Part shown: one piece after another, positions 1-64,000 of the stretch
Layout: each line of letters begins with the position of its first letter
How positions within the stretch are numbered: the stretch's first letter is position 1
Assembly (NCBI GenBank): GCA_029262415.1
Contig: JAJCZL010000007.1
Coordinates: 1 to 64,000, forward strand
Direction of reading: 5' to 3'
Source of the DNA: Deltaproteobacteria bacterium
Lineage (GTDB): Bacteria > Desulfobacterota > Binatia > UBA1149 > JAJCZL01
Length of the DNA stretch: 64,000 bases
Program-made: the position numbers and the translations under genes
Notes under the pieces: model-generated
Databases searched by the model: none
The model's input: the letters and a program-made list of their open reading frames with translations, nothing else
What the model was told of the DNA's origin: nothing

Positions 1-3000
1 ATGACGGCAATCTAACCAGTGGTGACGGCTGCGACTCAAATTGCACGGCGACGGCTTGCGGCAACGGTGTTATCACTGCGCCCGAGGCTTGCGACGACGG
101 CAATCTGATCAGTGGCGACGGCTGCGACTCAAATTGCACGGCGACGGCTTGCGGCAACGGTGTTATCACTGCGCCTGAGGCTTGCGACGACGGCAATCTA
201 ACCGACGGTGATGGCTGCGACGGCAACTGCACGGTGACGGCCTGCGGCAACGGTGTTACCACCGCGCCCGAGGCTTGTGATGACGGCAATCTGATCAGTG
301 GCGACGGTTGCAGCGATCTGTGTGTGAGCGAGTTCTGCGGCGACGGCGTTGTCAATAACAATGAAGACTGCGAGCCGGCCGGTACCGCAACCTGCACGGC
401 CGGTTGTACGACTCGGGTCGCCGACGATCTTACCCAACTCGGCACCCCGATTGCCCTGGTGACCGCGCCCGATGGCAGCGGCAGCAAAACGCTCGCGGTG
501 ATCCACGACGGCGACAAGCCGCCGGTGGGCAACGCCGACTCCCTGCGTCAGTATGATACCTATGACGGCGTGGGCGCGGCCGGCGAAGACTGGATCGGCT
601 ACCAGTACCTCGGCCTACAGACCTTCAGGTCGGTGGTTTTCCAGGAAGGCAAGCACTTCGGCGACGGCGGCTGGTTCGACATATTGACGGTGCAGGTGCG
701 CCAGGCAGGTGTTTGGAACGACGTAAGCGCACTTGTCAGCACGCCCGTTTACCCGGCGGCCAACAACGGAGCGAGCTACGAGACCTACGCGCTCGATTTC
801 CAAGCGATCATCGGCGACGGCATCCGTATCTACGGTGTGCCCGGGGGCGGCTCCTATTTCGTCTCGGTGGGTGAACTCGAAGTGTTCGGAATAACCCATG
901 TGTGCGGCGATGCGGTATTCACCGCGCCCGAGCAATGCGACGACGGCAATCTTCTGGCCGACGACGGTTGCGGGCCCACGTGCCTGGTCGAGTTCTGTGG
1001 TGACGGCATCGTTAACAACGGCACCGAGACCTGCGACGACGGCGGCGAGTCGCCGGCCTGCGACGCCGATTGCACCATCCCTGCCTGCGGCGACGGTATC
1101 GTAAACACGGCGGCCGGCGAGAGTTGTGACCCGCCCAACACCGATACTTGCGCCGCTGCTTGTACCGACCGCGTACCGCTCTGCAGCGACGGCTTCGTCA
1201 CACCACCCGAGACCTGCGACGACGGCAACCTCATCGACGGTGATGGATGCGACGGCAACTGTACGATTACGGCTTGCGGCAACGGGATAGTCACCGCTCC
1301 CGAACAGTGCGACGACGGCAATCCCATCGATAACGACGCCTGTGACCTGAGTTGTCAGATCACACCTTGCGGCAATGGCGTGCTCGACCCCGGAGAGGCC
1401 TGCGACGACGGCAACCAGATCGAAGGCGACGGCTGCGATTCGAATTGCACGCTGACTGCTTGCGGTAACGTGATCGTGAGCCCCGCCGAGCAGTGCGACG
1501 ACGGCAATCTCATTGATGGTGACGGTTGCGACAGCAACTGCACAGCGACCGGCTGCGGCAACGGCATCCTTACCGCCGGCGAAGCATGCGAGGACGGCAA
1601 TACTTCGAACAACGACGCGTGCCTGGACGACTGCACGCCGGCCTCCTGCGGCGACGGTTTCGTCTTTAGCGGCGTCGAGGAGTGCGACGACGGTGCGGCC
1701 AACAATGACGTGACACCTGACGCCTGCCGCACCGACTGCAGTCTAGCGTTCTGCGGCGACGGCGTGCTCGATAGCGGCGAGGCGTGCGAACCCGCTGGTA
1801 CCGCCAACTGCGGATTCGACTGTATAGTTCCGGCGGGCATCAGCTTACCCCCGGGCTTCCAAGACAGCGTCGTGTTTAGCGGCTTGACCCTGCCTACGGC
1901 AGCACGCTTCGCGCCGGACGGCCGTATTTTTATCGCCGAGAAGAGCGGCATCATCAAAGTATTCGACGATATCAACGATCCCTCGCCCGATATCTTCGCC
2001 GACCTGCGAACCAACGTGCACAACTTTGGCGATCGTGGACTGCTGGGTCTCGCGCTGCATCCGAGCTTCCCGGCCGAACCTTACGTGTTTGTTCTCTACA
2101 CCTACGATGCCGAGCCCGGCGGCACGGCGCCCCGGTGGGGACAGCCGGGACAGACCTTTGATCAGTGTCCCGACCCGCCCGGGGGTCAGGACGGTTGCGT
2201 CGTGCAGGGACGCTTGTCGCGTCTCGAGGCATTCGGCAATGCGGCGATCGGTGCCGAACAGGTCATGATCGAGAACTGGTGTCAGCAGTTCCTCTCCCAT
2301 TCGGTGGGTGACCTCGCTTTCGGTAGTGACGGGGCTTTGTACGTCAGTGCCGGCGAAGGTGCCGGCTTCACTTTCAGCGACTACGGTCAGCGGGGTTACC
2401 CGTGGTTGAATCCCTGCAACGATCCGCCGGGCGGCGTCGGCGGAATCCAGACACCACCGACAGCGGAGGGCGGATCGCTGCGCAGTCAAGATCTGCGCAC
2501 GACGGGTGACCCTACCGGCTATTCGGGGACGCTTCTGCGCGTGAATCCCAATGATGATGTCATCGGGCTGGGAGAGGCGTTGCCAGATAATCCGTTGTAC
2601 GGAGGCGTGTTCAGCGACGACGACCGCATCATCGCCTACGGGTTGCGCAATCCGTTCCGGATCACCGTCAAGCCCGACGGCAGCGATGAGATCTGGATTG
2701 CCAATTGCGGAGCTAACAAGTACGAGTCAGTCTATCGCGTAGCCGATCCAACCGACGGTGTGATTGAAAACTTCGGCTGGCCTTGCTTCGATGGGCCTTT
2801 GCCCCACAGCCCTTTCCAGAACTTCGGCCTGTCTCTCTGCGACAGTCTGTACGCGGATCCCACCGCGCGCACGCCGCCTGCCTTCTCCTATAGCCACGCC
2901 GAGCAGGTGGTCCCCGGAGAGATCTGCGGCTCCGGTTCGGCCACCTGCGTTGCCGGCGTGGGATTTTATGAGACCGGTAACTATCCTAGTGAGTACCAAG

Positions 3001-5372
3001 GGGCACTTCTCGTCGCCGATTATTCGCGCGACTGCATGTGGACGATATTCGCCGACGGAACCGGGACGCCGGACGTAACGACCGTGCAGACTTTCGTTGC
3101 GCGTGCACCACGGCCCGTCGATATTCAGAACGGCCCCAACGGCGACATCTTCTATGTGTCGCTTACCGGCTCGGTTCATCGGATTACTTACTCGCCCGGC
3201 AATCAGCCGCCGGTTGCGGCGGTCTCCGTTGACGTGAGCAGCGGCAGGGCGCCACTCACGGTGCAGTTCGATGCCTCGGGATCTGCGGATGCCGACGTCG
3301 GCGACGTGTTGACCTACAGTTGGGATCTCGACGGTGACGGTTTCTACGATGATGCAAGCGGTATCACCGCTTCGTTCAGCTACGGCACCCCGGGCAGTTA
3401 CTCGGCCGGTGTCCTCGTAGACGACGGCAGCGGCGGCGCTGATACCGCGCATACTCTTATCATCGTGGGTTCCGTACCGCCGACCTCCTGTGCGGTGGAC
3501 GGCGATTGCGACGATGCCTTGTTCTGCAACGGCGTAGAGGTCTGTGCGGCGGGAACCTGCAACGATGGAACCCTGGCCTGTCCAGGCACGGCTTGCGATG
3601 AAGCCAACATGTTGTGCTTAGCCGGCGATCCGATACGCGGCGGGCTCTTGTGGGATAAATGGTGGGGTGAGAATGGGGCTGTCACGCCGACGGGAACGCA
3701 TCCCTTGTACCCGCTGGGCGGGGTGCAATCGGGTTCCACGACCTTCCGGTGCAAGGAATGCCACGGTTGGGATTACAAAGGCTCGGCCGGCGCGTACGGG
3801 GCAGGTTCTCACTTTACGGGGATCGCCGGCGTGCTCGGATCGACGATGAGCGCGGAGGCGATGTTCGAGTTGATAAAGACCGACACCGTCACCAATGGAC
3901 ACGGCTTCGCAACCTACGGCTTGAACGACCAAGACATCGCCGACCTGGTGAATTTCCTGCAAAACCTGCTGATTGACGACTCCGCCTTCATTGACCCAGT
4001 CGGCGTATTTCTCGGCGATCCGATACAAGGTCAGATTAACTACTCCACGGTTGGCGAGCCCCTGTGCACCCAGTGCCACGGCGCCGACGGTACGGCCATA
4101 AACTTCGGGACACCGTCGTCGCCGGAATATGTCGGTACGGTCGCCGTGCAGAATCCGTGGGAGCTGTTGCACAAGATTCGATTTGGACAACCGGGCACAG
4201 GCATGCCGAGTTGGACCGCCAGCGGCGGGAGCGACCAAGGCGCAGCCGACATCGGCAGCTACGCCCAGCAAATCCTCTACGTGCCCGGCAACCAACCGCC
4301 GGTCGCGGCGGTCGCTGTCGACGCGAGCAGCGGAAGAGCGCCGCTGGCGGTTTTGTTCGACGCCTCGGCGTCTACGGATCTGGATGCCGGCGACGTGTTG
4401 ACCTACAGCTGGGATCTCGACGGCGACGGTTTCTACGATGATGCAAGCGGTATCACCGCTTCGTTCACCTATACCACTGCGGGGAGCTACTCGCCGGGTG
4501 TTTTTGTAGACGACGGCAACGGCGGTAGCGATGCGGCGCACCTGCTGATCGTCGTCGGCGTGCTTCCGCCGGTAAATTGTACGGTGGACGGCGATTGCGG
4601 AGACACGTTGTTCTGCAACGGTGTCGAGTTCTGTGCGGCGGGAACGTGCAACGACGGAGCCATCGCCTGTCCGGGCGAGGCTTGCGACGAAGGCAACATG
4701 GTGTGCCTAGCCGGCGATCCTATACTCGGCGGGCTCTTGTGGGATAGCTGGTGGGGTGTGAATGGCGCTCTCGCGCCGACGGGAACCCACCCGCTGTATC
4801 CGCTGGGCGGGGTGCAATCGGGTTCCACGACCTTCCGGTGCAAGGAATGCCACGGTTGGGATTACAAAGGCTCGGCCGGCGCGTACGGGGGAGGTTCTCA
4901 CTTTACGGGGATCGCCGGCGTGCTCGGATCGACGATGAGCGCGGAGGCGATGTTCGAGTTGATAAAGACCGACACCGTCACCAATGGACACGGCTTCGGA
5001 ACCTACGGACTGAACGACCAAGACATCGCCGACCTGGTGAATTTCCTGCAGAACCTGTTGATCGACGACTCCCCCTTCATCGACCCAGCCGGTATATTCC
5101 TAGGTGATCCTATCCAGGGCCAGACCAACTACACACTGGTCGGCGTGCCGACGTGCCTCCAGTGCCACGGCGCCGATGGTACGGCCATAAACTTCGGGAC
5201 ACCGTCGTCGCCGGAATATGTCGGTACGGTCGCCGTGCAGAATCCGTGGGAGCTGATGCACAAGATTCGTTTCGGCCACCCTGGTTCATCAATGCCGAGT
5301 TGGGTGGCCGACGGCGGGAGCGACCAGGGCGCGGCCGACATCGGCAGCTATGCCCAGCAGACCTTTCCCTAG
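1..5372 (+). CDS. Giant modular secreted protein, 5'-truncated: Cys-rich repeats, sorbosone-dehydrogenase-like propeller, PKD and cytochrome c modules
   Basis: The frame is open from base 3 with no stop, so the true start lies upstream; the first in-frame ATG at 234 is internal. Order seen: DUF4215-like Cys-rich repeats (to about 420); a discoidin-like beta domain (about 430-890); more Cys-rich repeats (900-1840); a glucose/sorbosone-dehydrogenase-like propeller (about 1845-3185); then two copies of PKD domain, short Cys-rich segment and two small cytochrome c domains. Four CXXCH haem motifs lie at 3750, 4065, 4839 and 5154. Established: such propellers oxidise sugars or alcohols, usually with PQQ, and c-type haems are attached in the periplasm. 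Inference: a periplasmic or cell-surface dehydrogenase that passes electrons to its own haems. Signal peptide and anchoring are not visible. Confidence 0.85.
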   Translation, partial: DGNLTSGDGCDSNCTATACGNGVITAPEACDDGNLISGDGCDSNCTATACGNGVITAPEACDDGNLTDGDGCDGNCTVTACGNGVTTAPEACDDGNLISGDGCSDLCVSEFCGDGVVNNNEDCEPAGTATCTAGCTTRVADDLTQLGTPIALVTAPDGSGSKTLAVIHDGDKPPVGNADSLRQYDTYDGVGAAGEDWIGYQYLGLQTFRSVVFQEGKHFGDGGWFDILTVQVRQAGVWNDVSALVSTPVYPAANNGASYETYALDFQAIIGDGIRIYGVPGGGSYFVSVGELEVFGITHVCGDAVFTAPEQCDDGNLLADDGCGPTCLVEFCGDGIVNNGTETCDDGGESPACDADCTIPACGDGIVNTAAGESCDPPNTDTCAAACTDRVPLCSDGFVTPPETCDDGNLIDGDGCDGNCTITACGNGIVTAPEQCDDGNPIDNDACDLSCQITPCGNGVLDPGEACDDGNQIEGDGCDSNCTLTACGNVIVSPAEQCDDGNLIDGDGCDSNCTATGCGNGILTAGEACEDGNTSNNDACLDDCTPASCGDGFVFSGVEECDDGAANNDVTPDACRTDCSLAFCGDGVLDSGEACEPAGTANCGFDCIVPAGISLPPGFQDSVVFSGLTLPTAARFAPDGRIFIAEKSGIIKVFDDINDPSPDIFADLRTNVHNFGDRGLLGLALHPSFPAEPYVFVLYTYDAEPGGTAPRWGQPGQTFDQCPDPPGGQDGCVVQGRLSRLEAFGNAAIGAEQVMIENWCQQFLSHSVGDLAFGSDGALYVSAGEGAGFTFSDYGQRGYPWLNPCNDPPGGVGGIQTPPTAEGGSLRSQDLRTTGDPTGYSGTLLRVNPNDDVIGLGEALPDNPLYGGVFSDDDRIIAYGLRNPFRITVKPDGSDEIWIANCGANKYESVYRVADPTDGVIENFGWPCFDGPLPHSPFQNFGLSLCDSLYADPTARTPPAFSYSHAEQVVPGEICGSGSATCVAGVGFYETGNYPSEYQGALLVADYSRDCMWTIFADGTGTPDVTTVQTFVARAPRPVDIQNGPNGDIFYVSLTGSVHRITYSPGNQPPVAAVSVDVSSGRAPLTVQFDASGSADADVGDVLTYSWDLDGDGFYDDASGITASFSYGTPGSYSAGVLVDDGSGGADTAHTLIIVGSVPPTSCAVDGDCDDALFCNGVEVCAAGTCNDGTLACPGTACDEANMLCLAGDPIRGGLLWDKWWGENGAVTPTGTHPLYPLGGVQSGSTTFRCKECHGWDYKGSAGAYGAGSHFTGIAGVLGSTMSAEAMFELIKTDTVTNGHGFATYGLNDQDIADLVNFLQNLLIDDSAFIDPVGVFLGDPIQGQINYSTVGEPLCTQCHGADGTAINFGTPSSPEYVGTVAVQNPWELLHKIRFGQPGTGMPSWTASGGSDQGAADIGSYAQQILYVPGNQPPVAAVAVDASSGRAPLAVLFDASASTDLDAGDVLTYSWDLDGDGFYDDASGITASFTYTTAGSYSPGVFVDDGNGGSDAAHLLIVVGVLPPVNCTVDGDCGDTLFCNGVEFCAAGTCNDGAIACPGEACDEGNMVCLAGDPILGGLLWDSWWGVNGALAPTGTHPLYPLGGVQSGSTTFRCKECHGWDYKGSAGAYGGGSHFTGIAGVLGSTMSAEAMFELIKTDTVTNGHGFGTYGLNDQDIADLVNFLQNLLIDDSPFIDPAGIFLGDPIQGQTNYTLVGVPTCLQCHGADGTAINFGTPSSPEYVGTVAVQNPWELMHKIRFGHPGSSMPSWVADGGSDQGAADIGSYAQQTFP
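3..330 (+). repeat. 93-bp tandem repeats encoding Cys-rich 31-residue units
   Basis: The motif encoding ACDDGN recurs at positions 87, 180 and 273, an exact 93-bp (31-residue) period, with adjacent copies almost identical at DNA level. Each unit carries CGNG, ACDDGN and GDGCD-type segments with conserved cysteines, as in DUF4215/myxococcal Cys-rich repeats. Diverged copies continue at 900-1840. The near-identity at the window edge implies recent expansion, so the copy number upstream is unknown. Confidence 0.9.
3193..5371 (+). repeat. Internal tandem duplication of a 1.09-kb PKD/Cys-rich/cytochrome c module
   Basis: Unit A (about 3193-4281) and unit B (about 4282-5371) each encode a PKD domain, a short Cys-rich stretch and two CXXCH domains. 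Long stretches are almost identical, for example 3720-3920 against 4809-5009, while the ends have diverged. This indicates duplication followed by partial gene conversion. A third, mosaic fragment of the same module end lies at 17598-17775. Confidence 0.9.
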
Positions 5373-5434
5373 CTCCGCACTCGCCACGGGCAATCAGGTG
5401 AAGGTTACGGCGGGATCGCTCGTGTAGGGACTTC

Positions 5435-7507
5435 TTAGTTCGAGAGGACGCAGCGAACAGCATTATTACCTTTTTCGACACAGTCGAAAATGCTCCGCAG
5501 CAAGTCACCGCCAAACTGCAGGTCCAACCGCACCGCGCCAACGCCGACATCGATCAACCCGGGCGCGCGCGCTCTTAGCCGGAAACGATAACTCACCCCT
5601 TTGCGCTGCCGAAGCGATGCGCGAGAGATCGAATCCAACGATGCGCTTTTGTCCTTGTACTTGAAGCGGGTTTTGGTCGGCGTTGAGACGTTCTGCATCA
5701 CCCCGTCGAGCAGCCCCGAATAAAGGAGTGTGTCGTTCTGGAAAACTCCAAGCGTCACCGATTCGGTGTCCGCGTGTATCTCGACTCCGGGCGGGAGGTC
5801 GAAATCAACCTTCAGCGTCATCCGATCGACGGTTTGTCCAGCCGACATGCGGACACGGAGATTGACTCTGTCCAGCGGCGGGACAGAGCCCGGGCCGCCA
5901 CCCGCGGGCAGCTGACACTCGCCACAACCTTCAGCCAGGGGATCCTCGATACAGTCACCGTTACAGCAAGCGCCGAAACCGACGCCGCCGTCATCCACCT
6001 GTGAGGGATTGATCATCCCTAAGCAGTTGTCGTCACATCCCGCACCGCCGTCGGGCGTGGTGCACGGTCGGTCACCGACGATCCCGCTACCGTTGCCGTC
6101 GTCGAACACGCCGTCACCGTCCTCATCGAGCGCCGATCCGGCAACGACCAGGGTCTGCCATACCACCTTGCCGTTTAGCAGGACGTCGACACGCCCTTCG
6201 CCGCTGAGCCCGGTGTCGTTGAGCACCACCGAGGTTCCGACGGCACCGATAAGCGCAAGCGTCTCCGTGGTCTGGTCTCCGTCGGCGTTGGGTGAGACGA
6301 TCCGCACTGCACCGTGTGCACGCAGTTCTACGCTCAGGCCCTGCACATCGGTGTCGGCGACGTTGCCGAGAATGTCCACCGGCAGTAGACGCAACGGGTG
6401 CGTCGTGCTGGTGCCGTCAACAGGAATGACAACGTAGGAGACGGGGATCACGAGAACCCGCGACGCGCCGTCGCTACTCGGCGCCGGACGAATGCGCACC
6501 CGAGCTGAAGCGCGGAATGACGCCGCATCGATTTCACTGAACAGGCGGACACTAGCAGCCGGGCCACTCACGACGATGAGTTGATCGGTTGTCGGTTCGC
6601 TGCCGTCGGTCGCGACCGCGAACGCTTCGAGTAGCCCGGGGGTCGCCGGATCTGGAGCGAAGTTGTTCTCAGGCTCAAACTTGATCTTGCTCGTAAGCTC
6701 AGGGTCCGGCGGCGGCGCTCCGCCGTTGCCGACTACACGGTTAGGATCCAACGGAGGAAAAAACGGCCACTTGGTAAAAATCGGCGTGCCGTCGATAAAA
6801 AGGATCTGCGAGTCGTTGCCGGTATAGGCGCCTGCACTCAACGACACCGCGAGACCGCCGATGCTGGCAGGCGCGGCGATCTGTATGCCGAGGGTTCCGT
6901 GGCCACGACCTCCGGCGAGCACACCCACCTGACGCCCCAGATACGCGTTGGCTTCCTGCAGCTCGACGCTGTTGTCCGTACTGCCATCTGTGTTGGTCGG
7001 CCCGATAATGCCGTCGCCGTCGAGATCGCCGAACGCGAAGACGACGAGCCCGCGATTGTCGAGACCGCTGTCGTCGATGACGTTGCCGTAGGGTGGGTTG
7101 GCCGCGCCGTCACTAACCAGCACGGTGAAACCGGCCTCCGCAAACGAACCGCTCGAACCACCGCCCGCCTGCAGGACCGTGATCGAAGGACCACCGGCCG
7201 CACCCGATGGCGCAGGAATGCTCACTGCGGTCACTGTCCCGACACGCACAGCGAGATCAATGTCACCCGTGAAGCCCGGATCGACGGTATCGTCTCCGGT
7301 GTTCCACCTGTCATCGTCACCGTCGAGCACCAACGGCAAACCCGGCATCATCGGGTGAGGTAAACCAGTGCCTGCGTCGATTGGATCGCCGGCGAAAACA
7401 TCGGCACGCGCAAAAACCGGCATGGCCAGAACGACCACAGCCGCGAGTGTCGCACCGAGCACCACAGGGCCGGTCAAACCCAAGATCACGGCCCGCAACG
7501 ACTTCAC
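5435..7507 (-). CDS. Large secreted protein with type-3-like Ca-binding segment and KYKDK-type C-terminal domain
   Basis: 690 aa from a GTG start whose bases overlap the stop of the upstream gene (GTGA), which suggests translational coupling. The N-terminus is a signal peptide ending near FARADV. The middle looks beta-rich. A segment with DEDGDGVFDDG followed by a Cys cluster (about residues 460-530) resembles thrombospondin type-3-like Ca2+-binding repeats. The last 140 residues form a beta-rich domain with the motif RFKYKDK, also seen as WKYKDK in the protein at 15087-17591. No catalytic motif was recognised, so the function is unknown. It is the second gene of an operon that I infer is read from a sigma-54 promoter at 8081-8099. 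Confidence 0.8.
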   Translation of the reverse strand: MKSLRAVILGLTGPVVLGATLAAVVVLAMPVFARADVFAGDPIDAGTGLPHPMMPGLPLVLDGDDDRWNTGDDTVDPGFTGDIDLAVRVGTVTAVSIPAPSGAAGGPSITVLQAGGGSSGSFAEAGFTVLVSDGAANPPYGNVIDDSGLDNRGLVVFAFGDLDGDGIIGPTNTDGSTDNSVELQEANAYLGRQVGVLAGGRGHGTLGIQIAAPASIGGLAVSLSAGAYTGNDSQILFIDGTPIFTKWPFFPPLDPNRVVGNGGAPPPDPELTSKIKFEPENNFAPDPATPGLLEAFAVATDGSEPTTDQLIVVSGPAASVRLFSEIDAASFRASARVRIRPAPSSDGASRVLVIPVSYVVIPVDGTSTTHPLRLLPVDILGNVADTDVQGLSVELRAHGAVRIVSPNADGDQTTETLALIGAVGTSVVLNDTGLSGEGRVDVLLNGKVVWQTLVVAGSALDEDGDGVFDDGNGSGIVGDRPCTTPDGGAGCDDNCLGMINPSQVDDGGVGFGACCNGDCIEDPLAEGCGECQLPAGGGPGSVPPLDRVNLRVRMSAGQTVDRMTLKVDFDLPPGVEIHADTESVTLGVFQNDTLLYSGLLDGVMQNVSTPTKTRFKYKDKSASLDSISRASLRQRKGVSYRFRLRARAPGLIDVGVGAVRLDLQFGGDLLRSIFDCVEKGNNAVRCVLSN

Positions 7508-8019
7508 GACCCTACACCCACCAGCGACGCCACGAGCGTGTTGCTGACGAAGCCGCCCTCATTAGGAAGCTCGACGTAGACAACCACCGTAACTTCACCG
7601 TTGGTAATCGAGGCGGGCAAATACACCACGATTTCGTGGCTATCGAGAGCGAGAATTGTAGCGCCGTTCTCAGCCGAACCTAGCGACTCGAGAACAGCAA
7701 TCTCCGAAGCGTCAAAGCCGTCGCTCAAGCCGCTAAAAGTCCCGCTACTGGCAGCGGCTCCGCCCACCGGCACGCGAACAAAGAAATCACCCTGGCTGGC
7801 GACGACGGTAAGGGGAAAGTCGACTTGGAGAAGGTTGTCGAACTCCCAGGAGCCGCGCACACGGACCGTCGAGCCGTCACCGGCTGCGTTCGCGGTTACC
7901 TGACCGAGCACCAGCAGCGGATCAGTCCCACCTGCGTCGGCGTGCGGCACTGCGCAGACCGCGGCGACAAAGAGCCCCACGATGGCCAACCTAAACAGAT
8001 GAGTCTTGCGAGTAAGCAT
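7504..8019 (-). CDS. Small secreted protein of unknown function
   Basis: 171 aa with an ATG start and a clear signal peptide (hydrophobic core RLAIVGLFVAAVCAV, likely cleavage after HADA). The mature part is beta-rich with no cysteines or enzyme motif that I recognise. It is the first gene of a two-gene operon with the 690-aa secreted protein and shares a 4-bp overlap with it. The start is 53 bp downstream of the inferred transcription start of a sigma-54-type promoter. It may be a partner or periplasmic stabiliser of the larger protein; this rests only on linkage. Confidence 0.75.
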   Translation of the reverse strand: MLTRKTHLFRLAIVGLFVAAVCAVPHADAGGTDPLLVLGQVTANAAGDGSTVRVRGSWEFDNLLQVDFPLTVVASQGDFFVRVPVGGAAASSGTFSGLSDGFDASEIAVLESLGSAENGATILALDSHEIVVYLPASITNGEVTVVVYVELPNEGGFVSNTLVASLVGVGS

Positions 8020-8080
8020 GGAGCTAGCGTCCGGCCGACACTCCTAGGGGGAATGAAGGCGAAAGTACCATGCTTTTTGC

Positions 8081-8099
8081 AAAGCAACCAGTGTGCCAA
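8081..8099 (-). promoter_or_regulatory. Sigma-54 (-24/-12) promoter for the secreted-protein operon
   Basis: On the minus strand the sequence reads TTGGCACACTGGTTGCTTT. It matches the sigma-54 consensus TGGCAC-N5-TTGC, with GG and GC separated by exactly 10 bp. Predicted transcription starts near 8072 and leads into the ATG at 8019. A gene for a sigma-54 activator begins on the other side of the same intergenic region. Confidence 0.75.
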
Positions 8100-8153
8100 T
8101 GCCATACATAGACTATTTGGGGCGCTTAAACTGGGTTGTAACCGCAGAGGGGG

Positions 8154-8188
8154 GTGCGTGAAAACGCACACTGGGCTATATACCCCAG
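8154..8188. promoter_or_regulatory. Candidate activator binding sites upstream of the sigma-54 promoter
   Basis: Two inverted repeats lie about 90-115 bp upstream of the predicted start. One is GTGCGT-GAAA-ACGCAC at 8154-8169. The other is CTGGG-CTATATAC-CCCAG at 8171-8188, an 18-bp palindrome with one mismatched pair. The second has the same half-sites and spacing as the element at 13945-13962 upstream of another sigma-54-like promoter. The distance is typical of enhancer sites for NtrC-family activators. Binding by the neighbouring regulator is inferred. Confidence 0.55.
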
Positions 8189-8232
8189 GTGGTGTCGGGG
8201 TTGGGGCGTGAAACGCAGAAGGAGCAATAGCC

Positions 8233-9621
8233 ATGGCTGACATCGTTCTGGTCGAAGACGAGCAGGTTCTGCGCCGAACGCTCGAGAAGACTCTCACCCG
8301 TTTCGGGCACGAGCTGCGCGCATTCGAATCGGCTGAGGACGGCCTGAAGGCGATCGAGGAGGCCGCTCCCGACCTCGTGATCACAGACAATCGCCTTGGC
8401 GGCATGAGTGGTACCGAGCTTCTCCGACACATCAAGAAGAAGTTTCCCGACGTGAACGTCGTAATGATGACCGCGTACGGATCGATCGAAGACGCGGTCG
8501 GTGCAATGCGCGAAGGGGCTTCGGATTACCTTCGCAAACCGATCGATCTCCACGAGCTCGGCATGGTCGTTGACCGCTGCCTCAGCGGTGCAGGCACACG
8601 TCGAGAACTCGCCTACTACCGCAACCGCGACCTCACAGACATCGCCGACGGGGGTATTATCGGTGCGTCGGCACCAATCGCCGAAGTGCGCGAGACCGTA
8701 AAGCGACTCGCGGGTCTGCAGAAGAAAGGCGGCGGCCCCACGATCTTGCTTCTCGGCGAGACCGGCACGGGCAAGGGATTGTTCGCACGCGCGATCCACC
8801 GCGCATCTCCACGGCGAGACGCTCCGTTTATCGAAGTTAACTGTACTGCGATACCCGAGAACCTCTTAGAGGCAGAGATCATGGGTTACGAACGCGGCGC
8901 GTTCACCGACGCGCAATCGTCAAAGATCGGCCTGGTCGAAGCCGCCGAGGGCGGGACGGTTTTCTTTGATGAGATCGGCCGCATGAGCCAAGCGTTGCAA
9001 GCGAAGTTGCTCAAGGTGATCGAAGACAAAACCGTTCGCCGATTGGGTAGCACTCGTGACCGAAAGATTGATTGCACAATCATCACTGCCAGCCATCGCG
9101 ATCTTGCCGTAGAAGTCAGCGAAGGCCGCTTTCTGCCGGACCTTTACCACCGCATCAACGTCATCAGCCTCATGCTTCCGCCGCTTCGTGAGCGCGGCGC
9201 CGACATCGAACTGTTGGCAGACTTCTTCCTCGACCTCCATACGTCGGAGTACGGGGTGCCCAAACCTGCGCTTAGCGATAAAGCCCGCAATGCACTGTTG
9301 TCATACGCTTGGCCGGGTAACATCCGCGAACTGAGCCACACCATTGAGCGCGCGATCGTGATGGGGACCACCGGTACGATCAACACCTCGGCATTGCGCT
9401 TGCCGGTCGCAGACCCAAACCAGGCAGTGCCTGGGCGAATCTCCGGAGGCACCCTGACTGTCGACTTCAACGGCGGCCCCATCCGGCTTGAGGAGGTAGA
9501 GGTCTCGCTTATCCGTCAGGCAATGGAGTTTGCAGATGGCAATCAGGTGCAAGCGGCGCGATTGCTAGGAATGTCTCGCGACACGCTCCGTTACCGGTTG
9601 GCAAAGCATCAGCTACGTTAA
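8233..9621 (+). CDS. Sigma-54-dependent response regulator, NtrC family
   Basis: 462 aa with three standard parts. The receiver (1-118) has acidic residues near 9-10, phospho-acceptor Asp52 in VITDNR and Lys102. The AAA+ domain (about 140-380) has Walker A GETGTGKG at 175-182, the sigma-54 contact loop as GAFTDA (222-227, a known variant of GAFTGA) and Walker B TVFFDE. The Fis-type helix-turn-helix is at about 430-460. It should hydrolyse ATP to open sigma-54 promoters once phosphorylated. The gene is convergent with the histidine kinase gene; the two stop codons overlap within TTAA at 9618-9621. Inferred targets are the promoters at 8081 and 14005. Confidence 0.95.
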   Translation: MADIVLVEDEQVLRRTLEKTLTRFGHELRAFESAEDGLKAIEEAAPDLVITDNRLGGMSGTELLRHIKKKFPDVNVVMMTAYGSIEDAVGAMREGASDYLRKPIDLHELGMVVDRCLSGAGTRRELAYYRNRDLTDIADGGIIGASAPIAEVRETVKRLAGLQKKGGGPTILLLGETGTGKGLFARAIHRASPRRDAPFIEVNCTAIPENLLEAEIMGYERGAFTDAQSSKIGLVEAAEGGTVFFDEIGRMSQALQAKLLKVIEDKTVRRLGSTRDRKIDCTIITASHRDLAVEVSEGRFLPDLYHRINVISLMLPPLRERGADIELLADFFLDLHTSEYGVPKPALSDKARNALLSYAWPGNIRELSHTIERAIVMGTTGTINTSALRLPVADPNQAVPGRISGGTLTVDFNGGPIRLEEVEVSLIRQAMEFADGNQVQAARLLGMSRDTLRYRLAKHQLR

Positions 9622-12173
9622 ATCTCCGGTGAATGTGTCCGGGGAAACTCTACACGGAAGCAAGCCCCGCCGCTGACTCCATCGGTAACGGCAACAAGGG
9701 CTTCGTGGCGCTCCACGATCTTGTGCACTGTCGCCAAACCAAATCCTGTGCCGCCGGGTTTGGTGGTGAAGAAAAGATCGAATACCCGCTCGCGCCGTTC
9801 CACTGGTATGCCCGGACCGGAATCCTCAACCTCCATCCACACCGTCTCGTCACTGGCCTGTCCAAGCGCCCCGGTACGAACCATCACCCGCGTCCCATCC
9901 GCGCTTGCGTCGACGGCATTCGCCAGCAGTTCCACCACCACTTGCTCGAACAACGCCACGTCTACCTGCACGTCTGGTAACGACGGCGCCAGTGTAAGTT
10001 CGATCGTGACGCGTTTCGCTCGTGCCTTCGCGATCATGGCCCGGTGGGCACCCTCGATGATCCGATTGAGTGAGTCCGGCGATAATCGCGGCTCAAACGG
10101 TTTGGAGAACTCGAGCAGCGCAGAAATTCTATCGTTCAAGCGATCAGTTTCCGAGATGATATCGGTAAGCGACGAGGTGTCCTGCCCCTGTTCGGCCTCA
10201 AAGGTTGCGAACTGCGCGGCTGCCTTGATGCCGGCAAGCGGATTGCGAATCGCGTGTGCGACAGCCGCCGACATTTGGCCGATAATAGCCAGACGTTCCT
10301 GGCGGACGAGTTCGTCGCGGGTCTCTCTGAGCTGCGTATTGATCGACTCCAGTGCGATGTTCTTGTCCTCGAGTCCACGCGCCAATGCGTCGATTTTTCC
10401 GTACGCACGGGCGTTCTCCAACGCAACCGCGAGTTGATCGCAAACGGTTTGCAACAGCTCAACGTCTTCGGCGCTCGGTAGTCCCCCCGCACGCCGGACA
10501 CCAACCGACAAGAAGCCGACAAGCCCGCCTTCCAAACGCATCGGTACCGCGAGTGCTACTCCCAGTGCCGGGAGTATCGCGCCCGGCCCCGCTGCCGGCA
10601 AATCCCCTGCCGTCGTCGCTGTCTTAGCTGCAGCATTAGCGGCCGGCGCCACTGTTAGCGGGTCGTCGTCGACACGTAGATATTCGACCACGCCTAGTTC
10701 GCGCACGATTTCATCGAAACCGGGATCCGCCCACCTGCCCAATTCGGGCTCCGCAGTCGGACCATCGCCCACGCCGTGGAGCAGTCTGCCACGTAGCACT
10801 GCGCCGCCGTCGTCGGCGAGCGTGTGGATCCAAACACCGTTGGGCTGGATCGTCTCGTCGATTAACCTCAACACGATGGTGATCAACTCATCAAAATCGA
10901 GGATAGTAGTGAATTTCTTGGCCGTGGAGCTGACGACGCCGTGATAGGTGTAGCGGCGCCGATCGTAGAGTCCGTCGATCACATCTTGGATTCGGGCGCG
11001 ACTGGGATCGGTGATCAGAATCAGCACCAAGACCAACCCCGCCTGCGCGAAACGCGAACCGACGCCGTTGGCCTCGAATACGGAGTTGACCCCGGTGATC
11101 CCGATCGTGTAGATCCCGAGCATAAAGACCGAGAGCGTTGTATAGACCAAGGTACGCTTGATCACGCGGTCGATACCAAACAGATCGTGCCTGGCGATTG
11201 CGTACCCAATAGCCAACGGAAACAGCACGAACACAACGGTCAGGAAGTTAAGCGGGAAGGATACGTCGCCGATATAGACGACAAAAAGCATGACGACAGG
11301 CAAGATGAACGCGCCAAGCACGCCGAGAAGAACGACCTTTATCCTGTCACGGACAGTTGCACTGGGTGTGCGAAAGAAATGCCAAGCGAAAAACGCCATT
11401 GCCGCCCAGCCGACTGCCGCAAGCAACGTGTAACTTGCAGCCTCGAACGCAAGAACAGCGTTGTGGCTGCGGTGAAAAGCAATATTTGCAGCGGTGGCAT
11501 GTGCGAGTCCAAAGACCGCGACACCCGCGATCGCCAGATCTTCGAATCGCCCTCGTACCCGACCCACGGGAAATCGGCTCAACAGGTATAGAGTTACGGC
11601 TGGAAAAAGATTGAGAAAGAAGAAATACGGGACGCGGAACCAGTAGGGGCCAAAGGCATCGCTGGACGTCGCCATGTACAGGCCCAGGTCGGCGCACCAA
11701 AGAAACAGCGACTGCGCCGAGGTCTCTCCCGGCTTCATGTAAAGTACGATGATACCTAGCAACAACAGGGCGATGGCGTCGAATGAGTAAATTCCCAGCA
11801 CGGAGGCCCAAGGCCGAAATCCAAGACGCATCGGTTCGACCGAAACACGATAGACCTCGCCGTTCTTCTCGAGCAGGTACTCAACACCTGCGCCAGGCTT
11901 GCGGCGGGCAAACGCTGCTCGGAACTGGTCGGCATCCGCAACCGGCGCACCGTCGACTTCGAGAACCCACGATAGATACTCAACACCACCTGCCACGCCC
12001 GTCCACGTGGGTTCGCCCACGGCCGGAACGTAGAGGTTCTCCCAAACGAAGAACCCTGGAAACGATTCGCCGTAACGGTCCACAGAATTGACAGTGCAGA
12101 CTGTGACAAAAAAGGTTGCCGCGAAGGCTATCGCGACAAAGAAGCCGCCGGGAGCAAGGACCTTACGTAGCAT
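9618..12173 (-). CDS. Membrane sensor histidine kinase with PDZ-like periplasmic domain, multi-TM region and GAF
   Basis: 851 aa if started at the ATG at 12173. An upstream ATG at 12233 would overlap lnt, so I prefer the shorter form. Numbered from the longer form: TM helix 28-48; PDZ-like segment about 75-135 (VLEVDGAPV); seven or eight TM helices to about 405; GAF-like domain about 430-605; coiled linker; HisKA H-box VAHAIRNPL with His660; HATPase with N-box ELLANAVDA and G-box DSGPGIP. The architecture recalls PrsK-type kinases that work with sigma-54 regulators. Its partner is most likely the adjacent response regulator. The signal is unknown; a PDZ-like sensor could detect exposed protein C-termini. 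Confidence 0.9.
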   Translation of the reverse strand: MLRKVLAPGGFFVAIAFAATFFVTVCTVNSVDRYGESFPGFFVWENLYVPAVGEPTWTGVAGGVEYLSWVLEVDGAPVADADQFRAAFARRKPGAGVEYLLEKNGEVYRVSVEPMRLGFRPWASVLGIYSFDAIALLLLGIIVLYMKPGETSAQSLFLWCADLGLYMATSSDAFGPYWFRVPYFFFLNLFPAVTLYLLSRFPVGRVRGRFEDLAIAGVAVFGLAHATAANIAFHRSHNAVLAFEAASYTLLAAVGWAAMAFFAWHFFRTPSATVRDRIKVVLLGVLGAFILPVVMLFVVYIGDVSFPLNFLTVVFVLFPLAIGYAIARHDLFGIDRVIKRTLVYTTLSVFMLGIYTIGITGVNSVFEANGVGSRFAQAGLVLVLILITDPSRARIQDVIDGLYDRRRYTYHGVVSSTAKKFTTILDFDELITIVLRLIDETIQPNGVWIHTLADDGGAVLRGRLLHGVGDGPTAEPELGRWADPGFDEIVRELGVVEYLRVDDDPLTVAPAANAAAKTATTAGDLPAAGPGAILPALGVALAVPMRLEGGLVGFLSVGVRRAGGLPSAEDVELLQTVCDQLAVALENARAYGKIDALARGLEDKNIALESINTQLRETRDELVRQERLAIIGQMSAAVAHAIRNPLAGIKAAAQFATFEAEQGQDTSSLTDIISETDRLNDRISALLEFSKPFEPRLSPDSLNRIIEGAHRAMIAKARAKRVTIELTLAPSLPDVQVDVALFEQVVVELLANAVDASADGTRVMVRTGALGQASDETVWMEVEDSGPGIPVERRERVFDLFFTTKPGGTGFGLATVHKIVERHEALVAVTDGVSGGACFRVEFPRTHSPEI

Positions 12174-12200
12174 CTTCTCAGTTCTTCGGGGTGCGTCGGC

Positions 12201-13775
12201 GTGACAAATTCGCAAGCGACCCACACGCGCCATCGAAGTTTGCTGTCCGCGTGCGTCGCCTGTGCATTGTACACGGCTTCATTGCCGCCGTTCGGCCTGT
12301 GGTGGCTCGCGTTCGTGGCACCATTACCCTTGGCCCTCGTCGTTCTCGACAGTCGCCGGGAGCCAAGCTTCACTGAGGCCATGATCATCGGCCTCGTATT
12401 CGGTGAGCTCACCACCCTGGCCGTGGGCGGCTACTGGCTCTTTCACGCCGCACACGGCTTTTTCGCCAGGTCGGCCGCCTTCAGCACCCTGTTTACCTTA
12501 GTGACCACACTCACGCATGCGGGTCTGTTTCTTGCTGCCATAGTAGTCAGCGCGTCACGTTTCGGCCGGCTCGGGCCCGCCGCGCGCGTCTTCGCATTCG
12601 GCGGAGTCTGGGTGGCGTCCGAATTCATACGCGCAAACATCCTTTACGGCTGCCCGTGGGACTTCCTCGGCCACGCCTTTAGTGGCGTGCCGGTGTTTAT
12701 GCAGACGGCCGGACTCGGCGGGGTCTATCTGCTGAGCTGGCTCTGCGCCACATCCGGAGCTTCGCTTGCTGTCGCCTACATCGAAAGAGAAAACCGTCGC
12801 GTCTGTTTGATCGCCGCGCTCCTCGCCTTTGCCTTGCCGGTTATGGCTGCTGCGCACGGCTACAGCGTGCTGACCGACAACGCCACACGAACCAATAACA
12901 ACACCAAGCCCTTGGATCCACTGGTGGTCGGGCTGGTGCAAGCGAACGTTGGTCGGCATGAGTTGTGGGAGCCCGAACTCGCACAGCAGCACCTAGAGAC
13001 CTCGCTGCGGCTCAGCCGTTCGCCGCTGCTCGCAGGGTCCGATCTGATCGTTTGGGCGGAGAACGCCGTACCTTTCTTGCTCGACGCGAATAACCCGGCG
13101 CAACAGGCGATCCAACAACTCGCCGATCAGACAGGCGCCGCTGTGCTGCTCGGGGCACCGAGGAACGAGTCTGGTGGTGATGGAACGGCGCGCTTCTTCA
13201 ACTCGCTGTATTTCTTCACGCCGGGATCGCAGACCGTCGAAACTTACGACAAGGCTAAGCTGCTGCCCTACGTTGAGTCTACCCCCGCATGGGCACGCAA
13301 AACGGTGGGGCGACCCAAAGGTGTTGAGTACACAGCGGGAACCGGCGGGGGTTACTTTGAGATCAACGGCTGGCGTATCGCTCCCATGATCTGTTTTGAA
13401 TCCACCTACCCTGAGATTGCGCGCGGATATGCCGCAGCGGGTGCGGATCTACTCGTCAACGTATCGAACGATTCGTGGTTTAACCGCGGTGCTGCTCCGC
13501 AGCAGCACTTTGCGATGACGGTTCTGCGTGCAGCCGAGAACGGCCTGCCGCTGGTTCGTGTAGCCAACACCGGCGTGTCCGCGGTGATCGATAGTTTCGG
13601 CCGTGTCACCAACGAGCTGGATCAAAAAGTGCAAACTGTCGGGAGAAGCACGGTGGTTGCACCGCCGAGAACTCGGCCTCCTTATTCACTCTACGGCGAC
13701 TGGTTCGCGATCGTGGCCACTCTCGTAGGGGTTGTCGGTATCGGCGCTAGCCTGCGAAAACCGCGAGTGGCCTAG
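12201..13775 (+). CDS. lnt: Apolipoprotein N-acyltransferase
   Basis: 524 aa from a GTG start. N-terminal TM helices (residues 15-215) are followed by a carbon-nitrogen-hydrolase (nitrilase-fold) domain. The catalytic triad is visible: Glu287 in VWAENAVPF, Lys351 in TYDKAK and Cys398 in MICFEST. A C-terminal TM helix closes the protein. It N-acylates the lipid-modified cysteine of lipoproteins in the inner membrane, the last step before Lol export, and fits the lipoprotein genes elsewhere in the window. It is divergent from the histidine kinase with only 27 bp between starts. Confidence 0.95.
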   Translation: MTNSQATHTRHRSLLSACVACALYTASLPPFGLWWLAFVAPLPLALVVLDSRREPSFTEAMIIGLVFGELTTLAVGGYWLFHAAHGFFARSAAFSTLFTLVTTLTHAGLFLAAIVVSASRFGRLGPAARVFAFGGVWVASEFIRANILYGCPWDFLGHAFSGVPVFMQTAGLGGVYLLSWLCATSGASLAVAYIERENRRVCLIAALLAFALPVMAAAHGYSVLTDNATRTNNNTKPLDPLVVGLVQANVGRHELWEPELAQQHLETSLRLSRSPLLAGSDLIVWAENAVPFLLDANNPAQQAIQQLADQTGAAVLLGAPRNESGGDGTARFFNSLYFFTPGSQTVETYDKAKLLPYVESTPAWARKTVGRPKGVEYTAGTGGGYFEINGWRIAPMICFESTYPEIARGYAAAGADLLVNVSNDSWFNRGAAPQQHFAMTVLRAAENGLPLVRVANTGVSAVIDSFGRVTNELDQKVQTVGRSTVVAPPRTRPPYSLYGDWFAIVATLVGVVGIGASLRKPRVA

Positions 13776-13944
13776 ATGTTCGCATCCGCTACGATCGCCA
13801 TACTGAGCGGCAGGTTCATCCGCGCTAGTCCGCCGCCGCCCGCCCACTTCGCGATGAAGACCCCACCTGGATCGAACTTCTGAAGACGTTTGTTGCTGCG
13901 GTCTGCAACGTCTATCTCGCCGCCGCTTTTGCCAGAAGCCCCAA
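13776..13944. other. Intergenic region after lnt
   Basis: No convincing gene. Together with the regulatory sites at 13945-14022 it forms the 292-bp gap before the beta-helix gene. No intrinsic terminator with a T-run was found behind lnt. Confidence 0.5.
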
Positions 13945-13962
13945 CTGGGGCAAATCCCCCAG
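13945..13962. promoter_or_regulatory. Palindromic candidate enhancer, CTGGG-N8-CCCAG
   Basis: The 18-bp element has arms CTGGGG and CCCCAG around CAAATC. It repeats the half-sites and spacing of the palindrome at 8171-8188. It sits about 80 bp upstream of the start predicted from the sigma-54-like promoter at 14005-14022. No T-run follows, which argues against an intrinsic terminator. Confidence 0.5.
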
Positions 13963-14004
13963 CCGTCCTTTACGTAGTTATTCTTAAAAAACAATAGGTT
14001 ACAG

Positions 14005-14022
14005 AAGGCATGCATCTTGCTT
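14005..14022 (+). promoter_or_regulatory. Sigma-54-like promoter for the beta-helix gene
   Basis: The sequence AAGGCATGCATCTTGCTT has GG (14007) and GC (14019) separated by exactly 10 bp. It keeps GGCA-G-N4-TTGCTT of the sigma-54 consensus. Predicted transcription starts near 14032, 23 bp before the ribosome binding site at 14055. Confidence 0.6.
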
Positions 14023-14067
14023 TGTCAGTGGCGTACCCCAATTGAACATTTGCAAGGAGGCAAACAG

Positions 14068-15057
14068 GTGAGAGTAAAACAGATTTTGATGCTGGCCCTG
14101 TGCGTAGGGCTGATTCCGACGGTTTCCGCGGCAGCGATTATCAACGTACCCGGAGATTTTAGTGAGATTCGCGACGCGATCGACGCGGCCGTGCCGGGTG
14201 ACACCGTACAAGTCGAGTCGGGTGTTTACACCAGGCGCGTGCGTATCGAGCAACTCGACGGTCTGACCGTCCAAGGCGTGGATACCGGTACCGGCCGCCC
14301 CATTATTCGTCCCGACGCCAATGACGACGCGTTTCGCGTGCGTGATTCATCGGATGTGACGATCACCGGATTCCGCATGGAAGGCGGAGAGCGCGGTGTC
14401 CGTATCGAAAAAGACACGGCCAACGTCAACGTTACCGACAATGAGATGGACGGCGGCCAGGACGGTGTCCGAGTCAAGGGCGGCAGCGGTCACATCATTT
14501 CGAACAACGCGATCAGCAACACGACCAGGGGCCGTGGTGTGCGCATTGACAAAGCGAGCGGCGTGATGGTTGACAGCAACGTCATCGGCAACGCGGCCCG
14601 CGAAGGTGTGCGTGCTACGCGGGCCGATGGAGTTTCGATCACCAACAACGTGATCAGCAATTCAGGAAGGGACGGCATCCGCGTCAAGCGGTCGCTTAAT
14701 GCCATCGTGGGCGACGATCTTCTCGGCGGCAACTCCTCGTCGAGCAACGCCAGAACAGGCATCCGCGTGGAGCGTAGCGACGGCGTTACCATCGCCAACA
14801 ATGCGGCCGACGACAACACCCGGTACGGCTTCCGGGTGCGCGGTTCGGCGCCGATCTCGAGCGTGGCCGATCTGCTTGCGGCTGGAAACCTCGTCAATAT
14901 TTGCAACGGCACTGCCGATTTCCGCGTCGGGAGCGAGTCCGTAGGTGGCTGTGGAGGCGGATCTACGACGACGTCGAGCACCACGACCTCGAGCACCACG
15001 ACCTCGAGCACTACGACAACCTCGTCGATCACGACGACGACAACCTTGGCACCGTAA
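14068..15057 (+). CDS. Exported right-handed beta-helix protein with Ser/Thr-rich tail
   Basis: About 329 aa from the GTG at 14068, chosen because AGGAGG (14055-14060) precedes it by 7 bp and a signal peptide (KQILMLALCVGLIPTVSA) follows directly. The mature part is a series of about 22-residue rungs with NNVISN and GVRV-type motifs, as in NosD/pectate-lyase-fold parallel beta-helices. The last 35 residues are almost only Ser and Thr, a likely flexible spacer or wall-spanning tail. The family includes polysaccharide-binding and cleaving proteins, but no catalytic residues were identified. It is followed after 29 bp by the adhesin-like gene, probably the same operon. Confidence 0.85.
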   Translation: MRVKQILMLALCVGLIPTVSAAAIINVPGDFSEIRDAIDAAVPGDTVQVESGVYTRRVRIEQLDGLTVQGVDTGTGRPIIRPDANDDAFRVRDSSDVTITGFRMEGGERGVRIEKDTANVNVTDNEMDGGQDGVRVKGGSGHIISNNAISNTTRGRGVRIDKASGVMVDSNVIGNAAREGVRATRADGVSITNNVISNSGRDGIRVKRSLNAIVGDDLLGGNSSSSNARTGIRVERSDGVTIANNAADDNTRYGFRVRGSAPISSVADLLAAGNLVNICNGTADFRVGSESVGGCGGGSTTTSSTTTSSTTTSSTTTTSSITTTTTLAP

Positions 15058-15086
15058 CCTGAGTCGGTATTAGGAGAAGCTGGAAC

Positions 15087-17591
15087 ATGAGATCTTTAGT
15101 AGCGCAACGCTTCTTGGCCTGTTTCGCCGCTGCGTCGCTGGTGGGTCTCATGGCCGGCAAAGCCGAAGCGGTCATCCTTGCAGGATCGGCTACCGACGTT
15201 TGTTCGTCGGTAGCCGATCCCTGCGTGGTGGTCGACACGGTTCAGGTAATCAGTGGTTCGGTTTTGGATTTCGGTCTGCGCGCGCTTGAGGTCGGGGTCG
15301 GAGGTCAGTTCGATTTCGCCGACGGTTTCGGCTCGATTCTGTGCGGATCCTTTACCGCAACTTCAGTAACTTCGACCGCCATCGGTCTCCGCGCTACAGG
15401 CGGCACCGCCGGCGGCAGCGCAATCATCGAAGCGCGCGGATCTTGTTCGGGCGACCCTGCGCGTCCTTGCCTGATCGACACCGAATGCAGTGTGGTGTCG
15501 GCGGGCGTGTGTTCGGGGGGGAACGGCACGATATCTCTTGTCGGCAAAATCTCAGGAAATGCGCAGACGCCGGCTGATCTGACGCTACGCGCTGCCGGCA
15601 ATGTCAGCATCAGCGGACCGGTGGATCTTGACGGCACTATATCAACCGCCGGGGGCGGAACCTTGGTGGTCATCTCGACGCGCGGCAACGTGGTGATAGA
15701 CGGCGACCTGAATGCCCAAGGCGGAGGGCTGGACTCGGGCGGTGTTGTTTCGCTCGACGCCGGTGGCGATATCGTCTTGCGCGGTGCCATGGATTTGCGA
15801 GGGGGAGACTTCGACGGCGGTGTTTTCGCGGCTACCGCTGCGGGTGAACTACGCGTCGAGAACGATATTTTATTAGATGCCAAGGCCGGCGAAGGATTCG
15901 GCGGCGACTTGGCGTTGGTCGCGGGTGGAAACCTCACCGTCACGGGCGGAACCTCGGCCAGCCCGATCCTTCTACGCGCCAATGGCAGTACCAGCATCGA
16001 CAACTTCGGCGGTGACGGTGGTTACCACCTGCTGTCGGCCGGCGCTACGTTGTCTCTCGGCGCGTTCGTCAAGGTGATAGCAAACGGTGCGTTGCCCGAT
16101 GGCAGTGGCGGCGATATCGACATTGCCGCAGCGACCGTTTCGATCGACGGCGTCGTTGAATCACGCGGAAACGGCGGTTTTGCAGGCGGGGGGGTGATCG
16201 ACGTCTTTGCGGGCGCGATAGCGGTTTCTTCGAGCGGCCGTATCGACGCGGGAAGCGCAAGTGGTGACGGCGGCGATATTTCTTTGCTCTCGGACGGTGA
16301 CATCCTTATCGCCAGTCTCATCGATGCGGCCGGCGGCGGTGGGGCTGCGGCCGGCTCGGTGCTGGTTGACGGCGCGGCTACGGTGACCATCCAGGGGACG
16401 GTTGCAACCGACGGGGCCACGAGTCTCGGCAACAACATCAGAGTAAGCGGTTGCTCGCTACTGGTCGCCTCCGGCGGCCTGATCGACAATAGCTCGACCG
16501 GCGGCGGTAACACTCTGGTTGGGCGCGGCTTCGTAACGATAGCGGCCGGGGCGCAAGTTCTTGCCGATACCGTCAGTGGATTGAACTCGATCGTTTACGG
16601 TAATCCCGCATTTCCTCCTTCACTAAATGGGACGGTTTCTCCGAGTCCGACCGCGGTGTTCGACGACACGCTCCCTAGCTGTGCGGCCTGCTCGGTGGCG
16701 GCTGATTGCGACGATTCTAACCCCTGCACCGACGACAGCTGCGATCTCGCCGGTGGTTGCATGAACATCGCCAACGCCAACGCCTGCGATGACGGCAATC
16801 CGTGCACCACCGACGATGTGTGCGCTGCCGGCCAATGCACTGGACAGGTGCCGGCAGCTTGTAACGACGGTAACCTTTGTACCGACGATAGCTGTTTGTT
16901 CGACGGCACCTGTGTGAACACCCCGAACATGGCGCCCTGTGACGACGGCACGACCTGCACCACCGGCGACGTTTGCACGGCCGGTGTATGCGTCGGGCAG
17001 GCCCCCGCGATTTGCGACGATGCCGATCCCTGCACGCGCGACACTTGCGACGATGTCAGCGGATGCGTCAACACCCCGGGACCCGTCCCGACTTGTCTAC
17101 TGGCCCCTCGCGCACGCCTCCAGATCAATAACCGCACCGGTGCAAGCAAGGATCGTTTGAAGTGGAAATGGGACAAGGGCGCGGCCTTTGCGGCTGCGGA
17201 TGCCGGCACTCCGGATGCGACGACTGGCTATACGATGTGTATCTATGACACCTCGGCGTCGGTCAGCTCGATTGCCGCGCGACTCGACGTCGCTGCCGGG
17301 GGATCCTGGACGCAGAAAGGCCGCAAGTGGAAATACAAGGACAAGGCCGGCACCTCTTCGGGCGTAGACAAGATGGAGATCCGTTTCGGTGCTTTGGGCA
17401 AAACCAAACTGCGTTTATCGGCCAAGGGCGTGAACCTGCCAATGCCGACGCCGGTGGCGAGCGACCGCTTGTTCTCGCAGGATCCGACCGTCAGCGTGCA
17501 GCTGATCAACAGTGAAGGAACCTGTTGGTCGGCGGGCTTCGCCAGTGCACAGACCAACGACGCCGATCGCTTCAAAGCCCGGGTTCCTTAG
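15087..17591 (+). CDS. Large exported adhesin-like protein: beta-helix repeats, Cys-rich repeats, KYKDK-type C-terminal domain
   Basis: 834 aa with AGGAG about 10 bp upstream of the ATG and a signal peptide ending near KAEA. Residues 30-530 are Gly- and Ala-rich repeats (GGDIVL, GGNLTV), resembling filamentous-haemagglutinin-type beta-helices. Residues 530-670 hold Cys-rich units built on CDDGNPCTTDD and CTDDSC. The C-terminal 165 residues are beta-rich and contain WKYKDK, which resembles the C-terminus of the 690-aa secreted protein at 5435. It is likely a cell-surface or extracellular structural protein. No partner secretion gene is visible. Confidence 0.8.
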   Translation: MRSLVAQRFLACFAAASLVGLMAGKAEAVILAGSATDVCSSVADPCVVVDTVQVISGSVLDFGLRALEVGVGGQFDFADGFGSILCGSFTATSVTSTAIGLRATGGTAGGSAIIEARGSCSGDPARPCLIDTECSVVSAGVCSGGNGTISLVGKISGNAQTPADLTLRAAGNVSISGPVDLDGTISTAGGGTLVVISTRGNVVIDGDLNAQGGGLDSGGVVSLDAGGDIVLRGAMDLRGGDFDGGVFAATAAGELRVENDILLDAKAGEGFGGDLALVAGGNLTVTGGTSASPILLRANGSTSIDNFGGDGGYHLLSAGATLSLGAFVKVIANGALPDGSGGDIDIAAATVSIDGVVESRGNGGFAGGGVIDVFAGAIAVSSSGRIDAGSASGDGGDISLLSDGDILIASLIDAAGGGGAAAGSVLVDGAATVTIQGTVATDGATSLGNNIRVSGCSLLVASGGLIDNSSTGGGNTLVGRGFVTIAAGAQVLADTVSGLNSIVYGNPAFPPSLNGTVSPSPTAVFDDTLPSCAACSVAADCDDSNPCTDDSCDLAGGCMNIANANACDDGNPCTTDDVCAAGQCTGQVPAACNDGNLCTDDSCLFDGTCVNTPNMAPCDDGTTCTTGDVCTAGVCVGQAPAICDDADPCTRDTCDDVSGCVNTPGPVPTCLLAPRARLQINNRTGASKDRLKWKWDKGAAFAAADAGTPDATTGYTMCIYDTSASVSSIAARLDVAAGGSWTQKGRKWKYKDKAGTSSGVDKMEIRFGALGKTKLRLSAKGVNLPMPTPVASDRLFSQDPTVSVQLINSEGTCWSAGFASAQTNDADRFKARVP

Positions 17592-17597
17592 AGGCGG

Positions 17598-17775
17598 ACA
17601 CCGTCGTCGCCGGAATATGTTGGTACGGTCGCCGTGCAGAATCCGTGGGAGCTGATGCACAAGATTCGATTTGGACACCCGGGCACAGGCATGCCGAGTT
17701 GGACCGCCGACGGCGGCAGCGACCAAGGCGCGGCCGACATCGGCATCTATGCCCAGCAGACCTTCCCCTAGCTCT
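17598..17775 (+). pseudogene. Orphan 3' fragment of the cytochrome c module of the first gene
   Basis: Starting 7 bp after the stop of the adhesin-like gene, about 178 bp are nearly identical to the last part of the giant gene (compare 5197-5375), including its stop codon and a few bases beyond. It has no start codon or CXXCH. Single-base differences make it a mosaic: GAGCTGATGCAC matches unit B, whereas GGCACAGGCATGCC matches unit A. It is a relic of a third module copy or of recombination between related genes. Confidence 0.85.
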
Positions 17776-17880
17776 GCGAACTGTCCGGCCGACGGTTGAG
17801 GCTTACGACTACAGAAGATAGTGTCGATGGGTCTTGATGTTGCTGTCGCCGAGCCCGGGCAGCGTGGAGGAGACAAATCG

Positions 17881-18639
17881 ATGATTAGATACTTCCGCGG
17901 ACTAGCGATCACTGTGGCGGTTTTGGTACTCGCGACGGTGTGTCCCGTCTTCGCGCAACACCAGCAGACCGGCGATTCCTCACCGGGCTCGCCGGCGCAA
18001 GCGCAAGCCGAACTCGAATGGACCACGACAGGCAAGGTCGTGGAGTTCATGGACGTGGGCCAGTACACCTACCTGAGCGTCGACAACGGCACTGAGAAGA
18101 CCTGGGTCGCCGCACCGCGTACCAAAGTCGCCGTGGGCGACCGTGTGAAGGTTCCGACCGGAACCCTCATGCAAGACTTCCGTAGCAAGAGCCTTGATCG
18201 CGTTTTTGAACGCATTTACTTCGTCGCTTTTATCGATGTCGTCGGTGCCCCCGGCCACGGCGCGTCCCCTCCGCCCGCGCCGGACACGGCCCCGTTCGGT
18301 GCCGCCGCCGCGTTGGATCTCTCCGGCATAGAGAAAGCGAAAGGCGGCGTTACCGTCGCGCGAGTTTTTGACGACAAGCAACTACTCGCCGACAAAGAGG
18401 TCTTGATTCGTGGCAAGGTCGTGAAGTTCAGCTCGGGGATAATGGGAAGAAATTGGGTTCACCTGCAAGACGGTACCACCAGTGCAGGGAGTCATTCGGA
18501 CCTGACTGTCACCACAAACGCGAACGTAAAAGTCGGCGACACCGTCCTTGTTCGAGGCGTGTTGACGACCGCTCGGGATTTTGGTCACGGCTACAACTAC
18601 GATGTGATCGTCGAGGACGCCGAAGTCACCGTGGAGTGA
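17881..18639 (+). CDS. Exported protein with two OB-fold-like domains
   Basis: 252 aa from the ATG at 17881, chosen for the upstream GTGGAGGAG and the signal peptide that follows (core ITVAVLVLATVCPVFA). A start at 17821 would lack this. After a short spacer there are two similar beta-rich domains, residues about 40-115 and 150-250, joined by a Pro/Ala-rich linker. Both have patterns of OB-fold proteins (GKVVEF, GDRVKV; GKVVKF, GDTVLVRG). Such exported proteins are often annotated as nucleotide-binding or DNA-binding, but the ligand here is unknown. Confidence 0.7.
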   Translation: MIRYFRGLAITVAVLVLATVCPVFAQHQQTGDSSPGSPAQAQAELEWTTTGKVVEFMDVGQYTYLSVDNGTEKTWVAAPRTKVAVGDRVKVPTGTLMQDFRSKSLDRVFERIYFVAFIDVVGAPGHGASPPPAPDTAPFGAAAALDLSGIEKAKGGVTVARVFDDKQLLADKEVLIRGKVVKFSSGIMGRNWVHLQDGTTSAGSHSDLTVTTNANVKVGDTVLVRGVLTTARDFGHGYNYDVIVEDAEVTVE

Positions 18640-18655
18640 GACTTCTTCTCGCGCG

Positions 18656-18997
18656 TCATATCAACACGCCGTTGTGGGTGAGGAACGAGACGACGTTGCT
18701 CTTGAGCCGCCGCGCGGCCGTCCCGCGCAGGCCCGATGCGGCTACGAACTCGCCCAGTTTGCTCACGACCTCTTCACGGCGCTGCCGACTCGTGAAGCGC
18801 TCGCCGGTGGTTTTGCGGCGCAGGAAGCAGAACGCGACGAGTTGGTCGGGATCCTTGCCAACGGCCTGACAGAACGCATCGAGGGTCTCGAGCTTGTCGG
18901 GATCCTCGGCCAGCGGATCCCCGTTCCACTGTCGCTGCAGAGAATCGCCCCACGCCACGACGGATTCATAGCTTTGGATGGGCTTGGCGACGCCCAC
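18656..18997 (-). CDS. Conserved-looking hypothetical protein, 113 aa
   Basis: GTG start 4 bp after the stop of the nitroreductase gene, so probably the last gene of that operon. The protein is soluble and helical, with RRKTTGERF and a basic middle (SRQRREEVVSKL). It has no signal peptide, TM helix or recognisable catalytic motif. The spacing and lack of internal stops support a real gene. Function unknown. Confidence 0.6.
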   Translation of the reverse strand: MGVAKPIQSYESVVAWGDSLQRQWNGDPLAEDPDKLETLDAFCQAVGKDPDQLVAFCFLRRKTTGERFTSRQRREEVVSKLGEFVAASGLRGTAARRLKSNVVSFLTHNGVLI

Positions 18998-19001
18998 GCT
19001 C

Positions 19002-19784
19002 TTATTCCGGCAGCCCCAGCTTACGGCTCAACTCGCGAACCTCCTCTTTGCGTCCCGGAAGCGGGGCCGGGGCCTGCAGCATGTTGGCTGCTTGGAGTTC
19101 CTTGACGACTGTCTCGTCGCGCCGAAACGGCTTGCCCACGCGTCCCTCGAAATAGAGTTCTTCAAACGGAGGACGCGGACGTTGCCCGCCGGCCTCGCGC
19201 GACTCGAGCGGGTAGCCCACGTTCATCACGTAGTGGGGAATCCAGTCGTCGGGGACCGCAAAGGCTTCTTTGGCGGCCTCGGTGTTGAAGGCGGTCCAGC
19301 AGGCTCCCAGTCCTTCGTTGAAGGCCATCAGCAGCCCCTGCGTTGCGGCTCCGCCGTTGTCGAATGCGACGGGGATGGGATACTCGGGGCTCTCGCTGAG
19401 GGGCTTCAGGAGCTGCGGCCAGACAAACTCCTCGACGAAGCGGTAGCTCCAGCCGTGGCTGGGGTTCAGGGCGCCGACGTCGATGAGCTGCTTCGGTCTA
19501 GCACCGCGGTCGCGCTCGATAACCGAGAGGTCGGCATAGCAATAGATATGCACCGGCGCGAGTTCCTGGATCACACCGGCGACCGGGAGCTTGAGCGCCT
19601 CCATGGTCTCGGCCGGCACCTCGTCGCGATACACAACGATAGCGCGCAACCAGTGCGCGTTCATCGCGCACGAGGCTATACGCATAGCTTCGAGAATCTT
19701 CTGGATCTTGTCGCGCTCGACCGGCCGGTCGGGATCGAAGAAGCGAATCGAGCGGCGAATTCCTAGCACTTCAGTGAATTCCAT
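19002..19784 (-). CDS. Nitroreductase-family FMN oxidoreductase
   Basis: 260 aa. The N-terminal FMN-binding signature RRSIRFF (residues 10-16) and the late motif GLGACWTAF are typical of the nitroreductase fold, which normally forms FMN-containing homodimers using NAD(P)H. The segment between them is longer than in classical nitroreductases. It is the first of two genes with the 113-aa protein and lies in the same orientation as a CoA ligase and an acyl-CoA dehydrogenase. A second nitroreductase at 32923 also sits beside an acyl-CoA dehydrogenase. The substrate is unknown and need not be a nitro compound. Confidence 0.85.
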   Translation of the reverse strand: MEFTEVLGIRRSIRFFDPDRPVERDKIQKILEAMRIASCAMNAHWLRAIVVYRDEVPAETMEALKLPVAGVIQELAPVHIYCYADLSVIERDRGARPKQLIDVGALNPSHGWSYRFVEEFVWPQLLKPLSESPEYPIPVAFDNGGAATQGLLMAFNEGLGACWTAFNTEAAKEAFAVPDDWIPHYVMNVGYPLESREAGGQRPRPPFEELYFEGRVGKPFRRDETVVKELQAANMLQAPAPLPGRKEEVRELSRKLGLPE

Positions 19785-19812
19785 GGCGTATCTCCTGGCT
19801 GTCGTGGTCTAT

Positions 19813-20277
19813 TTACCACCCCTCGGCGAGCGCTACCATATGGAAGATGTCGGCGTTGCGCTGCTCGAAACGCCAGCGGTTTTCGACGCGGCGATAACGG
19901 TCTATGTAGCGACCGGCACCGACGATGGGAGCGCCGCTCGCGGCGTCGCGGGCTGTGAGTTCGAAGTAGCACTCGCCCGAGGCCCCGTCGCCTTCGACGA
20001 CGATGCGATGGTTATGCACTGTGTGGCTCATGTCGCGTAGCATGTTCGCGACGACACCCTTGAAGAAGGCGCGCACCTCTTCGCTTCCTTTCGATACAAA
20101 CGGCTCCAGGTCGCCGCTGCGCGTGCGGAAGTCGCAACCGGCGTCGTCGGTAAAGTGGAGGTCAACGAGATCGTCATAGCGGCCGTCATCGACCAAGAAG
20201 CAGTAGGTCGCCGTCAGCTCGCGGATATTCTCGCGGTCCTCGAGTCTCTGTAAGCGTCGCTCAATACTGTTGTCCAT
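19813..20277 (-). CDS. SnoaL-like / NTF2-fold protein
   Basis: 154 aa. The opening ENIRELTATYCFLVDDGRYD and the later GRYIDRYRRVENRWRFEQR are characteristic of the SnoaL-like NTF2 fold (ring hydroxylase beta-subunit-like family). Members act as small dehydratases, isomerases or cyclases with a conical cavity. It lies 39 bp downstream of the CoA-ligase gene and 28 bp upstream of the nitroreductase gene, so it is probably in the same transcript. The reaction cannot be told from sequence. Confidence 0.85.
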   Translation of the reverse strand: MDNSIERRLQRLEDRENIRELTATYCFLVDDGRYDDLVDLHFTDDAGCDFRTRSGDLEPFVSKGSEEVRAFFKGVVANMLRDMSHTVHNHRIVVEGDGASGECYFELTARDAASGAPIVGAGRYIDRYRRVENRWRFEQRNADIFHMVALAEGW

Positions 20278-20316
20278 GAGGATCCTCCTGCGGCGGCGGC
20301 TGTTGGCCGCGTCTCA

Positions 20317-21687
20317 TCAGTCTTCGTAAGCCTTCTCGAGCAGTTGGGTCTTCTTGGTCGCTCGCTCCAGGGTATCGGGATCCAGCCATGTGATCGCAGG
20401 GCGCACCTTGACGTCCTTGTGCATTTTCTCGCGGATCTCTTCTTCCAACTCCGGCAACTCGTGGTCGTGTAGGTCCCTTCCGCGCTCGACCTTGAGTTCG
20501 AGCGGCGGAACCACCCGCGGGGGACGCTCCTTGAGAACGATCCGGAACGCGCCGGTCACCCGCGGCACGAAGCCTTGGATGACGCCTTCGATGGCCGCCG
20601 GGTAGACCGGCACACCCTTCACCTTGAGCATGTCGTCGGCACGGCCGACGATCTTGTAGCGAAATCCGCTGCGCCCGCACGGGCATGGATCGGTGAAGAT
20701 CTGGTGGATATCGCCCAGCGTCACCCGCAAATTGAAAAAGAACAGCGCATGCTCGGGTTCGAGAGGAGTAACCACCGCCAATCCGCTGGCACCATGCTCG
20801 ATTGGAACCGGCTCTCTGGTCTCCGGGTCGACCAACTCGTAGTAGGCGAAGTCGTCGGCGAGCCAGTGCATGCCTTGATACACCGGGTGATCGCACGAAG
20901 CGCCGATGCCGGCCCCGAGATCGAAGACCCGGGCCCCGTATTCCTGCTCGAGGCGTTGGCGTACTTCAGGTATTCCGGCTCCCGGCTCGGCTCCGCAAGC
21001 GAGGATCTTAATCCCCAGGCTCGCTACCGGCTCACCGAGAACTTCGCGGGCGCGCTCGATCAAATGCAGTGCCAACGATGGGGTTCCCGTGAAGACGTTG
21101 ACCTTGAAGAGCCTCATCAGTTGGAGGATACGCTCGGTACCGGCTTCGGCACCGATCGGGACCAGGGTGACGCCGGGATAGTTCAGGTACCAAAGCAGAT
21201 TCGGCGTGCCGGCTGCATGCATGCTGAGACCGAAACAGACGCCGATACGATCGCCCGGCCGGATGCCCATGCGCCACGACCCGCGCGCCATTATGTCGAC
21301 CTGGCGCTCGACGCCCTTGCGAAAGAACGGGTACGGCGTTGGAATTCCGGTAGTACCCGAGGTGGTCGTCAGCAGGTAGAGGTCTTCGAAGCGCTCCTTG
21401 CCGAACAGTGCACCAAAGACCTTGTCGAGGTCGGAGCCCATCTCTTCGACGAGTTCGCGGACCTCGGGCTGTCCGGCATGCGAAATCGCGCGCGCGAAAT
21501 CATCGAAAGAGCGGATGTCGTCGGGCCCGACACCGGCCTTGTCCATGCGCTGCCTGTCGAACGGAACCTTTTCATAACAGTAGCGAATCGCCTGTTGCAG
21601 CTTCTCCCACTGTAACTCGCGGATCTCGGGGGTGTTCAGCCGAGGTTCGATCTCCATGTCCCAGTAGGGTCGCTCTGCGGTTTCCAT
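20317..21687 (-). CDS. Phenylacetate-CoA-ligase-like AMP-forming CoA ligase
   Basis: 456 aa from the ATG at 21687. The frame stays open upstream into the next gene, but GAGG just before 21687 and the family length fix this start. Motifs: TTTSGTTGIPTPYPF (P-loop-like AMP binding, about residues 95-110), CGAEPGAG, and the C-terminal GRADDMLKVKGVPVYP with the hinge and catalytic-lysine region typical of PaaK-type ligases. It should activate a carboxylic acid (aromatic or similar) with ATP and CoA. The gene for an acyl-CoA dehydrogenase ends 32 bp upstream, which suggests activation followed by dehydrogenation. Confidence 0.88.
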   Translation of the reverse strand: METAERPYWDMEIEPRLNTPEIRELQWEKLQQAIRYCYEKVPFDRQRMDKAGVGPDDIRSFDDFARAISHAGQPEVRELVEEMGSDLDKVFGALFGKERFEDLYLLTTTSGTTGIPTPYPFFRKGVERQVDIMARGSWRMGIRPGDRIGVCFGLSMHAAGTPNLLWYLNYPGVTLVPIGAEAGTERILQLMRLFKVNVFTGTPSLALHLIERAREVLGEPVASLGIKILACGAEPGAGIPEVRQRLEQEYGARVFDLGAGIGASCDHPVYQGMHWLADDFAYYELVDPETREPVPIEHGASGLAVVTPLEPEHALFFFNLRVTLGDIHQIFTDPCPCGRSGFRYKIVGRADDMLKVKGVPVYPAAIEGVIQGFVPRVTGAFRIVLKERPPRVVPPLELKVERGRDLHDHELPELEEEIREKMHKDVKVRPAITWLDPDTLERATKKTQLLEKAYED

Positions 21688-21719
21688 TGTCAGTCGCCTC
21701 GTTGCGGTCGCTTCGCGCT

Positions 21720-22949
21720 CTAGAGCAGCGATGCGCCGATCTGCGACAGCATGGCGTTTTCGCCGTCGGCGATCGTGAACGCCGTCGCGTCGCGTAGGAA
21801 CATCTCGACAGGGTATTCCTTGGTCATGCCGTTGCCACCGTGCAGTTGCACGGCCAGCGTGGCCACCTCCAGCGCGGCGTTTGTGCAAAACACCTTGGCC
21901 GCGATCGAGTGTTCGAGTGGCGCGGGCTCGCCGTTGCCGAGCCGGGTCATGTTGTGCACGTACGCGCCGCGCGAGAGTGAGCGCGACGCCTGGACGAGTG
22001 AGAACATATGAAACAGCCGCGCGCGTACCGATTGGTGCTCGAAGATCGGCTTGCCGCCCTGAACGCGCTCCTTGGTGTAGGCAAGAGCGCACTCGTAAGC
22101 CGCTCTTGCAAGCCCACTAGCCACGCAACTCACGCCCGCGTTGAACGCGGTCAGGTGCGCTTCGAGGTGGGCTGCATACTCATCGGGGCCGACGATCAAC
22201 CAGCGGTGCGGTAGGCGTACGTCTTCGAAGAACAGCTCGCCTTGCGGAAGCGAGCGGATGCCGTGCTTGTCGAGCGGCCGGCCACGCGAAACGCCGGGTA
22301 GATCCAGCGGCAACAAGAAGACACCGCTGCGAGCGAAGTCGGCCTCTCCTTCGAACTGGACGTTGACCATGGCGTGGGTGGCGATCGGGGCGTTCGAGAC
22401 CCAGGCGGACTTCTGCCCGTTGAGGATCCAGTCATCGCCGTCGCGACGCGCCACCAGCTGCCCGCGGGCGGGTGTGCGCAACTCGGGACGCATCGCGGTG
22501 AGTGTGTCCGAGCCGTGGTCGGGCTCGGTGATTGCCCAACAGCCGCAAATCGAAGAGTCGCCGGCGGCGTAGAAGGGCATGGTGAACTCATCGATCGCCT
22601 CGGCGTTGCCGAGGGCGAGTGCGACGTCGGCATGGTTTGACGACAGGAAAATGACTGCCGCGACACCGACGTTGCCCCACGAGAGCTCCTCGAGCAGCAG
22701 ATGGCGTGTCACGGGGTCGAGCCCGAGTCCGCCGAGTTCCGGTGGCGCGAGCATGCGGTTGTAGCCGAGCGCGCAGGCTTGCCCAAAGACCTCGTGGAGC
22801 GGAGAGGCCGGGGCGACGACCTCGTCGGCTGTCATGCGGTCGAGTTGGATGCCGACCGGCCGCAGCACTTCGGCCGCGAAGGTGTGGGCGGCCTGCTGCA
22901 GCTCACGTTGCTCGTCGCTGATTGTGAGATCGTAGTCGAGATAGCTCAT
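21720..22949 (-). CDS. Acyl-CoA dehydrogenase family protein (first paralog)
   Basis: 409 aa from the ATG at 22949, preceded by GAGGA; a GTG one codon earlier is possible. The ACAD fold is clear: CWAITEPDHGSD (FAD contact), LNGQKSAWVSNAP, and LHGGNGMTKEYPVEMFLRDA near the C-terminus. Where medium-chain enzymes carry the catalytic Glu in IYEGT, this protein reads IADGEN, so Asp appears to replace Glu. It resembles the paralog at 31641, which has IEDGEN. It is probably co-transcribed with the CoA ligase. It may use another base or a different chemistry. Confidence 0.88.
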   Translation of the reverse strand: MSYLDYDLTISDEQRELQQAAHTFAAEVLRPVGIQLDRMTADEVVAPASPLHEVFGQACALGYNRMLAPPELGGLGLDPVTRHLLLEELSWGNVGVAAVIFLSSNHADVALALGNAEAIDEFTMPFYAAGDSSICGCWAITEPDHGSDTLTAMRPELRTPARGQLVARRDGDDWILNGQKSAWVSNAPIATHAMVNVQFEGEADFARSGVFLLPLDLPGVSRGRPLDKHGIRSLPQGELFFEDVRLPHRWLIVGPDEYAAHLEAHLTAFNAGVSCVASGLARAAYECALAYTKERVQGGKPIFEHQSVRARLFHMFSLVQASRSLSRGAYVHNMTRLGNGEPAPLEHSIAAKVFCTNAALEVATLAVQLHGGNGMTKEYPVEMFLRDATAFTIADGENAMLSQIGASLL

Positions 22950-23072
22950 CACGTTTCCTCAGGTCGAGCGCGACCGAAACGGGCCGCGGCCCGCGCCCGT
23001 CCGGGGCGCTGTCTGATTGCGGGTACTGTATCATTGCGTAACACAACCGAACCGGCCCTCGCTCAACCCGTG

Positions 23073-24797
23073 TCAGTACAGCGAGTGTCCGTACCAGGTT
23101 GCGAACTCCGCCCAGTTGGGCGCCTCGAAAGCGTTGACCTCGGGATCGACCGCAACTTGCACGACAGCGGTGCGCCCGCTGTCAAAAGCGCGTTGCACCG
23201 CCGGCGCGACATCCTCGGTACGGTCGACGTATTGCCCGTAGGCTCCGTAACCTTCGGCGATCTTGTCGAAGCGCACCTCGCCCCAGCGTGCCTCGACATC
23301 GCGGTCGGCTCCGAATGCCATGTGAAATCCCGGACGCTCCATGCCCCAGGCTGCGTCGTAGTTGACGATGCACACGATCGGCAGTTGCTTGCGCACCGCA
23401 GTTTCCAGTTCCGAGATGTGAAACTGAAAGGCGGAATCGCCGGTGATGAGGCAAACGCGGCGTGAGTTGCCGACTGCGAGCTGGGCACCGATCGCGTAGG
23501 GCAGACCGGCACCCAAGTGGCCGAACTTCGAGGTCCACAGATAATCGCGCGAGCGCATCTCATGATACGCGAGTTCCCACAGCGAGGTGCATCCCCCGTC
23601 GCGCACAATCACCGTGTCGTCGGGCAGCACGCGGGTCGCATCGCGGATCATGCGGCCCGGGTGTATCGGGTAGGTATCGGGCGCCGCTTCGAAAAGCGCG
23701 CGGCGCAACTCGTCCAGTTCGGCACGCCAAGCGGTAAGTTGCGGGAGTTCCCGGCGCGCCGGACGTTGCGCCAGTGCCGCGTCGAGTTGCGGCACCACGT
23801 CGCGCAGATCGCCGACCAGCGCGACATTCACCGGCCGGTTTACGCCGACGTTGTTGATGTCGCGCTCGATGTAGATCCACTTGCGCCGGGTGTTGCCTTG
23901 CGCCCAGTGGTGATCCGACCCGTACTGCACAGTCTCGCCGACGCTGGTGCCGACGGCCAACACCACGTCGGCCGCCGCGATGGCCGCATTGGCAGGTGGC
24001 GATGAGTACACCAGCACCTGCGGGTCGGTTTCGGGCAGGGCACCGCGCCCACCGTAGGTCGGCAGCACCGGGCATTTCAAGCGGCGCGCGAGGGCTGCGA
24101 CCACATCATGCCCGCGCGAGGTGTGCACGGCGGTACCGATGAGCATGATGGGACATTCGGCACCGACCAGGAGGTCGGCCGCCGCTTCGACGGCCTCGGT
24201 GCTCGCCGGTTGGTGCACCACGCGGTAGTGCGCGGGCTCAGGTGCGGGAGGAAACGGCATCGACACCAGCGCATGATCCTCGGGCAGCTCGACGTACACC
24301 GGCCCCGGCGTGCCGCTGGTGGCGTGGCGGAATGCCTCGTGCATCACGTCGTCGACCTGCTCGGGAAACTCGATGATGCCGACGTATTTCATCGCCGGCC
24401 GGAAAAACTCCGGCTGATGGGTGTACTGAAACTGGCTACGGCGCACCCGTGAGTCGTAACGCCGTGCGCGCTGTCCGCCGATGAAGATCACCGGGATGTT
24501 CTCCTTCGACGCACACACTGCGGCCGGTAAAAGATTGGCGACGCCCGGCCCTTCGTTACCGCAGACTACCGCGGGCCGACCGGTCATCCGCGACATGGCG
24601 TCGGCCATGAATGCTCCTGCCGATTCGTGATGTGGCGCCACCACCTCGAAGCCCTTGTCTTTTGCATAGCGATGCAGGTGCTGGATGAGCGGGTCGGGGA
24701 TGCCGAAGATCGTGCGGATCCCCTCGGCCTCCAGCAGATCTACGATTCGTTGCGGGACAGTGGTTTGGTTTTGGGGTGTCGAGTCGTTGGTGGTCAT
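23073..24797 (-). CDS. ThDP-dependent enzyme, acetolactate-synthase/decarboxylase superfamily
   Basis: 574 aa from the ATG at 24797, with GGAG 8 bp upstream. Three domains: Pyr domain with the cofactor-activating Glu in HHESAGAF; a middle domain (MLIGTAVHTS); PP domain with GDSAFQFHISELETAV to IVNYDAAWGM. The first Gly-Asp pair reads GDS rather than GDG, and Asn-Tyr-Asp replaces the usual end of the motif. Relatives include acetolactate synthase, benzoylformate decarboxylase and oxalyl-CoA decarboxylase. It is divergent from the dehydrogenase E1alpha gene, so it may supply or consume an alpha-keto or acyloin substrate of that complex. Exact substrate unknown. Confidence 0.85.
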   Translation of the reverse strand: MTTNDSTPQNQTTVPQRIVDLLEAEGIRTIFGIPDPLIQHLHRYAKDKGFEVVAPHHESAGAFMADAMSRMTGRPAVVCGNEGPGVANLLPAAVCASKENIPVIFIGGQRARRYDSRVRRSQFQYTHQPEFFRPAMKYVGIIEFPEQVDDVMHEAFRHATSGTPGPVYVELPEDHALVSMPFPPAPEPAHYRVVHQPASTEAVEAAADLLVGAECPIMLIGTAVHTSRGHDVVAALARRLKCPVLPTYGGRGALPETDPQVLVYSSPPANAAIAAADVVLAVGTSVGETVQYGSDHHWAQGNTRRKWIYIERDINNVGVNRPVNVALVGDLRDVVPQLDAALAQRPARRELPQLTAWRAELDELRRALFEAAPDTYPIHPGRMIRDATRVLPDDTVIVRDGGCTSLWELAYHEMRSRDYLWTSKFGHLGAGLPYAIGAQLAVGNSRRVCLITGDSAFQFHISELETAVRKQLPIVCIVNYDAAWGMERPGFHMAFGADRDVEARWGEVRFDKIAEGYGAYGQYVDRTEDVAPAVQRAFDSGRTAVVQVAVDPEVNAFEAPNWAEFATWYGHSLY

Positions 24798-24939
24798 GAT
24801 TGGTTCTCCGGTGACTCCTTCAAAGCGTCGCGCAGCACACTTCATCCATCCTGCGATGGGTTGCGTCAAGCGCTTGCGCACCGCACCGTTTGTGGGGTGG
24901 GCTCTTTTCTCAGCAGCGGGTTCGGTCAATAACCCGGGT

Positions 24940-25908
24940 ATGAAGCTCACAAAAGAGCAGCTCCTGGTCAACTACCGCAAGATGCGCATGATCCGTTCGT
25001 TTGAGGAGAAGCTCAACGAACTCGTAAACAGCGGCCGGTTGGGCGGGTTTCTTCACCTTTCGATCGGGCAAGAAGCGGTTGCCGCGGGCGTATGTGCCCA
25101 CCTGAGCGAACGCGACTACGTCTCGACCACACACCGGGGCCACGGCCACTGCATCGCCAAGGGGGTTCGCGTCAAGGGGATGATGGCCGAGTTGTTCGGG
25201 CGCAGCACGGGTTTGTGCAAGGGCAAAGGCGGTTCCATGCACATTGCCGACATGGACCAAGGCATGCTCGGTGCCAACGGGATTGTCGGTGCGGGCATAC
25301 CTTTGGCTACCGGCGCGGCACTCACCTGCAAGTTGAAAAAGACCGGCGGCGTTGCAGTCGCGTTCTTCGGAGACGGTGCGAGCAATCAGGGACAGTTTCA
25401 CGAAGCTCTCAACATGGCATCCAACTGGAAGCTGCCCGCGCTCTACGTCGTCGAGAACAACGGCTGGGGCGAATTCACGCCGACCGAGTTCGTGGTGCCG
25501 GTACGCGATATAGCGGTACGCGCCGACAGTTACGCGATGCGCAGTGCGATCGCCGACGGCAACGACTTTTTCGACGTCTACGAGAAGGCCGGCGAGGCGA
25601 TCGCGGCGGCACGTGCGGGCGAGGGGCCAACGCTTCTGGAGTGCAAGACCTATCGTTACATGGGGCACTATGTCGGTGATCCTCTTGCGTATCGTCCCCC
25701 CGGTGAGGTTGATCGTTGGAAGAACGAACACGATGCACTCACTGGTTTCGAGTCCAGGGTGAAGGCCGACGGCGTCATCGAAGATATGGAACTGCGTCGC
25801 ATAGACGAGGAGGTCGTAGAGGAACTCTCAGCCGCCGTCGCCGATGCCGAAAACGATCCGGTTCCCGCGGTCGAGGCGTTGTACGAAGACGTCTACGCTA
25901 AGGAGTAG
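24940..25908 (+). CDS. acoA: 2-oxoacid/acetoin dehydrogenase E1 component, alpha subunit
   Basis: 322 aa from the ATG at 24940; the frame extends upstream but the family start is at MKLTKEQLL. The ThDP motif is intact: GDGASNQGQFHEALNMA, with VVENNGWGEFTP. Other family marks are STTHRGHGHCIAKG and GKGGSMHI. The protein is the size of acetoin-dehydrogenase alpha rather than eukaryotic-type E1. It pairs with the beta subunit 4 bp downstream, whose ribosome binding site lies in its last codons. The acoA name rests on the AcoC-like E2 in the operon and should be treated as tentative. Confidence 0.85.
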   Translation: MKLTKEQLLVNYRKMRMIRSFEEKLNELVNSGRLGGFLHLSIGQEAVAAGVCAHLSERDYVSTTHRGHGHCIAKGVRVKGMMAELFGRSTGLCKGKGGSMHIADMDQGMLGANGIVGAGIPLATGAALTCKLKKTGGVAVAFFGDGASNQGQFHEALNMASNWKLPALYVVENNGWGEFTPTEFVVPVRDIAVRADSYAMRSAIADGNDFFDVYEKAGEAIAAARAGEGPTLLECKTYRYMGHYVGDPLAYRPPGEVDRWKNEHDALTGFESRVKADGVIEDMELRRIDEEVVEELSAAVADAENDPVPAVEALYEDVYAKE

Positions 25909-25912
25909 GGAG

Positions 25913-26920
25913 ATGGCCAGAGAGATTCCGACGGCGTTGGCGATCAACGAAGCCTTGGCGATTGCGATGGCTAGTGACCCCGACGTCATTTTGATGGGTG
26001 AGGATGTCGCGGGCGGCGGCCGTCGCGAGGCCGAGGGCACCGAGGAAGCCGGCGGCATCATGGGCATTACCCGAGGCCTGATGACCCGCTTCGGCCCGCA
26101 GCGTGTTTTGGATACGCCGATCAGCGAAATGGGCCTGTTGGGAACCGCAGTCGGTGCGGCCTTGACCGGTATGCGGCCGGTGGCCGAACTGATGTTCATC
26201 GATTTTCTCGGGGTGTGCCTCGACCCGCTGCTAAATCAGGCCGCCAAGCTCCGCTATATGTTTGGCGGAAAGGCGTGCGTACCGCTCACCGTCCGTACGG
26301 TCACAGGCGCCGGCATGCAGTCGGCCGCGCAACATTCACAGTCGCTGTATTGGATCACTGCGGGAATTCCCGGGCTCAAAACCGTGATTCCATCCAACGC
26401 CTACGACGCCAAAGGCTTGCTGCTCGCCGCCATTCGTGACGACGACCCCGTCATTTTCTGTGAACCGAAAGGAATTCTCTTCGATTCGTCCGATGTACCC
26501 GAGGAAGACTATGTAATCCCGATCGGCAAGGCGGCGATCGCGCGCGAGGGCAAGGATGTGACGCTTGTCGGCATGGGTGCGACCGTGAAGATGGCACTCC
26601 AAGCCGCCGACAAACTCGCAGCCGATGGAATCGATGCCGAGGTGCTCGATCTTCGTAGCCTTGCGCCTTTAGACGAGGCGGCCATCCTCGCCTCGCTCGA
26701 GAAAACCGGACGCCTCGTCGTGGTCGATGAGGCCACACCACGATGCGGAATCGCCAGCGACGTGGCGGCTCTGTGCGTGGATCGCGGTTTCGATTTTTTG
26801 GACGCGCCGGTCAAGCGCGTAACCGCACCGCACACGCCGGTTCCTTTCAGTAGTCTGTTGGAATCGGCCTATATGCCTTCGGCCGACAAGATTGTTGCGG
26901 CGGTCCGCAAGTTGGGATGA
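25913..26920 (+). CDS. acoB: 2-oxoacid/acetoin dehydrogenase E1 component, beta subunit
   Basis: 335 aa from the ATG at 25913, preceded by AGGAG (25901-25905) inside the end of the alpha gene. Family marks: LMGEDVAGGGR, DTPISEMGLLGTAVG, QSAAQHSQSLYW and the C-terminal transketolase-like part DLRSLAPLDEAAI. It should form an alpha2beta2 E1 with the preceding protein and reductively acylate the lipoyl domain encoded by the next gene. The substrate class (acetoin-like diketone former or branched 2-oxoacid) is not fixed by sequence. Confidence 0.9.
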   Translation: MAREIPTALAINEALAIAMASDPDVILMGEDVAGGGRREAEGTEEAGGIMGITRGLMTRFGPQRVLDTPISEMGLLGTAVGAALTGMRPVAELMFIDFLGVCLDPLLNQAAKLRYMFGGKACVPLTVRTVTGAGMQSAAQHSQSLYWITAGIPGLKTVIPSNAYDAKGLLLAAIRDDDPVIFCEPKGILFDSSDVPEEDYVIPIGKAAIAREGKDVTLVGMGATVKMALQAADKLAADGIDAEVLDLRSLAPLDEAAILASLEKTGRLVVVDEATPRCGIASDVAALCVDRGFDFLDAPVKRVTAPHTPVPFSSLLESAYMPSADKIVAAVRKLG

Positions 26921-26963
26921 ATAGCGAACGCCGGCAGCGCTGCGACGTGGGCAGGTGAGGGCG

Positions 26964-28265
26964 ATGGCATCGGCCACCGCGATTCGCATGCCGAAGTTCG
27001 GCATGACGATGAAAGAAGGCACGGTCATCGAATGGACGGTACCTATCGGGGGCCGCCTCGAGCGTGGCGGCACCGTCGTCATCGTTGAATCCGAAAAAGC
27101 CGAGATCGAGGTCGAGTCACCGGCCGCCGGAATTCTTCGCCATGTCTACGTAGAACCCGGCGAGACGGTCGATTGCGGCACCTTGCTTGCGGCGTTGACC
27201 GAGACCGCCGAGGAGGACTTCGACTCCGCAACCTTCGCTCGTGAACAAGATCAATCGGCAGATGCATCCGCCTCTAGCGTCGAGGACGACTCCTCTTCGG
27301 TGCCCGCACCGCGCGACGCCGGTGTCGCGACCGTCGCTGAGAACAGGCCGAGAAAAGCGGTAGCACCGGCTGCGCGCGCGCTCGCGCGCGAACTCGGCGT
27401 TGACCTGCAAGCGGTCGCCGGCAGCGGACCCGGCGGCCGCGTAACCCGCGCCGACGTTCAAGCACGGGCCGATGCCCGGGCCGGGCTGCTCAGCGTGGCC
27501 GAAGCTGTGGCATTAGAGGTCCCGACCGCAGGTGACGGCGATCCCGTACTGCTGTTGCCGGGCTTCGGTTGCGACGTTTCCGCCTATGCGCGCCAAACCC
27601 CGGTGCTCGCGCAGCGCTACCGTGTGTTGGGGATGAATCCGCGCGGCGTGGGTTTGTCTGATGCGCCCGAGACAGACGCTTACGGTCCCGCCGCGGTAGC
27701 CGCTGATGCGGCGGCTCTCTTGCAAGAGCCGGCTCACATCATCGGTGCGAGTATGGGCGCGGCGGCGGCCGTCGAACTGGCAATAGAACATCCCCATCTG
27801 GTGCGCTCGCTTACTTTGATTACGCCGGCCTTGCGGGCGACACCGCGGCTGCGCGCGGTTCTGCAAGCCTGGTGCACGGTGGCGGCGGCGGGACCGGAAG
27901 TATTGGCGAGCGCCTTGCTCCCGTGGTTGTTCTCCGATGCCACGCTCGGTGACGAGCGCACGCGTGAGCGCAACCGGCGCGGCTTGGTTGCGATCCTTTC
28001 TCGAACCCGTGCGGAAGTGCTGGTTCGCTATGCTGCAGGCTTCGATGTGTGGGCGGGTAGCCGCGACGAGGATCTCGCGTCGTTGAATATTCCGACCCTG
28101 GTGTTGGTCGCTGACGCGGATTTGTTGATCCCAGACGCCACGCCCGCGACCGCTGCGATTGCGGGCGCCACGGTGATAGTCGTGCCCGGAAGCGGGCACG
28201 CGCTAGCTCTCGAAGCTCCTGATGTCGTCAACGAGTCGATCCTCGCTCACCTGGCCTCGCGGTGA
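26964..28265 (+). CDS. acoC: Hybrid E2-like protein: lipoyl domain, E3-binding domain and alpha/beta hydrolase
   Basis: About 433 aa; the ATG at 26964 has AGGTGAGG upstream, and a GTG at 26955 is possible. Counting from the GTG: biotinyl/lipoyl domain 8-85 with lipoyl Lys48 in VESEKAEIEV; acidic linker; peripheral-subunit-binding domain about 133-172 (PAARALARELGVDL, GSGPGGRVTRAD); alpha/beta hydrolase 185-433 with nucleophile Ser266 in GASMGA and a late His in GSGHAL. The usual 2-oxoacid acyltransferase core is absent. This matches AcoC of acetoin dehydrogenase systems, where a hydrolase-fold domain replaces the core; the added E3-binding domain is less usual. E3 (lipoamide dehydrogenase) must come from elsewhere. 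Confidence 0.85.
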   Translation: MASATAIRMPKFGMTMKEGTVIEWTVPIGGRLERGGTVVIVESEKAEIEVESPAAGILRHVYVEPGETVDCGTLLAALTETAEEDFDSATFAREQDQSADASASSVEDDSSSVPAPRDAGVATVAENRPRKAVAPAARALARELGVDLQAVAGSGPGGRVTRADVQARADARAGLLSVAEAVALEVPTAGDGDPVLLLPGFGCDVSAYARQTPVLAQRYRVLGMNPRGVGLSDAPETDAYGPAAVAADAAALLQEPAHIIGASMGAAAAVELAIEHPHLVRSLTLITPALRATPRLRAVLQAWCTVAAAGPEVLASALLPWLFSDATLGDERTRERNRRGLVAILSRTRAEVLVRYAAGFDVWAGSRDEDLASLNIPTLVLVADADLLIPDATPATAAIAGATVIVVPGSGHALALEAPDVVNESILAHLASR

Positions 28266-29032
28266 AACGTGTCCTCATTACTGGTGCGGCGAGCGGCATC
28301 GGGCGTTGTTTCGCTGAAACCCTGGCCCGACGCAAAGCGGCTTTGGGCCTCATCGATGTTGCTGCGGTCGGGTTGGGCGAGGTCGAGCAAGCGATCACCG
28401 TAGCGGATGCCGGAGTGGAAACCCGTGTAGCGGATGTCAGCGACCCGGTCGCTCTGTCTGAGGCTGTAGAAAGCATTGCGCAGCAGCTCGGCGGTCTCGA
28501 TTGGGTGGTGCATTGTGCGGCGATCCTCGGCCCCGGAAGTTTTTCCGAACAAGCGGCCGAGGATTTCGAACGTGTACTGCGTATCAATCTATTGGGCACC
28601 GCCAATCTGGCACGCGCCTGTTTCGAGTCTTTGCGTGACTCGGGGGGTGCTCTTGCCTGCATAGCCTCGACCGCCGCTTTGCACGGGTGGCCGGAGATGA
28701 GCGCATACTCGACGGCGAAGTTCGGTGTGTCCGGTTTTTGCGACGCCATTCGTCCTGAGTTCGCCCGCGACCGAATCTGCGTAACCGCCGTGTATCCCTT
28801 ACTGATCGATACGCCGCTGCTCGGCGGAGCCGATCGGGCGCCGATCCTCAAGCAGGGCAAGGCGATCTCGCCGCAAAGAGTGGTTGACAAAACACTCGCC
28901 GCTCTAAACAAGCGTAAAACACGTGTGTACGTTCCCGGCTACGTACGCCTCATTGCCGCAGTTCACGGCCTCGCTCCGAGTCTGCTCGACGCCTACGGCA
29001 AACGTTTCGCCCTCCGGCGCGCAGACGACTGA
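28262..29032 (+). CDS. Short-chain dehydrogenase/reductase
   Basis: 256 aa from a GTG start that overlaps the stop of the E2 gene (GTGA), so translation is coupled. Classical SDR motifs: TGAASGIG (residues 7-14) for NAD(P), and the catalytic set Ser136, Tyr149 and Lys153 (YSTAK). The C-terminal extension (VYVPGYVRLIAAVHGLAP) resembles membrane-associated classical SDRs. As the last gene of the acetoin-type operon it probably reduces or oxidises a hydroxy/keto group in the same pathway. Confidence 0.88.
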   Translation: MKRVLITGAASGIGRCFAETLARRKAALGLIDVAAVGLGEVEQAITVADAGVETRVADVSDPVALSEAVESIAQQLGGLDWVVHCAAILGPGSFSEQAAEDFERVLRINLLGTANLARACFESLRDSGGALACIASTAALHGWPEMSAYSTAKFGVSGFCDAIRPEFARDRICVTAVYPLLIDTPLLGGADRAPILKQGKAISPQRVVDKTLAALNKRKTRVYVPGYVRLIAAVHGLAPSLLDAYGKRFALRRADD

Positions 29033-29064
29033 GCCAGTTTGAGAAGCCGGCGACGCTCGGAGCC

Positions 29065-29628
29065 TCAGTCCCCGGTTTTGCTTGGCGGCGGCGGTCGCCG
29101 ATCGCAGGGCAGGTCGTCGTCGAACGAGAGAACACAGTCCCGCTCGAGTATCTTACGCAACTGCGCACGCCCGCGATGCAGGATCACGCGGGAGTTGGCC
29201 GTCGAGATGGCCAAAACGGCGGCGATTTCAGGATGGGTAAGCCCGGCCATGTCGTGCAAAGCAAGAACGTCGTATTGGGGGTGGGGAATCTGCGCAAGAT
29301 GTTCGCCGATACACTGGGCCATCTCGGCTGTCAGAACGGCACGCTCGGTGTCTTCACCTGCGGGCAAGCGCTCGAGCAACTCAGGATCGGGAGTTATCGT
29401 GGGAGCGTGCGCAGCACTGCGGAAATGATCGCGGACCAGGTTCATGGCAATCGCGCAAAGCCAACTCCGCTCGCTCGACTTGCCCCTATAGGTACTGGTC
29501 GAGCGCTGCGCGCGCAGAAAGGCCTCCTGCGTTAGATCGTCGGCCAGGGTCTCGTTGCCGACGAGACGCATGACGAACTTTCTCACCATCTCACGGTGCT
29601 CGGTCATGCCTGGATGAAATGCTAGCAC
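29065..29628 (-). CDS. ECF-type RNA polymerase sigma factor
   Basis: 187 aa from a GTG at 29628; an ATG at 29607 is equally possible. Sigma region 2 is seen in LADDLTQEAFLRAQRS and ERSWLCAIAMNLVRDHFR, and region 4 in GLTHPEIAAVLAISTANSRVILHRGRAQL. A 30-residue Asp/Pro-rich tail follows. No anti-sigma gene is adjacent. The gene faces an AhpD/carboxymuconolactone-decarboxylase-like gene across a 195-bp gap with an 11-bp inverted repeat, a pairing known for some ECF groups that respond to oxidants. Target promoters are inferred, not shown. Confidence 0.9.
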   Translation of the reverse strand: MLAFHPGMTEHREMVRKFVMRLVGNETLADDLTQEAFLRAQRSTSTYRGKSSERSWLCAIAMNLVRDHFRSAAHAPTITPDPELLERLPAGEDTERAVLTAEMAQCIGEHLAQIPHPQYDVLALHDMAGLTHPEIAAVLAISTANSRVILHRGRAQLRKILERDCVLSFDDDLPCDRRPPPPSKTGD

Positions 29629-29714
29629 AATGCCGACCTAGGGCGAGCAAGGCAGTTCCGGACTGTGGCTGCCTCTCTCGCTCGGACTCCTGTCATTAGA
29701 CGTGCGCAGGCTGG

Positions 29715-29767
29715 AAACCGTTACAGCGTTTTGAAGGCCGGTCTGCCGCGCGGAGATGTAACGGTTT
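29715..29767. promoter_or_regulatory. 11-bp inverted repeat between ECF sigma and AhpD-like genes
   Basis: AAACCGTTACA at 29715-29725 and its exact reverse complement TGTAACGGTTT at 29757-29767 are separated by 31 bp. The pair is centred in the divergent intergenic region. It could be an operator, or two copies of one promoter element in opposite directions. GGAAAC at 29713 resembles an ECF -35 element, but no well-spaced -10 was found. Confidence 0.5.
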
Positions 29768-29823
29768 ACCCGCCGGTTTCGTCCAATGAACCGTAAGAAG
29801 AGACGACAATACCGGAGGTTATC

Positions 29824-30336
29824 ATGAGTGTGTCGATGAAAGAGAAGGAACTGGCCGCCGTCGGCATTTCGGTCGCAGCGGGCTGCAAGCCTTGCACTGC
29901 CTACCACGTCAGCGGGGCGCGTAAGGCGGGAGCAACCGACGCAGAGATCACAAAGTCGGTGAACGACGCACATAGACTCCGAACCTCAGCGACGGAACTC
30001 ATGCGGGAGCACGGCTTGGGGCAGTCGCGCAGTGGCGAGCAGGTCGGGGGTGTCCAGAACACGGATCGCGTCCAGGAGCTGCTCGCCGTGGGCGTGGCCT
30101 TTGCCGTGAACTGCACGAGTAGCTTAAAGCAGCACTTGAAGGCTGCCGAAACCGTCGGGATCACTGCCGAAGACACCGCCGAGATCGTAACGCTGGCCCG
30201 CTTCATCAAAGGCATGGCGGCCTCTCACGTCGAGAAACTGGTCGAAGTCTTCGATGTTAAAACGCCGGAGGGCGATTCGGATCCGTCGGCGGCTCACGCA
30301 GAACCCGAGAAGCCGGTATCGCGTTGCGGCTGCTGA
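29824..30336 (+). CDS. AhpD-like / carboxymuconolactone-decarboxylase-family protein
   Basis: 170 aa with a GGAGG ribosome binding site just before the ATG. The first CMD half carries the redox pair CKPCTAYH (residues about 21-28), as in AhpD peroxidatic sites. The second half is a diverged copy (CTSSLKQH) that keeps one Cys and the His. The C-terminus ends in RCGC, an extra Cys pair. Such proteins reduce peroxides or recycle thiols. It is divergent from the ECF sigma gene and followed by a tiny membrane-protein gene. A role in oxidative defence under that sigma factor is inferred. Confidence 0.85.
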   Translation: MSVSMKEKELAAVGISVAAGCKPCTAYHVSGARKAGATDAEITKSVNDAHRLRTSATELMREHGLGQSRSGEQVGGVQNTDRVQELLAVGVAFAVNCTSSLKQHLKAAETVGITAEDTAEIVTLARFIKGMAASHVEKLVEVFDVKTPEGDSDPSAAHAEPEKPVSRCGC

Positions 30337-30350
30337 GGAGGAATCGAACC

Positions 30351-30440
30351 GTGATTTGTAAAGACGAAAGAATACGTTGCGCGTGGTGGATCTGTCCGCT
30401 GATCTTTGTCGGTCTCGCGGTGCTATGCCTTCTGTCGTGA
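30351..30440 (+). CDS. 29-residue Cys-rich single-pass membrane microprotein (putative)
   Basis: A strong AGGAGG (30336-30341) overlaps the stop of the AhpD-like gene and lies 9 bp before a GTG. The product has a charged N-terminus (MICKDERIRC) and a C-terminal hydrophobic helix (PLIFVGLAVLCLLS) with four cysteines in total. Position, ribosome binding site and membrane-helix composition support a real small gene, too short for most gene finders. It might anchor or partner the AhpD-like protein; this is a guess from linkage. Confidence 0.5.
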   Translation: MICKDERIRCAWWICPLIFVGLAVLCLLS

Positions 30441-30446
30441 GGATCG

Positions 30447-31457
30447 TCAATGCGCGTTGCCGTGCCGGTATTCTAGGGGTGCCAGACCGGTCCAGCGGCG
30501 AAAGGCGCGATCGAAGGCGCTCAGTTCCGAGTACCCAAGTAAGAAGGAGACTTGGGTGACGTCGACCGCCGAGCGCGACAGGTATTCTCGGGCAAGGTCG
30601 CTGCGGACGTCATCGAGGAGCGTTTTAAAACTGGTGTCTGCATCGGCGAGCCGCCGTTGTAGTGTACGCGCGCTCATGCCGACGCGGCGAGCTATGCCCG
30701 CAATGTTCGGATGGCCGTCGCAGACTGCCTGCGCGACGAATTCGCGGACCGAGGTCACCAGCGCGTCCTCGTCCTCTTGCGCTCGCAAGACTTCCTCAAC
30801 GTACTTCTCGACAATCGGTAACAGCGTTCGATCGGCGGACGCGATCGGATACGCGAGCCAACGCTGATCGAACAGCAGTTCGTTACGCGGGTGTCCGAAG
30901 CGCACCGGTAACCCGAACACGCTTACCTCTTCGGACGCTCGCGCGGGTGGAGAATGCGCGAAGAGAATCTGGCGGGGAATCATCTCTTGTCGAGTAAGTG
31001 TTCGCAGCAGCATCAGCGTGAAGCCCACACACGCTTCTACGAGCTGTCGGCACGGCCCAAGCAGAGAATCGTTCATTTCCAAGACGAGGTGCACATCCGA
31101 GTGCCCCTGTTCCAGGATAATCGGTGCACCCGGCATGTGAAGACTCGAGTAGCGCGCGAGATTGCGCAGTGCGGTTTCGACCGTCGGGGCGTTGAGCAGC
31201 AGGTAGGAGAGCGTGCCTACCACGTCGAGTGTAGAAGCGAGGCTCATCTGCAGGCCGAACAGTTCGTTTTGCGTTTCTGCAGCGGCTGCCTCGAACAGAG
31301 CCGCGATACGGGGCATGTCGATCAATCGATCCGGGTCGGCGAGTTCCGCTGTGGTTAAATCCGCCGCCGCAAGGACTCGCAGCGGCTGCCCGCCGGCAGC
31401 TTCGACTGCCTCGAGAAGGCCGGTGGTGGCAGCGGCGCGGATTCTTGGATTTCTCAC
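30447..31457 (-). CDS. AraC-family transcriptional regulator with arabinose-binding-like N-domain
   Basis: About 336 aa from a GTG at 31457. The frame is open further upstream but would run into the divergent operon, and a promoter-like sequence lies at 31522-31549. The N-terminal part (SLASTLDVVGTLSYLLLNAPTVETAL) matches the arabinose-binding domain of the OruR/ArgR-like group. The C-terminal AraC helix-turn-helix pair is clear (RVGMSARTLQRRLADADTSF; VSFLLGYSELSAFDRAFRRW). It is divergent from the acyl-CoA-dehydrogenase operon, which it probably controls. Confidence 0.85.
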   Translation of the reverse strand: MRNPRIRAAATTGLLEAVEAAGGQPLRVLAAADLTTAELADPDRLIDMPRIAALFEAAAAETQNELFGLQMSLASTLDVVGTLSYLLLNAPTVETALRNLARYSSLHMPGAPIILEQGHSDVHLVLEMNDSLLGPCRQLVEACVGFTLMLLRTLTRQEMIPRQILFAHSPPARASEEVSVFGLPVRFGHPRNELLFDQRWLAYPIASADRTLLPIVEKYVEEVLRAQEDEDALVTSVREFVAQAVCDGHPNIAGIARRVGMSARTLQRRLADADTSFKTLLDDVRSDLAREYLSRSAVDVTQVSFLLGYSELSAFDRAFRRWTGLAPLEYRHGNAH

Positions 31458-31521
31458 CAGCGGGTGTATCAGAGGTCGGGCGGCGCCGACGCGGGCAGCC
31501 GTAACCGAATCTTGGCGTAGA

Positions 31522-31549
31522 ATGTTAAGTCTCTGGCGTGATATGTCAA
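31522..31549 (-). promoter_or_regulatory. Sigma-70-like promoter for the AraC-type regulator
   Basis: On the minus strand TTGACA (31549-31544) and TAACAT (31527-31522) are separated by 16 bp. Transcription would start near 31515, some 60 bp before the chosen GTG start. It lies in the gap facing the acyl-CoA dehydrogenase operon. Confidence 0.5.
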
Positions 31550-31640
31550 GCCGTCTGCTCGGTGCTGGTGTTATTGTGTTTATCCTTGAGTGGGCGCGCA
31601 GTTGCAGACTGTAGATGCGCGAAATGATAGGAGGCCGACT

Positions 31641-32912
31641 ATGTTCATCGTCGATAAGGTATCCGCTCCGCATCTCGGCTTGACCGGCCTGGAGGCCGAT
31701 CTTTCCGAGCAAGAAAGAGCGATGCAAGACGCCGTTCACCGCTTTGCAAGAGAAGTGATGAGACCGATCGGTGAGCAACTCGACAAGCTGAGCCCGGAAG
31801 ACGTGATCGCCGCGGGGTCGCCGATGTGGTCCTATCTCGAGCAGTTACGAGATTCCGGCATCGTCGATCTCGACACGCTCGCTACCATGGAGCCGACGCA
31901 GAAGGCGAGAATGCTGCCGCTGCTCTTCGAGGAACTCGGATGGGGCGACTCGGGCCTTGCGATCCTCAGCCTGGTTACTTCGTTTTCTGCCTACGCGGCC
32001 AATCTCACTGGCGACCCCGAGTTGATCGAGCGTTTTGGCAACACTCTCGGTTCTTGGGTAGGCACGCAGCCCGACCGCGGCAGCGATGTCGTCGACTGGG
32101 ACACAACCGAGGTATACCCCGGCGCCAAGCAAGGCCGGGGTAACTTGATGGCACGCGTAGACGGCGACTTCGTCGTTCTCAACGGCCAGACATCGGCGTG
32201 GGTTTCCGGGGCTCCGATTGCCGAGTCCGGGCTGGTCTGCTGCCAGTGCGATTACGGTGACGGTGTGTACAACGATAGGGGCGGGCTTAACATGACGGTC
32301 ATGCTCGTGCCGTTCGACGAAGCCGGCGTAACCAAGGGCAAACCGTTAGACAAAATGGGACAGAGGCCGCTTCCCCAGGGCGAGGTGTTCTTCGATGACG
32401 TCCGGGTTCCGAAAAAGTATGTTATTGCCGACAGGGAGTCTGCGGATTCGAGCTTCTTCGGCACGTTGACGTTTGCAAACATGGAGATGGGCTTCACTTT
32501 TTGCGGAGTCGCGCGGGCCGCGTTCGAACACGCGCTCGACTACGTTCACGAGCGCCGCCAAGGCGGCGTTGAGCTGATGCAGCATCAGAGTATGAAGGTC
32601 AGGATCTTCGACATGTGGCGCAAAGTGGAGAGCGCCCGCGCGATGGCGCATCGCGCGGCGCAGTACAACTACAGTTCGCACGGCCCCCACCTGCTGGCAT
32701 CGGTCACCAGCAAGACCCTGGTAACCCAGACCGCCTTCGAGGTGGCCAGCGAGGCGGTGCAGATCTTCGGCGGCAACGGGTTGAGTAAAGAGTATCCGGT
32801 CGAAAAGCTGATGCGGGATGCCCGTGCGGCCATGATCGAAGACGGTGAGAACACCATGCTCAGCCTCAAGGGCGCCACCTGGCTGAGCAGGGCCCATCAA
32901 CAGAGCCGGTGA
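31641..32912 (+). CDS. Acyl-CoA dehydrogenase family protein (second paralog)
   Basis: 423 aa from the ATG at 31641, with AGGAGG 6 bp upstream. ACAD marks: FAD-side GTQPDRGSD in place of the usual ITEPxxGSD, LNGQTSAWVSGAP, QIFGGNGLSKEYPVEKLMRDARA. The normal catalytic-Glu motif IYEGT is replaced by IEDGEN, as in the paralog at 21720, which shares many segments. First gene of an operon with a nitroreductase, a 2[4Fe-4S] ferredoxin and an SCP2-type thiolase. The ferredoxin may be its electron acceptor in place of ETF; this is inference. Confidence 0.88.
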   Translation: MFIVDKVSAPHLGLTGLEADLSEQERAMQDAVHRFAREVMRPIGEQLDKLSPEDVIAAGSPMWSYLEQLRDSGIVDLDTLATMEPTQKARMLPLLFEELGWGDSGLAILSLVTSFSAYAANLTGDPELIERFGNTLGSWVGTQPDRGSDVVDWDTTEVYPGAKQGRGNLMARVDGDFVVLNGQTSAWVSGAPIAESGLVCCQCDYGDGVYNDRGGLNMTVMLVPFDEAGVTKGKPLDKMGQRPLPQGEVFFDDVRVPKKYVIADRESADSSFFGTLTFANMEMGFTFCGVARAAFEHALDYVHERRQGGVELMQHQSMKVRIFDMWRKVESARAMAHRAAQYNYSSHGPHLLASVTSKTLVTQTAFEVASEAVQIFGGNGLSKEYPVEKLMRDARAAMIEDGENTMLSLKGATWLSRAHQQSR

Positions 32913-32922
32913 GGGGTAAGCC

Positions 32923-33732
32923 ATGTCGAAAACGATCTCTGAAGCGCGTATTATCGAAGACCCCGAAGAACTCGACGAGGAAGAGCTCGAGGGTGAGGCA
33001 GACCCGGAGTCCGCGCCGGTCGAGACCCCCGAGGGTGCCGATTGGAACACCGTCGAGCGGGCCTTTCTCACCCGCCGCAGCATTCGCAAGTTCAAGCGTA
33101 AGCAGGTTCCGGCTCACTTAATTCACCGGATGCTCGAGGTCGCGCGTTTCGCGCCGTCGCAGGGCAACTGTCAGCCCTACAAATTCGCGGTCATTCGTGA
33201 CCCGAAGTTGCTGGTTGAAATGGAGGAGTACTGCGTCGATCAGTGCAAGCAGCTTACCGCTGCGGTCAACTATACGACGTATAAGAAGGGCAGCTTCGGG
33301 TACTACAAGGCTCGGGTGATGGCGCGATTGTTCAACGCTATCGATCCCAACATGTTGCACCCGGTGCCGGTGACGGCGATGACGTCGATCGCCCACGGAA
33401 AGTTCATGGTCTTTCACCGCGCGCCGACGGTGATTCTGATTCTCATGGACAAGCACGGTATCGGGGTGCCGGAGGTGGATATCGGGATCGTCGGTACCAA
33501 CATCGTGATGGCAGCGGAAAGTCATCGATTGGGAACCTGCTGGATCGGCTTCTCGAAGCTGCTCAACAAGAGCAAGGAGTGGCGAGAACGCCTGGGTATA
33601 ACCGACAGGTTCGAGGTCTCCGAAGCGATCGCCGTCGGCTACCCGGTCGGCAAGCCATGGCAGAATCTGATCGAGCGTCCCACGCACGAGATCGCCTGGT
33701 TCGAAGACGGCGAAAAGCAAATACTGGGCTGA
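32923..33732 (+). CDS. Nitroreductase-family FMN oxidoreductase with acidic N-terminal extension
   Basis: 269 aa. After an acidic, probably disordered 40-residue N-terminus comes RRSIRKFKRKQVP (FMN-binding start of the fold), ARFAPSQGNCQPYKF and the late motif RLGTCWIGF. It starts 10 bp after the dehydrogenase gene and is followed by a ferredoxin gene 18 bp later, so the flavoprotein could take electrons from or give them to that ferredoxin. Its fold partner at 19002 also lies in an acyl-CoA gene cluster. Substrate unknown. Confidence 0.85.
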   Translation: MSKTISEARIIEDPEELDEEELEGEADPESAPVETPEGADWNTVERAFLTRRSIRKFKRKQVPAHLIHRMLEVARFAPSQGNCQPYKFAVIRDPKLLVEMEEYCVDQCKQLTAAVNYTTYKKGSFGYYKARVMARLFNAIDPNMLHPVPVTAMTSIAHGKFMVFHRAPTVILILMDKHGIGVPEVDIGIVGTNIVMAAESHRLGTCWIGFSKLLNKSKEWRERLGITDRFEVSEAIAVGYPVGKPWQNLIERPTHEIAWFEDGEKQILG

Positions 33733-33750
33733 GCCAAAAGGGGTGATGCA

Positions 33751-34095
33751 ATGTCGATGTTGAAGAGACTGTTGTTCGGAGACTTTCCCGCTTGGGATGA
33801 TCCACAGGCGTGTCAATTCCGTCGGGTACAGATCGACCTGGATGCCTGCGACGGCTGCAAGTTGTGCGTTACGATTTGTCCGGCGGGGGTTCTCGAACTG
33901 TACGGCCAAAAGGGCCACAAAAAAGTGCGGGTCTTGGATGGGGTTCGCGGCTGCGTCAGTTGCAACAACTGCCACGCGATCTGCGAGAACCAAGCCATCA
34001 AGGCGGTCGAGCACTTTGCCATGAGCGGCTACTACCGCAGCGAAGGGCTCGGCGAGTTTCAGCCGCCGCGAACCTCGCTGCCCGGCCCGGTCTAG
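33751..34095 (+). CDS. 2[4Fe-4S] ferredoxin-like protein
   Basis: 114 aa. Two cysteine clusters are seen: CDGCKLCVTICP and CVSCNNCHAICEN, separated by about 26 residues that include a short beta hairpin. Each supplies three closely spaced Cys plus a more remote one, the pattern for two 4Fe-4S clusters, although the Pro after the second set is replaced by Glu-Asn. N- and C-terminal extensions make it longer than simple ferredoxins. Third gene of the dehydrogenase operon; likely an electron carrier between the flavoproteins. Confidence 0.88.
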   Translation: MSMLKRLLFGDFPAWDDPQACQFRRVQIDLDACDGCKLCVTICPAGVLELYGQKGHKKVRVLDGVRGCVSCNNCHAICENQAIKAVEHFAMSGYYRSEGLGEFQPPRTSLPGPV

Positions 34096-34102
34096 AGGAT
34101 CG

Positions 34103-35299
34103 ATGGGTATGAACGCACAAGTTGTCATCGGCGGGGTTGGCATGATCCCCTTCAAGAAGCCGGGCAGAAGCGAGCCCTACGACGTAATGGGCGGCAAAGC
34201 CGCTGCTTGCGCTCTGGAAGACGCCGGAATCGGTTACGACCAAGTGCAACAAGCTTTTGCCGGTTACGTTTACGGAGACTCCTGCAGCGGCCAGGCGGCG
34301 CTGTATCACGTCGGTATTAACGGGGTGCCGGTTGCCAACGTGAACAACAATTGTGCAAGCGGTTCTACGGCTTTCGCGTTGGCGGCTCAGGCTGTCGGCA
34401 GCGGTGCCGTCGATTGCGCGCTGGCAGTGGGGTTCGAGCAGATGGAGCCCGGCGCAATTGAGGCCGTATTCCCGGCCAAGACGAGTCCTATAGCCAGGCA
34501 CAGCGCTGCCGTCGGCGAACTGATGGGTCTGTCCGAGGACGAGCTTGCGCTGCCCCCGGCCGTGATGATGTTCGGTTGTCAGATCGAGCTGCTCAAAGAG
34601 CGCTACGGTGTCAGCGACCGCGCGCTGGCTCGGGTTGCGATCAAGGCCCGCAAACATGCCGCGCACAATCCTAATGCGATCTTTCGCGAGCCGCTCAGCG
34701 AAGAACAGATCTTGGACACGGCCCCGATCTATCGGGGCCTGCGCAAACTCTACGCTTGTGCGCCGAGCTGTGGAGCGGCTTCGGTGATTGTCTGCAGTGA
34801 ATCGTTCGCCGCCAAGCACGGCCTCAACCAGGACGTCCGTCTCGTCGGCAGCGGCTGGTGCAGCGATTTCGCCGAGGATTTCCAAGGCGATCCGCTCGAC
34901 ATCATGTTCCGGGCGCTCTCGCGCAAAGCGGCCGATCGCGCTTATGAAGACGCCGGCGTCGGTCCCGAAGACATCGACGTCATCGAGTTGCACGATTGCT
35001 TCACGAGTAACGAGATCATCACCTATGCGGCACTCGGCTTGTGCGAGGATAGCGACATGGAGCGATTCGTACTCGACGGCGAGAACACTTACGGCGGACG
35101 TTACGTCGTTAATCCATCGGGTGGACTGCTTGCCAAGGGGCATCCACTCGGCGCAACCGGATTGGCGCAGATCACCGAACTGGTTTGGCAGCTGCGCGGC
35201 GAAGCGGGCCCGAGGCAAGTGGAAGGCGCGCGCACGGCGCTGCAACACAACGGCGGTCTGGGAAGCGCCGGCTTCGTCAACGTTCTTCAGCGCCACTAG
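34103..35299 (+). CDS. SCP2/lipid-transfer-type thiolase
   Basis: 398 aa. Thiolase-fold marks: nucleophilic Cys in NNNCASGSTA, ELHDCFTSNE, and GGLLAKGHPLGATG with the catalytic His, followed by QHNGGLG. This arrangement is that of SCP-x/lipid-transfer-protein thiolases, which cleave branched or sterol side-chain 3-ketoacyl-CoAs or act as aldolase partners. It closes the four-gene operon that begins with the acyl-CoA dehydrogenase and starts 7 bp after the ferredoxin gene. It suggests breakdown of branched or cyclic acyl-CoA substrates. Confidence 0.88.
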   Translation: MGMNAQVVIGGVGMIPFKKPGRSEPYDVMGGKAAACALEDAGIGYDQVQQAFAGYVYGDSCSGQAALYHVGINGVPVANVNNNCASGSTAFALAAQAVGSGAVDCALAVGFEQMEPGAIEAVFPAKTSPIARHSAAVGELMGLSEDELALPPAVMMFGCQIELLKERYGVSDRALARVAIKARKHAAHNPNAIFREPLSEEQILDTAPIYRGLRKLYACAPSCGAASVIVCSESFAAKHGLNQDVRLVGSGWCSDFAEDFQGDPLDIMFRALSRKAADRAYEDAGVGPEDIDVIELHDCFTSNEIITYAALGLCEDSDMERFVLDGENTYGGRYVVNPSGGLLAKGHPLGATGLAQITELVWQLRGEAGPRQVEGARTALQHNGGLGSAGFVNVLQRH

Positions 35300-35339
35300 G
35301 CCCGGCGGCCGTCGTCTGATTGTGTGCTCGGAGCAGGCC

Positions 35340-36515
35340 TCAGAGACTATACACCAAGCCGAACATGACTACGCCGCCGCTCTGACGGTATTGGCCGGGT
35401 AGGATCAGCGCTGTGTCTGCGCCGACCCGGCGTTCGTCGGCAAACATGTAGCCGCCTGCGAAGTCGAACGTCCAGCTGCCGATCGAGTAGCCACCGCCGA
35501 GAGATATCTTGATGTCGTCGCTATCCCATACCAGCGGGTTCACGCCTTGGGATCCGACGATGTGCGAGGACCAGCCGACGCCCGCGCGCAGATCCAGCGC
35601 CTCGGTGAAGGCCCAGTCGGCGCCGAATGCCACCTTCCATTCGTCGCGCGAATGGGGAACGAAACCGTTGTCGGCCTCGGTGGTGATATCGTAGGTGATG
35701 GTCGAGTCGCCGAAGGTACTCGCGTCCGTGAAGCGCACAGACGAGGACAGGGCGAGCGTTTTACCGACGTAGCGGGTTACGCCGAACATCACCTGAGTGG
35801 GCATTTTTAGATCGACCTTGACGTTTTGGCGGCCGGCTTCCGGCACCGGCATACTGCCGTCCATCCAGATGATGCCGGGCGTCCTGACACCGAGCCCCAA
35901 CATCCACGTCTCGCTTGGACGAAACGAAGCGCCAAACATTCCCTGCACGCCCGGTCCGTTAAGTTTGTAGCGGAAATCGAGGCCCCCAAGCGTGAATTGC
36001 ATGCGCAGTTGCCCAAACAAGACAGCAGCTTCGGCGCCCACCCAAAGCCGATCCGACACGCGATAAGCAACCGCAAGAGGAACGTTGCCGATGCTGGTCT
36101 CGCTGAAGAAGCGTCCGACACCCAGCGCCGGAGCGGAGTCAAAATTAAACGTAGAGCCTTGGGCCCCGAACACGCCGGTACCGAAGCGCCAACGCTCGTT
36201 GTGGACCACCGACAGGCCGAAGCTCGGAAGCATCGCAAGCGGCTGGTCGGACTCGTTGTAGCCGCTCGGGGCGGACGCCTCGACGTCGTTGGTGCCGAAA
36301 GCGATTCCGACGCCGACGTTGATTGTCGTCTTTTCGAAGGCAACCAGTCCGGCCGGGTTCTCGAACATCGCGGCCGCCGGGTCATGGGGGTCGCCGATCC
36401 GAGTTCCCATGGTGGCGTTGTCGGCCGGCCCTACGCTGGGCGCTAGTAGGCTCGACGCCGACGCCGGTGCGGCAACCAGGGTGAGCGCAATTGCATAGGC
36501 GGCGGCTCGAGTCAT
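35340..36515 (-). CDS. FadL/TodX-type outer-membrane transport protein
   Basis: 391 aa with a signal peptide (ending ASAS). The FadL family hallmark NPAGLVAFEKTTINVGVG is at about residues 53-70, followed by alternating amphipathic strands to a terminal strand ending MFGLVYSL. The family forms 14-stranded barrels with an N-terminal hatch and carries long-chain fatty acids or other hydrophobic compounds across the outer membrane. It converges on the thiolase operon and shares its upstream region with a TetR regulator. It is probably the uptake route for the substrate of the neighbouring acyl-CoA enzymes. Confidence 0.9.
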   Translation of the reverse strand: MTRAAAYAIALTLVAAPASASSLLAPSVGPADNATMGTRIGDPHDPAAAMFENPAGLVAFEKTTINVGVGIAFGTNDVEASAPSGYNESDQPLAMLPSFGLSVVHNERWRFGTGVFGAQGSTFNFDSAPALGVGRFFSETSIGNVPLAVAYRVSDRLWVGAEAAVLFGQLRMQFTLGGLDFRYKLNGPGVQGMFGASFRPSETWMLGLGVRTPGIIWMDGSMPVPEAGRQNVKVDLKMPTQVMFGVTRYVGKTLALSSSVRFTDASTFGDSTITYDITTEADNGFVPHSRDEWKVAFGADWAFTEALDLRAGVGWSSHIVGSQGVNPLVWDSDDIKISLGGGYSIGSWTFDFAGGYMFADERRVGADTALILPGQYRQSGGVVMFGLVYSL

Positions 36516-36550
36516 TGGATCACCATCGGGAGGCTAGGGATATAAACCGA

Positions 36551-36589
36551 TTAGAGTATTTGCTCTATTTGTTAGAGTATATACTCTAA
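36551..36589. promoter_or_regulatory. Double palindromic operator between fadL-like and tetR-like genes
   Basis: A perfect 18-bp palindrome, TTAGAGTATATACTCTAA, lies at 36572-36589. A second site with the same half-sites (TAGAG-N6-CTCTA) is at 36552-36567. Their centres are 21 bp apart, two turns of the helix, so two dimers could bind on one face. This is the usual layout for TetR-family autoregulators that repress a divergent transporter gene. Confidence 0.8.
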
Positions 36590-36652
36590 GCGCACGACCT
36601 GCGTCAAGCGGATCGTCTGAGGCTCGTCGGAAGCGCTTTTCGGGGAGGGGGA

Positions 36653-37285
36653 TTGTTGGCCGCTAACACCAAGGAACGAATCGTCGCGGCGGCGCTCAAG
36701 TTGTTCAATGTCAACGGAGTGCAGAGTATCAGCACCAACCACATCGCCGATCGCCTCTCGATCAGCCCTGGCAACCTGTACTACCATTTCGCCAACAAGC
36801 AGGAGATCGTGCGGGCGATCTTTCCGCAGATAGAAAAAGCCGCACACGCGGCAATCGTATTACCCGAGCGGCCACCGCTCTCGGCCGAGCGACTCGGCGC
36901 GTACTACAGGGCCGGCCTCGAGGGGATGTGGGATTACCGCTTCTTCTACTCCGATGTAGCCACCATTACGCGCATGGACCCGAATCTACGCGACCGCTAC
37001 CGTGAGCTCCACCGGTGGCTCATCGAAACCATCGTCCGTACCTTGGAGATACTTGTCATCCAGGGCGAGATGCGTTCGAACTTTGCACCCGCCGAACTTC
37101 GACGCATCGCTGTCAATATACTCATCGTCTGGTTTGCGTGGGTGGACTACGTGCACACTACCCGCCACGAGAAGGACATGAGCCTGGACGATATGGCGGA
37201 AGGTGCGTTACAAAGCTTCCTGATCCTGGCCCCCCACCTTGAGGAAGGATTTCGCGATCGCGTGCGTGCGGTCATCGAAGGATAA
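36653..37285 (+). CDS. TetR-family transcriptional regulator
   Basis: 210 aa from a TTG start at 36653 (or 36656) behind GGGGAGGGGG. The N-terminal helix-turn-helix (ERIVAAALKLFNVNG; SISTNHIADRLSISPGNLYYHFANKQEIV) is typical TetR. The C-terminal helical ligand domain has no family-specific motif that I recognise. It is divergent from the FadL-type gene, with the double operator between. It should repress that transporter and itself until a hydrophobic ligand, perhaps an acyl-CoA, binds. The ABA4-like gene follows after 33 bp. Confidence 0.92.
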   Translation: MLAANTKERIVAAALKLFNVNGVQSISTNHIADRLSISPGNLYYHFANKQEIVRAIFPQIEKAAHAAIVLPERPPLSAERLGAYYRAGLEGMWDYRFFYSDVATITRMDPNLRDRYRELHRWLIETIVRTLEILVIQGEMRSNFAPAELRRIAVNILIVWFAWVDYVHTTRHEKDMSLDDMAEGALQSFLILAPHLEEGFRDRVRAVIEG

Positions 37286-37318
37286 GTGGCGCCGGGCTTT
37301 TCTTTTGGAGGGAGACAG

Positions 37319-37789
37319 ATGTGTGTAGCCGACGTTTTCTTGATCTGTAACTACGGGATTCTTCCCGCCTGGTCTCTGCTGGTTCTTGCGCCGAGAAGCA
37401 AGTGGACCCGCCGAGTTGTGCACTCGATGTTCGTCCCGGTCCTATTGGCAGCCGTTTATCTGACAGCCCTTATTGTCGAGCCGGAAAGTTCCAAGGGGGA
37501 CTTTGGAACGCTGGAAGGGGTGATGAAGTTGTTTACCGAAGCCTGGATCGTGCTCGCGGGTTGGGTGCACTATCTGGTCTTCGATCTATTTATCGGTGCC
37601 TGGGAGGTTCGCGACGCCGAGCGCCATGATATTCCGCACCTCTACGTTGTACCGTGCCTGTTGTTTACATTGATGCTCGGACCCATCGGTTTGGCGATGT
37701 ATCTGTTGCTGCGTTTCGCGCTGCGCCGAAACCTTTGGCTGGCGGAGGACGGGAAAAGGGGTGGAGCTATCGCCCAGACCCTAGGTTGA
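37319..37789 (+). CDS. ABA4-like (DUF4281) integral membrane protein
   Basis: 156 aa from the ATG at 37319, with GGAGGGAG just upstream. Four TM helices are visible, with family motifs NYGILPAWSLLVLAP near the start, GWVHYLVFDLFIGAWE in the middle and DIPHLYVVPCLLFTLMLGPIGL near the end. The plant homolog ABA4 is needed for neoxanthin formation; bacterial members are uncharacterised membrane proteins, sometimes near carotenoid or retinal genes. No such genes are seen here. It is probably co-transcribed with the TetR gene. Confidence 0.85.
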   Translation: MCVADVFLICNYGILPAWSLLVLAPRSKWTRRVVHSMFVPVLLAAVYLTALIVEPESSKGDFGTLEGVMKLFTEAWIVLAGWVHYLVFDLFIGAWEVRDAERHDIPHLYVVPCLLFTLMLGPIGLAMYLLLRFALRRNLWLAEDGKRGGAIAQTLG

Positions 37790-37792
37790 GAG

Positions 37793-38011
37793 TTGAACAG
37801 AGACTTCCGTGACAATGCGCCGATGACGGCGGCAGAGGCGGCAAGCGCGATACTGGCCGGCGTGCGCGAAGAGCGCTGGCGGATCTTGGTTGGGGAGGAC
37901 GCGCAGATCCTTGACCGCGAGGTTCGTGCCGCGCCGGAGGAGGCCTACGAGCCCGACTTCCTTGCCCGTCTCGGGGCGATCTTTGGGGCGATATCGCGCG
38001 CGGCGGACTAG
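37793..38011 (+). pseudogene. Remnant C-terminus of a short-chain dehydrogenase
   Basis: The 72-residue frame carries APMTAAEAASAILAGV, RWRILVGEDAQILD and APEEAYEPDF. From memory these are the conserved tail of a common SDR subfamily of about 270-300 aa. The Rossmann domain and Ser-Tyr-Lys site are missing, and the frame starts 3 bp after the ABA4-like stop. I read it as a 5'-deleted SDR gene. A separate small gene made by re-initiation at the TTG cannot be excluded. Confidence 0.6.
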
Positions 38012-38045
38012 CGTTCGGTCACGATTGGGTGGATCGCCGGCAAGC

Positions 38046-38501
38046 TTACGGTTCGCTGCGAGCCGGCTTTTCGGCGGCTTCTTTGAACTCGCGTACTGAA
38101 TCAACAAGCGCAGTCTTCTCGAAGGCTTTTTTGAGCGGGCCGGGGATCCAGAATCCCACGTCAACCGACTGTGTACACGTTACCTCGGTTAGGCCGGGCT
38201 CCAACTCGACGAGTTCATAGACCCCGCGAATTTGTTTGATGTCACCGCGAACGCTTTCCCACATTAAACGGTTGGGCCCTCTGCTGGTGTAGGAGAGGGT
38301 GTAGGAGATGGTCTTGACGATCATGTTGAGCGTGTACTCAACTGTCCACGTACCCTGCGCCGGATCAGCTGCGACCAGAGAGGCCGTCGAAATTGCCTTG
38401 AACCACCCCGGATAGCTTTCGAAGCTCACGATGGTATCGAAGCAGTGCTGTACGGGGGCACGCACGACTTCGGTGTGTGTTTGGCTCTCCATCTCCGACA
38501 C
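38046..38501 (-). CDS. SRPBCC-superfamily (polyketide cyclase/START-like) protein
   Basis: 151 aa from a GTG (an ATG three codons in is possible). The start VVRAPVQHCFDTIVSFESYPGWF is the classic opening of the SRPBCC helix-grip fold, and strands with GTWTVEYTLN and TEVTCTQSVDVG follow. These proteins bind hydrophobic ligands in a deep cavity (ubiquinone, sterols, polyketides). Here the ligand is unknown. It is divergent from the epimerase-like gene, with an 11-bp repeat array between them. Confidence 0.85.
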   Translation of the reverse strand: MSEMESQTHTEVVRAPVQHCFDTIVSFESYPGWFKAISTASLVAADPAQGTWTVEYTLNMIVKTISYTLSYTSRGPNRLMWESVRGDIKQIRGVYELVELEPGLTEVTCTQSVDVGFWIPGPLKKAFEKTALVDSVREFKEAAEKPARSEP

Positions 38502-38547
38502 CAGACGAAAGTAGGGGCGGTCCGGCAGCTTGTCAAAGCGTGCGCTT

Positions 38548-38602
38548 AAGGCCTACGCAAGGCCTGCGCAACAGCTGTACAAGAGCTGCACAAGAGCTGC
38601 AA
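38548..38602. repeat. Five tandem 11-bp repeats in a divergent intergenic region
   Basis: The units are AAGGCCTACGC, AAGGCCTGCGC, AACAGCTGTAC, AAGAGCTGCAC and AAGAGCTGCAA, in perfect 11-bp register. They lie between the divergent SRPBCC and epimerase-like genes. The one-turn period resembles direct-repeat sites for OmpR/PhoB-type regulators. No regulator gene is adjacent. Confidence 0.7.
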
Positions 38603-38637
38603 TTGACCGCTCTCGTCGACTGTGAGGATATTCCTCG

Positions 38638-39555
38638 GTGGCTAAAGCCAAAGCCAAGCTGTTGCTGATCTCGCCGGGGCGTCTCGGCGCCGATCTTGCC
38701 CATCGGCTCGCCGCGTCCGAGGTTTACGCCTCTGTTCATGTCCGCGGGAGCGACGGTGAGCGAGCGGATCAGGGGATCGATCTGTCCGCTCCGCGCGCGG
38801 ACCGTGCGGTGGCTAAACTGATCGCCGACACCGGCGCAACCGTACTTGGCTACCTCGCCTCCGGCGGTGCGCCGCGCCCACAGCCGGGGGGAGAGCCGAC
38901 CGAGGCGGTTGCCGCGCAGGCGGTTGCACGCGGGCTCGAACTGGCGGCCCGCCGTGGCAGTGGGGTGGTTCACCTCGTGGTGCTCTCGTGGACGGCGGTC
39001 TACGGCGTTGCTCGCGCAGCGCCGCTGCTGTTCAGCGAATCCTTCGTCGATACGCCCGATGAGCCTGAGCCGTCTACGCCGGTAGGGCGTTGGAGCGACG
39101 CGCTACGAGAAGCGGAGACCTCGTTCGCGGGTGCGGCGGGCAAGACCGGTGCGTCGCTGTGTTTGCTTCGTTCCGCTCCCGTTGTGGCCGGTCCTGTTGC
39201 GAGCTTGGTCGGTGATTTCCTTACCGCACGCTTCCCGATGCGTGTGGTTGGTTATGATCCGCCGTTTCAAGTGATTCATTACTCCGACCTTCTCGAGACG
39301 ATTCATGCTGCACTCGTCCAGCCGGGTCCCGCGGTACTGAACGTCGCCGGCCGTGGCGTGGTGCGACTCTCGCGTCTAGCCGCGCTGGCGGGTGTTCTCG
39401 CGCCGCCGATGCCCGCGATGCTGGTGAGACGGCTCGCAAGCCCGGTGCCGGGAATCGCGCGGCTTCGCTACCGATGTATCGCCGACGCTCGGCGCAGTGT
39501 GCAGGTGCTCGGAGTCACGCCCCGCTACGGAGCAGAGGAGGCGCTGCGTGGCTGA
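38638..39555 (+). CDS. NAD-dependent epimerase/dehydratase-like protein
   Basis: 305 aa from a GTG. It resembles extended SDRs: a degenerate Rossmann start (KLLLISPGRLGADLAHRL), a middle part with VVLSWTAVYG, and a C-terminal substrate part with PFQVIHYSDLLETIHAAL. The usual GxxGxxG and YxxxK motifs are not clearly kept, so it may bind nucleotide sugars or NAD without classical catalysis. Its end overlaps mtnA by 8 bp. No pathway link to mtnA is evident. Confidence 0.7.
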   Translation: MAKAKAKLLLISPGRLGADLAHRLAASEVYASVHVRGSDGERADQGIDLSAPRADRAVAKLIADTGATVLGYLASGGAPRPQPGGEPTEAVAAQAVARGLELAARRGSGVVHLVVLSWTAVYGVARAAPLLFSESFVDTPDEPEPSTPVGRWSDALREAETSFAGAAGKTGASLCLLRSAPVVAGPVASLVGDFLTARFPMRVVGYDPPFQVIHYSDLLETIHAALVQPGPAVLNVAGRGVVRLSRLAALAGVLAPPMPAMLVRRLASPVPGIARLRYRCIADARRSVQVLGVTPRYGAEEALRG

Positions 39556-40606
39556 GGTAAGACCGATAGTTTGGAAAGGGGGGAAACTCTTTCTCCTTGA
39601 TCAGAGAAAACTACCGGCGCGCGAAACCCTGCTTGAACTAAGCGGCGCGCGCGACACCGCGAAGGCGATCAAAGACATGGCCGTTCGCGGTGCGCCCGCG
39701 ATCGGCGTGACCGCTGCGTTTGGGCTCGCGATGGAAGCCACGCACTTTCGGGCCGGGCGCATCCGTGAGGACTTAGCCAAGGCCGCGGCAACGCTCGAGG
39801 CCGCACGTCCGACCGCAGTAAATCTAAAATGGGCGCTGGTCCGTCTGCACGGTGTTGCCGAAGACGTGTTACGCGAATACGGCGAAGACGCGTCGCCCCG
39901 CCGCGTGGCTGCCGCTATCCGCCGTGAAGCGCAAGCGATGATGACCAAGGATATCGAGGTGAACCGCCGACTCGGCGGTCATGGTGCCAAACTGCTGTCG
40001 CGTGCGAGCGGTGTCCTGACCCACTGCAACGCCGGAGCCTTGGCGACCGCGGGCTATGGGACAGCGCTGGGGGTGATCCGCAGCGCCTGGGAGTCGGGTA
40101 CTCGCTTCGGCGTGTACGCCACCGAGACACGTCCTTACCTCCAGGGCGCGAGGTTGACGTCGTGGGAACTGACCAAGCTGCAAATCCCGGTCACGTTATT
40201 GACCGACGGTATGGTAGGTCACCTGTTCGGCACCGGGAGGGTCTCGGCCGTCGTGGTCGGAACCGACCGCACGGCGGCGAATGGAGATGTCGCTAACAAG
40301 ATCGGTACCTACCAAATTGCCGTGCTCGCGCGTCGACACAATATCGATTTTTACGTCGCTGCGCCGACTTCGTCTATCGATCTGGACTGTCGTGACGGAA
40401 GCGCAATACCGATCGAGCAACGCGGCAGCGAAGAGGTCACGCACGTTGCGGGCAGGCGTATGGCCGCCGAGGGCGTACAAGTCTTTAACCCGGCATTCGA
40501 CGTAACGCCGGCCGAACTGGTGACCGCCATCATTACCGAAGCGGGTGTGGTCAGCGGCGACTACCGGCAAGGTCTCGCTCGCGCCGTAAAAAAGGCGCGC
40601 GGTTAA
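39548..40606 (+). CDS. mtnA: S-methyl-5-thioribose-1-phosphate isomerase
   Basis: 352 aa from the GTG at 39548, chosen for GAGGAGG upstream; it overlaps the previous stop by 8 bp. Family motifs: AVRGAPAIGV, LTHCNAGALATAG with the catalytic Cys, and GTDRTAANGDVANKIGTY with the catalytic Asp. It converts methylthioribose-1-phosphate to methylthioribulose-1-phosphate in methionine salvage. Related eIF2B-alpha-like and ribose-1,5-bisphosphate isomerase proteins are less likely given these motifs. No other mtn gene is in the window. Confidence 0.93.
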   Translation: MAEVRPIVWKGGKLFLLDQRKLPARETLLELSGARDTAKAIKDMAVRGAPAIGVTAAFGLAMEATHFRAGRIREDLAKAAATLEAARPTAVNLKWALVRLHGVAEDVLREYGEDASPRRVAAAIRREAQAMMTKDIEVNRRLGGHGAKLLSRASGVLTHCNAGALATAGYGTALGVIRSAWESGTRFGVYATETRPYLQGARLTSWELTKLQIPVTLLTDGMVGHLFGTGRVSAVVVGTDRTAANGDVANKIGTYQIAVLARRHNIDFYVAAPTSSIDLDCRDGSAIPIEQRGSEEVTHVAGRRMAAEGVQVFNPAFDVTPAELVTAIITEAGVVSGDYRQGLARAVKKARG

Positions 40607-40611
40607 GCGCG

Positions 40612-42171
40612 CTACTCGGTAACGCGGAAGGAAGCGTAGCCCGCAGCCTGCAGGCGGGCGCGTAACGCGTGGGTCTCGGCTGCGTCAGCGAAATCTCCGA
40701 CCCGGACGCGGAACAAAGGCTCGCCGCCCGAGGTAATCTTGCTGATGTAGACTTCGTTGAACTGCTTGGAGAGGCGGTCTTTGAGTTCGTTCGCGCTGGC
40801 GAGGTTTCGGAATGCGGCGACTTGAAGTGCGACCCGCCCCGATCCCGCCGTCGGTGCACGTGATCCGTGCGCGGCAGCGGGGCGGAGTTGGCGAACGTTG
40901 CGGTCAGCAGCATTTGCGGGGACTGAAGCCGCTGCCGCCTTCGGGTCAGCGGGACTGTCGGTGCGCACACCTGGTGCTGTTGCTGTGGGTGCAGGACGTT
41001 CGGGGCCGACCAGAAGCGAACCTCCGGTCGCTTCGCCCGGCCGTTTTGGGGCGTTGATATTCACCTCGTAGGGCGTGTCAGTGAGGAAGGTCTCGCGCAG
41101 CGATCCTTCTGCGATTCGAATCAGCTCTCCGGGGTCGCGCTCGCGAGCCGGGGGCAGCTTGAATTCCGGCAGTGCAGTGCTGACACCGGCTTCGGTCGGT
41201 TTATCGTTGGATACGCCGGGACCCCAAGGATCCATGAGATTGACCTGCGTTGCCGCGACACCGACCGCCAGCAGCAGGATCGCCACAGCGGCACCGGCCG
41301 GGCCGGCTGCCCACCGATAAGAACTTGGACGACGCAGCATCTGGATGTTGTCACGTTCGGTCGTGATCGAGCCGACGACAGTGGCGGCATCGGCGACGAA
41401 ATCAGGGGTTACGATCTGTGCATCGGTGCCGGCGGCGCGTTTGAGAGACTCCCGCGCAAGCGCCGTGCATTTGGTTATGACGCCCTCGCTGTGGCGTGCA
41501 ATCGCCATGATCGCGTCTTTGGTGAACACCCGTTCGGCACGCTCTGCGCCGCCCTCGGCGACTCGGTCGCGCAGGAACTCCACGCATTCGTCGGTCGTCA
41601 TTCGCGCCAATGTGACCGTTGCGACGACCTGCCCAGTGAGTTCTCGCAAGGTGCGGGTCGCAAGCGTGTCGGCGAGCCGCAGACGTCCGATCAGAATCAC
41701 CTGGACGACGTCGTTGACCGAAGCGTCGAGATTCAGCGCGACCCGCAGGTCTTCGAGTTGGACGGGATCGGCAAGATGCGCGTCTTCGATGATGAAGACA
41801 ATCGGCTTTTCGGCAAGTTTGGCCTGCTCGACCATCGAAAGCAGGGCTGCGCGCCGACGCGTGGCCGAGAAAGAGCCCGCAAACGGCTCGGCACGGATAA
41901 GCATCTGCTCGATGACGGACGAAGGCGAAGATTTCGCGCACGAGATGCTCGCGGTGGCGAAAACTTCGCGACGCGAGAGCACACTGCGGACGAGCAAAGT
42001 CTTCCCGAGACCTGCCTCTCCGGTAACCACGACATACCCGCGTCGCTGACGGAGGGCTTGTTCGATCCGTAACGATGCGACGCCGTAAGGCCCTCCGTAA
42101 TAGAACCCCAGCGTCTCCCTTTCATCGAAAGGATCTTTGGACAGCCCGAAGCGCGTAACCCAGTCTCGCAT
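40612..42171 (-). CDS. ExeA/GspA-like AAA ATPase with TM helix and C-terminal SPOR domain
   Basis: 519 aa. The start (FGLSKDPFDERETLGFYYGGPYGVASLRIEQAL) is the ExeA-type opening. Walker A GEAGLGKT lies near residue 52 and Walker B VFIIEDAH near 125. A single TM helix (AVAILLLAVGVAAT, about 294-307) separates the cytoplasmic ATPase from a Pro/Ala-rich periplasmic linker and a SPOR domain (last 75 residues, VALQVAAFRNLASANELKDRL). ExeA/GspA works at peptidoglycan during type II secretin assembly, and SPOR domains bind denuded glycan strands. Its neighbour is nagZ. No gsp genes are visible, so its client machine is unknown. Confidence 0.85.
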   Translation of the reverse strand: MRDWVTRFGLSKDPFDERETLGFYYGGPYGVASLRIEQALRQRRGYVVVTGEAGLGKTLLVRSVLSRREVFATASISCAKSSPSSVIEQMLIRAEPFAGSFSATRRRAALLSMVEQAKLAEKPIVFIIEDAHLADPVQLEDLRVALNLDASVNDVVQVILIGRLRLADTLATRTLRELTGQVVATVTLARMTTDECVEFLRDRVAEGGAERAERVFTKDAIMAIARHSEGVITKCTALARESLKRAAGTDAQIVTPDFVADAATVVGSITTERDNIQMLRRPSSYRWAAGPAGAAVAILLLAVGVAATQVNLMDPWGPGVSNDKPTEAGVSTALPEFKLPPARERDPGELIRIAEGSLRETFLTDTPYEVNINAPKRPGEATGGSLLVGPERPAPTATAPGVRTDSPADPKAAAASVPANAADRNVRQLRPAAAHGSRAPTAGSGRVALQVAAFRNLASANELKDRLSKQFNEVYISKITSGGEPLFRVRVGDFADAAETHALRARLQAAGYASFRVTE

Positions 42172-42240
42172 CTAGCAAAGTCCCTTATCCACCCTCACCA
42201 GGCGAAGCGCAAACACCGGTTGTGCTTCGCCAATGGTTGC

Positions 42241-43320
42241 TCATGCCAGGCGCTCGGCGAGTTCTTGGTGCAGCGCGCAACCGCGAAGGCCGGCGGGCAC
42301 CGGCACGCGGGCCAGCTTGCGACGGCGCGCGAGAAGTTTGTCGATCCTCACATGCGCTGCGTAGAGAGTGGCGGGAGCAATTGTGTGGTCGGCGATCGCA
42401 TCGGCAAGCGCCGCGCGGGTTTCACGAATCGCTTCGGGCTCTTTGCAGACGAGCACCATATCGCTGCCTGCACCGATGGCGAGAACGGCGGAGCGCCCGA
42501 TGCCGTAGTGGTCGGCGACCGCTTTCATCTCTAAATCGTCGGAAACGATCACGCCGCTGAAACCCAGCCGCCCGCGCAACTCTCCGTCGAGAATGCTCGA
42601 GCTCAGGCTTGCCGGAAGTTCGCGGTCGAGTGCCTGGTAGACGACGTGCGCGGTCATGATCATCGCAACGTTGTGGGCGATCGCCCGTGCGAACGGCGCC
42701 ATCTCGACGGTGCGCAGACGATCGGCGGGCAGTTCGACGAAGGGTAGTTCCAAATGCGAGTCGAGGCTGGTGTCGCCGTGGCCCGGAAAGTGTTTGCCGC
42801 AGCCAAGCAGCCCGGCTTCAGTCAGGCCTTGAAGATAGGGAATGGCGTGGTGGGCGACTTCTTCGGGAGTGGTGCCGAAAGCGCGGTCGCCGATGATCGG
42901 GTTGTCCGCATTCGTGTTGATGTCCAAGACCGGGGCAAAGTTAATGTGAAACCCGAAGCTTCGCAGCTCAAATGCCTGTGCGCGCGCGGCTTCGCGGATA
43001 AGGCCGGGGTCTGCCGATTTGGTCATCGTCAGCGCGGCCGGAAACTTCGTGCAGCCTGCGGGCAAGCGATCGATGCGCCCCCCCTCGTGATCGATGGCCA
43101 GCAAGAGCTCTTTGTCGTAGTCAAGCAGATCGGCGGTCAGCCGGGTGAGTGTGTCGCAGTCAGGCATGTTGCGCGCGAACAGGACCACACCCGATGGCCG
43201 GACCTCCTCTAACAACGCGCGCGCGTCGGCGTCGAAGGCTTCGCCTTTTAGACCCACGATCATCATGCGACCGGCGGCGCGTTGTGCAGTCTGGGTGTTC
43301 ACGGCTGCGATACAGCGCAT
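42241..43320 (-). CDS. nagZ: Beta-N-acetylhexosaminidase, glycoside hydrolase family 3
   Basis: 359 aa if started at the ATG at 43320; the frame is open for 32 more codons, and no strong ribosome binding site decides. GH3 NagZ marks: LLLAIDHEGGRIDRL, the GKHFPGHGDT loop whose His and Asp act as the general acid/base pair, and IVSDDLEMKAV with the nucleophile Asp. No signal peptide from this start, so it is cytoplasmic. It removes GlcNAc from anhydromuropeptides in cell-wall recycling. It lies 69 bp upstream of the ExeA/SPOR gene in the same direction. Confidence 0.9.
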   Translation of the reverse strand: MRCIAAVNTQTAQRAAGRMMIVGLKGEAFDADARALLEEVRPSGVVLFARNMPDCDTLTRLTADLLDYDKELLLAIDHEGGRIDRLPAGCTKFPAALTMTKSADPGLIREAARAQAFELRSFGFHINFAPVLDINTNADNPIIGDRAFGTTPEEVAHHAIPYLQGLTEAGLLGCGKHFPGHGDTSLDSHLELPFVELPADRLRTVEMAPFARAIAHNVAMIMTAHVVYQALDRELPASLSSSILDGELRGRLGFSGVIVSDDLEMKAVADHYGIGRSAVLAIGAGSDMVLVCKEPEAIRETRAALADAIADHTIAPATLYAAHVRIDKLLARRRKLARVPVPAGLRGCALHQELAERLA

Positions 43321-43465
43321 CGGCGCGGGCTTGCCCGCGTCTGGGCGCTGGTTGCAGGATATCAGGTTCGGCTCACCCGGCACAGGTTGACACGTAGATC
43401 GCACGTACTTGGCCAAACTGGCATCTTATTAACCCGGTTGCGGCTACACGCCGGGGCGTAAGTAA

Positions 43466-43909
43466 GTGGATTCAGGAATCGCACTCCGCTCGATCGAACG
43501 AGAGTTCTTTCGAACCTTGAACCGCGTTGTCGAGCCCATGGTTCGCGTGGGAATCGGATCCCCTCGAATCGTGCCGGGTGGCCTCATCCTCCTTGAGGCG
43601 CGCGGGCGTAAATCGGGTCGTGCAATCCGCACCCCGCTGGTAGCTACGCGTCTGGGACGCTACGTGGTCATCGCGACGTTTCGTGGTGACCGATCACAGT
43701 GGGTGCTCAACCTTGCGGCCGAACCGAAGGTTCGTTACTGGCTCGGAGGTCGCGTACACGAGGCCCGCGCGTTCGTGATCCGCGATGGCAAGCGCTTTCG
43801 GGTGCCCAAGTCGCTTCCGCGCCCGCTTCAGTATGTTGTTGAGATCCTCGCGCCCTACAGGAAAGCCGGATGGGCTTTTGCCGTTCTATCGCCGAGGGCA
43901 AGGAGATGA
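43466..43909 (+). CDS. Deazaflavin (F420)-dependent nitroreductase/quinone-reductase-family protein (DUF385)
   Basis: 147 aa from a GTG. The core LLEARGRKSGRAIRTPLVA followed by YVVIATFRGDRSQWVLNLAAEP and RVHEARAF matches the DUF385/Ddn split-barrel family, whose members use F420H2 or flavins. Whether this organism makes F420 is not shown in the window. The gene for a glutathione transferase follows with almost no gap, so the two are likely co-translated. Confidence 0.82.
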   Translation: MDSGIALRSIEREFFRTLNRVVEPMVRVGIGSPRIVPGGLILLEARGRKSGRAIRTPLVATRLGRYVVIATFRGDRSQWVLNLAAEPKVRYWLGGRVHEARAFVIRDGKRFRVPKSLPRPLQYVVEILAPYRKAGWAFAVLSPRARR

Positions 43910-43911
43910 CC

Positions 43912-44544
43912 ATGGCGTATCGATTTTTTTATTGGGCACTACGCGGACGCGGCGAGCAGGTTCGACTGCTCCTAAACGAGCTAGAGCAAGACTACGAAGA
44001 TGTTTTTGTCTCTAAAGACCGGGAGTTTCCAAGTTTGAAGCGCGAAGGTGCCGCGACGCTGGCGTTCGGATCGGTTCCGATGCTTCAGGATGGCGACTTC
44101 AAACTCGTGCAAGGTCCGGCGATCATGAACTATCTCGGCAGCAAGCACGGCATCATGCCGAGCGACCCCCGCTTAGCCGCCAAGACCGAAGCGATGGTCT
44201 TGGGTGCGGAGGATATGCGGATGGCGTACTTCCGCATTTTGGGCAAGGACGAGCGCGCGGCCGAGAAGCGCTCGCAGTTTGTTGAAGGCGACTGGGGCAA
44301 GCGTTGGCTTGCGGCCTGGGACGGCCTCCTCGAACTTAACGGCGACAACGGATACTTGGTGGGGACGTCTTTGACCCAGGCAGACCTCGCTGTCTGGGAC
44401 GCGCTGGACGCGATCGTCAACTGGATCGAAGGCGCAGGGTTCGAAAAGTTCGCCCGTGTCGAAAGCTATTATGAGTCTATTGCGGCGCGCCCGGCGATCG
44501 CCGAGTATCTGGTGTCGGACCGGCGAATTGGTAAGAAGCTTTAG
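43912..44544 (+). CDS. Glutathione S-transferase
   Basis: 210 aa from the ATG at 43912, with AGGAG (43901-43905) 6 bp before it; an ATG at 43906 overlaps the previous stop. The thioredoxin-like N-domain has YRFFYWALRGRGEQVRLLL, where Tyr/Arg pairs near the glutathione site, and FGSVPMLQDGDFKLVQGPAIMNYL with the cis-Pro and the Gln-Gly-Pro glutathione contact (usually Gln-Ser). The helical C-domain has LTQADLAVWDAL. The form is closest to sigma/mu/alpha-like GSTs of eukaryotic type. It conjugates glutathione to electrophiles; the natural substrate is unknown. Confidence 0.88.
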   Translation: MAYRFFYWALRGRGEQVRLLLNELEQDYEDVFVSKDREFPSLKREGAATLAFGSVPMLQDGDFKLVQGPAIMNYLGSKHGIMPSDPRLAAKTEAMVLGAEDMRMAYFRILGKDERAAEKRSQFVEGDWGKRWLAAWDGLLELNGDNGYLVGTSLTQADLAVWDALDAIVNWIEGAGFEKFARVESYYESIAARPAIAEYLVSDRRIGKKL

Positions 44545-44667
44545 TTTGCTCGATACGGTTGCATCGCCGCCGCACCTGCGTGCGACGGTAACCTTTTCGG
44601 AGCGACGGACGTGTTCTAGTAAGGAGGGCGCGCTGTCGGAGTAGCGTGTCTGCGGAGGGGTCGAGAC

Positions 44668-45237
44668 ATGCAGAGAATCAAAGGGATGGAACCAAAGCGC
44701 GCCGGTTGGCTTGCCCGATACGCCTACAAGCTTTCCGAGAAGCGTCTGGGGAAGGTCACAGAACCGATCGCGGTCACCGCGCACCACCCGATGATTTTTC
44801 GCGCATACGCGGCGTTCGAGTACTTTCTCGAGAAAGCCTCGTTGGTTGACCGCAAGCTGAAGGCGTTGGCGAGCATCAAACCGGCAACCATGGTCGGCTG
44901 TAAGTTCTGTATCGACATCGGTTCGATGATCGGTGCGCAAAACGGCGTGACCGAGCAGCAGATGAACGACATCCTGTATTACCGTGAGAGCAACGCCTTC
45001 TCCGATGTTGAACGAACCGTGATCGATTATGCCGCTGCGATGACGAAAACGCCGGTCGAAATTACAGACGCGTTGTTCGAAGATCTGCGCAAGCACTTCA
45101 ACGACGCACAAATCGTAGAACTCACCGCCGAGATCGCGTTCGAGAATTATCGCGCGCGTTTCAATCACGCCCTTGGCATCGGCTCGCAAGGATTCGTGGC
45201 TGCCGCGCAGGCCACCGACACCGTCATCGCCGGTTGA
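44668..45237 (+). CDS. Carboxymuconolactone-decarboxylase/AhpD-family protein
   Basis: 189 aa, with GCGGAGGGG before the ATG. The CMD core carries the redox pair in MVGCKFCIDIGSMIG (about residues 75-88) and the following helix QQMNDILYY. This layout is like peroxidase-related CMD proteins. It stands alone: the preceding 120 bp show no gene, and the next gene is a nucleoside kinase. A role in peroxide or thiol chemistry is inferred from the CxxC. It is different from the two-repeat protein at 29824. Confidence 0.85.
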   Translation: MQRIKGMEPKRAGWLARYAYKLSEKRLGKVTEPIAVTAHHPMIFRAYAAFEYFLEKASLVDRKLKALASIKPATMVGCKFCIDIGSMIGAQNGVTEQQMNDILYYRESNAFSDVERTVIDYAAAMTKTPVEITDALFEDLRKHFNDAQIVELTAEIAFENYRARFNHALGIGSQGFVAAAQATDTVIAG

Positions 45238-45311
45238 GGTCCTCGGTGGCTGGGTTGGACTGCCCCCCGGCGGCGTGGTAAATCGCCGACTGGATACTCG
45301 GGTGAGGGGTT

Positions 45312-45962
45312 GTGGCTAGAGTCCAGGAAGTCCGTTACATTGCCGTCGAAGGCCCGATAGGGGTGGGCAAAACAACGCTGGCCCGTGCGCTGGCGGGGCA
45401 GTACGGGGCAAGGCTGGTTTCCGAGCCTCTGGAGGATAATCCGTTCCTCCCCAAGTTCTACGAGGACCCGGAACGCTATGCGCTTACCGCCCAGCTTTCG
45501 TTCCTGGTAGAGCGCTACCGCCAGCAGCAAGAACTGGTCCAAATGGACCTTTTTCAGCAGGCCACGGTGGCCGACTATATCTTCGCGAAAGACAGGATTT
45601 TCGCGGAGTTGACGTTATCGGATGAAGAGTTAGGCTTATACGAGCGTATCTACCAACTCTGCGTCAGCAGAGTCAGGAAGCCGGATCTGGTAGTCTTTTT
45701 GGACGCCGGGATCGACATCCTGATGAGGAGATTAAAACGGCGCGACCGGCCTTTCGAAAATAAGGTTGGCCGGGATTACATAGAGCGGGTGGCTGAGGCG
45801 TATAGACGCTTTTTCCACAATTACCGGGACACCCCGTTGCTCGTGGTCAACAGTTCGGACATCGACTTTGTCGAAAACGGCGGCGACTTTGCCGACCTAG
45901 TCCGAGAGATCGGCACGATGCGAAAGGGCGTCAAGACGTACGTACCGCTTGGATCCGTGTAG
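45312..45962 (+). CDS. Deoxynucleoside kinase
   Basis: 216 aa from a GTG. P-loop EGPIGVGKTT (residues 13-22), the sugar/base-site motif SEPLEDNPFLPKFYEDP, a DRIF segment in the DRY/ERS position, and the LID RRLKRRDRPFENK. It phosphorylates deoxyribonucleosides for dNTP salvage. It sits directly before panB-panC-panD, an order also found in some deltaproteobacteria, so it may share their transcript. A small hairpin (GACCTG-TTTG-CAGGTC, 45969-45984) follows the stop. Confidence 0.9.
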   Translation: MARVQEVRYIAVEGPIGVGKTTLARALAGQYGARLVSEPLEDNPFLPKFYEDPERYALTAQLSFLVERYRQQQELVQMDLFQQATVADYIFAKDRIFAELTLSDEELGLYERIYQLCVSRVRKPDLVVFLDAGIDILMRRLKRRDRPFENKVGRDYIERVAEAYRRFFHNYRDTPLLVVNSSDIDFVENGGDFADLVREIGTMRKGVKTYVPLGSV

Positions 45963-46119
45963 TTCGCAGACCTGTTTGCAGGTCAGCGGATGCGAAGGAC
46001 CGAGACGGGAGCTCTCGAAGGCGTTGGTGGTGCGCGGGCACCGTCGGCGTTGACGACAGGGTCGCAAGACCGGTGATCGTCATAAGAGTAGCCTTCCAAA
46101 CGGTTCGGGAGGTTTTTTT

Positions 46120-46980
46120 ATGGCGATTGCATTCGAAGAAGCGAAAGTCACCGTCCCCTCCGTCCTCTCTGCGAAGGGTGAGCGTAAGCTCACCATGCTG
46201 ACCGCTTACGACTACACATTCGCAAGGCTGGCCGATGCCGCCGGGGTTGACATGCTGCTGGTCGGCGACTCGCTCGGGATGGTCGTGCAAGGCGCGGACA
46301 ACACACTAGCGGTGACTATGGACGAGATGGTTTACCATACGCGTCTGGTCTGTCGCGGGCGCGAGCGTGCATTGGTGGTTGGCGACATGCCGTTTCTTTC
46401 TTACCAAGTTTCACCAACCGACGCGGTCATGAATGCCGGTCGCTTTATCAAAGAAGCCGGATGCGAGGCCGTCAAGCTCGAAGGCGGCGTTCATATGGCC
46501 GAGACGATTGACCGTCTCGTCTCCATCGACATCCCCGTTGTCGGCCACATCGGCCTGACGCCGCAATCGGTCCACCGCATGGGCGGGCATAAAGTGCAGG
46601 GCAAGCGTGCGGGCGATGCGCCGGGTTCACGCGCACGCTTGCTGAAAGACGCCAAAGCCGTCGAACAGGCAGGCGCATTCGCGCTTGTGATCGAAGGTGT
46701 CCCTGCGGATCTAGCCACGGAGATTACCGATACGGTTTCAATTCCGACGATCGGCATCGGCGCGGGCGTCGGCTGTGACGGTCAGGTGCTGGTTATGCAC
46801 GACGTGCTCGGTCTCGAGCAGCGCTTCTCGCCCAGGTTTGCCAAACGGTACGGCGAACTCGGCGCAGCCGCGGTATCCGCGATGTCCGCATTCGTCTGCG
46901 AAGTTCGTGAGCAAAGCTTCCCGACGCCGGCACACAGCTTCAGTTCCCCGCGCCCGGTAAAGCGCAAGCGTGCCTCCTGA
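46120..46980 (+). CDS. panB: 3-methyl-2-oxobutanoate hydroxymethyltransferase
   Basis: 286 aa. Family motifs: [30 protein letters not shown] (metal-binding Asp), [34 protein letters not shown] and [16 protein letters not shown]. It transfers a hydroxymethyl group from methylenetetrahydrofolate to 2-ketoisovalerate, the first step of pantothenate synthesis. A 20-residue basic C-terminal extension is longer than usual. First of three pantothenate genes, with panC 19 bp downstream. The preceding 157 bp contain no gene. Confidence 0.96.
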
Positions 46981-46999
46981 GCGGTAGGAATACCGAGAC

Positions 47000-47911
47000 G
47001 TGAAGATCGTCACCGACATCAAGAAGATGCAGGAGCTTGGCCTGCAAACCCGCGGCGCGGGCCTGCGCGTGGGTTTGGTGCCGACCATGGGCGCGCTGCA
47101 CGAAGGTCATCTCGAATTGGTGCGCCGTGCACGCGCGCTCGGCGATGTCGTGGTGGTGTCGATTTTCGTCAACCCGATGCAGTTCAACAACCCGGACGAT
47201 TTCGAGAACTACCCGCGCACGATCGAGGCTGATGCGCGGTTGCTCGAATCCGAAGGCGTCGACATCCTGTTTGCTCCCGAGTCCAAGCATGTCTATCCGC
47301 AGCCGGCTTTGGCCTACGTTGACGTCGATGGTCTGGGCGAGCGCCTTTGCGGCCCCGGTCGGCCTGGGCATTTTCGCGGCGTAGCGACGGTGGTTTCGGC
47401 TTTGTTTCATATGGTCGGTCCCAGCTTCGCCGTATTCGGCGAGAAAGATTTTCAGCAGCTCCAGGTGATCCGCCGCATGACAAAAGACCAGCACTTCCCG
47501 GTCGAGATCGTTGCGGCCCCGACCGTGCGCGAGGACGACGGTGTGGCTATGAGTTCACGCAACCGAAGGTTGGGCGCCGCCGACCGCGGGGTTGCGGCCG
47601 CGATCTACCGGGGGCTTTGTGCGGCGGCCGATGCATTTATCGGCGGCGAGGTGCGTCCCGACGTATTGGTCGCGTGCGCAAGAGCAGAGATGTGCAAGCA
47701 GCCGCAGATTGAAATCGAATACTTAGAGCTGCTCGACACCGAAACGCTCGAGCCCGTAGCGACCGTTCACGCAGATTGTGTGCTCGCGGTTGCCGCCCAA
47801 CTGGGAAGCGTCCGATTGATTGACAACATCCTATTTTCGCGAGTGGTGGCGGGGGAGGGCGCACGGAGGCGCCTGCAGGCTTCGGCAACAGGAGTAAACG
47901 ACAATGCGTAA
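47000..47911 (+). CDS. panC: Pantothenate synthetase
   Basis: 303 aa from a GTG. Motifs: [16 protein letters not shown] (HxGH nucleotidyl-transfer motif as HEGH), [16 protein letters not shown], and the C-terminal KMSKS-like MSSRNRRL. It condenses pantoate and beta-alanine with ATP. The last 8 bp overlap the start of panD, indicating coupled translation. The C-terminal tail after LFSRVV is slightly extended and basic. No missing residues noted. Confidence 0.96.
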
Positions 47912-48305
47912 GATGCTAAGAGGCAAGATTCACCGCGCGACGGTTACCGGCGCCGACCTTCACTACGAGGGCAGCGTAACCATCGACCGCACGTTGATGG
48001 ACCAAGCTGGCTTGCTGCCGAACGAAGCCGTCCAGATCTGGAACGTCAACAATGGAGAACGCTTCGAAACCTACACCGTAGTCGGCGAGCCGGGCTCCGG
48101 GGTTGTCTGCATCAACGGCGCGGCGGCGCACAAGGTCTCGGTGGGAGATCTGGTGATCATCGCGGCCTTCGGTTGGATGAAAGACGAAGAAGCGGAGAAC
48201 TGGCAGCCGCGCGTGGTTTTTGTCGATGACAAGAACCGCCGGGTCGATCTCGACCGCAAAAAGGAGATCGGAGGGCAAAGCCGGCTGAGCAAAGTCTGGG
48301 GTTGA
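47904..48305 (+). CDS. panD: Aspartate 1-decarboxylase
   Basis: 133 aa. The self-processing site is seen in [10 protein letters not shown]: cleavage between Gly23 and Ser24 leaves a pyruvoyl group on the serine. [13 protein letters not shown] and [19 protein letters not shown] complete the double-psi barrel. It supplies beta-alanine to PanC. It begins inside the end of panC. A strong hairpin at 48321-48357 lies just downstream. Confidence 0.96.
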
Positions 48306-48320
48306 GCCCGGTACTTGCCA

Positions 48321-48357
48321 GAAACCTACTTGAGGTCGCGAACCTCGAGTAGGTTTC
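48321..48357. terminator. Long hairpin between panD and the BON lipoprotein gene
   Basis: GAAACCTACT-TGAGGT pairs with ACCTCGAGTAGGTTTC through about 15 bp with one wobble pair and a short CGCGA loop. It overlaps the last codons and stop of the minus-strand BON gene and follows panD by 16 bp. No T-run follows on either strand, so it may act as an mRNA 3'-end stabiliser or a bidirectional, possibly factor-assisted, terminator. Confidence 0.5.
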
Positions 48358-48889
48358 GGACCTTGCGTACACCTTTCGTCTCGCGCGCAACGCGTTCAGC
48401 CTCGGCACGCTGCTTCTCGCTGCTGACCTTGCCTTTCAACGAGACGACCCCGCCTTGGGTATCGACGTCGATGTTTAGGTTGTTGACAGTCGTGTTGGCA
48501 GTCAGCTTAGACTGAATCTTGCCAGTAATCACCGCGTCGTCGAGGTTGGAGCCGAGCGATGGGTCACCGACCGTCAATTCGTTAATGACACGCGATACGC
48601 CGTTGGTGTCACGCGCGAGTTTCTCGGCCTCGCTGCTTTGCTCGGCCCGCCCAACGACGCCGCTCAAACGCACCACGCCGTCGTCGGTATCGACGTCGAT
48701 TTCGAACGGGTTGACCTGCGGGTCGGCGGCAAGTTTGGTTTTAACCTTACCCGTGATCCACGAGTCCGAGATCTGTTCGCCTACCGTCTTGTTGGTCGAA
48801 CAACCGAACGCCAATGATAGGGCGATCAAGGTGGCTATGGTTAGAGACCCAAGTCTCCGGGCGAGGCGTAACTGATGCGATTGTTTCAT
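48326..48889 (-). CDS. BON-domain lipoprotein
   Basis: 187 aa. The N-terminus is a lipoprotein signal peptide with lipobox LAFGC. Two BON domains follow (about residues 42-108 and 117-183), each with the pattern ITGKV-K-L, IDVDT-GVV-LSG-V and AE-A-GV--V-N-L. BON proteins such as OsmY associate with membranes and protect against osmotic stress. It should be lipid-modified by the Lgt-Lsp-Lnt pathway, with Lnt encoded at 12201. It converges on panD. Confidence 0.9.
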   Translation of the reverse strand: MKQSHQLRLARRLGSLTIATLIALSLAFGCSTNKTVGEQISDSWITGKVKTKLAADPQVNPFEIDVDTDDGVVRLSGVVGRAEQSSEAEKLARDTNGVSRVINELTVGDPSLGSNLDDAVITGKIQSKLTANTTVNNLNIDVDTQGGVVSLKGKVSSEKQRAEAERVARETKGVRKVRNLLEVRDLK

Positions 48890-49034
48890 GCCCTCTATTT
48901 CTTAGCGCTCCCTACTCGCGGATCAAGCCGTGAATCTCGCCGCGCAGCCGTTAGACGCACCGGAATTGAGACGCGCGGAGCGCGGGTGTCGTATCGAAAG
49001 CGCAAGCTGCCCTCGCTTCTGCTAGTCTCCGCTC

Positions 49035-49508
49035 GTGGCCACGAAGGCTAAAAACACGTCACCTGACGTCCTCAACAAGAAAGCCCGCTTCCAGTACATC
49101 TTTGAAGAAACACTGGAGGTTGGTTTGATGCTTCGTGGCACCGAGGTCAAGGCCATCCGTGAGGGCAGGGCCAATCTGACCGACTCCTATGTGCGCTTGA
49201 AAAAAAATGAGGCGTTCTTGGTGGGTTGTCATATAGGAGCGTATCCCGCCGCAGGGCTCAACAACCACGAGCCACTGCGTGAGCGTAAGATTTTGCTCCA
49301 CCGCTCTGAACTCGACCGTCTGATCGGCAAAGTTCGTGAGCAGGGGTTGACGCTGATCATCCCCAAACTGTACTTCAAGGAAGGCCGCGTGAAGGCCCAT
49401 CTTGTACTTGCCCGCGGCAAGAAAGCCCATGACAAGCGCGCGACCTTGCGCGAGCGCGCGGTGAAGAAAGAAGTCGAGCGTGCGATGAAACGCCACAAGG
49501 GACGCTAG
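49035..49508 (+). CDS. smpB: SsrA-binding protein
   Basis: 157 aa from a GTG. Motifs: KKARFQYIFEETLEVGLMLRGTEVKAIREGRANLTDSYV and the basic tail (KKEVERAMKRHKGR) that enters the empty ribosomal A-site channel. It binds tmRNA and starts trans-translation on stalled ribosomes. The tmRNA gene itself lies 2.3 kb downstream on the same strand. Two unrelated genes on the other strand separate them. Confidence 0.96.
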   Translation: MATKAKNTSPDVLNKKARFQYIFEETLEVGLMLRGTEVKAIREGRANLTDSYVRLKKNEAFLVGCHIGAYPAAGLNNHEPLRERKILLHRSELDRLIGKVREQGLTLIIPKLYFKEGRVKAHLVLARGKKAHDKRATLRERAVKKEVERAMKRHKGR

Positions 49509-49535
49509 CCGCAGTCGCCGGTTCGCGGCGCTACG

Positions 49536-51029
49536 TCAAAGCCTGCGAAGACGCGCCCGGTCCAGCTTGCCCATCGCATTGCGGGGGATTTCTTCGACGA
49601 AGCGGTACTCGCGCGGCTGCTTGTACTTGGCCAGGTCCTTGGCTGCGGCTTGGCGGAGCCGGGCTTCTATCGCAGCGTAGTCGCTGTGAGGTGCGCGGCT
49701 CACGACGAACGCGGCTACGATCTCACCCAGGTCATCATGGGCGAGGCCGACGACGACCAACTCGACGACACCGTCAACGTCTGCCAACACCGCTTCGACT
49801 TCGCCGGGAACCACGTTGCTTCCGCCGACGATGATGAGTTCTTTGCTGCGTCCGACCACGTAAAGGTAGCCGTCCTCGTCCAAGTGCCCAAGATCGCCGG
49901 TGTGAAACCAGCCATCGCGAAACGCATCAGCCGTAGATTGTGGGTCGCCCTCGTAGCAGCGCGTGACGGTAGGACTGCGCACGCAGATCTCTCCGCACTC
50001 GTGCGCTGCGCCTGGGTTTGCGACTATACGGATTTCGGTCTGTTTTAGCGGCCGTCCGACGCTGCCGCGCCGCGGTTGTGACGGCGAGTTGGCTGCAATG
50101 ATTCCGGTCTCGGTAAGCCCATAACGATTGATCAGCTCGATGCCGAAGCGCGTGTGGAAGCGTTCGGCAAGTGCGTCGGGCAGCGGTGCCGATCCGCTAA
50201 CCGCGAGTCGTAACGAGGTCAACGTATCGTTTGCGCGCGCGGCGTCGAGCATTCGTGCGTACATCGTCGGCACACCCATGATGGTATTGGGTTCGTGTAT
50301 GGCGATCGCGTCGAGCGTGGCGCGTGGGTCGAAGCCGGGCGCCAGTAGGATCCTGCAGCCCGCGGTAAGACTTGCATACACGCCGAGCACCAGGCCGTGA
50401 AAATGGTGAGCGGGCAGCACGTGAAGAATGCAGTCGGCCGGCGAGCGCTGCCATAGCTCTTCGAGAGCGGCGATGTTAGCGGCCAGGCCCGCGTGCGAAA
50501 GTGGAACACCTTTAGGCTGGCCGGTGGTTCCCGAAGTAAACAAAAGCAGGGCGTCTTCGTTTCCGTTCAGATCGACTGCCGCGTCCACCGACGCTCGTTG
50601 CTTCGCTGCGCCGGCCGCGGGCTCTAAGTCTGACTCGGCCAGCCAGGTGAGCGCAAGGTCTGCGAACGCTACTGAGCACTCGGTCGCAACGGCTGTGCTT
50701 GCGGCGGCAACACGGACGCCCGACGCGCACAGAAGCTTGCGGCGCTCGCCGTCGGCGAGCGCGGGGTTAAACGGTACGACGGTCAGCCCCGAGGCGAGTG
50801 CGGCCAGATGCATGGCCGGGAGATCGAGACCGCGCGAGGGAGACAGCGCGATGCGCTCGCCTGCCTGCAACCCGGCGGCGGCGAAACGGCTGCACCAGTC
50901 GCCGACCCGCCGCGAGATGTCAGCTGCGGTGAAGTCCCGGGCCACGCTCGCATCTTCGGATAGTAGCGAAAGAACCACGCGCGTCGGCTCGCTGCGTAGC
51001 GAAGCTAGGATCGGCTGGGCTATGTTCAC
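49536..51029 (-). CDS. AMP-dependent acyl-CoA synthetase (malonyl-CoA-synthetase-like)
   Basis: 497 aa from a GTG. Adenylating-enzyme motifs in order: LLFTSGTTGQPKGVPLSH (P-loop), VLPAHHFHGL, SGSAPLP, INRYGLTETG, WFHTGDLGHLDEDGYLYVVGR and PRNAMGKLDR with the catalytic Lys. The HHFHGL motif and size recall MatB-type malonyl-CoA synthetases, but substrate assignment from sequence is weak. The phosphatase gene ends 27 bp upstream in the same direction. Confidence 0.88.
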   Translation of the reverse strand: MNIAQPILASLRSEPTRVVLSLLSEDASVARDFTAADISRRVGDWCSRFAAAGLQAGERIALSPSRGLDLPAMHLAALASGLTVVPFNPALADGERRKLLCASGVRVAAASTAVATECSVAFADLALTWLAESDLEPAAGAAKQRASVDAAVDLNGNEDALLLFTSGTTGQPKGVPLSHAGLAANIAALEELWQRSPADCILHVLPAHHFHGLVLGVYASLTAGCRILLAPGFDPRATLDAIAIHEPNTIMGVPTMYARMLDAARANDTLTSLRLAVSGSAPLPDALAERFHTRFGIELINRYGLTETGIIAANSPSQPRRGSVGRPLKQTEIRIVANPGAAHECGEICVRSPTVTRCYEGDPQSTADAFRDGWFHTGDLGHLDEDGYLYVVGRSKELIIVGGSNVVPGEVEAVLADVDGVVELVVVGLAHDDLGEIVAAFVVSRAPHSDYAAIEARLRQAAAKDLAKYKQPREYRFVEEIPRNAMGKLDRARLRRL

Positions 51030-51056
51030 GGTCTCGTGTGGGCGAGGGCCCGCGAG

Positions 51057-51620
51057 TTACTGGTCCTTCTTCCAGCGCGTCACGAAGCGCTCCTGAACGA
51101 TGTTGTCCGGGGATTTGTGTTCTTCGAGATCGGGCGCCGCGGAGCGAAGCTCTTGGATCTTCTTTATGATGTCGCGCCCCTTGGCGATTCCTTTTCGTGC
51201 AAGGTAGCAGCCGACAACCAGGCCGGTACGGCCGTGACCGTTTGTACAATGTATCAGCGTCGGGCTGTCGCGACCGTCGATCTCGGCATCGATCGCGTCA
51301 AGGATATACTCCATTTCTTGGTCGGTGGGAGCCGAACCGTCCTCGATCGCGTGGTTGGCGATCTCGGCAATCGCCCCGCGCGCCTCGGCCAGAGCTTCGA
51401 GTTGGTCGGCGTAGGGAACGTAGTGCTCGCCGGTCTCGATGTCGTTCAACTCATCCTCGTCGAGCAAACAGAAAACCGAGCGGATGCCCGCATCGAGCAA
51501 AGCGTCGAGATGATGAACGTCTACGGTTTCACCCTTGGCTCCGGGAAACGGGCCGGCCAGGAGCACGTTCGGAATGACCCAATACGAGCCTGGATACGGA
51601 GGTGGCGGAGTTGCGCTCAC
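51057..51620 (-). CDS. Dual-specificity protein phosphatase-like protein
   Basis: 187 aa from a GTG. The CX5R signature is intact in LIHCTNGHGRTGLVVGCYL (nucleophile Cys and Arg). A candidate general-acid Asp is in the segment around SVFCLLDEDELND. The family covers eukaryote-like DSPs, atypical lipid or RNA phosphatases and bacterial phytase-like enzymes, so the substrate may be a phosphoprotein, phosphoinositide-like molecule or nucleotide. It probably forms a two-gene transcript with the acyl-CoA synthetase. Confidence 0.85.
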   Translation of the reverse strand: MSATPPPPYPGSYWVIPNVLLAGPFPGAKGETVDVHHLDALLDAGIRSVFCLLDEDELNDIETGEHYVPYADQLEALAEARGAIAEIANHAIEDGSAPTDQEMEYILDAIDAEIDGRDSPTLIHCTNGHGRTGLVVGCYLARKGIAKGRDIIKKIQELRSAAPDLEEHKSPDNIVQERFVTRWKKDQ

Positions 51621-51717
51621 GGGGCTACAGCCAGAAGGGTTCTTCGTGACCGGTCCTTGAACTACAAAAGCGTCCGACCCAGGTCAAGGCCGCGAGAGCA
51701 GTCGCGAAAGAAAACGC

Positions 51718-51745
51718 TTGTTATCGGTAGATTCGTCACTAGAAT
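51718..51745 (+). promoter_or_regulatory. Promoter of ssrA
   Basis: TTGTTA (51718-51723) and TAGAAT (51740-51745) are separated by 16 bp, close to the sigma-70 consensus. Transcription would begin about 20 nt before the mature tmRNA 5' end at 51775. Confidence 0.55.
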
Positions 51746-51774
51746 GGGTGGCTGTAAGAGACCTTATCGATCCT

Positions 51775-52129
51775 GGGGGCGAACTGGGCTCGACGGGGGT
51801 CATGAAGCAACGATTGCATGCCGAGGTCTGTTTCCCTCGTTAATCCAGCAGACTGCAAACTAACTGCAGACAATAACAACTACGCTCTCGCAGCCTAAAT
51901 TGCTGTGAGCGTCTCACCTGGGCATTCCCGCGGCTCAGAATGGGGCGAGTACTTGCGGGATAGGAAAGTGGCTCGGCTACCGAGCTACGGTCCGAACTTT
52001 AGGAGTAGCTGGCTGTCGGGCATTCCGCGCATCGGACGTCCCGGCAGTAAGAATAAATGATGCGCTAAGCATGTAGATGTCGGTGTGAACTGCCTTCGGA
52101 CGGGGGTTCGATTCCCCCCGCCTCCACCA
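51775..52129 (+). ncRNA. ssrA: Transfer-messenger RNA (tmRNA)
   Basis: The 5' end GGGGGCG pairs with CGCCTCC before the encoded ACCA at the 3' end, forming the alanine-tRNA-like acceptor stem. CTCGACGGGGG and the T-arm GGTTCGATTCC are typical. The tag reading frame at 51866-51898 begins at GCA after TAACT and reads ADNNNYALAA, then TAA. The final ALAA is the usual ClpXP/ClpAP degron. It rescues stalled ribosomes together with SmpB. The gene's 3' end abuts an integrase remnant, so it probably served as an attachment site. Confidence 0.96.
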
Positions 52130-52163
52130 TCAGCACTTCCGAGGGAGGCCGAGGAAGTCCACT

Positions 52164-52192
52164 AACCCGCTGTAACTAGCGGGTTTTTCTTT
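52164..52192 (+). terminator. Intrinsic terminator of ssrA
   Basis: AACCCGCT and AGCGGGTT form an 8-bp stem with a 6-nt loop, followed at once by TTTCTTT. It lies 35 bp after the tmRNA 3' end. Confidence 0.9.
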
Positions 52193-52243
52193 GTATAGTG
52201 TCCTTCGTGTTCCGATGCTTTCCAGTGAAATCCGTGCCCGATT

Positions 52244-52292
52244 GGGGGCAACTCTGGGGGCAACAGGGGAACACCCAAAGGGAGTTGCCCCC
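52244..52292. repeat. 11-bp inverted repeat upstream of the integrase remnant
   Basis: GGGGGCAACTC (52244-52254) and its exact complement GAGTTGCCCCC (52282-52292) flank 27 bp that contain a second GGGGGCAAC. The right arm ends 2 bp before the integrase GTG. It is likely an arm-type binding site or autoregulatory element of the integrase. Confidence 0.6.
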
Positions 52293-52294
52293 AC

Positions 52295-53381
52295 GTGCCG
52301 TTAACTGATACCGCTATCCGTTCCGCGAAGCCGCGCCCGAAGACCTTCAAGCTGTTTGACGGAGGCGGCCTCTATCTGGAGGTCAACCCCGTCGGCGGCA
52401 AGTGGTGGCGTCTGAAGTATCGGTTCGGCGGCAAGGAGAAGCGGCTCTCGTTGGGCGTTTACCCCGACGTTCGATTGAAATCGGCTCGCGGTAAGCGTGA
52501 CTTAGCTCGCCAACAGATTGCGGCCGGTATCGACCCCGGACATGCTCGTCGTGCGGAAAAGCTTGCGCACGCAGGTGCCGACAGTTTCGAGGTCGTAGCA
52601 CGTGAGTGGCACGGAAAGTTCTCCGAGGGATGGTCGCCGAGTCACGGCGACCGTGTGTTGCGGCGGCTTGAGAAAGACCTGTTCCCCACGCGCGGAGCGC
52701 GATCCCACGGGCGATCTTCGCGGCGCTCTGCCCCCGCCGAAAGAAAGGCATCACGCGTCCATCATCGAGCCGAAAGGGATTGGTGAACTACTGCGGGCGA
52801 TAGATGCCTATCAAGGTTTCTTCGTTACGAAGTGCGCGCTGCGGCTAGCGCCGCTCGTTTTCGTTCGACCGGGAGAACTGCGAAAGGCGGAGTGGTCGGA
52901 GATCGACTTGGACAAAGCCGAGTGGCGCATCCCCGCCGAGCGGATGAAAATGCGAGAGCAGCACATCGTGCCGCTATCTCGCCAGGCCGTCGATGTACTT
53001 CGGGATATTGAGCCATTAACGAGCTGCGCGATACCCGCCAAACCGAACGCGCCGCGCTTTGTCTTTCCAGGTATGCGTTCGCGCGCGCGCCCCATGAGCG
53101 AAAACGCGGTGCTCGCGGCGCTCAGGCGCATGGGTTACGCGAAGGAAGAAATGACCGGCCACGGCTTCCGCAGTATGGCATCCACCCTGCTGCACGAACG
53201 AGGTTGGAACCATCAGGTGATCGAACGCCAGCTCGCCCATGCCGAACGCAACGCCGTGAGCGCGGCCTACAACTTCGCCGAGCATCTGCCCGAACGGCGT
53301 AAGATGATGCAGGCGTGGGCTGATTACCTGGACTTGCTGAAACGCGGTGCCGACGTGATCCCGCTGTTCAGGAAGGCGTAA
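52295..53381 (+). pseudogene. Tyrosine integrase, P4/DUF4102 type, inactivated by internal deletion and frameshift
   Basis: The first frame (52295 to about 52690) encodes the DUF4102 arm-binding domain (MPLTDTAIRSAKPR, DGGGLYLEV, RLSLGVYPDV) and the start of the core-binding domain, ending in LEKDLFP. The second frame (about 52690-53381) resumes at RAERDPTGDLRGALPP and runs through the catalytic domain: RPGELRKAEW (Arg I), HGFRSMAST (H-x-x-R) and a likely Tyr in AAYNFAEH. About 50 codons of the core-binding domain are missing at the junction, and the frame shifts. Integration downstream of ssrA is typical of this family. The enzyme is presumably inactive. Confidence 0.88.
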
Positions 53382-53502
53382 AGAGTGGCTGTCTCTACCA
53401 ACTTCCGCACGCTCTCGCCAGCTCATGACCCTGCCCCCGGGGGATTCTGTCCTTGACTACCGCGATCGGGCGAACCTCAGGTTCTGTTATTGACGCATCG
53501 GC

Positions 53503-54183
53503 CTACCCTCTTCCCGCTTCAGCGCTGCATCCGCCACCGTTGAGTGCTTCTCGAGCTTCTTTGACGAGCCATGGCACCATCGCGAGTGCCGCCACCGGGT
53601 CGGCCCACCACAGGTCAGCCACTGCGTTCGCAGCGAGACCGAGAAGCAGCGTTAGCGAGAGGTAGGAGCACGCAAGTGTCTCCTTTGCTTCAGCGCGAAG
53701 CGCTGCGCTTCCGACCTCTTTAGCTGCTCGGAGCTTTCCCCAGGCGACAGCGGGCATGAGAAGAAGCGACAAAACAGCAAGCGCGATCCCAACCTGGCTC
53801 TCCTGCGGAGCGCTCTGCGTGTAGAGCGTCGCAAGTGCCTCGCCGCTTACATAGAGAGCAAGAGCTATAAAGGTAGCACCGACGAAGCGGTGGACGACGT
53901 GCTCTCTGGCGTCGACCACCTCGTCGTCCTCGCCCCGTGCTTCGGCCGCGAAGCGCCAGAGCAGCACGCCGGCCGCGGCGAACTCGATGACGCTGTCGAG
54001 CCCGAATCCAACGAGGACGCTGCTCTCTGCTGCAATCCCCGACCAGAGGGCCACTACCGCCTCGACGCAGTTGTAGGTCATCGTGGCTGCAACGAGCCAG
54101 AGAGCTATCTTGAGCCATTTCCGCCTATGAAGGTCGGTTCGGGGGCCGTGTTGGGACGCCATGCGAAGCGATGTTTCAGTCAT
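53503..54183 (-). CDS. Cation-diffusion-facilitator-type transporter (short form)
   Basis: 226 aa with about six TM helices and no long cytoplasmic C-domain. The motif VLVGFGLDSVIEFAAAGVLLWRF corresponds to TM2 of CDF proteins (the Asp is a metal ligand), and a second acidic site appears in ANAVADLWWADPVAAL. CDF proteins are usually near 300 aa, so the C-terminal regulatory domain is absent. It starts 3 bp after the ArsR gene, so both are in one operon. It probably exports Zn, Cd or Co ions from the cytoplasm, in line with the RND pump beyond. Confidence 0.85.
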   Translation of the reverse strand: MTETSLRMASQHGPRTDLHRRKWLKIALWLVAATMTYNCVEAVVALWSGIAAESSVLVGFGLDSVIEFAAAGVLLWRFAAEARGEDDEVVDAREHVVHRFVGATFIALALYVSGEALATLYTQSAPQESQVGIALAVLSLLLMPAVAWGKLRAAKEVGSAALRAEAKETLACSYLSLTLLLGLAANAVADLWWADPVAALAMVPWLVKEAREALNGGGCSAEAGRG

Positions 54184-54186
54184 CGC

Positions 54187-54522
54187 CTACCTCCTTCTTG
54201 TGGCGTGCGCGGCGTGTTCTCGAGCGACGGCGAAGAGTGCCTTCACGTGGTCGTCGTCGAGAGCGTAGTAGACGTGCCGGCCCGCCTTTCGGTGCCGAAC
54301 AAGCCCCTGGTTGCGAAGTGCCCGCAGCTGATGGGATACGGCAGACTGTTCCAACTCAAGTTCGACGCACAAGTCGTGCACGCATCGTTCGTTGTCGAAA
54401 ATCGCGGCTATGATGCGAACACGGGTCGGGTCAGAGAGCGCCTTGAAGGCATCTGCGATGGCGGATGCGCTGTGGTCGTCGAGCGGCCCAGGCCGGGTCT
54501 TGCGCCTTGCGGATGCGGACAT
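54187..54522 (-). CDS. ArsR/SmtB-family metal-responsive repressor
   Basis: 111 aa from the ATG at 54522. ATGs at 54543 and 54591 are in frame, but using them would place the operator inside the gene. The winged helix-turn-helix is clear: AFKALSDPTRVRIIAAIF, CVHDLCVELELEQSAVSHQLRALRNQGLVRHRKAGRHVYYAL. The CVHDLC stretch offers Cys and His near helix 3, and the C-terminal helix has DDDHVKALFAVAREHAAH, a possible alpha5 metal site. It probably represses the CDF gene and the divergent efflux genes until metal binds. Confidence 0.88.
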   Translation of the reverse strand: MSASARRKTRPGPLDDHSASAIADAFKALSDPTRVRIIAAIFDNERCVHDLCVELELEQSAVSHQLRALRNQGLVRHRKAGRHVYYALDDDHVKALFAVAREHAAHATRRR

Positions 54523-54557
54523 AACACATGAATACATGAGCATGTGTTCATGTGTTA
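54522..54557. promoter_or_regulatory. 36-bp palindromic operator of the ArsR-type repressor
   Basis: Arms AACACATGAATACATG and CATGTGTTCATGTGTT, extended by one T-A pair, flank a central AG with one mismatch. The core TGAATACATG-AG-CATGTGTTCA has the TGAA/TTCA spacing typical of SmtB/CzrA operators. It abuts the chosen start codon of the repressor and lies between it and the divergent efflux genes. Confidence 0.8.
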
Positions 54558-54660
54558 ACCCCCAATCGCTTGCCTCGCCGGTAAAAAGCATTGCGCAGCG
54601 CGGCCGTTGCGGTCTATGTTACCCTAGGTGGGTTACGGGCCCATCAGAGGCCGGAATCCT

Positions 54661-55050
54661 ATGAAACACCGAGCAGCAAGAACTACGATGGCGACCCTTA
54701 GCCTCCTCGCCTACGTGTGGGGTGGCCTCGGCGTCGGCTCGCAGTTCGTCTACTGCGTCGGTTCTGATGGGCATAGCGGCATCGAGCGGGCGCACGGCCC
54801 GTCGCATGATGCGGTGCCGCGCGAGGAGAATTCCGCGCTCAGCTCCAAGTCGTGCTTAGATGTCTCGCTCCTCGTTCCTGCTTCGAAGGAGCAGGAACGG
54901 CTCAGAGACCTGAGCCCAGCACTCCAGCACCTCGTTTCGACGGTTCTTTCGCATGTCTCCTTGGGAGACCCCCGTTTCACTCGCGGCGACAGCCCAGACG
55001 TTAACCGCGAGAAGACCATCTCTCTTCGCTCCACCGTTCTTCGCATCTAG
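54661..55050 (+). CDS. Small exported protein of the metal-efflux cluster
   Basis: 129 aa from the ATG at 54661. A signal-like hydrophobic segment (MATLSLLAYVWGGLGVGSQF) is followed by VYCVGSDGHSGIERAHG. That pattern of Cys, Asp, His and Glu recurs, from memory, in small proteins beside RND metal pumps. A second Cys comes later (SSKSCLD). The remainder is polar. Metal binding in the periplasm is plausible but not shown. It is the first gene divergent from the ArsR operator and precedes the CzcC-like gene by 115 bp. Confidence 0.6.
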   Translation: MKHRAARTTMATLSLLAYVWGGLGVGSQFVYCVGSDGHSGIERAHGPSHDAVPREENSALSSKSCLDVSLLVPASKEQERLRDLSPALQHLVSTVLSHVSLGDPRFTRGDSPDVNREKTISLRSTVLRI

Positions 55051-55165
55051 CCACTTAATCGCTCCTGTTCGTGCCCTCCCTGCAAAGGCGGGAGTGGGTC
55101 GATTTGTTATAGTGCTGCGCGCATCTGCGTCGCATCGCTGTGCTGACGTTTTGGAGAACGGTGAA

Positions 55166-56551
55166 ATGAATAGACAAAAACGAAATATGACGGCGCTTGC
55201 TGTCTGCGCTCTTGCGCTGTCGGGCTGCGCTACCCAGCAAGACGCCGCGAACATGCCAGAGCCGAGGCCGCTTGGACGAGAGTTGAGTAGCGTCCAAGCG
55301 GCGGTCGAGAGACAAGCAAATTCGGAGGCTAGACCGCTCGAGTATCCTAGCGGTGTTATTGCGCTTCGGGACGCGCTCGCCCTGGCGCTGATGAACAATC
55401 CGCGACTGGCTGCCTTCTCTTGGGAGGTGCGGGTGCGCGAAGCGAACGTGCTTCAGGCGGGACTACTTCCTAACCCTGAAATCACCATCGAGTTAGAAAA
55501 TTTTGGCGGCTCGGAGGTGACGAGTGGTTTTGACGGCTCAGAAAACACACTTTGGCTTTCGCAGCTCATTGAACTTGGCGGCAAGCGCACCAAACGCCGC
55601 ACGGTGGCCGAGTTGGAGCGAGCTGTTGCCAGTTGGGACTACGAGGCGGCCAGAATAGACACATTTACCGAGGTCGCACTCGCTTTCACACAACTGCTTG
55701 CCGCTCAGGAACGAAAGGCTCTCTCGGAGGAACTTGTTGGGGTAACCGACCGAGCTTTGCGGGTCGTAGGCGATCAGGTGAAGGCCGGCGCTGTCTCGGC
55801 CGTGGAGAAAAACCGTGCTGAGGTGGCGCTCGCTACTAGCCGCGTTGAACTGGCCCGGCGGGTTCGTGAGCTCAACTCGGCAAGAAAGCTCCTTGCAGCC
55901 ACGTGGGGAAGCACGGAGGTCTCGTTTGCCGGAGTAGTAGGTGCTCTGGGCGAGGGAATCTCGCCGCCACCCTCTGAGGCTGCACTGCTTCGCCAGGTTG
56001 AAGAGAACCCAGACCTTGCCCGCTGGACGACTGAACTCTCAGCGCGCCGGGCACTAGTCGCACTCGAAGACTCAAAGCGTATCCCCGATGTGACGCTCGG
56101 CGGTGGTCCGCGCTGGTTTAACGAGACAAACCATAGTGCGTTTGTGTTTGAGCTAAGCGTTCCGCTACCGCTTTTTGATCGCAACCAGGGGGCGGCTCTT
56201 GAGGCTCGGAGGCGTCTAGCCAAGGCTTCCGAGGAGCGTCGTGCTGCCGAGGTCGACGTTAGAACAGCGCTAAGCACTGCCCACCAGTCGCTCGCAGCCA
56301 CGTACGAAGCAGTTGTTGCGCTTCAGCGCGATGTGCTCCCCAAAGCCCAGGCCGCGTTTGACGGAGCGACCTCTGCGTACCGACGCGGCGTGTTTCGCTA
56401 CCTAGATGTGTTGGATGCGCAGAGAACGCTCTTTGCGCTTCGAAGTGAGTACCTCGAAACGCTCGCGGCCCATCACGGCGATATCGCTCGTGTGGAGCGC
56501 CTTGTCGGCCGGCCGCTCGGAGAGTTTCGAGATGAAGATAGGAGATCCTGA
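55166..56551 (+). CDS. czcC: Outer-membrane efflux channel, TolC/CzcC family
   Basis: 461 aa from the ATG at 55166, with GGAG 10 bp upstream. The signal is of lipoprotein type (ALALSGC). Two OEP repeats follow: first from ALRDALALALMNNPRLAAFSWEVRVREANVLQAGLLPNPE, second from EAALLRQVEENPDLARW. Long amphipathic coiled-coil helices build the periplasmic tunnel. It is the outer-membrane part of the tripartite pump, and its stop lies 1 bp from the CzcB-like start. Confidence 0.9.
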   Translation: MNRQKRNMTALAVCALALSGCATQQDAANMPEPRPLGRELSSVQAAVERQANSEARPLEYPSGVIALRDALALALMNNPRLAAFSWEVRVREANVLQAGLLPNPEITIELENFGGSEVTSGFDGSENTLWLSQLIELGGKRTKRRTVAELERAVASWDYEAARIDTFTEVALAFTQLLAAQERKALSEELVGVTDRALRVVGDQVKAGAVSAVEKNRAEVALATSRVELARRVRELNSARKLLAATWGSTEVSFAGVVGALGEGISPPPSEAALLRQVEENPDLARWTTELSARRALVALEDSKRIPDVTLGGGPRWFNETNHSAFVFELSVPLPLFDRNQGAALEARRRLAKASEERRAAEVDVRTALSTAHQSLAATYEAVVALQRDVLPKAQAAFDGATSAYRRGVFRYLDVLDAQRTLFALRSEYLETLAAHHGDIARVERLVGRPLGEFRDEDRRS

Positions 56552-56552
56552 A

Positions 56553-57587
56553 ATGAAAGCATTCACAGAACATCTGCTCGTACGTGCAGTGTCGATACTA
56601 TTGATTACCGGCCTAGTGCTCTGGGGCGTTGCTCCCCACTCGGGCCTTTCGGTGGCGATAGCAGCAGACGAGCACGGACACGACGAGGCGCACGATGAAG
56701 ACTCTCATGATGAGGACGCCGCCGAGCACGAAGGCCATGGAAGCGATGAGGGAGAGCATCACGACGATGTCGTAAGGCTAAGCGCTTCTCAGATGCAGGA
56801 GTTCGGCATCGAGGTGGCTACAGCAGGAAGCGGTCAGATCACCACGTATGTCGTGCTTCCCGGAGAGGTCGTTCCTAATGCCGACCGCGTGGCGCACATC
56901 GTTCCTCGTTACGCCGGCATCGTAAGAGAGGTCCGAAAACGCATCGGAGACAAGGTGAAAACCGGTGACGTCCTTGCCGTTATCGAGAGTAGCGAAACAC
57001 TGACGGCATATGAGCTAAAAACACTTCTCGACGGTACGGTCATCGCCAAACACGTTACGCGCGGAGAGGCTGTCACTCGGGACTCGCAGGCGTTTGTCAT
57101 AGCCGACCTGCGCGATGTCTGGCTTGAGCTAAGCATCTACCAGCGCGACCTGTCCCGCGTGAAGGTTGGCCAGCGCGTGCTCATCTCGAGCGGTCATCAC
57201 CTGCCCGACGTAGAAGGAACGATCTCATACGTAAGCCCGGTGGTCGATGAGGACACACGCACTGCAAGGGCGCGCCTCGTCGTGGACAACGGCGCCGGTG
57301 CGTGGCGGCCGGGCATGTTCGTCACCGGTCGCGTTGCGGTTACGGCGGCGAATGTGCCGGTCGCCGTCCCGCATTCAGCGCTTCAGACCGTGGAAGGACA
57401 CACGCTTGTCTTCGTACAAGATGAAGATGGCTTTGAGCCGCGCGAACTAAGACTTGGACGTAGCAGCACGACCCATGTCGAGGTCTTGTCGGGCCTCTCG
57501 GCAGGTGAGTCGTACGTCGCCAAGGGCGGCTTCATCATAAAAGCCGAGCTTGGAAAGTCCGAGCTTAGCGAAGGCCACTCGCACTAA
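56553..57587 (+). CDS. czcB: RND efflux membrane-fusion protein, CzcB type, His/Asp-rich
   Basis: 344 aa from the ATG at 56553, with GGAG 8 bp upstream. After a TM/signal segment the mature N-terminus (about residues 34-68) is packed with His, Asp and Glu (DEHGHDEAHDEDSH), a likely metal-scavenging tail. A barrel-sandwich (lipoyl-like) domain follows (GIVREVRKRIGDKVKTGDVLAVIES) with almost no helical hairpin, then beta-barrel and membrane-proximal domains. The protein ends in EGHSH. It connects the inner-membrane pump to the outer channel and may hand metal to the pump. Confidence 0.9.
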   Translation: MKAFTEHLLVRAVSILLITGLVLWGVAPHSGLSVAIAADEHGHDEAHDEDSHDEDAAEHEGHGSDEGEHHDDVVRLSASQMQEFGIEVATAGSGQITTYVVLPGEVVPNADRVAHIVPRYAGIVREVRKRIGDKVKTGDVLAVIESSETLTAYELKTLLDGTVIAKHVTRGEAVTRDSQAFVIADLRDVWLELSIYQRDLSRVKVGQRVLISSGHHLPDVEGTISYVSPVVDEDTRTARARLVVDNGAGAWRPGMFVTGRVAVTAANVPVAVPHSALQTVEGHTLVFVQDEDGFEPRELRLGRSSTTHVEVLSGLSAGESYVAKGGFIIKAELGKSELSEGHSH

Positions 57588-57602
57588 TCGGAGGTTAAGA
57601 CG

Positions 57603-60600
57603 ATGGATTTTCTTATTCGCTTTGGCCTTCGAAACCGCCTCTTGGTGGTCGCGTTTGGCGTTCTAGTCAGTCTTGCCGGGTTCCGGGCGTACCTCGATCT
57701 TCCTGTCGATGCGTTCCCAGATGTCTCGCCAAACCTCGTACAGGTTTTCACAGAGACCGAGGGCTTGGCCCCCGAGGATGTAGAAAAGTACGTCACCTAC
57801 CCGATCGAAGCCGCAATGAACGGACTGCCGCGCCTTGAGCGGCTCCGATCGGTATCGAATTTCGGACTTTCGGTCGTAAACATCTACTTCGAAGACGGGA
57901 CCGATATCTATTTCGCCCGTCAAGTCGTGGGCGAGCGTCTCCAAGAAGCTCGTGAACAGATCCCGGAAGGTTTCGGCGACCCAGCGCTAGGACCGATCTC
58001 TACCGGTATGGGGCTGGTGCTCTTTTACTACCTTGAGGACGAGACCGGCGAGTATTCACTCGAGGAGCTTCGCAGCATCCAAGACTGGCTTGTGAAGTTC
58101 CACCTTCAGACCGTCCCTGGCGTAACTGAGGTTCTGGGAATAGGAGGCTACGAAAAGCAGTATCAGGTCAATGTCCATCCTGAACATCTGACCCAGTACG
58201 GGATCACGATCGGTGACGTAATCGATCGCATCCGCGAGAACAACCTGAACGTCGGTGCCCAGTTCATCGAGAAGAACTCCGAAGAGTACATCGTGCGCTC
58301 GGTGGGATTGGCCTCAAGCGTCGAGGATCTCGAAAACATCGTCGTTAAATCTAAAGACGGCACTCCAGTATTCCTACGCGACCTAGCTGACATCGAGCTT
58401 GGCGGGGCCATTCGCCGCGGCGTGCAGACAAGAAACGGGATCGAAGAAGTCGTTTCCGCAATGGTTGTAAAGCTCTACGGCACAAACTCCTCGACCGTCA
58501 TCGGACAGGTCGAAGACAAGATGACCGAGATCAATCAAATCTTGCCCGAAGGGGTCAAGATCATCCCGTACTACGAGCAAAAGACGTTGGTCGCGGCGTG
58601 TGTTGCAACGGTCAGGAACGCATTGGTTCAGGGCATCGTGTTGGTGGCGCTGGTGCTGATGGCGTTCATGGGAGGTCTTCGAGCGAGTATCGTCGTTGCC
58701 CTCTCGATTCCCTTCTCGGTTCTGTTTGCGACGCTGGGGATGGGCTACTTTGGTATCTCTGCGAACCTGATGTCGCTTGGAGGACTGGCAATCGCCATCG
58801 GCATGATGGTCGACGGCACAATCGTTGTCGTAGAGAACGTCGAACGGATGCTGGGTGAGGCCGACCCTGACGAGTCACGCGTCGCCGTAGTCTCGCGTGC
58901 CTGCATGGAGGTCGGAAGACCCATCGTCTTTGCGATCTCGATTATCGTGATCGTGTTCCTCCCCCTGTTCACGCTTCAGGGCGTTGAGGGCAAGACCTTC
59001 CGCCCGCTCGCTTACACCGTAGCGCTTGCGATGATGGGATCGCTGGCATTCGCCATCCTCATCGCACCGGCACTATCTGATCTACTGATGCGCCGGCCCA
59101 AAGGTGGGAGTTCAGGGGGCCGAGGGATGCGCGCGCTGGTGGCGCTGTATCGGCCGGCCGTGTCGTTTTTTGTAAGACGTCGCGCGTTCGCCCTTGTGCT
59201 CGCCGGTGGCTTACTCGTGCTAGGAGTAATCGTCTTTCCCCGCCTGGGGTCTGAGTTCACGCCGCGACTTCAAGAAGGAACCATGGTGCTTCGGCTTACG
59301 ATGCCTCCGTCGATATCGCTTACCAAGAGCACCGACTTGACGATGATCGTCGAGCGTCGCCTCATGAAGATACCTGAGATTAGCGGAGTCGTGACGCGGA
59401 TCGGTCGAGGCGAGGTCGGCGCACATACTGACCCCGTAAACAGCGCCGAGATGTACATTCTCTTGCACCCTCAAGAGCAGTGGCGAAGTGCCACGACTCA
59501 GACGGAGCTTGAAGATCAGATCCGCGATGACCTAGGTGCCGTGCCCGGCGTTGCCACCAACTTCACCCAACCCATTGCGATGACGGTTGACGAGTTACTT
59601 GAGGGCGTTCGGGCGGAGCTCGCCATCAAGCTCTTTGGGGATGACCTGGATGAACTCATCGAAAAGGCCAACGAGATCTCGCGCGTGGTGCAGACAGTCC
59701 CTGGAGCAGTAGACATCCAGGTCGACCAAGTCGCCGGCACGCCGCAGCTTATCATCACCGTGGACCGCCAGGCTGTCGCCCGCTACGGAATGAACGTAGC
59801 CGACGTCCAAAAGACGATCCGAACCGCGGTCGGTGGTGAAGTCTCCGGTCAGATATTCGAAGGTATCCGTCGCTTCGGCATCTACGTGCGCTTTGCCGCG
59901 CCGTATCGCGGCACCGCTGAGTCGATTGGAAACATCCTGGTTGAGGGCCCCGGACAAGTAAGAGTGCCGCTGTCGGAGCTTGCCGAGATTGAGGAGGTCG
60001 TCGGTCCACGCCAAATCACGCGAGAGGACAACCAGCGCTTCATTACGATCCAGTGCAACGTGGTAGGCCGCGACATCGGCTCGTTTGTGGCCGATGCTCA
60101 GTCAGCGATCGACGAGGCCATAGTGTTCCCTGCAGGCTATCTGGTCACTTGGGGCGGTCAGTTTCGGCTGCAACAGGAGGCCAATCGTCGACTCGCTGTA
60201 GTCGTACCGATTACGCTCCTGATCGTCTTTTTCCTGTTGTTCATGAGTTTCGGTTCCATTGGGAACTCGATCCTCATCATTGCAAACATCCCACTCGCGC
60301 TCGTTGGTGGGGTCGTCGCTCTTTGGGCCACAGGGCAGAACCTGTCGGTTCCATCATCGGTCGGGTTCATCGCTCTTTTTGGCATCGCGCTCGAGAACGG
60401 AATGGTGCTGGTTACCTACTTCAATCAACTCGTGCAGGACGGTGTTGCTGTTGACGACGCCTCGGTTAGAGGAGCAACTCTTCGGCTTCGACCGGTGCTC
60501 ATGACCGCAATCACGACTGCGCTCGGATTGTTCCCGCTGCTGTTCTCCTCGGGTACGGGAAGCGAGGTGCAGCGGCCACTGGCAACTGTAGTTGTCGGCG

Positions 60601-60710
60601 GGCTGGTTACCTCGACTGTTCTGACGCTTCTCGTGATTCCGGCCCTGTATAGGTGGTTTGCCGTAATTCCGGACGGCGAGGCACAGAATTCTTTACGTGA
60701 AGGAGGATAA
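57603..60710 (+). CDS. czcA: Heavy-metal efflux RND pump (CzcA/CusA family)
   Basis: 1035 aa, the usual length. Twelve TM helices and two large periplasmic loops are laid out as in HME-RND pumps (start FLIRFGLRNRLLVV; DVSPNLVQVFTE; VEKYVTYPIEAAMNG). In TM4 the motif reads AIGMMVDGTIVVVEN (residues 398-412). Asp404 and Glu411 are kept, but the first Asp of the divalent-type DFG-VDG motif is Ala398. Copper-type Met pairs of CusA are also not seen at the expected places (VDELLEG where CusA has a Met). Substrate class is therefore uncertain. Downstream is a PII-like gene. Confidence 0.92.
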   Translation: MDFLIRFGLRNRLLVVAFGVLVSLAGFRAYLDLPVDAFPDVSPNLVQVFTETEGLAPEDVEKYVTYPIEAAMNGLPRLERLRSVSNFGLSVVNIYFEDGTDIYFARQVVGERLQEAREQIPEGFGDPALGPISTGMGLVLFYYLEDETGEYSLEELRSIQDWLVKFHLQTVPGVTEVLGIGGYEKQYQVNVHPEHLTQYGITIGDVIDRIRENNLNVGAQFIEKNSEEYIVRSVGLASSVEDLENIVVKSKDGTPVFLRDLADIELGGAIRRGVQTRNGIEEVVSAMVVKLYGTNSSTVIGQVEDKMTEINQILPEGVKIIPYYEQKTLVAACVATVRNALVQGIVLVALVLMAFMGGLRASIVVALSIPFSVLFATLGMGYFGISANLMSLGGLAIAIGMMVDGTIVVVENVERMLGEADPDESRVAVVSRACMEVGRPIVFAISIIVIVFLPLFTLQGVEGKTFRPLAYTVALAMMGSLAFAILIAPALSDLLMRRPKGGSSGGRGMRALVALYRPAVSFFVRRRAFALVLAGGLLVLGVIVFPRLGSEFTPRLQEGTMVLRLTMPPSISLTKSTDLTMIVERRLMKIPEISGVVTRIGRGEVGAHTDPVNSAEMYILLHPQEQWRSATTQTELEDQIRDDLGAVPGVATNFTQPIAMTVDELLEGVRAELAIKLFGDDLDELIEKANEISRVVQTVPGAVDIQVDQVAGTPQLIITVDRQAVARYGMNVADVQKTIRTAVGGEVSGQIFEGIRRFGIYVRFAAPYRGTAESIGNILVEGPGQVRVPLSELAEIEEVVGPRQITREDNQRFITIQCNVVGRDIGSFVADAQSAIDEAIVFPAGYLVTWGGQFRLQQEANRRLAVVVPITLLIVFFLLFMSFGSIGNSILIIANIPLALVGGVVALWATGQNLSVPSSVGFIALFGIALENGMVLVTYFNQLVQDGVAVDDASVRGATLRLRPVLMTAITTALGLFPLLFSSGTGSEVQRPLATVVVGGLVTSTVLTLLVIPALYRWFAVIPDGEAQNSLREGG

Positions 60711-60714
60711 GACA

Positions 60715-61053
60715 ATGAAACAAGTACGAGCATACATTCAGCCACATAAGCTCGACGCCGTGAAACTTGCTCTTCACAAGGTGAGCGGCCTGAGTGGAAT
60801 GAGCGTGAACGACACCCAGGGGTGGGGCCGTGGCACAAGCCACAAGGAGGCTGACCCCCACGCGGAGCCCTCGGGGCTCGAGCGACACGTGAAGGTCGAG
60901 GTGTTCTGCGTCGATCTTCTCCTGGATGAGGTGGTCGCCACCATCGAGAAGGCTGCTCATACAGGGCTTCATGGGGACGGCAAGATATATGTCATTCCCG
61001 TCGAAGAAGCCGTGCGTATCAGCAGCGGCGAACGGGGCGATGCTGCCGTGTAG
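60715..61053 (+). CDS. PII-like protein of the metal-efflux-associated group (PII-NG)
   Basis: 112 aa from the ATG at 60715, preceded by AGGAGG. The PII fold is clear: MKQVRAYIQPHKLDAVKLAL, GMSVNDTQGWGRGTSH, B-loop TGLHGDGKIYVIPVEEAVRI and the C-terminal SGERGDAAV. The T-loop is shorter and lacks the uridylylated Tyr51. From memory, a distinct PII group is encoded next to heavy-metal RND pumps, and this gene follows czcA by 4 bp. It may sense nucleotide or metal and gate the pump; untested here. Confidence 0.85.
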   Translation: MKQVRAYIQPHKLDAVKLALHKVSGLSGMSVNDTQGWGRGTSHKEADPHAEPSGLERHVKVEVFCVDLLLDEVVATIEKAAHTGLHGDGKIYVIPVEEAVRISSGERGDAAV

Positions 61054-61240
61054 ACTGCGACGGTTGTTGGTTGCGGTGGTCATCAGAGTTCGGTTAGCGA
61101 GCGTTCGCGACCGCGACCGCGTCCGCTACGCGCTACCGCTCTCGCCGCTGAGCGACCTCGTGGCCGGAGCCATGGTCGAGAACGACCTCGATCGGATCTT
61201 CGCCTACCGCCGACGGCGACTAGAGGAATTGCTCACATGA
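61040..61240 (+). CDS. Small basic hypothetical protein
   Basis: 66 aa. It starts inside the end of the PII-like gene (14-bp overlap) and its stop overlaps the next start as ATGA. The N-terminus is Arg-rich and hydrophobic (PCRLRRLLVAVVIRV); the C-terminus is LVAGAMVENDLDRIF and Arg/Glu-rich. No family recognised. The tight packing supports it, but there is no clear ribosome binding site. Confidence 0.35.
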   Translation: MLPCRLRRLLVAVVIRVRLASVRDRDRVRYALPLSPLSDLVAGAMVENDLDRIFAYRRRRLEELLT

Positions 61241-61863
61241 AAATTAGGACGGTTGCCGTTATGCGAATATCCGCTGGCCGCGTACGCCATGATCGCTTCA
61301 GCCCGATTGCCTGCGCGATCGCGTTCGTGCTGTGCGATCTTGTGGTTCCAGCATCGGCCGCCGAGATAGAAGGAGTCGGTTTCCCCGACGTCCGCGCTTC
61401 GGAAGACGTACGGTTCGTTCTCAACAATGTGGCCCTGCTTCGTTACCGGGTATTCTTCAGGGGATACGTCGCCGGACTCTATCTAGGGGAAGGCATAGGC
61501 CCCGAGTCACTATTTGACGACGTTCCTAAGCGGCTCGAGATCTCTTATTTCTGGGGCATCCCGGCGCACAAGTTCGCCGAGGCCACGATCAATGGTATTT
61601 CAGCCAATCGATCTGCGGAGCGCGTGCGTGCACTGCAACCCGCAATCGATCAGTTCAATGACCTCTACCAAGACATCGAGCCAGGTGACCGCTACGCACT
61701 CACATACATTCCGAATGTCGGGACCGAACTCGCGCGCAACGGAGTCTCCCTGGGCGCTGTTGCGGGGGCGGAGTTCGCTTCTGCGCTCTTCTCGATCTGG
61801 TTTGGCACCGTTCCGTTCGACGAGTCGCTGAAGCGGCGTTTGCTGACCCCCGCGGCGACGTGA
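61237..61863 (+). CDS. Chalcone-isomerase-like exported protein
   Basis: 208 aa from an ATG overlapping the previous stop; an ATG at 61261 is possible. The signal peptide ends near PASA. The mature part has EIEGVGFPDV, RYRVFFRGYVAGLYLG and the terminal ALFSIWFGTVPFDESLKRRLL, which match bacterial chalcone-isomerase-like (fatty-acid-binding) proteins. These bind fatty acids or related ligands and are found in light- or singlet-oxygen-response clusters of proteobacteria. A SOUL protein and a photolyase follow. Confidence 0.82.
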   Translation: MKIRTVAVMRISAGRVRHDRFSPIACAIAFVLCDLVVPASAAEIEGVGFPDVRASEDVRFVLNNVALLRYRVFFRGYVAGLYLGEGIGPESLFDDVPKRLEISYFWGIPAHKFAEATINGISANRSAERVRALQPAIDQFNDLYQDIEPGDRYALTYIPNVGTELARNGVSLGAVAGAEFASALFSIWFGTVPFDESLKRRLLTPAAT

Positions 61864-61926
61864 TCGATCCGGTGAGAAAAGTATCGGCACTGCCATGCGA
61901 TGGTACGCCGACAAGGACGGTAGGAA

Positions 61927-62526
61927 ATGTCTCTCAATAGACCTTTGAAGCTTCATTACTCGGTTGTTGCAGTCGTGAGCATCTTTCTTGTCGCAGGACC
62001 CGTGATGGCAGTAGACGAGCCAATCTACGAAGTCCTGAGAAGCGCCGACGGATACGAGATACGACGCTACCCTTCCGTCGTCGTGGCCGAGCTGGAGGTC
62101 GGGGAAAGCTTCGAGCGTGCAGGCAACGTGGCCTTCCGCCCGCTTGCCGCTTTCATCAACGGTGCCAACTCGGGGGCCGAGAAGATCGAGATGACCGCCC
62201 CTGTGATGCAGCGCTCCGCCGGTAGCGGCGGCTACGCACTCCAGTTCGTAATGCCCGAGGGTTACACGCTCAAGAACGTTCCCCGTCCGACCGATGGGCG
62301 CATTGCTGTGCGCGAGGAACCCGGCCGCGTCGTAGCCGTGCACCGCTACTCGGGCACTTGGTCGGAGCGACGCTACCGCGGCCGGCTAGCCCGAATGCGC
62401 ACAGCGCTGGCCCGTGACGGCCTCGAGGTCACCGGTGACCCGGTCTGGGCCCGTTTCAATTCACCTTTCATGATTTGGTTCCTGCGGCGAAACGAGATTT
62501 GGCTGCCAGTGGTTTGGAGCTCGTAG
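61927..62526 (+). CDS. SOUL haem-binding-family protein, exported
   Basis: 199 aa with a signal peptide (core VVAVVSIFLVAGPVMA). SOUL marks: YEVLRSADGYEIRRYPSVVVAE, AFRPLAAFINGANSGAEKIEMTAPVM, QFVMPEGYTL and the final RRNEIWLPV. Members bind haem or other hydrophobic ligands. Here it is likely periplasmic. It lies between the chalcone-isomerase-like gene and a photolyase, a grouping met in photo-oxidative stress loci. Confidence 0.9.
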   Translation: MSLNRPLKLHYSVVAVVSIFLVAGPVMAVDEPIYEVLRSADGYEIRRYPSVVVAELEVGESFERAGNVAFRPLAAFINGANSGAEKIEMTAPVMQRSAGSGGYALQFVMPEGYTLKNVPRPTDGRIAVREEPGRVVAVHRYSGTWSERRYRGRLARMRTALARDGLEVTGDPVWARFNSPFMIWFLRRNEIWLPVVWSS

Positions 62527-62528
62527 CC

Positions 62529-62747
62529 ATGCGCACGAAAGAGCGCGCGCTGGATGTGCCGCCGTGGAATGCGACGGTTGGAGAACCCATCGACGACGAG
62601 GGCAACGAGCTCATCGAGCACGTCGAGGTTAGCTCGACGCACCTCGGGCTCGGCTTCAGTCCTGATGTCTACCGGATTGTCGCAGGGCGGCTCGGGGCTC
62701 CGCTTTCTCGCCAAGCGTTCAACAGCGCAGTCCAAGAGACAGTGTGA
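62529..62747 (+). CDS. Small protein resembling the C-terminus of an alpha/beta hydrolase
   Basis: 72 aa, starting 2 bp after the SOUL stop. The second half, EHVEVSSTHLGLGFSPDVYRIV, resembles the catalytic-His end of some alpha/beta hydrolases. The nucleophile elbow and the rest of the fold are missing, so it may be a remnant brought in by deletion. It could also be a real small protein in the operon, as it ends 13 bp before the photolyase start. I cannot decide. Confidence 0.45.
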   Translation: MRTKERALDVPPWNATVGEPIDDEGNELIEHVEVSSTHLGLGFSPDVYRIVAGRLGAPLSRQAFNSAVQETV

Positions 62748-62760
62748 GGGGGGCGCCGTG

Positions 62761-64000
62761 ATGCGTGGTCTCCACTGGTTCCGCAATGACCTGCGTCTCC
62801 ACGACAACACGGCACTCAAAGCGCTCGTGACGCAGGTGGCAGAGTGGTTGCCCGTGTTCGTACTGGACCCGCGGATTGCTGCCGGTCCGCGCGTGGGCGA
62901 ACCACGTATGCGCTTCCTTCTAGATTGTCTCGGACGGCTGGGTCGTGACCTCGAGAAACGGGGCGTACCGCTCCTTGTGCGCGAAGGGCGGCCTGAAGAA
63001 GTGCTGCCCAAGCTCATGCACGAAACCGGTGCACGACTGCTCTCGTTCAACGAGGATACGACACCGTTCGCCCGCAGTCGGGACACAGCGGTACAGAATG
63101 CCGTGGAGCGCAGCGGCGGCAAGATCGTGGCACGGCTGGACCGGGTCGTGTTCGGGTCGAGCGAGATTCGAACGGCGAGCGGGGGAGCCTATTCTGTCTA
63201 CTCTCCGTACCGCAAGGCGTGGATGAAGCGGTGGGATGAGGAACCGCGGCTTCCGCTCGGGCTCGGACGTCTGCCGGCGCCGATCGCGGGCTTCCCGGCC
63301 GATCGGATCCCCGACCCGCCGGCGCTCGGTGGCAGCAGTGGAGAGTTCAATCTTCCTACCGGTGGCGAGCAGGCCGCCAAGCGGCGCTTGGAACGCTTCC
63401 TGGGAACTGCAGCCGCGCGTTATCACGAAGATCGCGACCGACCCGATGTCGACGGGACGTCGCGACTCTCCCCCTACCTCCGCTGCGGCGCTATTTCGGT
63501 GCGCCAGTGCTTCGAGAGCGGCCAGGAAGCGGCCCGCGCAGAACCGGCGTTGCAGCGGGGTGTGGCGAAGTGGCTCGATGAGCTCGTGTGGCGCGAGTTC
63601 TATTCCGCAATCCTCGAGGAGCATCCACGCGTGCTGAAGCAGAACTACCGGCAGGAGTACGACGCTGTTCTCTGGGCCGACGACCCGACTGGCTTCGAGG
63701 CGTGGTGCGCAGGCCGCACGGGCTACCCGATCGTCGACGCCGGCATGCGCCAGCTTCGGTCGACGGGTTGGATGCACAACCGGGTTCGCATGATCGTGGC
63801 GAGCTTCCTGACCAAAGACCTACTGATCGATTGGCGCGAAGGTGAGCGTTTCTTCTTTCAGCACCTTGTCGACGGTGACCCCGCCTCGAACAACGGCGGC
63901 TGGCAGTGGGCCGCCTCAACGGGAACCGACCCGCAACCGTACTTCCGAATCTTCAACCCGGTTGCGCAGGGCAAGCGCTGGGATCCTGAGGGTCGATACG
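62761..64000 (+). CDS. phr: Deoxyribodipyrimidine photolyase, class I CPD type, 3'-truncated by the window
   Basis: 413 codons are visible and the frame is open at the window end; full-length enzymes have about 450-480 residues. The N-terminal antenna-domain start is LHWFRNDLRLHDNTAL. FAD-domain marks: SRLSPYLRCGAIS, WREFYSAIL, GYPIVDAGMRQLRSTGWMHN, ASFLTKDLLIDWREGE and DPASNNGGWQWAAS with the Asn near flavin N5. These fit CPD repair rather than signalling cryptochromes. It repairs UV dimers with blue light. It appears to close or continue the SOUL operon. Confidence 0.95.
   Translation, partial: MRGLHWFRNDLRLHDNTALKALVTQVAEWLPVFVLDPRIAAGPRVGEPRMRFLLDCLGRLGRDLEKRGVPLLVREGRPEEVLPKLMHETGARLLSFNEDTTPFARSRDTAVQNAVERSGGKIVARLDRVVFGSSEIRTASGGAYSVYSPYRKAWMKRWDEEPRLPLGLGRLPAPIAGFPADRIPDPPALGGSSGEFNLPTGGEQAAKRRLERFLGTAAARYHEDRDRPDVDGTSRLSPYLRCGAISVRQCFESGQEAARAEPALQRGVAKWLDELVWREFYSAILEEHPRVLKQNYRQEYDAVLWADDPTGFEAWCAGRTGYPIVDAGMRQLRSTGWMHNRVRMIVASFLTKDLLIDWREGERFFFQHLVDGDPASNNGGWQWAASTGTDPQPYFRIFNPVAQGKRWDPEGRY

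Follow-up and report, generated by a model that had tools for sequence, protein, structure and literature searches.

Proteins with the fold of soluble glucose dehydrogenase (sGDH) are commonly annotated as PQQ-dependent sugar dehydrogenases. The locus described here raises the question of what such a propeller does, and with which cofactor, when it is carried in one chain with several c-type haem sites. An original prediction, made from the letters of the window (the whole stretch of DNA analyzed, 64,000 nucleotides), held that a single extracellular polypeptide would couple substrate oxidation to four haems. This prediction was followed up by profile searches, structure models, and comparison with related genomes.

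Results

Architecture of the open frame

The start of the window is base 1 of contig C7 of a source genome of 83 contigs (3.9 Mb, 96.8% complete), which groups with Candidatus Binatia and has Candidatus Binatia PL23a_bin.3 as its closest named relative. Positions 3 to 5372 of the forward strand form a single open frame of 1,789 amino acids, open at its 5' end and with its stop at 5370-5372; because the contig starts at window base 1, the gene start and any signal peptide are missing. In this protein, Pfam reported DUF4215 (8 stretches), GSDH, PKD_4 (2), Cytochrom_C (2), and Cytochrome_CBB3 (2), and NCBIfam reported myxo_disulf_rpt (9 stretches). The domain order is Cys-rich repeats, an F5/8C-like domain, Cys-rich repeats again, the GSDH propeller, and two successive units of PKD domain, Cys-rich stretch, and dihaem cytochrome c. 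The predicted union of Cys-rich repeats, a GSDH propeller, two PKD domains, and four CXXCH motifs in one chain was thus borne out by the open frame, Pfam, and NCBIfam. The features are as follows.

3..5372 (+), whole frame, N-terminus cut by the contig edge
3..404 (+), first block of Cys-rich acidic repeats, DUF4215/myxo_disulf_rpt (Pfam and NCBIfam; boundaries by eye)
405..917, approximate (+), F5/8C-like (galactose-binding/discoidin) domain (identity to six other genomic copies)
900..1847 (+), second block of Cys-rich acidic repeats (Pfam and NCBIfam; boundaries by eye)
1848..3206, approximate (+), GSDH propeller (PF07995, profile against PDB, Foldseek of model)
2298..2300 (+), His766, equivalent of the catalytic His144 of soluble glucose dehydrogenase (alignment to 1c9u)
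2646..2651 (+), Arg882-Asn883, equivalents of Arg228-Asn229 (alignment to 1c9u)
2703..2729 (+), altered Ca2+/PQQ-site loop NCGANKYES (20-row propeller alignment)
3201..3455 (+), PKD domain 1, residues 1067-1151 (Pfam)
3588..4277 (+), dihaem cytochrome c unit 1, CXXCH at 3750-3764 and 4065-4079 (Pfam, 47-copy alignment)
4283..5359 (+), tandem copy of 3194-4270: PKD 2, Cys-rich linker, dihaem unit 2 (DNA identity)
4680..5363 (+), dihaem cytochrome c unit 2, CXXCH at 4839-4853 and 5154-5168 (Pfam, 47-copy alignment)
17596..17777 (+), stray fragment of the gene's 3' end (DNA identity)

Two parts of this architecture, the F5/8C-like domain at about 405-917 and the C-terminal tandem duplication, had been overlooked in the original prediction. 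The F5/8C-like domain is 54 to 60% identical to six other copies in the same genome, four of which lie in one paralogue (L009; 3,342 amino acids, contig C38) that matches PF00754 and one in a 419-amino-acid frame on contig C67; PF00754 was not reported on the window protein itself at an E value of 0.01. The paralogue L009 begins with a leader-like stretch (judged by eye), which suggests that the window protein is probably secreted as well, and we infer a surface location for it. Recovery of the upstream sequence, in which the signal peptide was to be sought, was attempted through the ends of contigs C37 and C8, both of which end in Cys-rich repeats, and the missing start was not recovered. C37 had no end overlap with the start of C7, C8, or C42. 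C7 is about 75% identical to C37 and to C8; exact 60-base words are common to C37 and C8, whereas C37 and C7 share none of at least 20 bases, so that C37 and C8 more likely belong together. Among ten frames downstream, Pfam matched a sigma-54 response regulator, a histidine kinase, an apolipoprotein acyltransferase, a beta-helix protein, a repeat protein, and an AMP-binding enzyme; four of the ten were without a Pfam match, and no neighbour named a substrate.

The propeller keeps part of the sGDH active site

The GSDH profile PF07995 scored 68 bits on the window protein, over its gathering cut-off of 25, whereas the NCBIfam model TIGR03606 stayed below its own (44.6 against 434.55 bits). When a profile of 20 propeller relatives was compared with PDB sequences, it matched aldose dehydrogenases, sGDH (1c9u, E = 3.6e-37), and Hedgehog-interacting protein. 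A predicted model of the propeller (mean pLDDT 62.2, pTM 0.74, moderate confidence) retrieved PQQ-bound 1c9u first in Foldseek (E = 2.6e-15), together with 1cq1, 8re0, and 3a9g, and Hedgehog-interacting protein (HHIP) was among the better matches by both profile and fold.

Active-site residues were read from the printed alignment to 1c9u and are given in 1c9u numbering (His 144, Arg-Asn 228-229). In a stretch aligned at 122 bits, the window protein keeps the equivalents of His144, Arg228, Asn229, and Gly247. The His144, Arg228, and Asn229 equivalents were kept in all 20 aligned propeller rows, which suggests selected chemistry. The alignment of the C-terminal stretch to 1c9u scored only 6.7 bits, and there the window has Ser, Arg, and Val at Lys377, Arg406, and Arg408. 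On the mapping from this 6.7-bit stretch, Lys was found at 377 in 0 of 20 rows and Arg at 408 in 0 of the 19 rows with a residue, and the Arg at the Arg406 position, present in the window, is absent in its 12 close relatives. Lys377 and Arg408 seem to be absent family-wide. Both the 20-row set and the 13-member close set were drawn from the matches of one search, with L038 and L033 omitted.

The Ca2+/PQQ-site loop (E245 to E253) is where the window copy departs most visibly. Gln246-Gly247-Pro248 of sGDH corresponds to Cys-Gly-Ala in the window, with the Gly kept. The other 19 of the 20 rows have D-V/I-G at the start of the loop and Glu at its end, against N-C-G-A...S in the window, the sole row without the loop Asp, the Val/Ile, and the last Glu. 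The nearest orthologue keeps a D-V-G-W...E-E loop; outside the 20-row set, L055 has D-F-G...T (two positions off) and L089 has D-N-G...E (one off). At columns invariant in the 12 close relatives, 11 window residues differ (two end gaps excluded), and 4 of these 11 are clustered within nine residues of the Ca2+/PQQ loop. Unique departures elsewhere numbered 12 in L054, seven in L009, and three in L133, so that the window total is not exceptional and it is the clustering in the loop that stands out. Constraint on the propeller is strong overall, with a dN/dS of 0.13 against L133 at a dS of 1.84, which is near saturation.

Two statements in passages of PMC6881789 bear on how these changes are read. 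In bacterial enzymes the Ca2+ ligands are given there as main-chain carbonyls, so that side-chain changes in the loop would weaken, and need not abolish, the PQQ site; AA12 enzymes are described there as binding PQQ without Lys377. The PQQ and active-site residues that the original prediction looked for in the propeller are therefore present in part: the His144, Arg228, and Asn229 equivalents are in place, whereas the loop is altered and Lys377 and Arg408 are apparently absent on the weak alignment.

The four haem sites form two dihaem units

The CXXCH motifs start at 3750, 4065, 4839, and 5154. All four fall inside paired cytochrome c domains reported by Pfam, which argues that they are not there by chance. 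Positions 3194-4270 and 4283-5359 are 86% identical in DNA over 1,077 bases, that is, they are a tandem duplication. Since the duplicated part comprises PKD domain, Cys-rich stretch, and dihaem cytochrome, the "four haems" are two dihaem units with a PKD domain and a Cys-rich linker between them. The dihaem parts of the two units differ with a dN/dS of 0.22, as expected under purifying selection.

Module loci were collected as the best 80 of 583 related stretches (Binatia, Planctomycetota, Chloroflexota, and others) and held 101 module copies in 81 ORFs, window and duplicates excluded, of which 59 were near end-to-end. From these 59 near-full-length copies, 45 were picked by hand and aligned with the 2 window copies. 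The C, C, and H of both haem sites were invariant in all 47 aligned modules. This invariance is partly built in for the first haem, because one peptide pattern used to fetch the loci contains its motif; the second motif is in none of the fetching patterns. His105, between the two CXXCH motifs, was invariant and Met206, after the second, was found in at least 90% of the 47 modules, which makes them candidate sixth haem ligands.

The predicted model of dihaem unit 1 had a mean pLDDT of 92.1. Against PDB sequences, the module profile gave weak matches to CcoP and cytochrome c4; with Foldseek and VIA-align, mainly residues 136-230 of the model were matched, by cytochrome c6, NirS, and cytochrome c subunits of bc1. 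The solved relatives thus cover mainly the second half of the module. A stand-alone dihaem form on contig C63 of the same genome is 67% identical and has a leader-like start (by eye), and three PF01578 matches over cut-off represent cytochrome c assembly genes in the source genome. The stray 3' fragment at 17596-17777 adjoins the stop of the gene at 15087-17591 and is 94% identical to 4108-4270 and 90% to 5197-5378. A search of a plasmid collection returned 5 records, all below 60% identity and none covering 80% of the query.

Distribution of the propeller-haem fusion

At an E value of 1e-40, the close propeller family was found in 8 of 148 genomes of the class. CXXCH motifs were present in the chain in 5 of its 13 members (window included): four in the window protein, seven in its nearest orthologue, L133 of genome G001, and five each in L134, L135, and L136. 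Seven of the 13 were without CXXCH, namely the complete frames L009, L049, L054, L138, L139, and L141 and L140, whose start is cut off; L142 is truncated by a contig end where the haem would lie. The nearest orthologue (L053/L133, PL23a_bin.3) has the same propeller-PKD-dihaem order, with one dihaem unit and five further CXXCH motifs, and three more Binatia chains join this propeller to five haem motifs. The expectation that the haem sites are conserved in orthologues holds for the nearest orthologue, and the dihaem module itself recurs in other phyla, but it does not hold for the seven close relatives without CXXCH.

In the propeller tree, the window and L133 were joined with support of 94/90 and the three five-haem forms with 100/100, and the central forks stayed open. 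The character "haem in chain" required at least two changes on this tree, with L142 and L140 coded 0 though both are cut. Independent origins of the fusion were considered and set aside: the cut chains coded 0, the open forks, and the homology of the five-haem modules leave room for one fusion. Because L133 and L134 have homologous five-haem modules (33% over 601 columns), common descent followed by losses is a rival to repeated gain. Against PDB, the five-haem module of L133 gave one marginal match (E = 0.0059).

Seen from the haem side, a GSDH propeller was present in 7 of 82 dihaem ORFs (the best 80 of 583 stretches plus the window and C63), with duplicate records L133/L053 and L137/L055 each counted once. 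Besides the window and its orthologue, the seven comprise L055, from a contig of G002 (a genome of the window's order), and the planctomycetal L082, L089, L092, and L105. Outside the window they carry one dihaem unit each, to which L055/L137 add five CXXCH motifs outside it. L082, L092, and L055 retain the key His and the Arg-Asn pair; His and Asn are replaced in L089, and L105 is cut before the His. The combination of propeller and dihaem module is not unique in genomes.

PQQ synthesis and electron conduits

The original prediction had pointed to PQQ biosynthesis genes and outer-membrane electron conduits as companions to look for; PqqC, PqqB, and PqqE were searched for on the first count and the MtrB/PioB porin on the second. 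PqqC was without a match in the source genome by profile search and was over cut-off in 0 of 7 searched genomes with this propeller family (G042, one of the seven, reached 30 bits against a cut-off of 240); the same model exceeded its cut-off in 5 of 58 relatives but in none of 14 control genomes. Six genomes with fusions, two of which are apparently G001 and G002 again, likewise had no PqqC match, a weak result since nothing was detected in the controls. PqqB had no match in 9 of 9 propeller-carrying genomes and matched 2 of 2 positive controls; the nine are the eight genomes with the close propeller family plus G002, and four of them are less than 90% complete. According to a passage of PMC8262859, PQQ synthesis is reported in XoxF-bearing Binatota genomes of the orders Bin18 and Binatales, so that its absence here cannot be put down to a blind spot covering the whole phylum. 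PqqE gave matches below cut-off only, and its model also responded in 14 of 14 controls, which makes it uninformative. The search for an MtrB/PioB porin had no match, but its control was weak (a match in 1 of 14, below cut-off). Scavenged PQQ can serve bacteria that have no PQQ genes, the usual example being Escherichia coli, and scavenging is a possible supply here.

Comparison with known systems

The window propeller resembles sGDH and the aldose sugar dehydrogenases (1c9u, 3a9g, 2ism, 3das, and 2g8s; PF07995) in its fold and in His144, Arg228, Asn229, and Gly247; unlike it, they have Gln246-Gly247-Pro248, and the window apparently does without their Lys377 and Arg408 (weak alignment). The matched chains are 347 to 454 residues long, against 1,789 for the window protein. 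They are not known to carry haem domains. The PVC-type CxxCH proteins are touched on both sides of the chain, TIGR02604 matching the window propeller (36.5 against 122.2 bits) and TIGR02603 a haem motif (18.5 against 68.15 bits), both below cut-off. Judged by title, none of the papers listed in a literature search dealt with this family.

Passages of PMC6881789 describe CcPDH, the pyranose dehydrogenase of Coprinopsis cinerea, as an AA8 cytochrome b, an AA12 propeller, and a CBM1. Like the window protein, it tethers a quinoprotein-type propeller (six-bladed in CcPDH) to a cytochrome in one chain, but its single haem is b-type and lies on the N-terminal side, whereas the haem sites of the window are c-type, and its PQQ binding was shown by crystal structure (PMC6881789). 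Teredinibacter TERTU_2913/TERTU_3803 and Cellvibrio Cbp2D are, according to PMC10916295 and PMC8981238, likewise large secreted c-type haem chains, with domain families (X183, X132, X122, and pf08450-X173) that differ from those of the window. For the PQQ-dehydrogenase-like pf08450-X173 pair of Teredinibacter, which occurs in chains with c-type cytochrome domains, parts of PMC10916295 state that no PQQ was bound under the conditions tried, and a bacterial analogue of the fungal dehydrogenase-cytochrome enzymes is said in parts of PMC10916295 and PMC8981238 to be not yet identified.

Fungal propeller-cytochrome fusions of b-type and bacterial modular secreted c-type proteins are thus already known, and the window protein is a further variant of modular extracellular redox protein. 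No characterized enzyme with its architecture came up among the matches listed in searches of open-licence literature, which does not prove that none exists. The original prediction held the order to be unfamiliar among characterized enzymes; the literature search did not contradict this, but the combination recurs in other genomes.

Discussion

We propose that the window protein is a secreted modular c-type cytochrome with a sugar-dehydrogenase-fold head that has departed from the canonical PQQ enzyme, a reading to which we give roughly even odds (about 0.5). The Cys-rich, F5/8C-like, and PKD modules would hold the protein on the cell surface or on glycans, and the two dihaem units, for which the sequence supports haem attachment, would pass electrons to or from an outside partner. 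Because a PKD domain and a Cys-rich stretch lie between these units, a continuous four-haem wire is not implied, and electrons would more likely cross each dihaem unit separately than run along one such wire. The second dihaem unit would have arisen by in-frame tandem duplication. The propeller itself would bind a sugar-like or polymer-like ligand, or use something besides self-made PQQ, instead of acting as an ordinary PQQ-dependent sugar dehydrogenase. Three observations speak against the usual PQQ cofactor: the loop has changed, carboxylate ligands are apparently missing, and PqqB and PqqC were not detected. Of the predicted coupling of substrate oxidation to four c-type haems, the fold and the four haem sites in one chain stand, and PQQ-dependent oxidation is putative.

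A quinohaemoprotein, in which the propeller holds scavenged PQQ and oxidizes a sugar, with the electrons passing on to the tethered haems, would account for the GSDH profile over cut-off, the kept His144, Arg228, and Asn229 equivalents with an Arg at the Arg406 position, and the fold match to PQQ-bound sGDH; the nearest orthologue even has the D-V-G-W...E-E loop together with haem motifs, and parts of PMC6881789 provide a fungal precedent in CcPDH, which joins a PQQ propeller to a cytochrome b. We nevertheless regard it as rather unlikely, a serious contender all the same. PqqB, and PqqC over its cut-off, were lacking in the searched propeller genomes, Lys377 and Arg408 are apparently absent on a weak alignment, the loop is changed in the window copy, and TIGR03606 fell far below its cut-off; these loop, ligand, and gene data, taken with the negative Teredinibacter precedent as stated in parts of PMC10916295, place the non-canonical head above a quinohaemoprotein with scavenged PQQ. 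A departure from PQQ might also extend beyond the window copy: the whole "D-V-G...E-E" GSDH branch would then not be a PQQ family. It would supply an extracellular oxidoreductase head, cofactor-free or with a cofactor other than PQQ, tethered to dihaem or five-haem c-type modules in Binatia and Planctomycetota genomes that did not yield the PQQ genes sought. This wider claim we consider doubtful and put forward only tentatively.

A propeller serving purely for adhesion or as a scaffold, like Hedgehog-interacting protein, with the haems alone exchanging electrons with minerals or partner cells, is improbable to us. The good profile and fold matches of HHIP and the loop changes in the window agree with it, as do the seven of 13 close relatives without CXXCH (one cut at its start), since in them the propeller has a use without haem; but the retention of active-site His, Arg, and Asn in 20 of 20 rows is more than a scaffold needs (L089, outside the set, has lost His and Asn), and no MtrB/PioB porin was matched, on a weak control. 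We give very little credence to a decaying gene or an assembly chimera that would leave the window copy non-functional. The contig edge inside repeats, the tandem duplication, the stray 3' fragment at 17596-17777, and the unusual substitutions could all be read in this way, but 1,789 codons are open, the duplicated haem units and the propeller both bear the mark of purifying selection, and propeller, PKD, and dihaem unit follow in the same order in the G001 orthologue.

The locus would bear on whether bacteria possess an analogue of the fungal dehydrogenase-cytochrome enzymes. A propeller and its haem exits lie here in one chain, in a genome in which no PQQ synthesis was detected, which makes the cofactor question directly testable by haem reduction. 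The value of the protein would be as a test of what the large group of "PQQ-dependent" propellers really uses.

Copies and relatives of the haem gene

In the window, the gene at 15087-17591 is followed directly past its stop codon by a stray copy of the haem gene's final 160-180 bases. This copy is 90-94% identical and is taken to be a remnant, left over either from a third unit or from recombination. The haem-free paralogue L009 has four F5/8C-like copies and Cys-rich blocks, followed by a propeller of the haem-gene type and a PKD domain. Cys-rich repeat arrays run into the ends of contigs C37 (L010) and C8 (L011); these arrays are very similar and are probably two halves of one giant repeat protein split by the assembly.

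Window 17596-17777, stray haem-gene copy
L009 3422-13450, haem-free paralogue, 3342 aa
L010 1-2372, repeat array, C37
L011 1-2692, repeat array, C8

Among the loci with the dihaem module (best 80 of 583 stretches), the module was also seen in frames of L090, L091, L093, and L071, from MAGs labelled Phycisphaerae; single frames carried 19, 26 or 15 CXXCH motifs, or the module four times (8 CXXCH).

Putative respiratory genes and a similar C-terminal stretch

Three adjoining genes on contig C34, read by eye, look like a respiratory complex.

L031 3657-10648, putative cytochrome b, 921-aa multihaem cytochrome c and molybdopterin oxidoreductase (by eye)

Several secreted-looking proteins of this genome were seen by eye to share a similar C-terminal stretch around KWKYKDK.

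Window 15087-17591, protein with this ending (by eye)
Window 5438-7507 (-), the same (by eye)
L029 6399-7670, the same (by eye)

By eye, the stand-alone dihaem cytochrome is one of the proteins ending in this way. In a Pfam search of the two window proteins, no family matched across the stretch, which is possibly a common surface-sorting domain.

Follow-up and report, generated by a model that had tools for sequence, protein, structure and literature searches.

A PII group linked to metal RND operons, PII-NG, was described in 2009 (Sant'Anna 2009, as cited in PMC7726332 and PMC4285133), and the association of PII-NG with metal pumps is repeated in a review (PMC4285133). In Geobacter sulfurreducens, a C-B-A-PII gene set (GSU2134-2137) is induced by cobalt, with log2 fold changes of 2.93 for PII-NG and 2.47 for czcA; the set is also induced by iron limitation, and a metal-sensing role has been suggested (PMC7726332). 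As in the locus described here, the C, B, A and PII genes of G. sulfurreducens lie side by side, and the PII protein falls on a branch that is apart from GlnB/GlnK and tied to metal transport. Likewise, plasmid pHL2708Z5 of Marinobacter salarius has the TolC-adaptor-RND-PII order, a gene annotated as a P-II family regulator lying 17 bp downstream of a pump whose TM4 lacks the DFG Asp; it differs from our locus in that the pumps are 47% identical and its PII is very divergent. A further precedent is GlnK, whose T-loop plugs AmtB (PMC4285133). There, too, a PII trimer is encoded beside a trimeric membrane transporter; however, AmtB belongs to another transporter family, and an interaction has been shown for GlnK-AmtB only. 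A literature search, with most subscription journals outside its coverage, found no paper testing PII-NG binding or function. The pairing with a pump is the hallmark of the PII-NG group; it is widespread, has been known since 2009 and is not new to this locus.

A divergent metal-resistance locus

The window (the whole 64,000-nucleotide stretch of DNA that was analysed) holds a divergent metal-resistance locus. Genes for an ArsR-type repressor and a short CDF-type transporter run leftward, and the rightward gene order is small exported protein, outer-membrane factor, adaptor, HME-RND pump and PII. The CDF-type cation transporter (53503..54183, minus strand; 226 aa), whose gene points away from the operon across the promoter region, matches PF01545 with 46 bits and TIGR01297 with 49 bits, the latter below the cut-off of 82. 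At the positions of the DxxxD and HxxxD metal ligands of FieF/YiiP, it seemingly carries DSVIE and AKETLAC. Integrase-like ORFs in two frames, apparently split, adjoin the metal locus at 52295-53381 on the plus strand, which hints at an island or a mobile element in decay.

The ORF that forms the operon's first gene (54661..55050, plus strand) encodes a small exported protein for which no family match was found. It is kept at the same place in two genomes of the same order (77% in locus L158 and 34% in L159), and it carries a QFVYCVGSDGHSGIE motif; a similar motif occurs upstream of the pumps in L158, L159 and L173. The outer-membrane factor of the CzcC/TolC type (55166..56551, plus strand; PF02321, 138 bits) starts at 55166 with a lipoprotein-like start and is followed by a periplasmic adaptor of the CzcB type (56553..57587, plus strand; PF16576, 118 bits). 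By NCBIfam equivalog scores the system falls outside IhpABC, with 243 bits against a cut-off of 650 for IhpA and 318 against 450 for the IhpB-like adaptor. A previous reading of the window, made from sequence only, had given the adaptor a His/Asp-rich tail. A His/Asp/Glu-rich stretch does exist, but it is N-terminal (residues 39-72; 56667..56768, plus strand), directly after the signal peptide, and the C-terminus merely ends GHSH. Comparable stretches are present in the adaptors of several related operons.

The ArsR/SmtB-family metal sensor (54187..54522, minus strand; NF033788, 96 bits) has SmtB as its best solved relative (E=1.2e-21), with NmtR and CzrA next. Aligned with these three proteins, it shows the ArsR fold with the alpha-5 DxH...H..H/E site of the SmtB/CzrA/NmtR group, here in the form DxH-x10-H-x2-H, plus CVHDLC. 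As listed, its ORF is a longer form that reads through a 17-2-17 inverted repeat, TAACACATGAATACATG-AG-CATGTGTTCATGTGTTA (54522..54557), whose arms are 94% complementary, so that the true start probably lies at 54522. The palindrome, a candidate SmtB-type operator, would then fall in the promoter region. Judged by its family, an SmtB-like regulator points to Zn, Co, Ni or Cd rather than copper. The operator repeat was not found in genome G002 (L044/L158, same order), whose ArsR gene is broken by an internal deletion that removes its middle. In that genome, a duplicated piece from the 3' end of a different pump lies behind the pump that is 95% identical to ours; with the shortened ArsR gene, these are signs of recombination around the operon.

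The TM4 motif and the clade of the pump

The pump (57603..60710, plus strand; 1035 aa) is an HME-RND protein of the CzcA/CusA type, with a TIGR00914 score of 1110 bits against the curated cut-off of 701 and a matching placement in trees. Its TM4 motif is A-I-A398-I-G-M-M-V-D404-G-T-I-V-V-V-E411-N (58788..58838, plus strand), and in the alignment the DFG place holds DFG in CzcA and AVG in CusA. The sequence-only reading had reported an altered motif in which Ala398 replaces the DFG Asp while Asp404 and Glu411 are kept. The residues are borne out by the alignment, but the change is not an odd one: Ala398, Asp404, Glu411 and Asn412 are present in all 43 of the clade pumps that we collected (57-95% identity). 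Ala398 is a trait of the clade and not a peculiarity of the window pump.

In trees, this clade branches apart from CzcA, CnrA, ZneA and CusA/SilA. CzcA (HME1), CnrA (HME2) and ZneA (HME3a) resemble the window pump in belonging to TIGR00914, in having acidic rather than Met cleft residues and in being encoded in three-gene operons, but they carry DFG, whereas the window clade does not and branches separately. The TM4 signature of HME1 and HME2 is DFG-DGA-VEN (PMC3637150); the window pump reads AIG-DGT-VEN, and CzcA and CnrA lie on another branch. A comparison with the HME-RND classes had been proposed earlier as a check, and it sets the clade apart from the HME1, HME2, HME3a and HME4 references; placement in a known class with an established substrate, the result that was said to count against the earlier reading, was not found. 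The cyanobacterial CopA of PCC 6803 (HME5) is in the tree half that holds the window clade, but its branch is very long. For HME3b, a class recognised by clustering with HmyA-type pumps, the CH34 loci yielded no labelled HmyA sequence. Almost identical pump operons were observed on Sulfitobacter and Thalassobaculum plasmids (L101 and L102), near Tn3-family transposases, which indicates that the pump clade moves between genera.

PII-NG residues and linkage to RND pumps

The ATG of the PII gene (60715..61053, plus strand; 112 aa) lies at 60715, 4 bp past the pump stop codon (60708-60710), and its AAGGAGG ribosome-binding site lies within the pump's last codons (60700..60706, plus strand). The protein matches PF00543 over its full length with 61 bits against a gathering score of 25, and 41 PDB matches, which are GlnB/GlnK-type proteins, make its PII fold clear. 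The genome has two PII proteins, the other being a canonical GlnB on contig 46. In a tree of only 112 columns, where the window row is long and its exact neighbour unsure, the 17 pump-linked rows group together with a support of 96/96 and the GlnB-like rows stand apart with 99/95. The window protein belongs to the PII-NG branch by this tree and by its residues, and its gene has the PII-NG type of operon link, directly downstream of a Czc-type RND pump.

In GlnB and GlnK, residues Gln39, Tyr51, Lys58 and Arg103 and the GDGK loop serve 2-oxoglutarate and Mg binding, nucleotide binding and uridylylation. The four single residues are invariant in all 37 GlnB-like proteins compared. The window PII has none of them: Gln39 is replaced by Gly, Tyr51 is lost, Lys58 is replaced by His and Arg103 by Ser, while GDGK, Arg101, Gly35 and Gly37 are kept. 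Thus, the absence of Tyr51 and the 4 bp spacing, both of which had been noticed from the sequence alone, are confirmed. Among 33 other pump-linked PII proteins, Gly39 occurs in 26, Ser103 in 25 and Tyr51 in none. Given the roles of these residues in GlnB/GlnK, the residue table predicts that PII-NG binds nucleotide and not 2-oxoglutarate. Binding of 2-oxoglutarate and Mg is expected to be lost and that of nucleotide may persist; judged by these residues, uridylylation of the window PII is impossible; lost 2-oxoglutarate residues together with a kept GDGK loop fit a nucleotide-only PII. Compared with the rest of the PII-NG group, including that of GSU2134-2137, the window PII has an atypical, His-containing T-loop (GTSHKEADPHAEPS) and sits on a long branch, so that it may have drifted.

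We searched 395 genomes of the phylum with a profile made from 15 PII sequences, of which 14 are pump-linked. Among the loci opened from this search, 17 of 18 of the PII-NG type lie beside an RND pump, compared with 0 of 11 of the GlnB type; as pump-linked rows made up most of the profile, its own members are among the 17, and the independent loci are L131, L132, L135, L136 and L142. The sole PII-NG-type locus without a pump alongside sits at a contig end (L148/L177). When the searches were started from the pump, 22 of the 41 clade members that could be scored had PII downstream. The paired genes share a strand, their gaps run mostly from -4 to about +35 bp, and AAGGAGG-type Shine-Dalgarno sites of the PII genes lie within the end of the pump gene or between the two genes. 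A search of genome contigs with the PII protein yielded one locus (L042), and the same search of plasmids returned mostly GlnB genes. The PII gene located 22 kb from the G002 pump was considered as a PII-NG and rejected; its T-loop, with Q39 and Y51, is that of a nitrogen PII. Some pumps with DFG motifs (L057, L098) are followed by PII-NG as well, which is therefore not restricted to a single TM4 class. The adjacency of pump and PII exceeds chance. Because this adjacency is recurrent, on the same strand and with short gaps, and because the Shine-Dalgarno site lies in the pump's last codons, a functional link between the pump and PII-NG is well supported by gene arrangement. The window locus is a real, well-formed member of a known partnership.

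The nearest relatives of the window pump, at 95% (G002), 85% (three genomes) and 72% (G030), have no PII gene within 1.1-1.5 kb downstream, a second point on which this locus differs from the PII-NG group that includes GSU2134-2137. On the pump tree, the presence of PII changes at least 8 times, with at least 5 of these changes forced by well-supported branches, and the pump persists without PII-NG in many lineages. Given these gains and losses, the nearest pumps without a linked PII and the incomplete presence across the clade, PII-NG is, to judge by its distribution, an accessory to the pump, and regulation by PII is not essential. With only 7 independent pairs on well-supported branches, no column of the pump alignment varied significantly with the presence of PII. 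The most striking differences between PII-plus and PII-minus pumps are Pro949 and Cys959, in the cytoplasmic loop between TM10 and TM11, and a C-terminal VEKE; the window pump has Ala949 and Thr959, as in PII-minus pumps. Position 949 was set aside as a contact signal: in the test by independent pairs, which were too few to reach significance, no column passed, the strongest included. The C-terminal VEKE was rejected, since it is the PII gene's AAGGAGG ribosome-binding site in translation.

Proposed mechanism and alternatives

We propose, with confidence evenly balanced for and against the reading as a whole, that the locus is a metal-induced tripartite efflux operon for a divalent cation of the Zn/Co/Cd/Ni kind in which PII-NG modulates the pump. 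Metal in the cytoplasm would release the ArsR protein and the operon would be expressed; its products would expel the cation, with Asp404 of the pump serving proton coupling. The PII-NG gene is placed for co-translation with the pump, and the PII-NG trimer may bind adenine nucleotide without 2-oxoglutarate and, through its T-loop, adjust the trimeric pump to the energy state of the cell, much as GlnK acts on AmtB. PII-NG would be a modulator, dispensable for the pump. By this analogy, gating of the pump by PII-NG, which the sequence-only reading had suggested, is plausible, although many close pumps have no PII gene and no pump residue varied significantly with PII. The more specific proposal, that trimers of PII-NG dock onto the cytoplasmic side of metal RND pump trimers, opening or closing them according to ATP/ADP in the style of GlnK-AmtB, is a tentative one that we hold as possible rather than probable.

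Alternatively, PII-NG may have another target, such as a transcription factor or central metabolism, and be co-expressed with the pump only as a report of metal stress. The frequent loss and gain of the gene in pump lineages would agree with such a role, as would the finding that no pump residue significantly tracks PII presence. However, PII-NG is linked almost exclusively to RND pumps, and this on several separate branches of the pump tree, which speaks for the pump as its target, and we regard action elsewhere as doubtful. PII-NG could also serve to sense or buffer metal in the cytoplasm instead of gating the pump, binding the efflux substrate and signalling or handing over the metal, as has been proposed for GSU2134 by analogy with CutA1 (PMC7726332). 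The window T-loop region contains H43, H49 and H58, and His is found at GlnB position 82 in 23 of 33 PII-NG proteins, compared with 2 of 38 PII proteins without an adjoining pump. Nevertheless, the T-loop histidines are not conserved in PII-NG, some members having almost none; what is conserved are the nucleotide-loop residues, and the company of several TM4 pump classes implies no single metal. Thus, a sensor or buffer role seems unlikely, and modulation of the pump by PII-NG is the reading that we prefer.

With regard to the cargo, CusA and SilA (HME4) resemble the window pump in lacking the DFG Asp, in keeping Asp405 and EN and in having some TM methionines. The methionine residues of CusA were taken from PMC8092243 for comparison, and in the alignment its triad M573/M623/M672 corresponds to R564/S614/E664 of the window pump, which therefore lacks the Met triad of HME4; R564, E616 and E664 are invariant across all 43 clade pumps. 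Equivalents of CusA M271, M410, M501, M755, M1009 and Lys984 are also absent from the window pump, whereas its M390, M402 and M477 align with CusA M391, M403 and M486. The earlier statement that CusA Met positions are not evident thus holds for the periplasmic triad and several others, but not for these three. A CusA-like Cu(I)/Ag(I) exporter would share the retained methionines and the A-x-G...D...EN of TM4, but the missing triad, on which we rejected Cu/Ag export, the other missing equivalents, the distant branch of CusA/SilA and the SmtB-like regulator make it highly improbable. An acidic cleft without the Met triad fits a divalent ion. A divalent metal is the most likely cargo, given the lack of the triad and the SmtB-like repressor gene that, with its 17-2-17 palindrome, faces the operon.

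Pumps with and without a PII gene constitute ready natural comparisons, and the residue table gives a clear prediction for PII-NG, namely that it should bind nucleotide and not 2-oxoglutarate. If the docking proposal is true, PII-NG would gate an RND efflux pump as a soluble protein from the cytoplasmic side.
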